A DNA stretch of 32,007 bases from a bacterium (GTDB lineage: Bacteria; Patescibacteriota; CPR2; UBA1875; JAJYID01), in NCBI GenBank assembly GCA_021794535.1, contig JAJYQQ010000004.1, positions 1 through 32,007 on the forward strand, in the 5' to 3' direction. The notes below the pieces were generated by a model. That model ran no database searches and was not told the DNA's origin. It was given only the letters and a program-made list of their open reading frames with translations. Positions 1 through 32,007 of the stretch are shown piece after piece. Position numbers and translations under genes: made by a program. How positions within the stretch are numbered: the first letter of the stretch is position 1; each line of letters starts with the position of its first letter.

Positions 1-90
1 GGACTTGCAAACCTTTCCCTCTCGATTGAAACAGAGGAAGATGTGCTGCCGGGGATTCTGTCGAAAGCGGCAAAAGCGATGCAGAATTAG
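1..90 (+). CDS. 3' end of an unidentified gene
   Basis: An open frame runs from the window edge to a TAG at 88-90, giving 29 C-terminal residues that end in SKAAKAMQN. The tail is weakly reminiscent of the last helix of PLP-dependent enzymes such as cysteine desulfurases (a T-E-E-D-V segment followed by a helix), but it is far too short to assign. The gene lies on the same strand as its neighbours. The upstream part is outside the window, so no function is proposed. Confidence 0.5.
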   Translation, partial: GLANLSLSIETEEDVLPGILSKAAKAMQN

Positions 91-258
91 GCCCCTACCA
101 ATATACGAATTGTACAAATCTATGAATTCAACAAAGGTGGCACGGTGGAGATTCAAACAAAAGTAGTATAAACATCGGCATTAAATTAATATAATAAAGA
201 GAGAAATTGAACGGTACGTATTGGTAGATTGGTACAATTAGTAAATTAGTAGGCATAA
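91..258. repeat. Spacer with imperfect inverted repeat and possible -10 box
   Basis: The spacer carries CTACCAATA near 94-102 and its complement TATTGGTAG near 219-227, with related GTACAAT and ATTAGTA words beside both arms, so the transcript could fold into a long imperfect hairpin. A TATAAT hexamer lies near 191-196 and could start transcription of the next gene. No good Shine-Dalgarno sequence precedes the ATG at 259. No convincing gene is seen. Confidence 0.35.
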
Positions 259-1905
259 ATGGAACACAAAATATTATATCTGGAAATTGATGAGGAGATA
301 ACTTCCATCATAGACCGTTTGCGTAAAACTTCAGAAGCGGAAATTCATTTAGTGGTGCCGAAAGAAGCTGCTCTCATTCAGAGCATCGTCAATTTAAAAC
401 TCTTAAAAAGGCAGGCAGATAACTTAGGAAAACAGATTCAAATCATAACCCACGATAAGGTTGGCCGAAATCTGGCGGAGCAGGTGGGGCTGCACAGCGC
501 TTCAAGGGTTGGAGAAGAAATAAAAGTTCCGGCGAAGGAAGCCGCCGAAGAGGCCGAAAAAGAAATTCAGTTTAAGGAAAAGGAGCTGGTTGTAGCGGAA
601 ACGAAAGAAATAGTTTTCAAAAAAGGCGCGGTTATCGGCGATAAAGAAAAGCAGGCTGCGCAAGCGGCAAAGGAAGAGCCGGAAGAACGCGAACAGAAGG
701 ATGGGGAAAAGCCCGCAAAGAAGAAAAGAAGCAGCGACTTTCTGCCGAAGTTTCCGCACAAGAAGTTTGCCATCATTGTGGCAGCAGTCGTCCTGGCCCT
801 TGGAATTTTCCTTTATATATTTGTGCCGATGACAAATGTGAGGCTTAAAGTTGTTGCTCAGAAACAGGATTTGAAAACTGACTTCACGGTTGATAAGGGT
901 GCCAGCGGCATCAATCAGCCAGCAGGTACAATCCCCGGGGATTTGATATCGGTAAACCAAACTATTACCAAAAAATACCAGGCAACGGGTAAGAAAGAAG
1001 TTGGCACAAAAGCCACCGGCAGCGTTACCATTGCCAACACCTACAGCACTGTCTCGCAAACTCTTGTGGCGGGGACGAGGCTTGTATCAAACGGCTTAAC
1101 CTACAGAACACAGTCTGATGTCAACGTTCCCGGGTATGTCGACAACGGCGGAGGACCGGTGGCTGGAACGGCAAATGTCAGCGTAGCGGCGGACGCTCCC
1201 GGCGACCAATACAATATATCCTCAGGCACATTTAAAATACCCGGCTTTGCCGGCACGGCAGAATATGACAAAATGAACGGCACGGTTGCCTCGGCGATGA
1301 TTGGCGGGTCTTCAAAGCAGGTAACTGTTGTCAGCGCCACCGACATAGCCAATGCCGAAAGTTCTTTTACAAGTGACGCCAGAAGCGAAATAACAAAAGA
1401 CGGGCAGGATAAGCTGAAAAATAACGAAACATTAAATGACAAGGCACAGAAGATAACGGTTGGAACAATGTCTCTTTCAAACGCTTCCGGTGACCAAACC
1501 GACAACTTTACCGTGTCCGCGCCTGCCAGCTTTACCGGCCTTGCTTATAACAAAGACGATTTAAACAAAATGGCGTACGACAGTTTTAAGTCGAAAACGG
1601 GTCCGGGAAAGCAGATTCTGGAAGACAAACTGGACTCGGTAAATGTAACTTTAGATAATGTGGACCTGACCAAAGGAATTATTTCCGGTGAAGCCGATGC
1701 CAGCTTGCATCTTGGCGCCAAGCTCGATGAGGATCAGGTCAAAACATCCATTTCGGGAGACAGCCAGCAAAAAGCAGAAGATTATCTAAAGGGGCTTGAC
1801 GGAGTGAGCTCGGCAGAGCTTAGCTTTTTCCCGAGCTTTTTACATCAGGTTTCCAGAATCAAAAGCCACATTTACATAAAAACTGAGTTTGTGGAACAGC
1901 AATAG
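259..1905 (+). CDS. Membrane-anchored baseplate J-like protein
   Basis: 548 residues in three parts. Residues 1-82 form a compact alpha/beta region, including ITSIIDRLRKTSEAEIHLVVPKE, of the kind found at the start of many Patescibacteria surface proteins. Residues 85-165 are charged and rich in Lys, Glu and Ala. A single membrane segment spans about 170-190, followed by a large, presumably extracellular, beta-rich region. There, residues around 250-370 (GTKATGSVTIANTYS, then a Pro-Gly loop, then IPGFAGTAEY) match the pattern usually annotated as baseplate J-like in these bacteria. The name comes from phage tails, but nothing nearby is phage-like, so I infer a cell-envelope protein. Start ATG at 259, stop TAG. 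The exact role is unknown. Confidence 0.72.
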   Translation: MEHKILYLEIDEEITSIIDRLRKTSEAEIHLVVPKEAALIQSIVNLKLLKRQADNLGKQIQIITHDKVGRNLAEQVGLHSASRVGEEIKVPAKEAAEEAEKEIQFKEKELVVAETKEIVFKKGAVIGDKEKQAAQAAKEEPEEREQKDGEKPAKKKRSSDFLPKFPHKKFAIIVAAVVLALGIFLYIFVPMTNVRLKVVAQKQDLKTDFTVDKGASGINQPAGTIPGDLISVNQTITKKYQATGKKEVGTKATGSVTIANTYSTVSQTLVAGTRLVSNGLTYRTQSDVNVPGYVDNGGGPVAGTANVSVAADAPGDQYNISSGTFKIPGFAGTAEYDKMNGTVASAMIGGSSKQVTVVSATDIANAESSFTSDARSEITKDGQDKLKNNETLNDKAQKITVGTMSLSNASGDQTDNFTVSAPASFTGLAYNKDDLNKMAYDSFKSKTGPGKQILEDKLDSVNVTLDNVDLTKGIISGEADASLHLGAKLDEDQVKTSISGDSQQKAEDYLKGLDGVSSAELSFFPSFLHQVSRIKSHIYIKTEFVEQQ

Positions 1906-2133
1906 ACTTGGTTGGCGGGTTTATGGGTTAATTGGTGATTAGGTCATCATGGCTGTCATTCCGGCCAAGCCAGAATTAGTGCTTGGCTTGTTAATATGAG
2001 CGCGAGGTTTGCAATGAAAGGTTTGTTATTCCCGCAGAGGAGGGAATAACAGCGGTAAGATTCTAAATAGCGGTTAAGTGCGAAGCTCGTGATCGGGTAC
2101 AAAAAATTAATAGGATAAAATTACCGGCGAGAA
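1906..2133. repeat. Spacer with two hairpins and a -10-like box before ruvX
   Basis: Two perfect inverted repeats are visible. GCCAAGC pairs with GCTTGGC near 1965-1990. GTTATTCCC at 2025-2033 pairs with GGGAATAAC at 2042-2050. The second resembles the palindromic repeat family with GTCATTCC arms seen elsewhere in the window. No run of T follows either, so they are not clear terminators. TAAAAT near 2115-2120 lies about 14 bases before the ruvX ATG and may be its -10 element. Confidence 0.45.
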
Positions 2134-2562
2134 ATGATTAAAATTATTGGTCTGGATATCGGGGAGAAGAGAGTGGGCGTTGCCCTCAGTGAAGACAAGA
2201 GGTTTGCCTTTCCTTTGAAAACGGTTGCTGCGGAAAACATCGCAGACGAGATTTCAAGCCTTGCTAAGAGTGGCGGCATTGAAATTATTGTAGCCGGCCT
2301 TCCCAGAAATATAGACGGCACCCTTGGCTTTCAGGCGGATCGGATTAAGGCATTTGTGAACGAACATCTGGAAAAATACCTTAATATAATCGAGTATATT
2401 GACGAGACAGCGACCAGTATCGAGGCGGAAAATATTATGAAAAGAGAAGGCAAAGATCCGAGGAAAAATCCGGAACTAATCGATGCTTATGCGGCAAAAA
2501 TCATACTTGAAGATTATTTGCGCGAAAAGGGCGTTCAGGAAAAGGATAAAAATGTATTTTAG
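2134..2562 (+). CDS. ruvX: RuvX/YqgF pre-16S rRNA nuclease (Holliday junction resolvase-like)
   Basis: 142 residues, normal for the YqgF family of RNase H-fold nucleases, which mature the 5' end of 16S rRNA and resemble RuvC resolvases. The N-terminal strand IIGLDIGEKRVGVALS (residues 3-18) contains the signature GLDIGxKRVGVA with its catalytic Asp. The loop IVAGLPRNIDGTLG (around 52-65) is the family's second conserved block, usually GLPxNxDGT. YIDETATSIEAE supplies the conserved Glu-Thr segment, and the C-terminal DAYAAKIILEDYL gives the last acidic residue. The stop TAG overlaps the mltG start by 11 bases, so the two are translationally coupled. Confidence 0.93.
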   Translation: MIKIIGLDIGEKRVGVALSEDKRFAFPLKTVAAENIADEISSLAKSGGIEIIVAGLPRNIDGTLGFQADRIKAFVNEHLEKYLNIIEYIDETATSIEAENIMKREGKDPRKNPELIDAYAAKIILEDYLREKGVQEKDKNVF

Positions 2563-3601
2563 TAATTACCCCATACAGAAGGAAAAAAGATCCTTAATTT
2601 CGAAGAGAAATATTCTGATGTTTCTCTGCGCCTTTATAGTTTTGATTTTAGCGGCAGCGGGCCTGGCGGGCAGTTATGTTCATGCCGCTATTTATGATCC
2701 CGCCTCAAAAAGCGGCCAAACAGTCCATTTTACGGTTGCCCAAGGTGAGGGGACAAGGCAAATAAGCGAAAAACTAGAGAGGCAAAAGCTTATAAAAAGT
2801 TCCCTGGTTTTCATAGGCTACCTAAAATTCAAAGATAAGGGGGCGAAAATTCAAGTCGGCGATTATGCGCTAAAGAAAAATATGACGATGCTTCAGGTCA
2901 TCGATATGCTGACTGGAGGCGATGTGATTACGACAAAAATAACTATCCCCGAAGGCTGGACCGACACGCAGATTGAAAATGAGCTAATAAAAAAAGGCGT
3001 TACCACGGATGCCGGCTTCAAAAATGCCATTTCCCAAAAATACAATTACAGTTTTTTGAAAGAAAACCCAGCCGGCGATTTGCAGGGTTTTTTGTATCCC
3101 GACACTTATCTTTTGTCCTCCAAGCCGACCGCCAAAGAGGCGATTACGAAAATGCTGGACGAGTTTAAGCAAAAGGCAGATCCAGTGATCCGGGCAAAAC
3201 TAAGCAGTCAAAGCCTCACTTATTATCAAATATTGACGCTCGCATCCATTGTTGAGCGCGAGGTCCAAAGCAATACCGACAAAAAGATAGTCGCCGGTAT
3301 CTTTCTAAACAGGTTGAATAGCGATATGCCGCTTGGCTCCGATGCCACCATCCAGTTCATCCTCGGCAGCAACAAGCGAATTTTTTCAGACCAGGACATT
3401 GCCGTAGACTCGCCCTACAATACTTATATAAACAAGGGCCTGCCGCCGGGTCCGATTGCCAATCCCAGTCTGGAGTCGATTGAAGCGGTCTTAAATCCGA
3501 CCAAAACGGATTATTTCTACTTCTTCACCGGCAAAGATGGCAAAACGTATTTTTCAAAGACACAGGAAGAACATGACGCCCTAAAGGCAAAATACTTATA
3601 A
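2552..3601 (+). CDS. mltG: MltG-like endolytic murein transglycosylase
   Basis: 349 residues when started at ATG 2552, which follows GGATAAAA and sits inside the end of ruvX. An in-frame ATG at 2483 would overlap ruvX by 80 bases and is less likely. One membrane segment lies at about 20-41, followed by an extracellular part. The YceG fold is clear. The motif ASIVEREV contains the catalytic Glu, about residue 235, and is followed by VAGIFLNRL, MPLGSDATIQ, YNTYINKGLPPGPIANPS and a C-terminal DYFYFF/HDALKAKYL block. MltG cleaves nascent glycan strands at the membrane and is thought to set their length. Pairing of ruvX with mltG is common in bacteria. No promoter separates the two genes. Confidence 0.94.
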   Translation: MYFSNYPIQKEKRSLISKRNILMFLCAFIVLILAAAGLAGSYVHAAIYDPASKSGQTVHFTVAQGEGTRQISEKLERQKLIKSSLVFIGYLKFKDKGAKIQVGDYALKKNMTMLQVIDMLTGGDVITTKITIPEGWTDTQIENELIKKGVTTDAGFKNAISQKYNYSFLKENPAGDLQGFLYPDTYLLSSKPTAKEAITKMLDEFKQKADPVIRAKLSSQSLTYYQILTLASIVEREVQSNTDKKIVAGIFLNRLNSDMPLGSDATIQFILGSNKRIFSDQDIAVDSPYNTYINKGLPPGPIANPSLESIEAVLNPTKTDYFYFFTGKDGKTYFSKTQEEHDALKAKYL

Positions 3602-3800
3602 TTTTAATCTGTTATTCCTGCCCGCCAAGGGTCGGGCAACATTCGGCGGCCTGACTGTTGCAAGCAGGGAATCAATTTTTTGTCATTCCGGGCTCCGACC
3701 CGGAATCCAGTTCCAATGTCATTCCCGCACTGAATTAAAGTCAGCATAAACTCCGGCGGCCTGCCTGCCGGCAGGCAGGGAATCCATTCTTTAAATATGT
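3602..3800. repeat. Palindromic repeats downstream of mltG
   Basis: A gene-free stretch of nested palindromes. One family member with GTCATTCC and GGAATCCAG arms occupies 3682-3710, with an inner stem around the word GACC. A 20-base perfect palindrome, CCTGCCTGCCGGCAGGCAGG, lies just before 3780. The same GCCGGCAGGCAGG word recurs near 16565, 16975 and 23570. These are short dispersed repeats, not genes. The small open frames crossing them are chance. Confidence 0.7.
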
Positions 3801-3972
3801 TCTGCTTTTTTAGAAAAAGCAGAGGCAAAAATCGCGGCTTAAACGGCTTCTCAAAATATCGTTTGAAGATTCGCTCATATTTGAAAAATGACAACAAGCC
3901 GATACCGGAAGTCATCTTTTCAAATGTTCGCTCATCTCCTCACTCTTTTTTCGAACCGATAGCCGCAGAAGA
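3801..3972 (+). repeat. Structured intergenic repeat, copy 1
   Basis: Begins with the hairpin CTGCTTTTT/AAAAAGCAG, followed by the box AGGCAAAAATCGCGGCTT. A central long hairpin pairs TTTGAAAA around 3880 with TTTTCAAA around 3916-3923, and also ATGAC with GTCAT. The outer stem pairs GCGGCT (3834-3839) with AGCCGC (3961-3966). Related copies lie at 18614, 24986 and 26004, always in spacers and in the same orientation as the genes. The function is unknown; an RNA element or an old miniature transposon are both possible. Confidence 0.65.
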
Positions 3973-3998
3973 GATGCCGTTTCTCTGAGTGTTTTGAA

Positions 3999-4049
3999 TA
4001 AACAAGGACATTCCTTGCTTTCGCATTTTGCAAGGTGTGTCCTTGTTTA
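3999..4049 (+). terminator. Two-part hairpin with conserved core, copy 1
   Basis: TAAACAAGGACA (3999-4010) pairs perfectly with TGTCCTTGTTTA (4038-4049). Inside this, CCTTGC pairs with GCAAGG across a TT/TG internal loop. A-rich and T-rich flanks on both sides suit a terminator, possibly working in both directions. Near-identical hairpins occur at 18892-18942 and 29696-29745, and the outer-stem differences are compensated. It lies 151 bases before the next gene. Confidence 0.7.
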
Positions 4050-4154
4050 TGAATGGAATTATGGAGAAAAGATCAAAAGAGAATTTTTGGGGCCGTTGCC
4101 GCAGGAGATTATTGAGTTTTTTATGATAAAACCCGGTTTTCAAGAACGTTTCGA

Positions 4155-4183
4155 TTGACAAAGAGGATATGGTTTTGTATACT
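4155..4183 (+). promoter_or_regulatory. Sigma-70-type promoter for the LysM/CHAP gene
   Basis: TTGACA at 4155-4160 and TATACT at 4178-4183 are separated by exactly 17 bases, close to the ideal housekeeping promoter. Transcription would start near 4190 and give a leader of about 17 bases containing AGAGGT just ahead of the ATG at 4207. Confidence 0.75.
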
Positions 4184-4206
4184 ACACACTGTCTTTAAGA
4201 GGTAAT

Positions 4207-5364
4207 ATGATACCCGATAATCACAAAAACAGGCTTGGCTACTCAGGTGTTTCGGAGTCGGGCCGTAGGAATAGGAAATTTCTTAGCTTTATTTTTAAAA
4301 AGGATTGGACGATAGCCAGGGCTCGTGATGCCAGAGGTATTTTTAAACGTTCCACCAGGCGGTTCTCGCATTATGCCATAATGTTCATATTCCTTTTGGT
4401 TTTGGTGCTTGGCATCTTTGCCCGGCCGGGGACCAGGGAAACAAACAACCCGTATCTTTTCCAGAAAGCCGACGAAGAGGTCAATCAGGTAACCTACGCT
4501 CAGTCGGTGGCAACTATTGCCGGCATAGTAGACCCAAAAATAGGGCAGCAGGCATTTGACATCGCCTCAAAGCAGGAAACAGCTCCGGTGCTGGCGATGG
4601 CGGGAGATAACTTCATTGCCAATTCGGCCTTGTCCGAGACGAGACAATCCACCGATAAGCCCAAAAATGACATTCAGTGGTACATAGTCAAAGACGGAGA
4701 CACCCTCTCAACTATCGCAAATGCCTTTGGCTTGACTACCGATACGCTCAGGTGGGCGAACAACATAAATGATCCCGACTCTGTGAAGCCTGGATGGAAG
4801 TTGGTTATACCGCCGACAGTCGGCGTCCTCTATACCGTTAAAGACGGCGATACGCTCGACACCATCGCTTCGCAGTTTAGTTCCACCAAAGCCGTTATAG
4901 TCGCCCAAAATGACTTGTATGGCGAGAACATAAAGCCCGGAATGATGGTAATGATACCCGATGGGGTAGGTCCCGCTATTCCTGCGCCGGCTCCCGCGCC
5001 TGCGCCAACGGCAGTGGCAGACGCATCTTCACAAGAAGGGACGTATTACTCGGGTTCAAGCTACAACAGGTTCCCGTACGGCTGGTGCACATGGTATGTT
5101 GCGAGCCGAAGAAATGTGCCTTGGAGCGGCAATGCGAAAGATTGGTATTGGAATGCCGCCTCGATGGGCTATTCGGTCGGTCGCACGCCAGCTCCGGGGG
5201 CGATTATGGTAAGCGCCGAGTCCGGCTGGGGCCATGTGGCATATGTAGAGAGCGTTAGCGGAAATTCGTTTACAGTTTCCGAGATGAATTATAATGGCTG
5301 GGGTGTGGTTGACCAAAGGACTGTTAGCGCGGGCTCAGTCCCGCTGATCGGATTTATATACTAG
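4207..5364 (+). CDS. Membrane-anchored LysM-LysM-CHAP peptidoglycan hydrolase
   Basis: 385 residues. A basic N-terminus is followed by one membrane segment at about 55-72. Two LysM glycan-binding repeats follow: about 158-202 (WYIVKDGDTLSTIA...) and 209-250 (YTVKDGDTLDTIA...). An Ala-Pro linker (about 258-270) leads to a C-terminal CHAP domain from about 285 to the end. The CHAP nucleophile is Cys294 in GWCTWYV, and the general base is likely His343 in WGHVAYVE. CHAP enzymes are amidases or endopeptidases that cut peptide stems. The protein probably acts outside the membrane in wall remodelling or cell separation. It has its own strong promoter and a Shine-Dalgarno, and follows a long repeat-filled spacer, so it is transcribed alone. 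Stop TAG. Confidence 0.9.
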   Translation: MIPDNHKNRLGYSGVSESGRRNRKFLSFIFKKDWTIARARDARGIFKRSTRRFSHYAIMFIFLLVLVLGIFARPGTRETNNPYLFQKADEEVNQVTYAQSVATIAGIVDPKIGQQAFDIASKQETAPVLAMAGDNFIANSALSETRQSTDKPKNDIQWYIVKDGDTLSTIANAFGLTTDTLRWANNINDPDSVKPGWKLVIPPTVGVLYTVKDGDTLDTIASQFSSTKAVIVAQNDLYGENIKPGMMVMIPDGVGPAIPAPAPAPAPTAVADASSQEGTYYSGSSYNRFPYGWCTWYVASRRNVPWSGNAKDWYWNAASMGYSVGRTPAPGAIMVSAESGWGHVAYVESVSGNSFTVSEMNYNGWGVVDQRTVSAGSVPLIGFIY

Positions 5365-5450
5365 GATTGTGACTTGTGGTTGTTTATGGGGACTTATTGT
5401 TTTACAATTAATTTCTCCAGCCACTGTTTAAGTAACTAGGAGCTACAAAG

Positions 5451-6749
5451 ATTTTTTGCGATGAAGCGACAATCAAACTGGCGGCGGGCAAGGGCGGCGA
5501 CGGCCTTGTCAGTTTTTTGCATGAGAAATTTAAGGCGAAAGGCGGACCTGACGGCGGAGACGGAGGAAACGGCGGAAGTGTGTATCTTGTTTCAAGCGCC
5601 AGTATGAACACATTGTATAATTATAAAACCAAAAGGCACTTAAGCGCCGAAAACGGGGAGAATGGCAAACGATATAAAAAGCATGGCGCAAACGGTGAAG
5701 ATTTATATGTAAATGTGCCCATCGGAACGCAGGCGTATGACGATGAAACGGGGCGGAAACTCTTTGATTTCACTGAAAAAGGCCAGGTTTTTTTGGCGGC
5801 AAAGGGCGGTGAGGGCGGATATGGCAACGCTCACTTTGTTTCATCGGTCAGGCAGGCGCCGCAGGTCGCGGAGCTTGGGGAGCCGGGCGAGGAGAAGGAT
5901 ATTCGCCTGGAGCTCAAGCTGATCGCTGATGTTGGGCTGGTCGGCCTTCCAAATGTCGGAAAGTCAACATTTCTATCCGTGGTCTCGGCCGCCAAGCCGA
6001 AGATCGCCGATTATCCCTTTACAACCCTTATTCCAAATCTCGGAGTAGTCGGCGGCGAGGATTACGGCATCAAAGGATTTAGCTTTACTATTGCTGACAT
6101 CCCGGGATTGATCGAAGGCGCGTCATACGGCAAGGGTTTGGGTGATGAGTTTTTGAAGCATGTCGAAAGAACGGGGGTTTTGGTCCATTTTATCGATGCA
6201 AACTCTGGGGATTACGCAAAGAATTTTAAGGATATCAATAATGAACTCAAGATTTTCAATAAGGATTTGATTCGGAAGCCTCAAATCATTGTGCTGACCA
6301 AGAATGATGTGGCGGAGGGTATCGAAAAGAAATTAAAAGAGCTAGAGCTGGACTTAAAAAAGGAAAAGAAAGTCAAGATTATAAACAAAAAACCACTACT
6401 AATTTCTGCAGTGACTCATAGCGGCGTCAAGGAATTAATCTCGCTGATTGCCCAAACTCTGGAAAAGCATCAGCCGGAAAAAATAGAAGCGGAGAAAGAA
6501 GAAAGGAAAGTTTTCACAGCAGAAGATATTGTCGGCGATAGCTTTCAAGTCAAGAATGAAGATGGCAAATACATTATTATCGGCAGGAAGATAGAGCGCT
6601 TTGCCAGGAAGACCGATTTTTCGAGCATCCACTCAACAGCGAGATTGTTGGATATTATGAACAAAATGGGTATACTGAAGGAGCTGGAGAAACGTGGCGC
6701 GGCAACGGGCAGCGAATTAGAAATTGGCGGAAAGAAATTTAAGTTATAA
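5451..6749 (+). CDS. obg: GTPase Obg (CgtA), apparent AUU start
   Basis: 432 residues when started at ATT 5451. The family N-terminus is M-F-x-D-E-[AV]-x-I; the codons from ATT give (M)FCDEATIKLAAGKGGDG, which fits exactly. AGGAG lies 8 bases upstream and an in-frame TAA at 5433 blocks any earlier start. The next usable start, TTG 5517, would delete the first conserved block. The Obg fold with Gly-rich loops (GGPDGGDGGNGG) comes first. The G domain follows with GLPNVGKST (about 165-173), the DIPGLIEG switch, TKND and a final SAV motif. The C-terminal OCT domain ends in IGGKKFKL. Obg acts in 50S ribosome assembly. AUU starts are known from infC, where they allow IF3-dependent control; such control here is inference. 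Confidence 0.93.
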   Translation: MFCDEATIKLAAGKGGDGLVSFLHEKFKAKGGPDGGDGGNGGSVYLVSSASMNTLYNYKTKRHLSAENGENGKRYKKHGANGEDLYVNVPIGTQAYDDETGRKLFDFTEKGQVFLAAKGGEGGYGNAHFVSSVRQAPQVAELGEPGEEKDIRLELKLIADVGLVGLPNVGKSTFLSVVSAAKPKIADYPFTTLIPNLGVVGGEDYGIKGFSFTIADIPGLIEGASYGKGLGDEFLKHVERTGVLVHFIDANSGDYAKNFKDINNELKIFNKDLIRKPQIIVLTKNDVAEGIEKKLKELELDLKKEKKVKIINKKPLLISAVTHSGVKELISLIAQTLEKHQPEKIEAEKEERKVFTAEDIVGDSFQVKNEDGKYIIIGRKIERFARKTDFSSIHSTARLLDIMNKMGILKELEKRGAATGSELEIGGKKFKL

Positions 6750-6895
6750 AATAAATAAGAATTTTGAATCATTGAATAGCAGAATTTTGAATGGGCATTT
6801 GGAATACTAAAATTTCGGACAATGCATAAACGTAATATTCTTCATTCTCATTCCACTATTCGATTATTCCAGATTCTAAATTCAGGAGTTTGATT

Positions 6896-8725
6896 ATGTG
6901 CGGAATAGTCGGTTATGTTGGCAAAAAAAATGCTGAGAACACACTGCTCGAAGGCCTGAAAAGGCTTGAATATCGCGGTTATGATTCCTCGGGCATTGCT
7001 ATTGTGAAAAACGGAAAAATTACTTCAAAGAAAGCTGTCGGGAAGATTATTAACCTTGAAAACCTACTCAGTGGTAAAAATCTGGATGCGCGCATCGGCA
7101 TCTCGCACACAAGGTGGGCGACTCACGGAAAACCGACCGAGGAAAATGCCCACCCTCATTTAAGCTGTGATGGCAATCTTGCAGTAGTGCATAACGGAAT
7201 AATTGAGAATTACCAGACTTTGCGCGAAGAGCTAAAGAAAAAAGGCCATAAATTTCTTTCCCAGACAGACTCGGAGGTCTTGGCGCATTTGATTGAAGAG
7301 TTCTATGAAAAAAAAGATTTGAAACATGCGGTTTGCGAGGCATTGAAACTGGTTGAAGGAACTTATGGCATCACCGCCATCGCAAATGATAATTCCGATG
7401 AAATTATAGCGGCCCGCAAAGGTAGTCCGCTGGTCTTGGGCATTGGCGATAATGAGAACTTCATTGCTTCCGACGTGGCGGCGATTTTGGGCTATACCAA
7501 GCAAGTCGTTTACCTAAATGATGGCGAAATCGCTAGAGTTACCAAGGATAACTTTGAAATAACTGATCTCGATGACAGAAAAATAGATTGCGAGATTAGC
7601 AAAATAGACTGGACGCTTGAGGAGTCGCAAAGGGGCGGCCACGATCACTTTATGCTAAAGGAAATAATGGAACAGCCAAGGGTCATCGTCGACTCCACTC
7701 GCGGACGGTTGTTGCCCGAGGAAGGGACGGTGAGGCTTGGGGGCCTGGAAGATGTTGAAGCTAAGCTCAGAAAGATCGAAAGAATTATCATTATCGCCTG
7801 CGGAACGGCTAGGTATGCCGGTTTAATCGGCGAATATATGATGGAAGAATACGCCGAAATATCGGTCGAGGTGGAGTTTGCGTCCGAGTTTCGATATCGA
7901 AAGCCGATTTTGGACGAGAAAACCGCCGTGCTTGCCGTAAGCCAGTCCGGGGAGACGGCCGATACTTTGGCGGCTATTCGCGAAGCCAAAAGAAAAGGAG
8001 CCTTGACGCTTGGCATTGTAAATGTGGTCGGCTCAACTATCGCCCGAGAGACAGACGCCGGCGTTTACAACCATGCCGGACCGGAGATAGCCGTTGCCTC
8101 GACCAAAGCCTTCACTTCCCAGTTAGTTGTCTTGACCCTGATGGCCGTTTTGCTTGGCAGACAGAGAAAGATGTCGGAAGTGACCGGCAGGCGTATCATT
8201 GAGGAAATAGAAACGCTGCCTAAAAAAATTGAAAAAATTTTGAAATCCGCGGACAAGATAAAAAAATTGGCGAAAAAATATGCGGATTATCCAAATTTTA
8301 TGTATTTGGGCAGAAAATATTGTTTTCCGCTGGCAGAAGAGGGCGCCTTGAAATTGAAGGAAATTTCATACATTCATTCCGAGGGCTTTGCGGCCGGGGA
8401 AATGAAGCACGGCTCCATCGCCCTGATTGACGAGAATTTTCCTGTTTTTGCCATAGCGCCAAAGGACAGCGTTTATGAGAAAAATATTTCAAACATCGAA
8501 GAGATTCTCGCCAGGAAGGGGAAAATCATTATTCTAACCACGGAAGGAAATAAAGAAGCCGAGAAGATCGCCGATGATGTCATCTACATCCCCAAAACCC
8601 TGGAAATGCTCACCCCGATCCTTGGCGTTGTGCCGCTACAGCTTTTTGCTTACTATATTGCTTCATATAAAGGGCTGGATGTCGATAAGCCGAGAAATCT
8701 GGCCAAATCAGTTACGGTGGAGTAG
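6896..8725 (+). CDS. glmS: Glutamine--fructose-6-phosphate aminotransferase (isomerising)
   Basis: 609 residues, the standard GlmS length. ATG 6896 is chosen over the in-frame TTG at 6890 because it leaves Cys directly after Met (MCGIVGYVG), and that Cys must become the N-terminal nucleophile. AGGAG lies 7 bases upstream. The glutaminase domain (1 to about 220) shows HTRWATHG and NGIIENY. Two SIS sugar-isomerase domains follow, with SQSGETADT around 345 and a conserved Lys near the C-terminal KSVTVE. The enzyme makes glucosamine-6-phosphate for peptidoglycan, which fits the cell-wall genes upstream. There is no sign of the glmS ribozyme in the short AT-rich leader. Stop TAG. Confidence 0.97.
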   Translation: MCGIVGYVGKKNAENTLLEGLKRLEYRGYDSSGIAIVKNGKITSKKAVGKIINLENLLSGKNLDARIGISHTRWATHGKPTEENAHPHLSCDGNLAVVHNGIIENYQTLREELKKKGHKFLSQTDSEVLAHLIEEFYEKKDLKHAVCEALKLVEGTYGITAIANDNSDEIIAARKGSPLVLGIGDNENFIASDVAAILGYTKQVVYLNDGEIARVTKDNFEITDLDDRKIDCEISKIDWTLEESQRGGHDHFMLKEIMEQPRVIVDSTRGRLLPEEGTVRLGGLEDVEAKLRKIERIIIIACGTARYAGLIGEYMMEEYAEISVEVEFASEFRYRKPILDEKTAVLAVSQSGETADTLAAIREAKRKGALTLGIVNVVGSTIARETDAGVYNHAGPEIAVASTKAFTSQLVVLTLMAVLLGRQRKMSEVTGRRIIEEIETLPKKIEKILKSADKIKKLAKKYADYPNFMYLGRKYCFPLAEEGALKLKEISYIHSEGFAAGEMKHGSIALIDENFPVFAIAPKDSVYEKNISNIEEILARKGKIIILTTEGNKEAEKIADDVIYIPKTLEMLTPILGVVPLQLFAYYIASYKGLDVDKPRNLAKSVTVE

Positions 8726-8885
8726 AGTGAGGAAATTGGGTAAATGGGAATTAGGCGGCCAGATGCCAATGTCGTTTATTAGAAGGATTCTTGTTTTGAA
8801 CATTTAATCATTAGGATTTGGTTGCCTGCCCGCCGGCGAGGCAGGGAAATTGTGAATTTTGAATTTCAAATTAGTAATTGTTAAT
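8726..8885. repeat. AT-rich spacer with GCCTGCC/GGCAGG palindrome
   Basis: A degenerate palindrome (GCCTGCCCGCCGGCGAGGCAGG, written as two arms GCCTGCC and GGCAGG) lies near 8824-8846. It is followed by AT-rich sequence of the AATTTTGAATTTCAAATTAG type that recurs in many spacers here. No gene or terminator is evident between glmS and the tRNA. Confidence 0.5.
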
Positions 8886-8959
8886 GGGCCTATAGTTAAA
8901 TGGTATAACGCGGCGTTCGCAATGCCGTATTCCGAGTTCGATTCTCGGTAGGTCCACCA
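8886..8959 (+). tRNA. tRNA-Ala (anticodon CGC)
   Basis: A full cloverleaf with encoded CCA. The acceptor GGGCCTA pairs with TAGGTCC, including the G3-U70 wobble that marks alanine tRNAs. The anticodon stem CGGCG/TGCCG closes the loop TTCGCAA, giving anticodon CGC for codon GCG. The T arm is CCGAG-TTCGATT-CTCGG. The discriminator is A. prmC starts only six bases after the CCA end, so the two are probably on one transcript. Confidence 0.95.
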
Positions 8960-8965
8960 AAAATT

Positions 8966-9877
8966 ATGAATATTAAACAAGCTCTTTTGCGGGCAAGCAG
9001 AGAATTAGAGGAAAATAAGGTTTCAGAGCCGGAAAAGTCGGCTGAGTTTTTGCTTCGCCAAGCTTTGGGATCTCAATCCGACACCAGGTGTGGGATTGAA
9101 TGGGATAAGGCAAAGCTGCTGGCAAATCCTGATTATGAATTAAGTTTAGCTCAAGAGAAAAAATTCAGAGAGTTTATCGAAAGGCGCAGGAAACATGAAC
9201 CGGTTTGGTATATAACTGGGAAAATAGAATTTTACGGATTAGATTTGGAAGTGAATGAAAATGTTTTAATACCACGGCCGGAGACGGAATTCTTGGTGGA
9301 AGAAGTTGTGGCTGTCATTCCCGCGGAGGCGGGAATCCAGTCAAATCATATTAAGATATTGGAACTAGGAACCGGCAGTGGAGCAATAACACTTGCGCTA
9401 GCTTCAGAAGTCCGAAGTTCGAAGTCTGATGTCCAGTTCTTTGCCTCGGATATTGTGGAAGAAGCGCTTAAAATTGCCAAAAAAAATGCAAAAAAGTTAA
9501 GACTCGAAAAGGACATTGAATTCCGGCAGAGCGATTTGCTGGACAACTGGGATGGTGAAAAGTTTGATATTATCGTTGCCAATCTTCCATACATTCCGCA
9601 CGAAGATTTAAGTTTTTTGGCACTCGATATACACCGCTGGGAGCCAAGAGTGGCGCTAGACGGTGGGAAAGAAGGCCTGGAAATCTATGCACGGTTATTA
9701 CTACAAGCAAAGGATTATTTAAATGAGAATTATCAGATGTTTTTTGAAATAGGGATTGATCAGGGGGAGAAGTTAAAGAAATTAGCGGAAAAATATTTAC
9801 CGGGGTCGGAGGTGGAAATAAAGAAAGATTACGGAGACATCGACAGGATAGCGATCATTAGCTTCAAAAAGGCGTAA
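8966..9877 (+). CDS. prmC: PrmC-like peptide chain release factor glutamine methyltransferase
   Basis: 303 residues. PrmC methylates the Gln of the GGQ motif in release factors. A helical N-terminal domain carries PVWYITGKIEFYGLDL and VLIPRPETEFLVEE (about 75-113). The methyltransferase motif I is ILELGTGSGAI (about 130-140). The substrate motif, usually NPPY, reads NLPY at 206-209. Residues 117-125 (VIPAEAGIQ) are encoded exactly by a 27-base palindromic repeat that sits in the variable linker before motif I. The start ATG is six bases after the tRNA-Ala CCA end, with no clear Shine-Dalgarno; the only purine-rich sequence lies inside the tRNA 3' arm. Stop TAA. Confidence 0.9.
   Translation: MNIKQALLRASRELEENKVSEPEKSAEFLLRQALGSQSDTRCGIEWDKAKLLANPDYELSLAQEKKFREFIERRRKHEPVWYITGKIEFYGLDLEVNENVLIPRPETEFLVEEVVAVIPAEAGIQSNHIKILELGTGSGAITLALASEVRSSKSDVQFFASDIVEEALKIAKKNAKKLRLEKDIEFRQSDLLDNWDGEKFDIIVANLPYIPHEDLSFLALDIHRWEPRVALDGGKEGLEIYARLLLQAKDYLNENYQMFFEIGIDQGEKLKKLAEKYLPGSEVEIKKDYGDIDRIAIISFKKA
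9314..9340 (+). repeat. 27-base palindromic repeat inside prmC
   Basis: Begins GTCATTCCCGCGG and ends GGCGGGAATCCAG. It is identical to 24912-24938 and to the reverse complement of 15327-15353 and 23600-23626. It is in frame, free of stops, and adds nine residues. Confidence 0.9.
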
Positions 9878-9880
9878 ATT

Positions 9881-9891
9881 TGTGATAAAAT
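9881..9891 (+). promoter_or_regulatory. Possible extended -10 promoter upstream of the tRNA cluster
   Basis: TGTGATAAAAT has the TGn-TAAAAT form of an extended -10 box and lies about 80 bases before the tRNA cluster at 9972. Similar boxes stand before several genes in this window. No good -35 box is seen. Confidence 0.35.
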
Positions 9892-9898
9892 AATCATT

Positions 9899-9963
9899 GT
9901 CATTCCGGACTTGATCCGGAATCTAGACCAATAAACTGGATCCTGAATCGAGTTCAGGATGAC
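9899..9963. repeat. Pair of GTCAT...GGAATC palindromes
   Basis: Two hairpin units stand back to back. 9899-9925 has arms GTCATTCCGGA and TCCGGAATC. 9936-9963 has arms GGATCCTGAA and TTCAGGATGAC. The outer GTCAT and ATGAC ends make the pair a larger inverted repeat. They separate prmC from the tRNA cluster. Closely related composites lie at 23042-23128 and 24217-24282. Confidence 0.75.
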
Positions 9964-9971
9964 AAATTCGC

Positions 9972-10145
9972 GGGCCCTTGGCTCAGTTGGAATGCTCTGT
10001 GGGGCTGTAGTTCAGTTGGTTAGAATGCATCCATGGCATGGATGAGGTCAGGAGTTCGAATCTCCTCAGCTCCACAGAGAATTCAAGCTTAGCGGTCCGA
10101 TGTCCATCGGACAGGTCACCGGTTCGATCCCGGTAGGGTCCACCA
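9972..10145 (+). tRNA. tRNA-like sequence split by an inserted tRNA-Ala
   Basis: The 5' piece (9972-9990) has acceptor GGGCCCT and the start of a D arm, GGCTCAGTTGG. The 3' piece (about 10086-10145) has an anticodon-type hairpin GTCCG/CGGAC, variable loop AGGTC, T arm ACCGG-TTCGATC-CCGGT, acceptor AGGGTCC and ACCA. The two acceptor strands pair over all seven positions, with a G3-U70 wobble. Between them, in the D-loop region, sits a complete tRNA-Ala(GGC). The anticodon loop of the outer molecule looks like eight bases (ATGTCCAT), and the D stem is incomplete once the insert is removed. It may therefore be a pseudogene, or a split tRNA needing unusual processing. The amino-acid identity is left open. 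Confidence 0.6.
10001..10074 (+). tRNA. tRNA-Ala (anticodon GGC), nested
   Basis: A complete cloverleaf. The acceptor GGGGCTG pairs with CAGCTCC (G3-U70 present). The D arm contains AGTTGGTTA. Anticodon stem CATCC/GGATG closes loop ATGGCAT, giving GGC for codon GCC. Variable loop AGGTC and T arm AGGAG-TTCGAAT-CTCCT follow. The discriminator is A, but CCA is not encoded (CAG follows). Flanking bases extend the acceptor helix: CTCTGT (9995-10000) pairs with ACAGAG (10074-10079), then GAAT with ATTC after one mismatch. This leaves the discriminator paired in the precursor. Confidence 0.93.
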
Positions 10146-10206
10146 ATATTATCTCCTTGGAGGTTTTTCATTTGAACATAAGCGTCATCTGATTTACACT
10201 GGAGTA

Positions 10207-10875
10207 ATGAATTTGAAGAAAAACAGAGAGATTCTTGGCGCCATTATTGTCATTATCTTTGTCCTTGCCATAGGATTTATCGCTTATTCTGCGGGTAAAC
10301 AGAAGCCGGAAGCCAAACAACCGGCCACTGCTTCGGTGACAAAACCGGACCAATCATCAAACAGCCAACCCCAGGGCTGGAAGAATTCCAATCAAAATAT
10401 TCAGAGCAGCCAAAACAAGACTTTCCAAAGCGGCTATGGTTACGACATTTCTTACGCCGGTAATTATTTCTATAAGGACATAACTGGCGATATCAAAAAT
10501 GATCAGTCGATTGTCGGACACGGCGGGGGTCCGACTCCCAAAAATGAAGTGATTTTTTCCACCGATCAGAACAGCTTAAATCTTGAAGCTTTAAACAAGC
10601 AAAACTACGATTACACCATCGCCGTATATGACAACACAGATGTTCAAACTCTTTTGGGCGCGCCGATCGACAGCCAGTTTGCACACTTTTCCAAAATGAA
10701 TATCGGAGGTGTTGACTGGACAAAGGAAGAAACACTGTCAGATCCGGATAAAGGCGCCGTCAGCCTGGCGGTTACGAAAAATGGTTTAACCTACAATATC
10801 CACATCACAGGGAAAGCGGAGCAGAGTTCCCGGGTGATCGATGCGATGCTTAGCTCATTTAGATTTACCCGATAA
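10207..10875 (+). CDS. Membrane-anchored extracytoplasmic hypothetical protein
   Basis: 222 residues, not recognised. The N-terminus is MNLKKNREI followed by one membrane helix at about 9-29. Next comes a Gln/Ser/Lys/Pro-rich linker (30-80) and a folded domain (about 80-222) rich in beta-type sequence. It ends in NIHITGKAEQSSRVIDAMLSSFRF. This ending (an I-x-x-M-L-x-S-F-x-F block) resembles small outward-facing domains common in Patescibacteria, and the 270-residue protein at 26588 has a similar build. The start ATG follows GGAGTA in ACTGGAGTAATG, though the spacing is short. Probably displayed on the outer face of the membrane. Stop TAA. Confidence 0.75.
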   Translation: MNLKKNREILGAIIVIIFVLAIGFIAYSAGKQKPEAKQPATASVTKPDQSSNSQPQGWKNSNQNIQSSQNKTFQSGYGYDISYAGNYFYKDITGDIKNDQSIVGHGGGPTPKNEVIFSTDQNSLNLEALNKQNYDYTIAVYDNTDVQTLLGAPIDSQFAHFSKMNIGGVDWTKEETLSDPDKGAVSLAVTKNGLTYNIHITGKAEQSSRVIDAMLSSFRFTR

Positions 10876-10935
10876 ATCTCTTTACGGTTCTTGCGGGACA
10901 CTTTAGAATATTTATGTTTTACTGAAAGGAGACTA

Positions 10936-11376
10936 ATGATTGAGTATCGAAAACTGAAAAATGATGAGGTTGAACAGTATATTAAAGAAATTAACTTATT
11001 GTATGGGCAACTAAGCTCTCATCATAAGGAAATATCAAGTGAGAGGCTTTATGCTGTTCTGGGGAGCGAAAATTCTTTTGTAACGGGCGCATTTGACGGG
11101 CAGAAGCTAGTGGGTGTTGGTTCGCTACACATTGTAAAAATGATTGGTGGCTCAAAGGGGCTTATCGAGGAAGTTGTGGTTGATGGAAACTATCGAAGGC
11201 AAGGCATAGCCAAAACATTAATGCATAAAATAATCGAGGAAGGGAAAACATTGGGACTGAAATACCTCGACTTAACAAGTAATCCGAAGCGCGAAGCTGC
11301 AAACAAACTTTATCAGTCGCTCGGGTTTGATCTTCGGGGAACGAACTGCTATCGATTTAATATTGGAAATGGATAA
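10936..11376 (+). CDS. GNAT-family N-acetyltransferase
   Basis: 146 residues starting at ATG 10936, which follows AAAGGAG at a good distance. A 15-residue upstream extension (from 10891) lacks a ribosome site and is not used. The acetyl-CoA binding motif A is clear: EEVVVDGNYRRQGIAKTL, containing the R-x-x-G-x-A loop. It is followed by helix IIEEGKTLG and by motif B, DLTSNPKREAANKLYQSLGF, including the usual N-x-x-A-x-x-L-Y-x-x-x-G-F. The substrate cannot be told from sequence. A strong hairpin follows the stop, so the gene probably ends its own transcript. Confidence 0.88.
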   Translation: MIEYRKLKNDEVEQYIKEINLLYGQLSSHHKEISSERLYAVLGSENSFVTGAFDGQKLVGVGSLHIVKMIGGSKGLIEEVVVDGNYRRQGIAKTLMHKIIEEGKTLGLKYLDLTSNPKREAANKLYQSLGFDLRGTNCYRFNIGNG

Positions 11377-11380
11377 TAAT

Positions 11381-11409
11381 CCAGGTGTGTCTACTCAGCA
11401 CACACCTGG
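11381..11409 (+). terminator. Ten-pair hairpin after the acetyltransferase
   Basis: CCAGGTGTGT (11381-11390) pairs perfectly with ACACACCTGG (11400-11409) around a nine-base loop. No U-run follows (TGTGTGCAATTG), so it is an atypical terminator or an mRNA-stabilising stem. A third GTGTGTG word just after the right arm could compete for pairing. Confidence 0.5.
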
Positions 11410-11443
11410 TGTGTGCAATTGATTGAACTTTAAGGAATACTAG

Positions 11444-11869
11444 ATGCCGCAAAAAATAGGCGAACAAATCGAGGTGATATTTTATCGAAAAGATCCTCAA
11501 AAAGGATTTGAGTTTTTATTGATGAAACGAGTTCCGGAAAGGGGAGGATTTTGGCAGCCAATGACAGGCGGAAGGCATCTTGGCGAAGCCAGGGAAGAAA
11601 CGGCAAAGAGAGAAGCTTTGGAAGAAATCGGGGCGGAAATATCAAATTTATCTGATTGTTTCTATGAGTTTGAGTTTGAGGTGGAAAACGGGATAATTCT
11701 CAAGGAATTTGTTTATGCCTCGGAACTGGATCCGGATTTTGAAGTAAAGCTTTCCGCTGAACACGATAAATATTGCTGGGTCGGCAAAGAAGAAGCGATG
11801 AAATTTTTGAAGTACGATACGAATAAAGAAAGCTTAGAAAAGCTCTGTAAAATATTAAGTAATAATTAA
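11444..11869 (+). CDS. Nudix hydrolase
   Basis: 141 residues. The Nudix box is complete: GGRHLGEAREETAKREALEE runs into IGAE, fitting G-x5-E-x7-R-E-x-x-E-E-x-G with catalytic Glu residues in REALEE. The sequence before it, FWQPMTGG, resembles the FWQSVTGS block of NudB-type dihydroneopterin triphosphate pyrophosphatases, so a nucleoside or pterin triphosphate substrate is possible but unproved. ATG 11444 follows AAGGA with 8 bases between. It is flanked by an acetyltransferase and a broken acyltransferase. A second, unrelated-looking Nudix domain is embedded in leuS 2.7 kb downstream. Stop TAA. Confidence 0.88.
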   Translation: MPQKIGEQIEVIFYRKDPQKGFEFLLMKRVPERGGFWQPMTGGRHLGEAREETAKREALEEIGAEISNLSDCFYEFEFEVENGIILKEFVYASELDPDFEVKLSAEHDKYCWVGKEEAMKFLKYDTNKESLEKLCKILSNN

Positions 11870-11958
11870 TTGAAATCTTATTTTGTAGTAGAAGAAGAAG
11901 TAGCGGCAAAGTTTATCTACTCTTTTAAAAGTTGCACGTTTGTGTGATTATTAAGATT

Positions 11959-12855
11959 ATGGAAAGACCACAAGAATTTGAACAGCCGAGGGAGATTAAA
12001 CGACCGAATAAGCTTGTTGAGTTATCGCAAAAGTGGATAGAGCGGGCAGGTTTTAATTTAAGTGTGCAAGGAGTAGAACACATCCGGGAAATCCCTTCTG
12101 AGAAGAGGGTCATTATAGCATCCTCTCATCTTTCCGACCATGATACGCCAATTACAGTTGCGGCTTTAGGCGATTATTATCCAAATCTTAAGGTTGTTGA
12201 TGAATCTACTCATTACCACTTAAACCAAAATCCGGTCATGTTTGGAGCGAGGAAAATAGCTGGCGAAGAAAATTTCTTGAAAGTTGATATGGATGGAGGA
12301 GATAGTCAGCGAAGAGGTTTATTTAAAAATGAAACTTTTCACAAATGAAAAAAAGCCCTAGAGGATGGAAGCCCACTAGTAATGGCTGCTTATTTTGACC
12401 CTCAGTATGCGGGCGGAAAGTGGGAGTTACCGGGTAGGGCTGGAAATGGGGTGGCATATACTGCTCAAATCACGGAGGGAACAGTTATTTTGCCTGTCGC
12501 TGTAGATATACAAGGGGAACCTTTTGCTATGGGTAAGCCCGACTTAGGTAGGTTAATCGGGAAGGCAGACATCAGGAAAATGAAAGGCGAACAGAAAAAA
12601 GTAACTGTCAATATTGGTAAGCCGATAGTTTTAGAGGACATTCCAGATATAGAGATGATAGAATATGTCATTGGTAAAAGAGAAAAGGGAGAGAACGTTA
12701 CCGTAGAAGAAAGAGAAAAGTTCAAGCTAGTAACCCGGGCGATCAAAGCGCAATCTGCGGAAGTTATGAATGCGATTGCTAGCCTTTTGCCAGAAGAAAA
12801 GAGAGGACCATGGGGTCCTCATGAAGATACAAATTCTGATATCTCAGAGCAATAG
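11959..12855 (+). pseudogene. PlsC-like acyltransferase interrupted by in-frame TGA
   Basis: Two open stretches in the same frame are separated only by TGA at 12346-12348. Read through, they give about 298 residues. The first part has SSHLSDHDTPI, the H-x4-D catalytic motif of glycerolipid acyltransferases. The second has AAYFDPQYAGGKWELPG and ILPVAVDI, matching in position the F-P-E-G-T and P-[VI] blocks, though the first is divergent. The break falls between them at FHK-stop-KKALEDG, in a helix normally continuous. No frameshift is needed. The bases around it are A-rich (TGAAAAAAAG). Either the gene is dead by one point mutation, or UGA is read through, or there is a sequencing error. The second half has an internal ATG (12382) but would lack the catalytic His. 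Confidence 0.7.
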
Positions 12856-12877
12856 CCTCTTTAAAGCGCAGGTGTTT

Positions 12878-12888
12878 TGTGCTAATAT
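12878..12888 (+). promoter_or_regulatory. Extended -10 promoter for leuS
   Basis: TGTGCTAATAT matches the TGTGnTAnnAT pattern found before several genes here. It lies 26 bases before the leuS ATG. The leader contains AAAAGGCGC, a weak ribosome site. AAAAGGCGC and GCGCTTTTT can pair immediately ahead of the start. Confidence 0.5.
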
Positions 12889-12914
12889 CCCCTTATTAAA
12901 AGGCGCTTTTTAAT

Positions 12915-15900
12915 ATGGCAGAAAAATACGATCACAAGAAAATTGAACAAAAATGGCGGGAAGTTTGGGAGAAAACAGGGATTAACAACACCGACCTAGT
13001 CTCCAAAGATCCCAAATTTTATAACTTAATAATGTTTCCGTATCCAAGCGGGGAATATTTGCATATCGGCCATGCTTATTCAGACATGGGAGCCGATGTT
13101 TACGGCAGGCATAAACAGTTAAACGGGTTTAATGTCTTTATGCCTATCGGTTATGACGCCTTCGGCCTTCCGGCGGAAAACTTTGCTATAAAAGCCGGCG
13201 TAAATCCAAAAGATAGCACGGCGAGCAATATTGAACATGCCGAGAAGCAGCTAAAAAGCTGGGGATGCCTTTTTGACTGGTCTCATAAAATGACGACATC
13301 CGAGCCAAGCTACTACAAATGGACGCAATGGCTGTTTTTGAAATTATACGAGAAGGGATTGGCTTACCAAAAGGAAGCGCCGGTGAACTGGTGCCTAAAG
13401 TGTATGACCGTTTTGGCAAATGAACAAGTAATCGATGGCTTGTGTGAAAGATGCGACGCGGAAGTGATTCAGAAAAATATGAAGCAATGGTTTTTCAAAA
13501 TCACTGATTATGCCGATAGATTAATTAAAGATTTGGACAAGGTCGACTGGCCGGAATCGTCAAAAATCAAACAGAAAAACTGGATTGGCCGGAGCGAAGG
13601 AGTAGAGTTTAAGTTAAAAGTTAAAAATTCAAAATTTCGTCCAGAGGACGATCAGCCTTTGGCTGAAAAAGTTGATGAGGATCTTTCGATTGAGGTATTT
13701 ACGACCCGGATAGATACGGTTTATGGCATGACATATGTCGTTTTGGCGCCGGAGCATCCGTTGGTCGGGAAAATTACAACTCCTGATCAGAAAAAGGAAG
13801 TTGAAAAATATCTCATTCAGTCTCAAAAATTGACAGACATTGAACGCCAATCACTTGAGAAAGAGAAAACAGGGGTCTTCACCGGTTCGTATGCGATAAA
13901 TCCATTCAACGGCGAGAAAGTGCCGGTTTGGATCGCTGATTATGTTTTATATGGCTATGGAACTGGCGCGGTGATGGCTGTTCCGGCTCATGACGAGCGG
14001 GACTTTGAATTTGCGAAGAAATACAAACTACCGACCAGGGAAGCAGTTGCTCCTTATACAAAGTTTGAAACGAAGCCTGACCTGGAAACGGAAGTGCGCG
14101 ATCTCGCGATAGCGGTTGTTCACAATCCGCAAGACAACACTTATCTGTGCTTGGAATGGAAAACAACAAAATGGCGGGCATTTCCATCTGGGGGGACTGA
14201 CGGCGAAGATACTATCACAGCCGCTAAAAGAGAGGTTCTGGAAGAAACCGGCTATAAAAATATTAAATTTGTTAAAGAATTTCGAAATACTATCTTTGAA
14301 GAGTTTTATAGGCCGCATAAAAATTCTAATGTTATTGCCCATTCCATATATTTGCTCTTCGAGCTTGAAAATGATGAGAGGCAGGAAGTAAGCGAAAAAG
14401 AAAAGGCTCAGCATGAAGCGATTTGGGTTAAGGAAAAAGAAGTCGAGAAATTTTTAAATATAAAACATCTGAAGCTTTTCTGGGAATCTTTTCAAGCTGG
14501 AGAAGAAATACTGTTTACTGGTTCCGGGAAGCTTGTAAATTCCGGTGAATTTAGTGGACTGTTCTCGGAAGAAGCGAAGGAAAAGATGGCCGACTGGCTG
14601 GAGAAAAAGAAAGTTGGCAAAACAAAGATAAATTATCGTCTTCACGACTGGTCTATTGGCCGACAGAGATACTGGGGCGATCCGATTCCCATAGTTTACT
14701 GCGAAAAATGCGGAGTTCAGCCAGTGCCAGAGAAGGATTTGCCGGTTAAGCTTCCTGAAAAGATTAAGGATTTCAGGCCAAAAGGCACGGGGAAGGGACC
14801 CTTGGCTAGTGTTCCGGAATTTGTAAATACGACCTGTCCGAAATGCGGCGGAAAAGCCGAGCGCGAAACAGATACTATGGATACATTCGTTGACTCCAGC
14901 TTTTATTATTTGCGTTATCCGAATGTCGGCAATGACAAAGAAATGATGGCGCCGGAAATTACTAAAAAATGGCTGCCGGTGGATATGTATGTCGGCGGCG
15001 CGGAACACGTGACGATGCATTTGCTTTACGCTAGATTTATCACAAAGGTTTTGCATGACGCTAAATTAATTAAATTTGACGAACCATTTATAAAGTTGCG
15101 GCACCAAGGCATGATTCTCGGCCCTGACGGTAAGAAAATGTCCAAATCCAAGGGAAACATCATTATTCCGGATGAGGTTGTCAGAGAACACGGAGCCGAT
15201 GTTTTCCGGACATACATTCTATTTATGGGCAGATTTGAGGATGGCGGGCCATGGAACCCGAAAGGGCTAGTCGGAGTGAAGAGATTTTTGGAGAAGGTCT
15301 GGAAGATGTATAAATATTTTGAAGGTCTGGATTCCCGCCTCCGCGGGAATGACAAGAGGGGCGGGAATGACAAAGCGGTTGGCTGGGCAAAAGTTTCCAA
15401 TGCTGAAGTGCAAGCAAAGATGGCCAGAGCCATTAAAAAAGTCGGTGAAGATATTGAAGAGTTTAAATTTAATACGGCCATTGCCGCTCTGATGAAGCTA
15501 ATGAATGAGATGTCTGGAGGAGAAAGGGATTTCTCCGCTCGTCGCTCCGCGAAGTCGGTCGGAATGACAAATCGGGGCGTTTCAAAGGAAGACTATGAGA
15601 AACTTTTGATTATTTTATCTCCGTTTGCTCCTTTTATGGCGGAAGAACTCTGGGAGAGACTTGGCAATAAAGACAGTATTCACGTTCAGGGCTGGCCGGA
15701 ATACGACGAGAAACTGATTCAAGAAGAGACTGTAACTATTGCCATTCAGGTCAACGGAAAAGTCAGGGACCAAGTTGTGGCAACCGTGGAAACCAATCAA
15801 GACGAGGCGCTTGAGCTTGCCAAAACAAGCGGAAAAATCCAAAAATATCTGGACGGGAAAGAAATCAAGAAGGTAATTTACGTTAAGGGCAAGCTTCTCA

Positions 15901-15917
15901 GCCTTGTAGTCAGCTAG
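12915..15917 (+). CDS. leuS: Leucyl-tRNA synthetase with inserted Nudix domain
   Basis: 1000 residues, longer than the usual 800-880. HIGH is at 50-53 (YLHIGH), KMSKS at 741-745, and zinc-ribbon cysteines appear in CLKCMTVLANEQVIDGLCERC and again in CEKCGVQ...CPKCGG. The CP1 editing domain contains TTRIDTVYGMTYVVLAPEH and PAHDERDFEFAKKY. Directly after that, residues about 376-530 form an extra domain with Nudix box SGGTDGEDTITAAKREVLEE then TGY (425-447): Glu431 and REVLEETG are intact, and the first Gly of the box is Ser. The normal chain resumes at FTGSGKLVNSGEF. Two palindromic repeats encode residues 805-819 and about 870-886 in anticodon-domain loops. The enzyme charges tRNA-Leu. What the Nudix part does is unknown. 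Confidence 0.95.
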   Translation: MAEKYDHKKIEQKWREVWEKTGINNTDLVSKDPKFYNLIMFPYPSGEYLHIGHAYSDMGADVYGRHKQLNGFNVFMPIGYDAFGLPAENFAIKAGVNPKDSTASNIEHAEKQLKSWGCLFDWSHKMTTSEPSYYKWTQWLFLKLYEKGLAYQKEAPVNWCLKCMTVLANEQVIDGLCERCDAEVIQKNMKQWFFKITDYADRLIKDLDKVDWPESSKIKQKNWIGRSEGVEFKLKVKNSKFRPEDDQPLAEKVDEDLSIEVFTTRIDTVYGMTYVVLAPEHPLVGKITTPDQKKEVEKYLIQSQKLTDIERQSLEKEKTGVFTGSYAINPFNGEKVPVWIADYVLYGYGTGAVMAVPAHDERDFEFAKKYKLPTREAVAPYTKFETKPDLETEVRDLAIAVVHNPQDNTYLCLEWKTTKWRAFPSGGTDGEDTITAAKREVLEETGYKNIKFVKEFRNTIFEEFYRPHKNSNVIAHSIYLLFELENDERQEVSEKEKAQHEAIWVKEKEVEKFLNIKHLKLFWESFQAGEEILFTGSGKLVNSGEFSGLFSEEAKEKMADWLEKKKVGKTKINYRLHDWSIGRQRYWGDPIPIVYCEKCGVQPVPEKDLPVKLPEKIKDFRPKGTGKGPLASVPEFVNTTCPKCGGKAERETDTMDTFVDSSFYYLRYPNVGNDKEMMAPEITKKWLPVDMYVGGAEHVTMHLLYARFITKVLHDAKLIKFDEPFIKLRHQGMILGPDGKKMSKSKGNIIIPDEVVREHGADVFRTYILFMGRFEDGGPWNPKGLVGVKRFLEKVWKMYKYFEGLDSRLRGNDKRGGNDKAVGWAKVSNAEVQAKMARAIKKVGEDIEEFKFNTAIAALMKLMNEMSGGERDFSARRSAKSVGMTNRGVSKEDYEKLLIILSPFAPFMAEELWERLGNKDSIHVQGWPEYDEKLIQEETVTIAIQVNGKVRDQVVATVETNQDEALELAKTSGKIQKYLDGKEIKKVIYVKGKLLSLVVS
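15327..15374 (-). repeat. 27-base palindromic repeat plus half copy inside leuS
   Basis: 15327-15353 is the exact reverse complement of the prmC element. A partial second arm (GCGGGAATGACAAA) follows to 15374. Both are in frame and encode LDSRLRGND and KRGGNDK. Confidence 0.9.
15523..15570 (+). repeat. AAAGGGAT...GGAATGACA repeat inside leuS
   Basis: Starts AAAGGGATTTCTCCGCT and ends CGGTCGGAATGACAA. Related copies lie in spacers at 16048-16096 and 20357-20405. It encodes about 16 residues (RDFSARRSAKSVGMTN) in a loop before the conserved LLIILSPFAPFMAEELW. Confidence 0.85.
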
Positions 15918-15984
15918 GAAATCTGCTATAATCTTTGAGTATTTTTGGTAGAGTATGGAATGATGGAATAATTGGACATGGACT

Positions 15985-16096
15985 TACTCTGTCATTTCGA
16001 GCGACTTCCTGGAAGGACAAGTCGAGAAATCCCTTAAAAAAGACAGAAAAGGGATCCCTCCGCTCGCTACTGGTGTAGTGTCGGTCGGGATGACAA
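15985..16096. repeat. Composite repeat between leuS and yceD
   Basis: A GTCATTTCGAGCGACTT unit pairs loosely with AAGTCGAGAAATCCC. It is followed by the AAAGGGATCCCTCCGCTCGC...GGGATGACA unit at 16048-16096, the spacer form of the element found inside leuS. The pattern of a GTCAT start and an ATGAC end matches the other composites in this window. Confidence 0.75.
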
Positions 16097-16120
16097 TACT
16101 AGTGAAAATTCAAAATTTAC

Positions 16121-16552
16121 ATGAAACAAGAACCTTACAAAATAGATGTTAAAGATTTTCTTGCAAAAGGGCGAGTCGGCGATCGCTCCGACATAGAAAT
16201 TAATGAAAAGTTAAATATCCAGCTGGACGAAGAAAATGTTTTAAGGGAAATTTCCGGCAAGGTAACCCTGACATTACTCGAGACAGAGATTCTGGCGGAG
16301 TTTGGCATAAACTATTTTTGCGAGACTATCTGCGCCAGATGCCTAAAAGAGTTTGAAAGGCAAGGAAAGGTAAAGTTTGAGAGAGGATATCTGATCGGCA
16401 GGAGGATACCGGAAGAAGACAAATTGCTGGTAGACAAGAATTTCCAAATTGAGATTGGCAAGCCAGCGCTGGAAGAAATTACCCTGGACATACCGATGAA
16501 ACCGCTATGCGATAAGTCCTGTAAAGGATTATCGCCAAATCCTAAGCACTAA
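16121..16552 (+). CDS. yceD: YceD/DUF177 family protein, C-terminus shortened
   Basis: 143 residues. DUF177 proteins are usually encoded directly before rpmF, as here, and in some bacteria and plants they are linked to 23S rRNA accumulation. The body shows INYFCETICARCLKEFER, with a Cys-x-x-Cys (CARC), and LDIPMKPLCDKSCKGL, the usual C-x3-C-K-G-L block. The family normally continues with C-P-x-C after GL. Here the chain ends SPNPKH, encoded by AT-rich repeat sequence that also supplies the TAA, so the last zinc-type cysteine pair is lost. The start ATG at 16121 has no clear Shine-Dalgarno. Confidence 0.85.
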   Translation: MKQEPYKIDVKDFLAKGRVGDRSDIEINEKLNIQLDEENVLREISGKVTLTLLETEILAEFGINYFCETICARCLKEFERQGKVKFERGYLIGRRIPEEDKLLVDKNFQIEIGKPALEEITLDIPMKPLCDKSCKGLSPNPKH

Positions 16553-16665
16553 ATCCCTGCCCCGCCGGCAGGCAGGCAATGACCAATCAGGTCCCAATTA
16601 TAAAATTAATTATTGAAAATTGACTGAAAATTGAAAATTGTGCATTGGAAATTTCCACAGAGGAT
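16545..16665. repeat. AT-rich dispersed repeat (CCGGCAGGCAGG type), copy 1
   Basis: Runs from the stop region of yceD: a CCCTGCCCCGCCGGCAGG palindrome, then CAATGACCAATCA, CCCAATTATAAA, and stuttering TTGAAAATTGA words. The copy after rpmF (16957-17085) follows the same order of words. Confidence 0.7.
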
Positions 16666-16680
16666 TCACAATAATGACAT

Positions 16681-16686
16681 TATAAT
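16681..16686 (+). promoter_or_regulatory. -10 box upstream of rpmF
   Basis: TATAAT at 16681-16686 stands 43 bases before the rpmF ATG, with no strong -35 box. AGGAG lies shortly before the ATG at 16730. This suggests rpmF and the genes after it can be transcribed separately from yceD. Confidence 0.5.
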
Positions 16687-16729
16687 AAAGACTATTAGAA
16701 ATAACTAAATTTACAGGAGACCACCAAAT

Positions 16730-16957
16730 ATGGCTGTACCAAAGAAGAAAACTTCACACAGACGAACCAGGATCAGAAGATCCCACGACGGATTGACCGT
16801 TCCAAATCTAGTTGCCTGCAAAAAATGCGGAGAAATGGTTTTGCCGCACAGAGCTTGCGCAAACTGCGGGTATTACGGCGACAAGAAGGTGCTTGACACA
16901 GAAAGCCCTCTTGCAAAGAAACTTAAAAAGAAAGAGGCTGGAGAGAATGACCAATAA
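16730..16957 (+). CDS. rpmF: 50S ribosomal protein L32
   Basis: 75 residues. The start MAVPKKKTSHRRTRIRRSHD is the L32 signature. Zinc-ribbon cysteines are intact: CKKC (about 26-29) and CANC (about 44-47). The tail KKLKKKEAGENDQ is slightly long, and its last codons and TAA lie in repeat sequence (AATGACCAATAACCAAT). It is the classical partner of yceD and begins the run yceD-rpmF-nusB-rnc. A good AGGAG ribosome site precedes the ATG. Confidence 0.97.
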   Translation: MAVPKKKTSHRRTRIRRSHDGLTVPNLVACKKCGEMVLPHRACANCGYYGDKKVLDTESPLAKKLKKKEAGENDQ

Positions 16958-17085
16958 CCAATATCCCTGCCTCGCCGGCAGGCAGGCAATGACCAATCAA
17001 ATCCCAATTATAAAGTTTGAAAATTAATAAATTGAAGCATTGATTGGAAATTGAAAACTGTTAATTGGAAATTTTAACCACAGAG
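16957..17085. repeat. AT-rich dispersed repeat (CCGGCAGGCAGG type), copy 2
   Basis: Second copy of the element after yceD: CCCTGCCTCGCCGGCAGG, CAATGACCAATCAA, CCCAATTATAAA, then TTGAAAATT-type stutter and TTGGAAATTTTAACCACAGAG. It separates rpmF from nusB. The shared word order shows common origin; divergence is mostly in the stutter. Confidence 0.7.
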
Positions 17086-17149
17086 AATTATTCTCGCTAT
17101 TTTTAAAAGGATAACTTAGTATATTAACAAAAAGATAAAAGGAGACCCA

Positions 17150-17644
17150 TTGGCTTCAAACCGGCATCTATCAAGAATTATTTCACTGCAATCACTTTTC
17201 GAAATAGTGTTTTGCGAGTTTCAGCTGAAGGGCGAGAAGCTGGCAAAAGCGGATAAACTAAAAAGGGCAGAGGAAGTTGTCGAGAGAAATGTCGGAGAGT
17301 TTGCCTCGGGCGAGCAAAATAAGGAGTTTGCCCTGTCTATCGCCAAAGGCGTTATCGAAAGCGAGGACAAAATAGACGCTATTATCACGCCGGCGGCGCC
17401 GGAGTGGCCCATCGAACAGATAGCCCTGGTCGACCTAACCATTTTGCGAATGGCGGTCTATGAGCTTCTTTTCTCAAAGGAAGACATTCCTCCGAAAGTA
17501 GCCATAAATGAGGCGGTAGAGCTCGCAAAGGCATTTGGTGGACCAAGATCGAGCAAGTTTGTAAACGGTGTTTTGGGGACAATTTATCGTTCAAGCGATA
17601 GGTATAATCCGGAGGATGACAAGAAGAAAATGTCTAATTCCTAA
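17150..17644 (+). CDS. nusB: Transcription antitermination factor NusB
   Basis: 164 residues from TTG 17150, preceded by AAAAGGAG with 5 bases between; no ATG is available nearby. NusB binds the boxA RNA of rRNA operons together with S10. The all-helical fold is recognisable: [12 protein letters not shown] at the start, [11 protein letters not shown] in the middle, then [18 protein letters not shown] and [33 protein letters not shown], the family's most conserved stretches. The last residues (KKKMSNS) and stop come from AT-rich repeat sequence (TCTAATTCCTAATATC). The gene is followed by rnc, another rRNA maturation gene. Confidence 0.93.
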
Positions 17645-17750
17645 TATCTAATTTCTAATCAAATCCCAAATGAGGGAGATGACAAAATTAGGCATTTAAG
17701 AATTGGACATTCATTAGAAGTTAGAAATTAGTAATTTGGAATTAAAAACA

Positions 17751-18437
17751 ATGAATGTTAAAGACTTTAAGATGCTTCAAAAAAAGATAGGGGTGGATTT
17801 TAATGACGAGAATTTACTCACAACCGCCTTCATCCACCGTTCATACTTAAACGAAAACTCTGATTACAGCCAGCATAACGAACGTCTCGAGTTCCTGGGA
17901 GACGCGGTCTTGGAGTTGGTCACGACCGAGTATTTATACAAAAATTATCCAAATCCGGAGGGCGACCTGACGAATTGGCGAAGCGCACTTGTAAAAACTG
18001 AAACTATTTCTGATGTATCAAAAAGTTTGGGATTTGAGGACTACCTTTTTATGTCCCGAGGAGAGTCGAAAAGCAAGGGCCGAGCCAGACAGCTCATCCT
18101 GGCAAACTGTTTCGAGGCGGTGATCGGCGCTATTTATATGGATAAAGGCTATGACGAGGCAAAGAAATTTATTACTAATAATTTAATCACACTTCTTTCC
18201 GAAATTATTGAAAAAAAGCTTTATATCGACCCCAAAAGCCGCTTCCAGGAGCTTGCTCAGCAAAGGGAAAGCATTACCCCGAGATATGAAGTGCTTTCGG
18301 AAAAGGGCCCGGATCATAACCGGATATTTACGGTTGGTGTTTTTGTCGGCGAGAAAATGATCGGACAGGGCGAAGGGGCATCGAAACAGCTGGCCCAGCA
18401 GGAAGCAGCCCAAAACGCACTGAAAAGTTATAAATAG
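17751..18437 (+). CDS. rnc: Ribonuclease III
   Basis: 228 residues from ATG 17751; an in-frame TTG at 17736 would only add MELKT. RNase III cuts double-stranded RNA, including rRNA precursors. The signature NERLEFLGDAVLEL (43-56) and the second acidic site in NCFEAVIGAIYMDKG provide the metal-binding residues. A C-terminal double-stranded RNA-binding domain spans about 158-228 (DPKSRFQELAQQ, ending in GASKQLAQQEAAQNAL). nusB lies just upstream. The AT-rich spacer before it (GAAGTTAGAAATTAG type) shows only a weak GGA ribosome site. Stop TAG. Many long RNA hairpins in this window could be substrates, which is inference. Confidence 0.96.
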   Translation: MNVKDFKMLQKKIGVDFNDENLLTTAFIHRSYLNENSDYSQHNERLEFLGDAVLELVTTEYLYKNYPNPEGDLTNWRSALVKTETISDVSKSLGFEDYLFMSRGESKSKGRARQLILANCFEAVIGAIYMDKGYDEAKKFITNNLITLLSEIIEKKLYIDPKSRFQELAQQRESITPRYEVLSEKGPDHNRIFTVGVFVGEKMIGQGEGASKQLAQQEAAQNALKSYK

Positions 18438-18613
18438 GACTCTTTCTCTGCCTGCCCCGCGAAGCCTTGGCGAAGTGGGGTCATTCTGGCGAACTTAAGG
18501 ATCTCTAAAGGGTCGGATCCTTGCGTACTCGCAAGGTCCGACCCTCAAGCAAGCCCCCTCGTCATTCTGGCTTGTCCAGAATCTATTTACTTATTTGCAA
18601 TCGTTATTATTTT
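18438..18613. repeat. Composite GTCATTCTGG repeat with perfect hairpin
   Basis: Holds a repeat of about 110 bases (roughly 18480-18590). Its centre is the hairpin 18510-18544: GGGTCGGA-T-CCTTGCG, loop TACT, CGCAAGG-TCCGACCC. A second, degraded copy lies after uvrB at about 29752-29872. No gene is present. Confidence 0.75.
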
Positions 18614-18863
18614 TCTGCTTTTTTAGAAAAAGCAGAGGTAAAAATCGCGGTCCATTCGGCTTCGCTCAGGACAGGCTTTAAACGGTCTCTTTAAAGTATC
18701 ACTCAAACATAATCTCAAATTTAAAAAATGACAACCCTTCCCTCTTCGCTAAAGCGGAGTTTATCCGACCTCTGGCGGAGAACGGGCAGGCAAGCCGATA
18801 CCGGAAGTCGTCTTTTTAAAAGCTCGCTTATGTTTTCGTTCTCTTTTCGAGCCGATAGCCGCA
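18614..18863 (+). repeat. Structured intergenic repeat, copy 2 (expanded)
   Basis: Same order as copy 1: hairpin CTGCTTTTT/AAAAAGCAG, AGGTAAAAATCGCGG, a long central hairpin and a closing GAGCCGATAGCCGC. Here the central stem uses TTTAAAAA with TTTTTAAA instead of TTTGAAAA with TTTTCAAA, a compensated change. The copy is longer because other short repeats have landed in its loops (for example around 18651-18675 and 18740-18795). Confidence 0.6.
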
Positions 18864-18891
18864 AGAGAGATGCCGACTCTCGGTGTGTTTC

Positions 18892-18942
18892 CAAACAAGG
18901 ACATCTCTTGCTCCTGGTTTTTGCAAGGTGTGTCCTTGTTTG
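18892..18942 (+). terminator. Two-part hairpin with conserved core, copy 2
   Basis: CAAACAAGGACA (18892-18903) pairs with TGTCCTTGTTTG (18931-18942); inside, CTTGC pairs with GCAAG. Compared with copy 1, the terminal T-A pair is now C-G. As at copy 1, it follows an AGAGATGCCG box at the end of the structured repeat, and a second CGAGCCGATAGCCGC word follows at about 18981-18997. Confidence 0.65.
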
Positions 18943-19126
18943 TGAATAAAACTGAGGAGAAAGGATTAAGAAGAGTATTTTCGAGCCGATAGCCGCAAAC
19001 TATTTATCAAGCTTGTTCTTGTCTTAAAAAAACCATGCCAGGAAATACCAACTTCAACTCTGTTTTTTTCTTGCAAAGGCTTTTTTTTTTATGTAATCAT
19101 AAAGGCATAAATTAAAAGGAGTTATT

Positions 19127-20155
19127 ATGACTGGAGATAGACCATCACCTGGAGCAGAAGGAGCTTCAGAAGAAACATTTAGTAAAACTATAGACCGTGT
19201 TGCAACACCTGGCAAAGTAGAAAATCCAGCTGCGGCGGAACAAATGGGCAGAATGGTTGAGGAGGCTAGGCAAGAAGTGAAAGAAAATGGCCCGACCTAT
19301 GTTGTTCCAGCGGAGGAAGCTAAAGATGGCAAACGGCACGAATTTGACATAATTAATGAAGCTGTACCTGTAACCATAGCAAGGCAGGAGGCGGACGGCA
19401 GGGCCCTTGAACGACAAATAGATATTCTGAAAGAACAGCTGGCAGAGCTAGAGGACAGAAGAGATAACGTAGGTAATGAAAATGCCGGAAAGCCATTAGA
19501 ACACTTAGATTTAAACTGGGAGTTAAATAATGCTGTGAAGGAAGAAAATGAGGGGCTAAGTAATTACCGAAGAGATTTAATGTATGCTGGAAGGCATCAC
19601 CTGACATCTAGCGACAAGAACCCGGAAGAGCTGGCAGAGTTTGTGAGGATGCACGCAATGACAGAAAGAGCGAAGCAATATGGGATTGATACAGCTGGTA
19701 AAACAGCGGAACAGTTAGAGGAAGAAGTGAAGGGTCCTATATTTGCAGAGGCTGTTAAAAAGTATGGCTTAAAATCGGAAAAAGGACAAGAAGAAGCTGT
19801 CGTGAAAGAGGAGATTGAAGCGAGAATGAAAAGGGGGCTATTTTCAGGTGCTAGTCTGATGGTAGACTTCCAAGATCAGGATAGGGTGGAAGAAATCGCT
19901 GGCGTAGATAGGTTTGTTAGAATGCTAGAAAATGCTAGAAAACTTGAAAACCAGATTGATGAGTTGGGTCTTGAATATGTTAATCCGGAGATTCATACGT
20001 TTTATGAAATGGAACATATGCTAGAAGAAGCTAAAAGCTGTAAAGAGTGGGACATTGATCCTAGGGGTATGAATGTAGAAGAAATGGATGATGCGTCCAT
20101 GGCTGCGTATCAAGAGCAGGAGAGGGCCGAACGCAAAAAAGAGCATACGGTATAA
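19127..20155 (+). CDS. Hypothetical coiled-coil protein
   Basis: 342 residues, not recognised. No signal peptide or membrane helix, so cytoplasmic. The N-terminus is low in complexity (TGDRPSPGAEGASEE). A coiled coil is likely at about 90-120 (RQEADGRALERQIDILKEQLAELEDRR) and helical, charged sequence continues to the end. The composition is strongly acidic with many Glu and Lys. It starts at ATG 19127 after AAAAGGAG with good spacing and ends just before a clear terminator, so it is a single-gene unit between the large repeat spacer and smc. Nothing supports a function. Confidence 0.8.
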   Translation: MTGDRPSPGAEGASEETFSKTIDRVATPGKVENPAAAEQMGRMVEEARQEVKENGPTYVVPAEEAKDGKRHEFDIINEAVPVTIARQEADGRALERQIDILKEQLAELEDRRDNVGNENAGKPLEHLDLNWELNNAVKEENEGLSNYRRDLMYAGRHHLTSSDKNPEELAEFVRMHAMTERAKQYGIDTAGKTAEQLEEEVKGPIFAEAVKKYGLKSEKGQEEAVVKEEIEARMKRGLFSGASLMVDFQDQDRVEEIAGVDRFVRMLENARKLENQIDELGLEYVNPEIHTFYEMEHMLEEAKSCKEWDIDPRGMNVEEMDDASMAAYQEQERAERKKEHTV

Positions 20156-20180
20156 TTTATAAAAACGATACAGTACACGA

Positions 20181-20206
20181 AGATAGCGGGAAGCCGCTAT
20201 CTTTTA
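20181..20206 (+). terminator. Intrinsic terminator after the coiled-coil gene
   Basis: AGATAGCGG (20181-20189), loop GAAG, CCGCTATCT (20194-20202), then TTTA. Nine perfect pairs with a T-run: a standard Rho-independent terminator. Confidence 0.85.
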
Positions 20207-20465
20207 TGTGGCTAATTTTCAATTTTCGAATCTTTTTTCTTGTGCTAGAATAGTTAGGATAATGGGATCAGGTAGGGGCTTATAGTGATTCGCGGGGGAC
20301 TTTTTGTTTACAGTTGGCTGCCATTAGCCACAATGAATCCCTGCATAATCACAGAAAAAGGGATTTCTCCGCTTTCCACTAGCGTGGCGGCGGTCGAAAT
20401 GACAGAATGTGAAAATTTGTAGATTCGTTTAAGATTAGTAATTGGTAGCTAAGGAGGGACGACGC
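20207..20465 (+). promoter_or_regulatory. Leader region of smc: extended -10 and a dispersed repeat
   Basis: TGTGCTAGAAT at 20241-20251 is an extended -10 box identical to the one before the 29919 gene. An AAAGGGATTTCTCCGCT repeat fills 20357-20405. AAGGAGG at 20451-20457 is the strongest ribosome site in the window and fixes the smc start. The implied leader is about 210 bases; I see no known riboswitch in it. Confidence 0.5.
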
Positions 20466-23039
20466 TTGTATTTAAAAAGCATCAATGTGGCGGGGTTTAA
20501 ATCTTTTGGCGGAAAGAATATATTGGACTTTCCCGGGCTTAAGGACTCCCATAAAAAGAGCTTTGCCGCTGTTGTTGGGCCGAACGGAAGCGGAAAATCG
20601 AACATTGCCGATGCCATCCGCTGGGTTCTGGGCGAACAATCTTCGAAACTTCTTCGCGTAAAAAAAGGCGAAGATGTAATCTTTTTTGGTAGTAGCAAGA
20701 AGGGCAAGGGGTCGTTTACCGAAATTTCGATGACTTTGGATAACTCTGATTCTGACAAGGGACGGACCCTTGTTGACTCGTCAAGGGTCCGTCCCTTGGG
20801 AAACGGTGTTGACCTGACCGAAATAGAGATAACTCGCCGACTTTATCGAAACGGTGATAATGATTACTTCATAAATCGTAAAAAGGTGCGTTTGCTGGAT
20901 GTTCAGGAACTGCTGGCGAAGTGCGGGATTGGTCGGTCTACTTATACGGTCATCGGCCAGGGAATGGTTGATTCACTTCTTTTTTATGGTCCCGCGGAAC
21001 GAAAAGTGCTTTTTGAAGAAGCTTCAGGCGTCAAGCAATACGAGATTAAAAGGGCCGAATCACTCAGAAAACTGGATGCGACTGACAAAAACATCATCCG
21101 CATCAAGGATTTATTATATGAACTTGAACCGCGGCTCAAGCAGGCCGAGAGACAGAACAAAAAGTTCCAGAAAAAGCAGGATATAGAAACCGAGCTTGAT
21201 GAGCTAAGCCGCAAATATTATTCAAATGTTTTGTCTGATATCACGGGCCGGAAGTCAGCGTTAGATGCAAAATTAGCTAAACTAAGAGACCAGGAAGGCG
21301 CATTAAAGTCCGAAATTACCGCTATTGAGGCGAAAATCGCCAAGGGGCTGAAGGCGCAGGGAAGCGACAAAGAAGAAAAAGAGCTAAAGGCAAAGCTTGA
21401 CGAACTATATTCTAAGAAGAATGTGATTTCGCAGCAAATTTACAAAATCGAAGCGGAGAGCGAAGCTGTTGTATCGGTTTATGCCAGAGAAAAGGATGGT
21501 TTGATTCGCGAAAAAGAAACTTGCGAGAGAGAAATCGCAAATTTAGGCGAAAGGTCGTTACGGATTAAGTCGGAAAGCTCGTCAATTTCGGTGGAGCTAA
21601 AAGATGCCAAAACAGAGCTTGAGAACATTGATAATAAAATAGTCACGGCGAATGAGGAGCTGGCGAAAGCGCAGCGGGAAAGCGTGGTGATGGGCAAGGA
21701 TGACATTTCGCGGGAGCTTGAAGCTATCTCAGCTGAATACAAAAAGGTAGTGGCGCAAATCAGCACGATTAATGATTTAAAGTCACTGGCGGCCTTAAAG
21801 TCCGATGCTGAAAATTTGAACCAAAGGATGGACGGGCTGATAACAAAGATTAAAAAGAGCACGCATGCCGACACTTCCAACATCGAAAAGAAACAGGCGG
21901 AGATTGGAAGATTGTCGGGAAACAAAGAAATAATCTTGAAAGAAATCCAGGATTTGAGAGTCCGGGAAATATCCCAGACAGAGACATTAAAAAATATTGA
22001 TACCCAGCTCAGAGATTACACAGCAAGGTTAGAAACCGTAAACCGGAAGATTTCGAAACTGGAAAAACCGGCTGAAAAGGACTCGTCGGAAGTTGAAAAA
22101 CTGGTTTCTGAAAAGGAAAAAATAGAGTCAGAAATCGGTTCATTGAAAGTTGAGCTGGAAAAACTTGAAGGCCAAAGCGCCAGCGGCGATTACTCCAAAA
22201 TTCTGGAAGACGAAAGGGCAAAAAGGGCAGAGATCTCAAGTGTCGCAGACGAAATCAACTCCGTGATGGTGGAACTAGCGAGGATTGAGACAAAGAGCGA
22301 TGACCTAAAGAGCGAAATCCACGAATTTCTGGGCGAGAGTTTTTATAAAGAGATTCAATCTGCAGAGGGTCGCACCCTATGCAGGGAAAATATAGAGCAC
22401 TTGATGCCGAAGATTCAAAGGCTTCGCAAAGATATGTATGCACTTGGGGAAATAGACCAGTTTGTCGGCGAAGAATTTGAAGAGCTGGAAACGAGAGTCG
22501 GCAGCTTGAAAGAGCAGTATGAAGACCTGGAGAAAGCCAAAAAAGACATATTGAAAGTAATAGAAGAGCTGGACGTGAGGATAAAGACTCAGTTTAAAAC
22601 TACATTTGTACGTATTTCAGAAGAATTTTCCAAATATTTCAAAATTCTTTTCAATGGCGGTAACGCAACATTAAATCTTGAAACTGACGAAGAAGGCAAC
22701 TTTGGGGTGGAAATTGCAGCCACGCCGCCGGGGAAGAAAAACCAATCCTTGAATTCACTTTCGGGCGGGGAGAGGGCGCTGACTTCGATTGCACTCCTGT
22801 TTGCCATTTTGAGCGTAAATCCGAGCCCGTTCTGTGTGCTCGATGAGGTGGACGCATCGCTTGACGAAACAAACACCGAGCGATTTCTTGAGATATTAAA
22901 AACACTGTCTCACAAAACCCAATTCGTCGTCGTCACTCACAACCGCGAAAGCATGAAAAAAGCCGACATTATCTACGGTGTTTCCATGGACGACAATCAT
23001 GTCTCTCAAGTGTACTCACTGAAGCTGACGGAAGTTTAA
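20466..23039 (+). CDS. smc: Short SMC-family chromosome segregation ATPase
   Basis: 857 residues from TTG 20466, fixed by AAGGAGG 8 bases upstream and by the family start [M]YLKSINVAGFKSF. Typical SMC proteins have about 1150-1200 residues. Walker A is GPNGSGKSN (38-46). The signature LSGGERAL is near 760, and Walker B CVLDEVDASLDE follows, then a conserved His switch in VVVTHNRESM. Between the ATPase halves I see only heptad-like coiled coil and no globular hinge: neither the Gly-rich dimer motif nor the usual A-x-E-x-A-L-G block. No zinc-hook CxxC is present. A 17-pair palindrome (20756-20798) encodes an extra loop in the N-terminal head, and a smaller one lies at 22360-22384. SMC organises and segregates chromosomes. 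Confidence 0.92.
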   Translation: MYLKSINVAGFKSFGGKNILDFPGLKDSHKKSFAAVVGPNGSGKSNIADAIRWVLGEQSSKLLRVKKGEDVIFFGSSKKGKGSFTEISMTLDNSDSDKGRTLVDSSRVRPLGNGVDLTEIEITRRLYRNGDNDYFINRKKVRLLDVQELLAKCGIGRSTYTVIGQGMVDSLLFYGPAERKVLFEEASGVKQYEIKRAESLRKLDATDKNIIRIKDLLYELEPRLKQAERQNKKFQKKQDIETELDELSRKYYSNVLSDITGRKSALDAKLAKLRDQEGALKSEITAIEAKIAKGLKAQGSDKEEKELKAKLDELYSKKNVISQQIYKIEAESEAVVSVYAREKDGLIREKETCEREIANLGERSLRIKSESSSISVELKDAKTELENIDNKIVTANEELAKAQRESVVMGKDDISRELEAISAEYKKVVAQISTINDLKSLAALKSDAENLNQRMDGLITKIKKSTHADTSNIEKKQAEIGRLSGNKEIILKEIQDLRVREISQTETLKNIDTQLRDYTARLETVNRKISKLEKPAEKDSSEVEKLVSEKEKIESEIGSLKVELEKLEGQSASGDYSKILEDERAKRAEISSVADEINSVMVELARIETKSDDLKSEIHEFLGESFYKEIQSAEGRTLCRENIEHLMPKIQRLRKDMYALGEIDQFVGEEFEELETRVGSLKEQYEDLEKAKKDILKVIEELDVRIKTQFKTTFVRISEEFSKYFKILFNGGNATLNLETDEEGNFGVEIAATPPGKKNQSLNSLSGGERALTSIALLFAILSVNPSPFCVLDEVDASLDETNTERFLEILKTLSHKTQFVVVTHNRESMKKADIIYGVSMDDNHVSQVYSLKLTEV
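20756..20798. repeat. 17-pair perfect palindrome inside smc
   Basis: CAAGGGACGGACCCTTG (20756-20772), a nine-base loop, then CAAGGGTCCGTCCCTTG (20782-20798). It is in frame and encodes roughly KGRTLVDSSRVRPLG in a surface loop between NSDSD and the conserved EITRRLYR. The shape resembles the spacer hairpin at 18510-18544. Confidence 0.9.
22360..22384. repeat. Small palindrome inside smc
   Basis: CTGCAGAGGGT, spacer CGC, ACCCTATGCAG: ten of eleven positions pair. It encodes SAEGRTLCRENI near the re-entry to the C-terminal head. It may be a decayed insertion of the same class as 20756-20798 (both encode GRTL). Confidence 0.55.
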
Positions 23040-23041
23040 GT

Positions 23042-23128
23042 CTGTCATTCCGGACTATTCCTTTAAAATATAATCAGTTGATCCGGAATCTATAAATCTG
23101 GATTCTGAGGTCATGCTTCAGAATGACA
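23042..23128. repeat. GTCATTCC composite with an enlarged loop
   Basis: GTCATTCCGGACT and TTGATCCGGAATC are the two arms of the unit at 9899. Here 21 extra AT-rich bases (about 23055-23075) separate them. A second unit, CTGGATTCTGAGG...CTTCAGAATGAC, completes the composite. Confidence 0.7.
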
Positions 23129-23155
23129 ATACTGAGCATAAAAATGAGCATAAAA

Positions 23156-23371
23156 ATGTTGACAATATGTACTCATTGTAGTACAATCATTATCTATGGT
23201 CTGGCATATTTCGGCTGGGAATCCAAGACCATAGAGGATGCTTTCAATCTCATGAATGGCGTCCGGACTGGTGCATTCAAGCCCGTCGAAAGCAAGAACT
23301 GGGGCCCTGGTATTTCGGAGATGAGCTCCGAAGAAGACGAGAACAGCGCCCAGGATCCAACGGATCAGTAA
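23156..23371 (+). CDS. Small orphan protein, possible
   Basis: An open frame of 71 residues from ATG 23156 (or 39 residues from ATG 23252) ending TAA. The longer form has a CTHC pair near the start, then IYGLAYFGWESKTIEDAFNLMNGV, a likely helix, and an acidic tail SSEEDENSAQDPTDQ. Base use is more even and GC-richer than in neighbouring genes. Neither start has a convincing ribosome site: AGAGGA lies about 14 bases before 23252. A near-perfect promoter (23159-23187) overlaps the beginning of the longer frame, which would favour the shorter one or a non-coding RNA. CTATGGTCT and AGACCATAG also form a hairpin near the 5' end of the predicted RNA. I do not recognise it. Confidence 0.4.
   Translation: MLTICTHCSTIIIYGLAYFGWESKTIEDAFNLMNGVRTGAFKPVESKNWGPGISEMSSEEDENSAQDPTDQ
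23159..23187 (+). promoter_or_regulatory. Sigma-70-type promoter of the orphan unit
   Basis: TTGACA (23159-23164), 17 bases, TACAAT (23182-23187). One of the two best promoter matches in the window. With the terminator at 23406 it defines a transcript of about 240 bases. Confidence 0.7.
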
Positions 23372-23405
23372 AAGATCAGTCGACAATCTGTAGGCTACAT
23401 GATAA

Positions 23406-23436
23406 CCGGCGACCCCTTGTGGGTCGCCGGATTTCG
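23406..23436 (+). terminator. Strong GC-rich terminator of the orphan unit
   Basis: CCGGCGACCC (23406-23415), loop CTTGT, GGGTCGCCGG (23421-23430), then ATTTCGTT. Ten perfect pairs followed by a broken T-run. Confidence 0.8.
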
Positions 23437-23679
23437 TTCTAATCAAAACTCATTAAATTTCAATTGACTTTTGGGTATATATTGACTATAATTATTTCAG
23501 TAAGTAAATCATTAACTCAGTAATACGGATGATCCCACATTCATAATTTGACTGGATTCCCTGCCGGCAGGCAGACCGCCGGAGTTTATCCTCTGAAGTC
23601 TGGATTCCCGCCTCCGCGGGAATGACAAAGGAGGGCGGGAATGACAGCGTGCGGGGTCACAATTACAGAAGGAGCAGGA
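23437..23679. repeat. Spacer with palindromic repeats upstream of rpsP
   Basis: An AT-rich part (to about 23550) is followed by CCCTGCCGGCAGGCAG, then the exact 27-base element in reverse orientation at 23600-23626, and a partial arm to 23645. AAGGAG at 23669-23674 is the rpsP ribosome site. An open frame extending upstream of rpsP through this repeat is not genic. Confidence 0.75.
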
Positions 23680-24207
23680 TTGGTAGTAATCAGATTAACC
23701 CGTGTCGGTAAGAAAAAGCAGGCACACTATAGAATCGTAGTAGCGGATTCGCATAGAGCAGTACAAGGCAAATTTATCTCAATTTTGGGTTGGTATAACC
23801 CGCATACAAAAGAGCTGCAGGTAAAGAAAGACGAGTTACAGGCATGGTTCGATAAAGGAGCCAAGCCTTCTAATACTTTGGCAAAATTACTGAAAAAGGA
23901 AGGTATCAAGCTTCCGAAATGGGTAAAGATAACCGAGAAGAAAAAAGCGCCGAAGAAACAGGAGGAAGAAAAGAAGGAAGCGCCTTCCGGCTCCGCTGAA
24001 GCTTCGACGGACAAGAAAGCCGAAGCAAAACCAGAGGAATCCGACTCCGTAGAAGCACCATCTGAGGAAGCTGCTGAAGCCCCGACGGAATCCGACGTCG
24101 CAGAAGCTATGCCGGACAAGGAAGTGAAAGAAGAAAAAGCCGAAGAGACTCCAGTTGAGGAAAAAGCAGAGGAGCCGACTGAAGAGGAAGAACCTAAAGA
24201 AAAATAG
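23680..24207 (+). CDS. rpsP: 30S ribosomal protein S16 with acidic C-terminal extension
   Basis: 175 residues from TTG 23680, chosen because the family begins M-V-x-I-R-L-x-R-x-G and AAGGAG lies 5 bases upstream. The S16 core is residues 1 to about 83: VIRLTRVGKKKQAHYRIVVAD, then ILGWYNPH. S16 is usually 80-90 residues. The remaining 90 or so residues are a low-complexity Lys/Glu/Ala/Pro tail, partly encoded by repeat-like sequence (CTTCCGGCTCCGCTGAAG). Such tails are seen in Patescibacteria and Bacteroidetes S16. S16 is an early 16S rRNA-binding protein. khpA follows, the usual neighbour. Stop TAG. Confidence 0.95.
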   Translation: MVVIRLTRVGKKKQAHYRIVVADSHRAVQGKFISILGWYNPHTKELQVKKDELQAWFDKGAKPSNTLAKLLKKEGIKLPKWVKITEKKKAPKKQEEEKKEAPSGSAEASTDKKAEAKPEESDSVEAPSEEAAEAPTESDVAEAMPDKEVKEEKAEETPVEEKAEEPTEEEEPKEK

Positions 24208-24216
24208 CCAATTTTG

Positions 24217-24282
24217 TCATTCTGAAGCACGACTTTAGAATCCAGAAAGGATAGATTCCGGATCAAGTCCGGAATGACAAGT
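24217..24282. repeat. GTCATTCTGAAG composite palindrome
   Basis: Two units, GTCATTCTGAAGC...TTTAGAATCC and GATTCCGGATC...GATTCCGGA-like arms ending GGAATGAC, arranged as at 9899-9963 but in the opposite order. It lies between rpsP and khpA. Confidence 0.7.
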
Positions 24283-24391
24283 TAAGGCGTTTAGAAATTC
24301 GGATTTAGAAATTTAATCATAATAAAAATAATAACTAAGGCAGTTCTCTTAAATAAGGTTAAAGCTGAGAACTAAAAAAGGAGATTATGAG

Positions 24392-24799
24392 ATGGCAAAA
24401 GAAAAAGACCAGGAGTTTGTAGAATCTGTAGTCAAGGAAATCGTATCAAATCCCGATGCGGTCAAAGTTACCAGAAGCATCGACGAGAAAGGGGTTTTGC
24501 TCGAGCTGACAGTTGATCCGGAAGACATGGGTGTGGTTATCGGTAAAGAAGGTAAAACTGCTAAGTCTATCCGAACACTGCTTCGGGTTCTGGGCGCAAA
24601 GAACGACTCCAGGGTAAATCTAAAGATTGTTGAGCCTGAAGGATCGGAAAGACCTCAAAGAGCAGAAAGGCAGGAAGAGCCGGCAGCCGGGGAGACAGAA
24701 GCAAAAGAAAATGAGAGCGAGACCACATCTGACGCAGTTGAAGAAGTTCCGGCTGAAGAAGAAACAGAAGAAGAGCCGATGGCAGATTTGGATTTGTAA
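24392..24799 (+). CDS. khpA: KhpA-type KH-domain RNA-binding protein
   Basis: 135 residues. The first 80 are a single KH domain: DQEFVESVVKEIVSNPDAV, then VDPEDMGVVIGKEGKTAKSI, with the G-K-E-G loop that contacts RNA. KhpA is a small global RNA chaperone often encoded between rpsP and rimM-trmD, and the position here fits. Residues 86-135 are an acidic tail (Glu/Ala/Thr) like that of S16 next door; KhpA is normally about 75-80 residues. GGAG precedes the ATG (AAAGGAGATTATGAGATG). A ten-pair stem spans the stop codon (24785-24807: GATTTGGATT/AATCCAAATC), ahead of the terminator. Stop TAA. Confidence 0.93.
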   Translation: MAKEKDQEFVESVVKEIVSNPDAVKVTRSIDEKGVLLELTVDPEDMGVVIGKEGKTAKSIRTLLRVLGAKNDSRVNLKIVEPEGSERPQRAERQEEPAAGETEAKENESETTSDAVEEVPAEEETEEEPMADLDL

Positions 24800-24835
24800 T
24801 CCAAATCGGTATATGGAATTGTGTATTTGGTATAT

Positions 24836-24864
24836 AAAAAGCCGTGGATACTCCGCGGCTTTTT
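24836..24864 (+). terminator. Intrinsic terminator after khpA
   Basis: AAAAAGCCGTGG, loop ATACT, CCGCGGCTTTT. A GC-rich stem flanked by A and T runs; textbook Rho-independent form that could work both ways. It cuts khpA off from trmD. Confidence 0.9.
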
Positions 24865-24985
24865 AGGTGGCCTGTCATCCCCGTTCTCTCTTGTCATTCC
24901 CGCCCTCCTTTGTCATTCCCGCGGAGGCGGGAATCCAGACTTCGGAGGATAAACTCCGGCGGGAATCCAGTCATCAGAATTTCTT
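24865..24985. repeat. GTCATTCC palindromes after khpA
   Basis: Contains three partial GTCAT starts and the exact 27-base element at 24912-24938 in + orientation, followed by ACTTCGGAGGATAAACTCCGGCGGGAATCCAG, a half copy fused to a second palindrome. No gene. Confidence 0.8.
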
Positions 24986-25196
24986 TCTACTTTTTTAGCC
25001 CTCCTTCGCTAAAGCTACGGGCGGGTAAAATCCAGTGGAGCAAAAATCGCGACTGATACGGCCTCTCAAAGGATCGAATAAGACTCATTCACCTTTGAAA
25101 AACCACGACTCCCTTTGGTCGGGGATAAACCCAAGTGGTCTTTTCAAAGCATTCTTTCGTCTTATTCTCATCTTTTCGATCCGTGATAGTCGCAAA
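24986..25196 (+). repeat. Structured intergenic repeat, copy 4 (best preserved stems)
   Basis: The 5' hairpin is disrupted by a short repeat at about 24999-25025, but the rest folds well. GCGACT (25049-25054) pairs with AGTCGC (25188-25193). GGATCG (25071-25076) pairs with CGATCC (25177-25182). GAATAAGAC (25076-25084) pairs with GTCTTATTC (25159-25167). CTTTGAAAA pairs with TTTTCAAAG, and CCAC with GTGG. The GCGACT/AGTCGC pair is GCGGCT/AGCCGC in copy 1. It sits where rimM is usually found. Confidence 0.65.
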
Positions 25197-25249
25197 TACG
25201 AATATGGCGCCGCTAACTTTTTACTGATCATGCTCAAGTCAAACCAATC

Positions 25250-25260
25250 TGTGTTAAAAT
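25250..25260 (+). promoter_or_regulatory. Extended -10 promoter giving a near-leaderless trmD mRNA
   Basis: TGTGTTAAAAT ends six bases before the ATG at 25267. Transcription would begin at or next to the start codon, and no ribosome site is present. Confidence 0.6.
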
Positions 25261-25266
25261 AAAACT

Positions 25267-25950
25267 ATGAAACTAAAAATGAAATTCAATGTCATTACTC
25301 TTTTCCCCGAAACAGTAGAGTGTCTGACAAATTATAGCATTCTGGGTCGGGCCGTCGGCTCTAAAATAGTCGAGATTCAAACCCACAATCTCCGTGATTT
25401 TGGCCTTGGCAAAAGAAAACAGGTTGACGATACGCCGTATGGTGGCGGTGCGGGAATGGTTTTGAAAGTTGATGTTCTGAATGCGGCGCTTGAAAAGGTT
25501 CGGTCGGATAACCCCGGCACTTATGCTGTTTTACTGACTCCGAAAGGAAAAAAATATTCTCAAAAAGCGGCGAAATCTTTAGCGAATCAGAGGAATATCA
25601 CCTTGATCTGCGGGCATTATGAGGGATTTGACGAGAGGGTTCGAGATTTGGTTGATGCAGAGCTTTCCATCGGCGATTATGTTTTATCCGGCGGTGAAAT
25701 CGCGACAGCGGCTGTCATTGATTCTGTTTCGAGGCTTATTCCCGGAGTTTTAGGCAAAGACAAGTCAACTGAAGAAGAGTCATTTGAAGGCGGACTTCTC
25801 GAATATCCGCATTATACAAACCCCAGAGAATATAAAGGCAAGGAGGTGCCGGAAGTATTGTTGTCGGGAAACCACAGGGAAATCGAGAAGTGGAGAAAGG
25901 GCCAGGCAGAAAAAATCACAAAAAAGAAAAGACCGGATTTAAAGGGGTAG
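25267..25950 (+). CDS. trmD: tRNA (guanine-N1)-methyltransferase TrmD
   Basis: 227 residues from ATG 25267, or 223 from the in-frame ATG 25279, which matches the family start (M-K-F-x-V-I-T-L-F-P-E) better. The promoter position suits the first ATG on a leaderless mRNA. TrmD makes m1G37 in tRNAs and prevents frameshifting. The SAM-binding trefoil-knot motifs are intact: VLLTPKGKKYSQ, LICGHYEGFDERV and LSIGDYVLSGGE. The substrate region YGGGAGMV is also present. In most bacteria rimM precedes and rplS follows; neither is here. Stop TAG. Confidence 0.96.
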   Translation: MKLKMKFNVITLFPETVECLTNYSILGRAVGSKIVEIQTHNLRDFGLGKRKQVDDTPYGGGAGMVLKVDVLNAALEKVRSDNPGTYAVLLTPKGKKYSQKAAKSLANQRNITLICGHYEGFDERVRDLVDAELSIGDYVLSGGEIATAAVIDSVSRLIPGVLGKDKSTEEESFEGGLLEYPHYTNPREYKGKEVPEVLLSGNHREIEKWRKGQAEKITKKKRPDLKG

Positions 25951-26003
25951 CATATTCTCTGTCATTCCGGACCCAAATCCGGAATCCAGTCCCTCTATTA
26001 CTA
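25951..26003. repeat. Palindromic repeat after trmD
   Basis: A GTCATTCCGGACCCAAATCC/GGAATCCAG unit at about 25961-25990, of the dispersed family. It leads directly into the structured repeat. Confidence 0.7.
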
Positions 26004-26192
26004 TCTGCTTTTTTAGAAAAAGCAGAGGCAAAAATCGCGGCTTAGGCAGTCTCTCAAAGTGTCGTCTGGTTCGCCCTCTCATCTTTAAAAAAATTAACTC
26101 CTTCGTCAAACAAAATTATTTTTAAAATCTTCACTTCGACTTATCTTCACTTTGAAAAAATCATGCCGGGGGAGAGATGCCGACCTTCGAAT
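26004..26192 (+). repeat. Structured intergenic repeat, copy 3 (degraded 3' arm)
   Basis: Hairpin CTGCTTTTT/AAAAAGCAG and AGGCAAAAATCGCGGCTT are as in copy 1. TCAAAGTG (near 26054) pairs with CACTTTGA (near 26147-26154). TTTAAAAA pairs with TTTTTAAA. The closing AGCCGC is lost (CATGCCGGGG instead), though the following AGAGATGCCG box is kept. The rest of the spacer to 26412 is AT-rich with no gene visible. Confidence 0.55.
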
Positions 26193-26412
26193 ATTTTCTA
26201 GTGGTAAAATAGACCTTTCCAAGTAACAAAATGCAAGAAACAATGATCAAGCAATTTTCAAATTCAAAATCACAAAAAATTAATTTGAATATTGAGATTT
26301 GTTTGTAACTTGTCTCTTGGTGATTGTATCTTAACTTTACTCTTTACACCACTTAGCTAAGCTATTAAGATTAAATGTATAAAATAATCATTATTGAGGG
26401 AGTATTTTTAAA

Positions 26413-26595
26413 ATGCCGAAATTTATAGTAGATGAAAACCTCTGCAGCGGCTGCGGAACGTGTGAAGCGATGTGTCCGCAGTGTTTTAAGGTGGAAGATG
26501 ATTTCAAGTCCCATGTATTAAAAGACAGCTGCGATGAGTGCGATCCGGATGAAGTGGTGGCTGACTGCCCCATGGGAGCGATAAGCTATGAATGA
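26413..26595 (+). CDS. Small [4Fe-4S] ferredoxin
   Basis: 60 residues. CSGCGTCEAMCPQC gives Cys11, 14, 17, 21 and 24, followed by a distant Cys52-Pro in ADCPMGAI. That is the C-x2-C-x2-C...CP pattern of single-cluster ferredoxins, with a few extra cysteines (21, 24, 40, 43), so a second metal site cannot be excluded. A soluble electron carrier; its partner is unknown. TTGAGGGAG stands somewhat far upstream. Its TGA stop overlaps the next gene by eight bases, the only TGA stop among the intact genes here. Confidence 0.9.
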   Translation: MPKFIVDENLCSGCGTCEAMCPQCFKVEDDFKSHVLKDSCDECDPDEVVADCPMGAISYE

Positions 26596-27400
26596 TTTTG
26601 ATTCAATAAATCCCATGAATGTAAGTTCGACAGATCCAGCCGGGAATACAAATGGTTCGGGGGGATCGGAAATTCCCGGCGCCGGCGGACCGATTGGTTC
26701 CGTGCCGCCACCTACCGGCCCAGTGGGACCGATGAACAAGGAAACAAACTACACCAGAATTTACCAAATAGCCGTAGGAGTTGTGGCATTGCTACTTTTG
26801 GTGGCCTTGATTTTCATAATTGTATATTACCGGAAAGCGAATAAGACTCAGTCATACATTAGCGGTGTTACCGCTCAAGCGGTTGATAAGCAGTCCAAGG
26901 ATGATAAGGTTTCCTGTGATCAACAAATAAAAGATATCCGGGAAAATCCCTGGACAGAATATAAAGCCAAGGATGAGTTTGGCGCTTTTAAATTTATCGT
27001 TCCCAGAAACTGGTCGCAATACGAGTATTATGACGATAATGCAAACGATCCTTATAGTTTGTACTTTAGTCCCGACACAGTGCGATACGATTCAAGTGCC
27101 AGGAAAAACCACGCCGCGCTTGAGGTTGTTGTCAGCAAGAGGCTTTACTCTGATGAAGTGCAGGATCTTGAACAAAGAATTAAGATGAATATGGATACCG
27201 GCTCAAACGAGGACAAGGTAACGATCTCAAACTTTACGGGCACCAAGTTTGTTTATACCGACAAGGATCTAAATCGCAAAGTCGGTGTTGTTGTTCTGCC
27301 GTACCGCGATAGGGCGCTTATGATAAAGACCGACGATTACGGCCAATGGAATGATAAGTACTTCACTAAGTTTTATCAGTCCTTTGCCTTGACACCGTAA
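26588..27400 (+). CDS. Membrane-anchored extracytoplasmic hypothetical protein
   Basis: 270 residues, not recognised. A Gly/Pro-rich cytoplasmic tail (about 20-50: SGGSEIPGAGGPIGSVPPP) precedes one membrane helix at about 58-81. An outer domain (about 95-270) follows, with FKFIVPRNWSQYEYY and a closing KYFTKFYQSFALT. The order of tail, helix and a folded domain starting with a W-containing F-x-V-P block is like the 222-residue protein at 10207. Its ATG lies inside the ferredoxin gene, so the two are translated together. A link between ferredoxin and this protein is not supported beyond that coupling. Stop TAA. Confidence 0.78.
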   Translation: MNDFDSINPMNVSSTDPAGNTNGSGGSEIPGAGGPIGSVPPPTGPVGPMNKETNYTRIYQIAVGVVALLLLVALIFIIVYYRKANKTQSYISGVTAQAVDKQSKDDKVSCDQQIKDIRENPWTEYKAKDEFGAFKFIVPRNWSQYEYYDDNANDPYSLYFSPDTVRYDSSARKNHAALEVVVSKRLYSDEVQDLEQRIKMNMDTGSNEDKVTISNFTGTKFVYTDKDLNRKVGVVVLPYRDRALMIKTDDYGQWNDKYFTKFYQSFALTP

Positions 27401-27627
27401 CGGGGATACTGGGTACTCAGTTAAATAGGTAATTAGGCGATTTTCATCCTAGCTTGGTCGGAATCGGTTTTTTGAAACTTTTAATTTTCAAGTACCAATT
27501 TTCATTCAATAACCAATGACTTAATGTTGCAAAATTGAAAACTGAAAATTCATTGAAAATTGAGAAATAGAAATTGGGAATTAAATCCTTCATGGCATTT
27601 ATGCTGGAAGAGAGGCTATTTTTCCGT
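27401..27627. repeat. AT-rich dispersed repeat before uvrB
   Basis: From about 27480 to 27590 it carries the stuttering AATTTTCAAGTACCAATT, ACCAATGACTTAATG and TTGAAAACTGAAAATT words of the spacers around rpmF. No gene or clear terminator is seen for the upstream operon. Confidence 0.55.
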
Positions 27628-27633
27628 TATAAT
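27628..27633 (+). promoter_or_regulatory. -10 box of a near-leaderless uvrB mRNA
   Basis: A perfect TATAAT ends eight bases before the uvrB ATG (27642). No ribosome site exists in between, so the mRNA probably begins at or just before the A of the ATG. No SOS box is obvious. Confidence 0.6.
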
Positions 27634-27641
27634 GCCAATCT

Positions 27642-29678
27642 ATGGATAAATTTGTTTTAAAACATTCTCACAAACCGACAGGCGATCAGCCGCAGGCGAT
27701 AGAAAAGCTGATTACAGGAATAAACAAGGGCATTCCAAAGGAAATTCTGCTTGGCGTGACCGGTTCGGGCAAGACTTTCACGGCGGCAAATGTCATTCAA
27801 GAAATCAACAAACCGACCCTGGTCATTTCCCATAACAAAACTCTGGCGGCGCAGCTCTACTCAGAATTCAAAGAATTCTTTCCTGACAATGCCGTTCGCT
27901 ATTTTGTTTCATATTACGACTATTACCAGCCGGAGGCGTATATTCCCAGAACCGATACCTACATCGAGAAAGACGCCAAAATAAATGAGGAAATAGACAG
28001 GCTTCGGAATGCGGCCACGGCGGCGCTCCTTTCACGCATAGATACATTAATAGTTTCCAGCGTTTCCTGCATCTATGGTTTGGGTTCGCCGGAAGATTAC
28101 TTTCAGATGAGGATAGATTTTGAAGAAGGAAAGGCCAAAAATCAGGAAAAGGCGATGAAGCAGCTTCTGGAAGTTCAATATGAGCGAAATGACCAGGCAT
28201 TTGAGCGGGGGAACTTTAGAGTTCGCGGGGATGTCCTCGATATTTTCCCGGTTTATGAAGAAATAGGATACCGCATTCAATTCGATGGAAACGTTGTGGA
28301 AACTATCCGAAGCATACATCCGGTAACCGGCGAGCTGGGCAAGAAAATAAGCAAGCTTTCCGTTTTTCCGGCGCGCCACTTCGTCACACCGAGAGAAAGG
28401 CTGCATTCTGTCATTCCGGAAATAAAGGAAGAAATGCGCGAAAGGGTAAAAGAGCTAAAATTTCAGGGCAAATTACTTGAAGCTCAAAGGCTAGAGCAAA
28501 GGACGAACTTTGATCTGGAGATGATCCGTGAAACCGGCTTTACCTCAGGCATTGAAAATTATTCCAGATATTTGGCCGGCAGAAAAGCCGGTGAAGCGCC
28601 GTCAACCTTGCTCGATTTCTTTCCCGACGATTACCTCCTGTTAATCGACGAGTCGCATATGACATTGCCTCAGGTTCGGGGTATGTATAACGGAGATCGG
28701 TCTCGCAAAGAGACACTTGTGGAGCATGGATTTAGATTGCCCTCAGCTCTCGATAACCGCCCGCTTCATTTTTCTGAGTTCAAAAAATTCATGGGCCAGA
28801 CTATGTTTATCTCCGCCACGCCCGGTCCTTATGAGTTCAAAGCGGCAAGCAAGGGGGAAATTGAGTCTTCTGATCATTATTATGAAGAAGCGTCGAAAGG
28901 CAAACAGTTTGATTGGATTGCCGAGCAAATCATCCGTCCGACCGGGCTTCTCGAGCCAACTATCGATGTTCGTCCGACCAAAAATCAGATAGATGACTTA
29001 ATCCACGAAATCCGGGAAACGGTCAAGAAAAAGCAGAGAGTTTTGGTGACAACACTGACCAAAAGGATGGCGGAAGATCTAAGCGAATATTTAAAAGAGC
29101 TTGGCATCAAGGTTACTTATTTGCACTCGGAAATCAAAACTTTGGAACGACCGGAAATACTTAGAGATCTGCGAAGGGGAGTTTATGATGTGGTAGTCGG
29201 TATCAATCTGCTCCGAGAGGGGCTGGACCTGCCGGAAGTGTCGCTGGTTGCCATTTTGGATGCCGACAAGGAAGGATTTTTGCGAAGCAATCAATCGCTC
29301 ATTCAGACGATGGGGAGGGCTGCCAGGCACCAGGAAGGCCGGGTAATAATGTATGGCGATAAAATGACCGGATCGATGAAACAGGCAATCGGTGAAACCC
29401 AGAGACGGCGCAAAATCCAAGAGGAATATAATAAGAAGCATGGCATCACTCCGACAACCATCAAAAAATCCATACGGGAGGATTTGATGGAGAAGGCGCC
29501 CGACAAGAAAGAAATAGAAATTTCCGATATTCCAACCGATGAGGTTGAGAGAATTATTCGGGATATGCGAAAACAAATGGAAATCGCCTCGAAAAATATG
29601 GAGTTTGAAGCCGCGGCAAAGATCCGAGACCAAATCCAGGATATTCGGGAAAAAATGGAATCGAAAAAGATTAAATAG
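27642..29678 (+). CDS. uvrB: Excinuclease ABC subunit B
   Basis: 678 residues, full length. UvrB is the DNA-damage verifying helicase-like subunit of nucleotide excision repair. The start [13 protein letters not shown] block is present ([13 protein letters not shown]). Walker A is GVTGSGKT (38-45). The damage-probing hairpin reads [20 protein letters not shown]. Further motifs are [47 protein letters not shown] and QTMGRAARH. The C-terminal UVR domain, [20 protein letters not shown], binds UvrC. uvrA and uvrC are not in the window. It is transcribed from its own promoter and followed by the conserved two-part hairpin. Stop TAG. Confidence 0.98.
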
Positions 29679-29695
29679 GTTTTGGGTCTGTGGGT

Positions 29696-29745
29696 AAAAA
29701 AAGGACATTCCTTGATTTCGCATTTGCAAGGTGTGTCCTTTTTTA
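29696..29745 (+). terminator. Two-part hairpin with conserved core, copy 3 (uvrB terminator)
   Basis: AAAAAAGGACA pairs with TGTCCTTTTTT; inside, CCTTG pairs with CAAGG. The core GGACATTCCTTG...TTTCGCATTT...GCAAGGTGTGTCC is shared almost letter for letter with copy 1. The outer C-G pair of copies 1 and 2 is A-U here. It lies 18 bases after the uvrB stop and ends in a T-run, so it very likely terminates uvrB. Confidence 0.85.
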
Positions 29746-29751
29746 TACTGT

Positions 29752-29872
29752 TGTCATCCTGAGGAACGAAGGATCCCTTTCTCTTGTATAGGGTTGGATC
29801 CTTGCGTACTTGCCAGATCCGATCCTCAAAGAAAAAATTATCTCGTCATTCTAGCTTGGCTGGAGTCTATTT
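29752..29872. repeat. Composite GTCATCCTGAGG repeat, second copy
   Basis: A diverged copy of the 18480-18590 element: GTCATCCTGAGGAAC, GGGTTGGATCCTTGCGTACTT, then CTCGTCATTCTAGCTTGGC. The central hairpin has decayed (GATCCGATCC instead of the matching right arm). Confidence 0.65.
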
Positions 29873-29903
29873 TGTGGATTTTGATTTATTCATATCAATC
29901 TTG

Positions 29904-29912
29904 TGCTAGAAT
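29904..29912 (+). promoter_or_regulatory. Extended -10 promoter of the DUF2584-like gene
   Basis: TGCTAGAAT, with TTGTGCTAGAAT identical to that at 20240, ends six bases before the ATG at 29919. Another near-leaderless arrangement. Confidence 0.6.
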
Positions 29913-29918
29913 GTTTTT

Positions 29919-30203
29919 ATGGGAACTCCACTGGAAATAAATGCGCTTTTGGTTCTAGATGATGGGTTTGATTATGGGGGACTAAAAGAAAGTAAGGAAT
30001 ACGAGATTTTAAAGGAAGGAAACAGGATTTATCCTTTCAATATTCCACTAGAGTTTTGCGATTCTAATTATAAATATCTCGGGAAAGCGGTCATTACGAA
30101 AATAGAGCTTGAAAAAGACGAAACATTTCTGCATTTTAAAGTCCTAAAAATATTCTCAGAAGAAGAGTCCAGGGTTTTTACCGAGAACTTTATAAAACCT
30201 TAA
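29919..30203 (+). CDS. Small DUF2584-like protein
   Basis: 94 residues. The pattern MGTPLEINALLVL, then EGNRIYPFNIPLEFC, then YLGKAVITKIELEKDETFLHFKVLKIFS resembles, from memory, the DUF2584 family of small beta-rich proteins of unknown function found in Firmicutes and some environmental bacteria. I am only moderately sure of this. Cytoplasmic, with no membrane helix. It has its own promoter and no ribosome site, and is separated from the convergent minus-strand gene by a hairpin that could end both transcripts. Stop TAA. Confidence 0.7.
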   Translation: MGTPLEINALLVLDDGFDYGGLKESKEYEILKEGNRIYPFNIPLEFCDSNYKYLGKAVITKIELEKDETFLHFKVLKIFSEEESRVFTENFIKP

Positions 30204-30219
30204 ATGCTTTGTGAAATGT

Positions 30220-30244
30220 AAAAGGCGGTCCCAAATGGGGCCGC
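30220..30244 (-). terminator. Terminator between convergent genes
   Basis: GCGGTCCC (30225-30232), loop AAAT, GGGGCCGC (30237-30244). Read on the minus strand, the stem is followed by CTTTTAC, so it best serves the 97-residue gene. It may also stop the + strand gene. Confidence 0.75.
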
Positions 30245-30272
30245 TCGGATGTATTACCCTCTCATTCTGCCG

Positions 30273-30566
30273 TTAGTCGTCGCGAAGCGCGTAGGCGATG
30301 TCTTTGCCCTCAACCTCGTTTCTGATAACGAACTTGACGCCCGCTCTGAGCAGTTGCCCCACGGGGTCCTGCATGTCGCCGTGCGGCATCAGGTTGAGGT
30401 AATGGCACACAATGTCCGGTGTGACATTCTCGTCGCAGGCATTAGCCGAAATATTGACCATGCGGCCATCGACCAGCTTAATATCGCCGCTCAAGGTGCC
30501 ATATGAAATCTCCCTAAAGAGCCTCGCCTGGTCGCTGCCGTTTACGCCCCTGGTTTCTGTTGCCAC
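30273..30566 (-). CDS. Orphan 97-residue protein
   Basis: Not recognised. The GTG start at 30566 is supported by AAAGGAG six bases upstream, and a terminator follows the stop, so the gene looks real. There is no membrane helix. A mixed alpha/beta sequence: FREISYGTLSGDIKLVDGRM, then ISANACDENVTPDIVCHYLN and LLRAGVKFVIRNEVEGKDIAY. Two Cys residues (in NACDEN and IVCHYL) are 13 apart. Its codons are GC-richer at third positions than neighbouring genes, it is the only non-transposon minus-strand gene, and it sits beside an insertion sequence. Together these suggest recent transfer, which is inference. Stop TAA. Confidence 0.8.
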   Translation of the reverse strand: MATETRGVNGSDQARLFREISYGTLSGDIKLVDGRMVNISANACDENVTPDIVCHYLNLMPHGDMQDPVGQLLRAGVKFVIRNEVEGKDIAYALRDD

Positions 30567-30647
30567 TTTGTGCTCCTTTCGTTTGAGCGGGTGCTGATTG
30601 TTGACATGGATTTCTTACGAAACTTTCTTGCCAAACTTGTGGGGGTA

Positions 30648-30656
30648 ATTTTAACA
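30648..30656 (-). promoter_or_regulatory. Possible extended -10 of the minus-strand orphan gene
   Basis: On the minus strand TGTTAAAAT stands about 80 bases before the GTG start. The leader between contains no other recognisable signal. The -35 region is weak. Confidence 0.35.
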
Positions 30657-30730
30657 CCGAACCCATAATTCTTGCGTTAGAATCAAACTTTATTTCAGTC
30701 CGATCTTGCATTGGACAAGACTAAGTCCGC

Positions 30731-30753
30731 ATTAGATAATCTAAAAACCTTAC
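30731..30753. repeat. Left terminal inverted repeat of the IS
   Basis: ATTAGATAATC-TAAAAACC-TTAC. It matches the reverse complement of 31983-32004 with a single-base gap and one substitution. Confidence 0.8.
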
Positions 30754-31895
30754 CGTAGTGTCTTTTCCAAAAGCTTAATTTTTCTTTCAATCTCGCTTTG
30801 CAGTTTAATAGGATTCAATCTCTTGTAAGTTGATTCTAACATCTTTTTTTGTTCTTTTGCTATCTTGGGGTGCTCCATTAGCCTTTGGTAAGGCGTCTTG
30901 GCTTTAAAATACTTCCTTTTTGTTTTACCCGTCTTTGTATCTTTAATCTTTTCTTTTAGCTTCATGGTCGGTTGGAAGAAGTTAATGTATAGCCTCCACT
31001 CATTTCGATACAGATCATTTAAAATATCAAGTTGTTCTTTTTTGTCTAATCTTTCATAACCGACAAGCTGCCTTATAGCTGTATAGTTTTTCTGTTCCAC
31101 ATGAGCGTTATCGTTCTTCTTGTATGGTCTTCCTCTGGTAAAGGTGATTTTTTCTTTCTTGCAGTATCGAAAGAGGTGCCAGTTGATAAATTCGCTGCCG
31201 TTATCGGAGTCAAGCCCCAGAAGAAAAAAAGATAGCGCGTTTCTGGCTTCATCAATAGCTTCTTGGGTTGCCAGTTCTCCTTTGCCCCAAATGGCAACCT
31301 GCTCACTCCAACCTGATGATATATCCACCATATTAAGGCTTGAGATAAACTCTCCCGATGGATCATCTCCGCAATGAGAGACCGTATCAACTTCGCACCA
31401 ACCAGGATCGGTTTCCGTCCAAAGTGCGTATCTGACCGCTATCTGGCTTTTTAGCAAGCTGCCGGGTTTGGTGGTCCCTGTGATTTTAACAAAGGTGCGT
31501 TCTTTCTCATTTCCCAAGATGTTCTTAAGCGTTCCCAGGCTGATACACAAAAGTTTCTCTTTTGTGTCTTTATCCGGCCTTATTTCATTACATTCAATCA
31601 GTTTCTCCAAAAGAGAAGGGATAAAAGGATGAAGCCTCTCGGCGCATATTTCTCCTGCTGCTTTCCAGAGAATGACACAGTGGTTTTTAACATCTTGATT
31701 GTAGACCTTCTCTCTTTCTTTTCTTTCACTTACTTGGGCCTTTGGAGCGTTAATGAGAGTAATGACATATTTCCTGTGATTGCCCGTGAAATCACAGAAA
31801 TCATCCAACAGTCTTGTTTTTTCTTTTTTGAACGCATTGCGATATTTTTTCTTAAGTTCATTCAGATATTCTTCTTTGGTTTGCTTACTCATCAT
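30750..31895 (-). CDS. DDE transposase, integrase-core type
   Basis: 381 residues read on the minus strand. The N-terminal region is helical and DNA-binding: FKKEKTRLLDDFCDFTGNHRKYVI, the G-x-H-R-K-Y motif of IS1202/ISTde1-type elements. The rve catalytic core follows, with first Asp in WCEVDTVSHCG, second Asp in GLDSDNGSEFIN, and Glu in NDNAHVEQKN, all intact. After it come RPYKKNDNAHVEQKNYT and QLVGY blocks and a basic C-terminus. Two adjacent ATGs (31895 and 31892) follow AAAGGA. The enzyme cuts and joins the IS ends. Its stop lies next to the left inverted repeat. Complete, with no frameshift. Confidence 0.92.
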   Translation of the reverse strand: MMSKQTKEEYLNELKKKYRNAFKKEKTRLLDDFCDFTGNHRKYVITLINAPKAQVSERKEREKVYNQDVKNHCVILWKAAGEICAERLHPFIPSLLEKLIECNEIRPDKDTKEKLLCISLGTLKNILGNEKERTFVKITGTTKPGSLLKSQIAVRYALWTETDPGWCEVDTVSHCGDDPSGEFISSLNMVDISSGWSEQVAIWGKGELATQEAIDEARNALSFFLLGLDSDNGSEFINWHLFRYCKKEKITFTRGRPYKKNDNAHVEQKNYTAIRQLVGYERLDKKEQLDILNDLYRNEWRLYINFFQPTMKLKEKIKDTKTGKTKRKYFKAKTPYQRLMEHPKIAKEQKKMLESTYKRLNPIKLQSEIERKIKLLEKTLR

Positions 31896-31982
31896 TTCCT
31901 TTCAAGCCTCCTTTCTGTCTTTACTTTAAGAAAGTATGGCTATTTTCGGTAAGATTTTCACTATCTAACGTAGATTGCTAGA

Positions 31983-32004
31983 GTAAGATTTTTGATTATC
32001 TAAT
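31983..32004. repeat. Right terminal inverted repeat of the IS
   Basis: GTAAGATTTTTGATTATCTAAT, given here as GTAAGATTTTT plus GATTATCTAAT. It is the partner of 30731-30753. The window ends three bases later. Confidence 0.8.
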
Positions 32005-32007
32005 ACG

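Follow-up and report, generated by a model that had tools for sequence, protein, structure and literature searches.

An intact tRNA-Ala(GGC) gene of a tiny symbiont-type bacterium (Patescibacteria) was found enclosed by the two halves of another, disrupted tRNA-Ala(GGC) gene, with the insertion located in the D-loop of the outer gene (positions 9972–10145 of the window, i.e. the whole 32,007-nt stretch of DNA analyzed here). Very likely, the invading tRNA replaces the function of the native gene and the outer gene is dead, the locus being one member of a recurrent class of such replacements in the Patescibacteria. The genome containing the window is a draft metagenome-assembled genome (96% complete, 69 contigs) labelled G000; the other G labels refer to genomes of relatives and the L labels to individual loci. 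The features of the locus and its upstream neighbourhood are:

8966–9877, + strand: prmC (peptide release factor methyltransferase; PF17827, E 5e-17), upstream neighbour.
9899–9963, + strand: upstream REP-like repeat, of a type that also precedes the uninterrupted tRNA-Ala(GGC) of G002 by a similar distance (sequence comparison).
9972–9990, + strand: 5′ part of the outer relic, with the acceptor 5′ strand, positions 8–9, D-stem 5′ strand and D-loop start of the native tRNA-Ala(GGC); 19/19 identity with the uninterrupted gene of G002 and others.
9991–10000, + strand: left inverted-repeat flank AATGCTCTGT, lengthening the inner acceptor helix; paired with 10074–10084 and recurrent among nested tRNAs.
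10001–10074, + strand: inner tRNA-Ala(GGC), the putative working gene, without encoded CCA (ARAGORN; Rfam 64.5 bits; sole Ala(GGC) among the recovered tRNAs).
10074–10093, + strand: right inverted-repeat flank ACAGAG-A-ATTC-A-AGCT-T-AGC, an imperfect reverse complement of 9981–10000 including the outer D-arm strand (MFE fold).
10096–10111, + strand: palindrome TCCGATGTCCATCGGA, where the outer anticodon arm should be; the same 16-mer is found at the anticodon arm of tRNA relics in G048 (Gly) and G110 (Val) and at non-tRNA sites.
10113–10145, + strand: 3′ part of the outer relic, with the variable loop, T arm, acceptor 3′ strand and ACCA of the native tRNA-Ala(GGC); 33/33 identity with the native gene of relatives.

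Much of this anatomy had been read correctly in a preliminary description of the locus. Re-reading and folding of the sequence upheld, with its coordinates, the pairing of the outer acceptor strand GGGCCCT (9972–9978) with the AGGGTCC preceding ACCA (10142–10145), where all seven pairs are formed, one of them a G:U at 3:70. The perfect inner tRNA-Ala(GGC) and its nesting were confirmed as well, this being the sole tRNA called at the locus (ARAGORN; Rfam RF00005), and so were its complementary tails, as the MFE fold lengthens the inner acceptor helix by the flanks CTCTGT/ACAGAG and GAAT/ATTC. The complete 174 nt fold at an MFE of −77 kcal/mol (z −5.1). At gathering scores, Rfam reported only two tRNAs in the window and no intron match, and thus no ribozyme core between the exons. 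No integrase was found among the scanned neighbours of the locus, and no GIY-YIG gene was found among them or within the insert.

The outer halves were compared by BLAST to 59 genomes (its own and those of relatives), which revealed uninterrupted tRNA-Ala(GGC) genes with the same two ends in G002, G004 and G005, from the same genus and family. Positions 9972–9990 and 10113–10145 are identical to positions 1–19 and 44–76, respectively, of the G002 gene. Because its ends are identical to the uninterrupted gene of relatives, the outer gene is, on sequence grounds, the remains of the native tRNA-Ala(GGC) of the family rather than a second functional tRNA or a split one, and the match of its halves is not due to chance. 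The native anticodon arm CATCCATGGCATGGATG has been lost and GTCCGATGTCCATCGGAC stands in its place. What had been described as an eight-base anticodon loop is actually a palindrome, with a stem of 7 bp and a loop of 4 nt, whose core TCCGATGTCCATCGGA recurs as an exact match at 8 sites, spread over 7 of the 380 Patescibacteria genomes searched (0 for a control pattern). It also replaces the anticodon arm in the Gly and Val relics listed above and its non-tRNA sites include one within a REP repeat; TCCGATGTCCATCGGA is a mobile palindrome. Tests of the tRNA models with and without the inner gene, as the preliminary description had proposed, gave no support to an outer tRNA: with the inner gene present only that gene was called (ARAGORN, Rfam), and after its in silico removal ARAGORN returned only tRNA-??? 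with the anticodon ttca or gtcc. Splicing of the outer gene was also considered and rejected, with Rfam and ARAGORN both negative. By all appearances, the outer gene is dead as a tRNA and decaying. The dead relic that had earlier been offered as the second choice is hence the reading borne out by the overwritten anticodon arm, the shared identity of the inner gene and the uninterrupted gene of relatives, and the idea that the outer gene was a different tRNA falls away, as its halves and the inner gene are the same isoacceptor.

Of the approximately 40 tRNAs recovered, the inner gene alone is a tRNA-Ala(GGC); another could be missing from the draft. Aligned to the native gene it shows 57 identities over 78 columns, with differences in the acceptor and T stem. 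A local duplication of the native gene was therefore rejected for this locus, since the inner gene differs from the outer one while the outer one equals the family allele. A search for its donor among GTDB and IMG/VR contigs yielded no exact match to the inner sequence. Encoded CCA is absent from the inner gene and present in the other intact tRNAs read in G000; as a CCA-adding enzyme is encoded at G000:C14, the missing CCA is not a sign of a dead inner tRNA.

The preliminary description had suggested looking for the same arrangement in related genomes, and it was indeed found there, at 13 tRNA loci beyond G000. Additional cases were sought by comparing all called tRNAs with the retrieved loci in a local BLAST search for uncalled partial copies. 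In total, the full nested form occurs at 17 tRNA loci in Patescibacteria, four of them in G000, in addition to 5S-in-5S arrangements in two genomes. The other G000 loci comprise an intact tRNA-Thr(TGT) within the variable loop of the native Thr gene (C7; also present in G009), an intact tRNA-Arg(CCT) within the T-loop of another tRNA-Arg(CCT), held in a 12-bp stem CCCCGCACTTTC/GAAAGTGCGGGG (C23), and an outer tRNA-Ala(TGC) split by an intact tRNA-Ala(TGC) and a GIY-YIG gene (C64). In G002, a Gly(CCC)-Thr(CGT) pair lies between a Gly 5′ half and a Thr 3′ half. The 5S cases (L149, G000:C64; L147, G002:C39; around 1400–1900) each consist of a full 5S rRNA gene (Rfam 92–93 bits) within a broken, palindrome-decorated 5S gene.

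All contigs of GTDB were furthermore scanned for tRNA 5′ ends that break off within the D or anticodon arm and are directly followed by another tRNA. Nine loci with a genuine 5′ fragment were found in Patescibacteria, and in five of these the inner tRNA is followed by the corresponding 3′ half: Levyibacteriota Val(GAC), Peribacteraceae Val(CAC), Woesebacteria tRNA(CAT), Paceibacter Val(GAC) and Uhrbacteria Val(GAC), the last with two concentric levels. Three of the five were flagged by the automatic criterion and the other two were recognized by reading. Among the 15 non-Patescibacteria loci read by eye, none had an enclosing 3′ half, and all were short plain 5′ duplications. Eight loci were obtained with a second pattern in 380 Patescibacteria genomes; the full nested form is present at six, namely Ile in G125 and G168, Val in G055 and G332, Asp in G373, and Ala in G040. 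At L209 and L215, the 5′ half alone remains beside an inner tRNA flanked by inverted repeats. The arrangement had been called very unusual, which holds for bacteria at large, enclosing halves being confined to Patescibacteria in the GTDB scan, but not within the Patescibacteria with their 17 loci. No report of a tRNA nested in a tRNA was found in the literature search; the nested cognate-tRNA class is recurrent in Patescibacteria and, as far as the literature was searched, undescribed.

The nested loci share several rules. The insertion point is in every case a loop of the outer RNA, with D, anticodon, variable and T loops all represented, and anticodon-loop entry recurs between positions 35 and 36 in both Val and Ile. 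Wherever readable, the inner and outer genes are the same isoacceptor, with one exception (an Ala(CGC) within an Ala gene looking like TGC, in G040). The best inverted-repeat stem adjoining the acceptor has a median of 10 bp at nested loci compared to 5 bp for 350 other tRNAs (p=5e-10), and stems of at least 8 bp occur in 14/17 scored nested loci versus 27/350 other tRNAs. The nested set was picked by outer halves or a 5′ half and not by repeats, a few of the 17 scored loci having a 5′ half only; the window locus was merged with a duplicate and counted among the other tRNAs, and therefore acts against the test. The repeats prolong the acceptor helix without a break in Paceibacter, G373 and the window; those of the window are shorter and lack the CCC...GGG ends common in other cases. 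The window locus otherwise conforms to the class, with both halves of the same isoacceptor enclosing an intact tRNA, an insertion in the D-loop, and pairing tails. In L261, the inner and outer genes are nearly identical, so not every case needs a foreign donor. The sequence AGTGCGGGGT, considered as a fixed terminal repeat or transposon end, recurs at the Arg, Thr and 5S loci and in a bare palindrome, yet it was rejected as a universal end because two of its matches are a normal 23S helix.

As to what drives the insertions, standalone GIY-YIG genes are frequent in the class, and 9 of 33 full-length ones in six genomes lie less than 200 nt from a tRNA, an approximately ten-fold enrichment over the random expectation of ~3% (40 tRNAs × ~690 nt in 897 kb). 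In G010, palindromes and then a GIY-YIG gene follow a tRNA-Cys 5′ half, and the stop codon of the GIY-YIG gene overlaps the start of a complete tRNA-Cys; the order is similar at the G002 Asn, G000 C64 and G008 Thr loci. Since a GIY-YIG gene stands between the displaced and replacement tRNAs in several loci, homing-like break repair is a plausible driver. Neither the window locus nor the Arg, Thr(TGT) and 5S cases have such a gene nearby, so that at the window locus this driver is putative. Small standalone GIY-YIG genes by tRNAs were seen in G000 (C36:11394, C46:11606, C64:3689, C33:2534), G010:C63, G009:C9, G003 (C2:530300) and G004 (C4:55445).

Under the favoured replacement reading, a short hairpin-shaped insert, comprising a complete tRNA-Ala(GGC) of a different allele with inverted-repeat flanks, would have entered the D-loop of the resident tRNA-Ala(GGC). 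The event may have begun when a double strand of the native gene was broken where it encodes a loop and was repaired on a related tRNA gene as template, with fold-back template switching during repair producing the inverted repeats; in at least some loci, small GIY-YIG homing-type nucleases may initiate the insertion. The inner tRNA would be transcribed, released from the long stem by ordinary tRNA-processing enzymes, completed by the CCA-adding enzyme, and would perform all GCC/GCU decoding. The outer gene, presumably no longer under selection, would accumulate palindromes, its anticodon arm being overwritten by the mobile one. An invader disrupting a tRNA or 5S gene would in this manner provide a working copy of the gene it destroys, and the inner and outer genes would share their anticodon because, with single-copy tRNAs, only a cognate replacement survives. 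More tentatively, and with a confidence just short of even, we suggest that Patescibacteria carry miniature replacement cassettes: hairpin-shaped DNA bearing an entire tRNA or 5S rRNA gene would enter the loops of cognate genes, whether or not a small GIY-YIG nuclease takes part, killing and replacing them, so that essential RNA genes turn over from within, sometimes repeatedly as in the concentric copies of Uhrbacteria.

The same end state could have been reached by another driver, namely a replication or repair accident without a mobile element, in which template switching between tRNA copies at hairpin-forming DNA, aided by uptake of related DNA, built the nested loci and the GIY-YIG genes are passengers. 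This is a possible though not the expected course of events. The flanks do look like fold-back synthesis, as in the tRNA-Asn of G001 where the right arm consists first of native flank and then of a copy of the left flank; nucleases are missing altogether from several loci, and palindromes are common in these genomes. Accident accounts less readily for the ten-fold enrichment of GIY-YIG genes beside tRNAs, between displaced and replacement copies, and for the repeated entry between positions 35 and 36.

An integrative element at a tRNA attachment site, with att duplication, is the usual origin of partial tRNA copies (PMC9897764), and a partial Ala 3′ end without a 5′ half does exist at G002:C36. 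For the nested loci this origin is very unlikely, as att duplication yields a complete and a 3′ partial copy and not a complete gene between both halves, the insert is only ~100 bp, no integrase was found among the scanned neighbours of the window locus, the insertion points vary between the D, anticodon, variable and T loops, and 5S rRNA is affected too.

The reading preferred in the preliminary description was that the outer halves form a functional two-piece tRNA, recalling the split tRNAs of Nanoarchaeota, with RNase P and RNase Z freeing the inner tRNA and the halves staying annealed by their complementary tails. The halves do co-fold at −46 kcal/mol with the acceptor, T arm and tails paired, the acceptor pairs fully and includes the G3:U70 Ala identity pair, and complementary tails are seen again at other nested loci. 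The proposal is nevertheless highly unlikely to be correct: the mobile palindrome has taken the place of the anticodon arm, the D-stem is destroyed, a two-piece tRNA would be redundant given that its identity equals that of the inner tRNA, the only tRNA-Ala(GGC) recovered, other outer relics lack the anticodon half or carry palindromes in several loops, and L209 and L215 keep the 5′ half alone. The uninterrupted outer tRNA of G002, G004 and G005 is moreover the very observation that the preliminary description had named as speaking against a split gene. Misassembly or chance tandem fragments, conceivable for a draft of 69 contigs, are extremely improbable given that the architecture is repeated at four tRNA loci and a 5S locus of G000 and at 13 further tRNA loci elsewhere, including loci on large contigs (L217, 123 kb; L211, 170 kb), and that the junctions have unique sequence.

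Several other oddities associated with tRNA genes were observed. The last 23 nt (T54 to CCA) of many tRNA genes are copied ~80–160 nt downstream, usually exactly, in G000, G001–G004 and G014; examples in G000 are tRNA-Lys(CTT) (C69, L097), tRNA-Tyr (C7, L144), tRNA-Glu(CTC) (C60, L105) and tRNA-Leu(GAG) (C36, L098). The spacer before the copy contains a stretch complementary to the T-stem and TTC, and then a hairpin such as GGCGGCTGAGCCGC directly before the copy. This arrangement is reminiscent of a small ribozyme or intron-like element equipped with an internal guide, and it had no Rfam match. In G000, a repeat TTTCATAG...TCAATGTAAACT often directly follows the CCA of tRNAs, and AGTTTACACTGA...GAAGT ends directly before other tRNA genes (L098, L099 and others). 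A 104-nt tRNA-like gene with an anticodon loop of ~37 nt (L108, G000:C52:9663–9766) scored 57 bits with the Rfam tRNA model and received no ARAGORN call. In G110:C4 (L111), a tRNA-Val relic with palindromes in the D stem, D loop and anticodon arm adjoins an intact tRNA-Val(GAC). Positions 1700–2080 of L121 (G002:C34) contain a tRNA-Asn whose anticodon loop holds an apparent group I intron. Before this tRNA lie a GIY-YIG gene and a displaced 5′ half of tRNA-Asn, in which a palindrome occupies the place of the D arm. In four Chloroflexi-type genomes (L200, L245, L248, L249), a conserved ~42-nt 5′ tRNA-like fragment lies directly 5′ of tRNA-Val(CAC).

If the nested class is real, it would show how an essential RNA gene present in one copy can be exchanged with no lethal interruption. 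It would account for odd tRNA annotations in Patescibacteria, where annotators otherwise log the halves as pseudogenes or split tRNAs, and would provide natural conditions under which homing nucleases could be tested against RNA genes. To our knowledge, tRNA genes have been thought to be lost, gained or recoded, and not to be replaced by a cognate copy in their own loop. Fungal mitochondrial elements carry a replacement gene end together with a nuclease gene, and resemble the nested loci in that the invader provides a working copy of the displaced host sequence; they differ in that protein genes are concerned and only the 3′ part is replaced.

Split and permuted tRNA genes also have halves encoded apart with complementary tails (PMC2237900, PMC3978253), whereas the nested halves are without an anticodon arm that could be used, and a working tRNA of their own kind lies between them. 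In the window, unlike in a Nanoarchaeum-type split gene, the joined halves give only tRNA-??? (ARAGORN) and the same tRNA is otherwise encoded, inside. Group I introns in a tRNA anticodon loop (PMC3984707), to which the G002 tRNA-Asn read from the sequence of L121 may be likened, share the placement of an insert in a tRNA loop; the window insert is a tRNA and not a ribozyme, with no Rfam intron match. Integrative elements at tRNA attachment sites likewise invade tRNA genes while the host tRNA stays functional and partial copies are left (PMC9897764), but they restore one end and leave one partial copy, in contrast to a complete gene placed by a ~100 bp insert in the loop of a two-part gene; in the window, both halves enclose the complete gene and the scanned neighbours include no integrase. 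In a survey of CPR rRNA genes, introns or other inserts and homing endonucleases, some of them GIY-YIG, were found in 16S and 23S rRNA and none in any 5S gene (PMC11270868). The same bacteria and the invasion of RNA genes, in some cases with GIY-YIG, are thus common to both, the survey being one without tRNA genes. Finally, SegB of phage T4 is a free-standing GIY-YIG homing endonuclease encoded in a tRNA gene cluster, between tRNA genes (PMC2988022). It is likewise the product of a small GIY-YIG gene in tRNA DNA, which spreads via double-strand-break repair and co-converts neighbouring tRNA sequence (PMC2988022), whereas the nested loci split a tRNA and supply a whole replacement inside it, often without a nuclease.

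Follow-up and report, generated by a model that had tools for sequence, protein, structure and literature searches.

The window, by which we mean the whole 32,007-nucleotide stretch of DNA analysed here, encodes a leucyl-tRNA synthetase (LeuRS) that carries a Nudix hydrolase domain just past its editing motif, and comparison with related LeuRS indicates that this catalytic domain has been swapped between close relatives while the synthetase around it remained nearly unchanged. Unrelated enzymes substitute for it in other LeuRS. Synthetases are among the most conserved and slowest-evolving proteins, and their accessory domains are usually deemed stable. The explanation that we favour, and regard as probable from the sequence comparisons below, is that the insert is an independent, tethered pyrophosphohydrolase housed in an insertion-tolerant socket of class Ia synthetases, and not a part of editing.

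The inserted domain and its host gene

The host gene, the domain within it and the motifs discussed below are the following:

12915..15917, + strand: leuS, bacterial-type leucyl-tRNA synthetase and host of the insert (1000 aa; TIGR00396 984 bits, cut-off 548)
13062..13073, + strand: HIGH motif of the synthetic site (HIGH, aa 50-53; aa 50, 52 and 53 near-invariant, n=116 LeuRS)
13575..14054, + strand: CP1 editing domain, first part (aa 221-380; PF13603 match aa 221-386)
13989..14003, + strand: editing motif HDERD, intact (aa 359-363; H359, D360, R362 and D363 invariant)
14055..14507, + strand: inserted Nudix domain, interpreted as an exchangeable cassette (aa 381-531; Pfam NUDIX 49.8 bits and family identity profile)
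14190..14255, + strand: Nudix box GGTDGEDTITAAKREVLEETGY (aa 426-447; E431, E440, E443 and E444 intact, loop one residue short)
14304..14321, + strand: X-loop FYRPHK (aa 464-469; aromatics 17-18 residues past the box, Lys at 22)
14508..14594, + strand: LeuRS chain continues (FTGSGKLVNSGEFSGL...; alignment to 1h3n and to insert-free LeuRS in the same order)
15135..15149, + strand: KMSKS motif (aa 741-745; K741, M742, S743 and K744 near-invariant)

The Pfam NUDIX model (PF00293) matches aa 398-513 (49.8 bits, E 4.5e-13, cut-off 21.1, profile positions 6-122 of 134). The cassette begins 11 residues past the intact editing motif HDERDFEFAKKY. Alignment to the Thermus LeuRS (1h3n) stops at aa 378 and restarts at 534, and identity to the LeuRS of the same family, taken in 20-residue steps, drops from 90-95% through the editing motif to 12-25% just beyond it and recovers at FTGSGKLVNSGEF. 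A sequence-only reading of this DNA had placed a Nudix insert directly past the editing motif, at 14031-14511; the Pfam match and the break against 1h3n at aa 378-534 bear this out, and the extent given corresponds to the cassette at 14055-14507 plus the retained LPTREAVAP linker. Since a match this strong recurs at one site in dozens of independent LeuRS genes, it is not, judging from these comparisons, a product of chance. An assembly join was considered as a source of the insert and rejected, because the domain is present also in two members of the genus, L010 and L011, with copies 83-85% identical to it.

The host itself looks like a normal synthetase, editing-competent by its motifs, because HDERD, the T-rich motif and KMSKS are intact. 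It is recognised by the NCBIfam equivalog TIGR00396 with the HIGH, KMSKS and editing motifs all present; T263, T264, R265 and D267 of the T-rich motif are near-invariant in the 116 aligned LeuRS, and H359, D360, R362 and D363 are invariant in LeuRS both with and without the insert. This leuS is the only LeuRS gene found in the genome of the window, an 807-aa ORF on another contig (C40) that was considered as a second one being ValRS-like by inspection.

The Nudix box of the window has R439-E440-V-L-E443-E444-T-G-Y together with E431, in the canonical E-x7-RE..EE.G spacing. Set against the consensus GX5EX7REUXEEXGU, the part EX7REUXEEXGU is exact, whereas the first spacer, from the first box Gly to E431, is x4: the window and its genus mates have Gx4E and not Gx5E, while most other inserts have x5. 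The earlier statement that the catalytic residues stand in the right register is therefore correct for Glu431, REVLEETGY and the spacing between them, and has to be amended for the box loop, which is one residue short. Among 76 inserted Nudix domains, the positions of E440 and E444 are conserved in all 76, that of E443 in 75 and the GG in 73-76; at the position of E431, 65 have Glu, 5 have Asp and 4 have Gln, and all four box Glu are found in 65/76. A loss of the catalytic Glu in most homologues, which by its own terms would have spoken against the sequence-only reading, is not seen among these 76 inserts. In close pairs, dN/dS of the Nudix part is about 0.01-0.05 and similar to that of the LeuRS flanks (0.042 for L010/L011, dS 0.26; 0.013 for L018/L150, dS 0.90). 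Purifying selection and retention of the Glu are what would be expected of an active enzyme, short of proof, and the insert is a genuine Nudix hydrolase domain, very probably a catalytically active one, so that the earlier suggestion of catalysis as a possibility can be raised to a probability. Activity could nevertheless be altered in the clade formed by the window, L050 and L039, given the short box loop and the lack of a Glu at the E431 position in L050 and L039, which are the near relatives of the window's Nudix domain.

Distribution, replacement and other occupants of the loop

We searched for the insert with a profile of the flank plus the Nudix domain, counting contiguous LeuRS-Nudix-LeuRS matches. 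Carriers were found in 49/379 sampled Patescibacteria (about 13%), from 29 families, and in 5/194 genomes of one DPANN archaeal phylum, there in bacterial-type LeuRS; these frequencies are lower bounds because the E-value limits of most searches miss very divergent inserts. None of 151 Chloroflexota and none of 199 Bacillota had the insert, in searches with no positive control inside either phylum. Across 84,980 species genomes, the best 80 loci came only from Patescibacteria, candidate-phylum or unnamed bacteria, and DPANN. The distribution is patchy even within a genus, with the insert in G235 and a linker of 8-10 residues in its place in G209 and G259. The mention, in the earlier reading, of similar inserts in some Patescibacteria is confirmed by the 49/379 genomes with a Nudix insert. 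Its guess that the insert might be lineage-wide fails, given the patchy presence in about 13% of the sampled Patescibacteria and the differences between LeuRS of one genus.

The clearest case of exchange is that of the window itself. Compared with its family (L012, L013 and L014), the LeuRS flanks are 82-86% identical and the Nudix domains only 30-35%; compared with its genus mates, the Nudix domains are 83-85% and the flanks 78-85% identical. An inherited domain diverges no more quickly than LeuRS does, and identity this low within the family therefore implies replacement. A distant LeuRS, L050 (flanks 58% and 44% identical), has a Nudix domain 57% identical to that of the window. The tree of the Nudix domains places the window with L039 and L050 at 99 support, apart from the window's family, and an AU test on the Nudix data rejects a clade of the six family members (p 1.1e-07). 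From these alignments and trees we conclude that the window's Nudix domain was replaced within its family. When presence of the Nudix domain is mapped onto a tree of 181 LeuRS bodies, from which the insert was left out, at least 39 changes are needed, 34 of them forced by well-supported branches; the tree was made with FastTree on a carrier-enriched sample and the counts are approximate, the conclusion that changes were many being insensitive to this. In the window, GC3 is 0.37 in the insert and 0.48 in the flanks, a difference that we do not take as a sign of recent import, since GC3 of insert and host correlate at 0.81 across carriers. Two further observations concern relatives of this cassette. 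The contig of L039 appears to be a perfect palindrome (reading either strand gives the same 1257-aa ORF at an identical offset) and is probably an assembly artefact; L039 and L049 have an extra insert right after the Nudix cassette (after the INS motif), 'NTKTPE...GSEDCYP'.

The same LeuRS site holds other domains in other genomes: a SAM methyltransferase in L172, a Ser_hydrolase in L179, a Nudix plus a HAD phosphatase in L165, a HAD in L241, and a nucleotidyltransferase in L069 and, weakly, in L109. At nine loci (L022, L072, L100, L103, L175, L177, L183, L191 and L206) the domain at this first site has no matched family, and five representatives gave no Pfam match above cut-off; it is about 100-120 aa long, has motifs like GFWNEF...FIFKHKD and occurs in LeuRS of Patescibacteria and DPANN, this grouping having been made by eye. 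Other sites and other synthetases are also occupied. The LeuRS of L157 has two different Nudix domains, one of them on the N-terminal side of CP1; in that of L168 the Nudix domain precedes the editing domain; L169 is a ValRS with a Nudix domain in the metal-binding region. The IleRS of L170:3141-7772 contains a Ser hydrolase, a Nudix and a His phosphatase, and the ValRS of L245:2327-6157 a HAD, a Ser hydrolase and a His phosphatase, all as inserts. The LeuRS of L161:677-6061, with 1795 aa (TIGR00396 800 bits) and inserts comprising a HAD, two Ham1/ITPase-like domains, a Nudix and a nucleotidyltransferase, is possibly the most decorated synthetase in the set.

A semi-independent check was made by counting the hosts of a different family, PF06821 (Ser_hydrolase), in 295 Patescibacteria. 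Among the matches listed, 20 lie in frames of at least 900 aa, and their hosts are 17 LeuRS, 1 IleRS, 1 ValRS and 1 other protein, which suggests that synthetases, LeuRS above all, are the favoured hosts of this family in long frames. Ham1, taken as a second test family, was mostly standalone, with few large fusions; one fusion outside the synthetases is that of Ham1 (XTP/dITP pyrophosphatase) with an IMPDH/GMP-reductase-like part (L248:2258-4555 in G279, 766 aa), and G146 has a similar 759-aa ORF. It is an even bet, in our judgement, that the class Ia synthetases of Patescibacteria, chiefly LeuRS, act as a general chassis offering several sockets, and that small enzyme genes (Nudix, HAD, Ham1/ITPase, Ser hydrolase, His phosphatase, methyltransferase, nucleotidyltransferase) enter these and are traded horizontally, the LeuRS of L161 being the extreme among those seen.

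The inserted Nudix domains also stand apart from ordinary Nudix proteins. With a Nudix-only profile run on the 379 genomes, scores of about 89-205 bits occur almost only inside class Ia synthetases, the exceptions being a standalone copy in G278 and a broken one in G078, whereas ordinary standalone Nudix domains score from 78 bits downward. The inserts hence form their own Nudix subfamily, nearly always within class Ia synthetases. In agreement with this, in the Nudix tree about 71/76 inserts of the first site, together with L157A, L168 and L169 from other sites, fall in one group (support 85, weak); L064, L065, L066, L166 and L162 may represent separate insertions, deep support in the tree being weak. 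The standalone copy of synthetase type in G278 (L167:2065-2625) adjoins a TatD-like gene (by inspection) and may be a donor or an escaped cassette.

Passenger enzyme or part of the synthetase

If the socket explanation is right, the loop that closes the CP1 editing domain on its C-terminal side tolerates insertions, and the Nudix cassette in it would fold independently on the surface of LeuRS and hydrolyse a nucleoside-diphosphate-linked small molecule, as a house-cleaning or signalling accessory. LeuRS would serve mainly as an essential, always-expressed carrier, and cassettes might move by DNA uptake followed by recombination between the conserved flanks. That the domain has no part in editing or charging is suggested by insert-free sister LeuRS that look complete, by unrelated enzymes that replace it and by the presence of the same subfamily elsewhere. 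The contrary possibility, that the Nudix domain takes part in the chemistry or quality control of LeuRS and hydrolyses Leu-AMP, a misactivated adenylate or LeuRS-made Ap4A by the editing pocket, agrees with its location directly past the editing motif, with its conserved catalytic residues and with the near-confinement of the subfamily to LeuRS, apart from one case each in IleRS and ValRS, these three synthetases being editing enzymes. We nonetheless consider it unlikely, because sister LeuRS without a Nudix domain retain the same editing motif, others have a methyltransferase, Ser hydrolase, HAD or nucleotidyltransferase at the very same site, and Nudix domains also occur elsewhere, in L157 and L168 on the N-terminal flank of CP1 and in L169 within the metal-binding region of a ValRS. 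For the same reasons, namely a subfamily shared with other LeuRS sites, ValRS and IleRS, and unrelated enzymes filling the same loop in sister LeuRS, the earlier suggestion that the domain owes its role to lying next to the editing pocket finds no support. The near-confinement to synthetases could still mean that a tie to aminoacylation is understated when the domain is described as an independent passenger.

Frequent loss or replacement indicates that the domain is dispensable to LeuRS, and many different domains are tolerated at the site, as would be the case if a chance insertion had left a passive spacer or neutral hitchhiker that LeuRS tolerates and whose activity is not selected. This is quite improbable: Glu that are invariant across very divergent copies, and dN/dS of 0.01-0.05, point to selection on the enzyme itself. 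Catalytic domains come and go quickly on a single essential target, and class Ia synthetases are preferred as hosts, which might instead reflect an arms race in which decorated synthetases resist a LeuRS-directed antimicrobial, the insert destroying a nucleotide-like inhibitor or blocking its binding. We give this very little credence, since no inhibitor, producer or immunity locus was seen and Ser hydrolases and methyltransferases, which have no obvious link to adenylate analogues, are used too. Least credible of all, and already contradicted, is one ancient insertion in the ancestor of Patescibacteria followed by vertical descent, fast evolution and many losses. The one group of about 71/76 first-site inserts, weakly supported at 85, allows a single origin of the subfamily. 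The Nudix tree, however, conflicts with that of LeuRS (AU p 1.1e-07); the domain is as slow as LeuRS when inherited (83-85% vs 78-85%), so that 30-35% means replacement; one LeuRS has two different Nudix domains (L157); and LeuRS of DPANN are carriers too.

Candidate substrate and relation to known systems

Ap4A-type molecules are products of the synthetases themselves. The X-loop of the 76 inserts has aromatic residues at two positions (65/76 and 70/76) and a Lys (72/76), a pattern that is found in 69/75 inserts vs 9/30 standalone Nudix domains, and the window's aromatics, F464 and Y465, lie at +17 and +18 after the Nudix box. In Nudix hydrolases the X-loop contacts the substrate, and a Tyr about 16-18 residues past the box, in contact with the adenine, marks the dinucleoside polyphosphate hydrolases (PMC5389931). 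With an X-loop aromatic where those hydrolases have theirs, the insert has Ap4A-type molecules as its first substrate candidate, one that we put forward with more doubt than conviction: the argument is a weak one from position and is the sole hint of a substrate. Models of known families do not identify the insert further. No curated Nudix subfamily fits; the best NCBIfam scores, those of RppH, are 27 bits (NF001936, cut-off 116) and 26 bits (NF001938, cut-off 118), those of NudE, NudI, MutT and other named Nudix subfamilies are all far under cut-off, and the cut-off is reached by no family model. A single-sequence search of solved structures gave weak matches only, and the best hit of a profile search was 2azw (53 bits), named merely a MutT/nudix family protein. 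With the Nudix hydrolases (PF00293: MutT, RppH, Ap4A hydrolases) the insert has all catalytic Glu of the box in common, and its X-loop aromatics at +17/+18 may correspond to the one in dinucleoside polyphosphate hydrolases; it differs in its own, synthetase-borne subfamily and its short box loop.

Nudix domains, LeuRS and enzyme-bearing synthetases were all known already. The window's LeuRS shares with other bacterial LeuRS (TIGR00396; 1h3n) its whole body, HIGH and KMSKS, and the editing domain with T-rich and HDxRD motifs, but has a Nudix domain of about 150 aa in place of the linker of known LeuRS, which is about 15-30 residues long. A parallel, from which it follows that such combinations had been met before, is ileS_w_GNAT (NF040702), an IleRS with an N-acetyltransferase, in which an enzyme domain is likewise added to a class Ia synthetase; host and enzyme are different there (the window's LeuRS scores 85 bits against a cut-off of 1999), and the Patescibacteria case comprises many enzyme families, many sites and frequent exchange. 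The CP1/PF13603 editing domain has been described as a recurrent, insertion-only insert in synthetases, in a work that does not mention Nudix (PMC13114784); a domain-in-domain synthetase is common to both, with the difference that the editing domain is the insert there and is interrupted by an enzyme here. A literature search for Nudix or other enzyme inserts in LeuRS or in synthetases of Patescibacteria, or for an exchangeable socket, found none among open-licence papers, which is weak evidence of novelty.

If the socket exists, it would mean horizontal exchange below the level of the gene in the largest group of bacteria with reduced genomes, enzymes hidden in synthetases would be missed by annotation pipelines, and the loops would be natural insertion points for protein engineering. 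It would also open a direct test of the Nudix role, in a setting where selection keeps the position and not the gene. Were the chassis interpretation correct as well, an essential gene would offer reduced genomes a way to keep accessory enzymes and to trade them.

Some minor observations concern the window and its genome (G000), which has 14 Nudix domains in 0.9 Mb. A standalone Nudix protein at 11444-11869 of the window resembles dihydroneopterin triphosphate diphosphatase, below cut-off. Upstream of leuS, at 11932-12855, two ORFs in the same frame, separated by one in-frame stop (12346-12348), were read as a single gene that a nonsense change or a sequencing error has split; it has no Pfam match and is perhaps an acyltransferase by inspection. 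Five copies of the palindromic repeat TTCCCGCCTCCGCGGGAATGAC lie in the window (2025-2050, 9314-9339, 15328-15353, 23601-23626 and 24912-24937), giving 10 strand matches vs 0.01 expected. One of them, at 15328, falls within leuS, where its translation belongs to DSRLRGNDK, a second, small insert in the anticodon-binding region.
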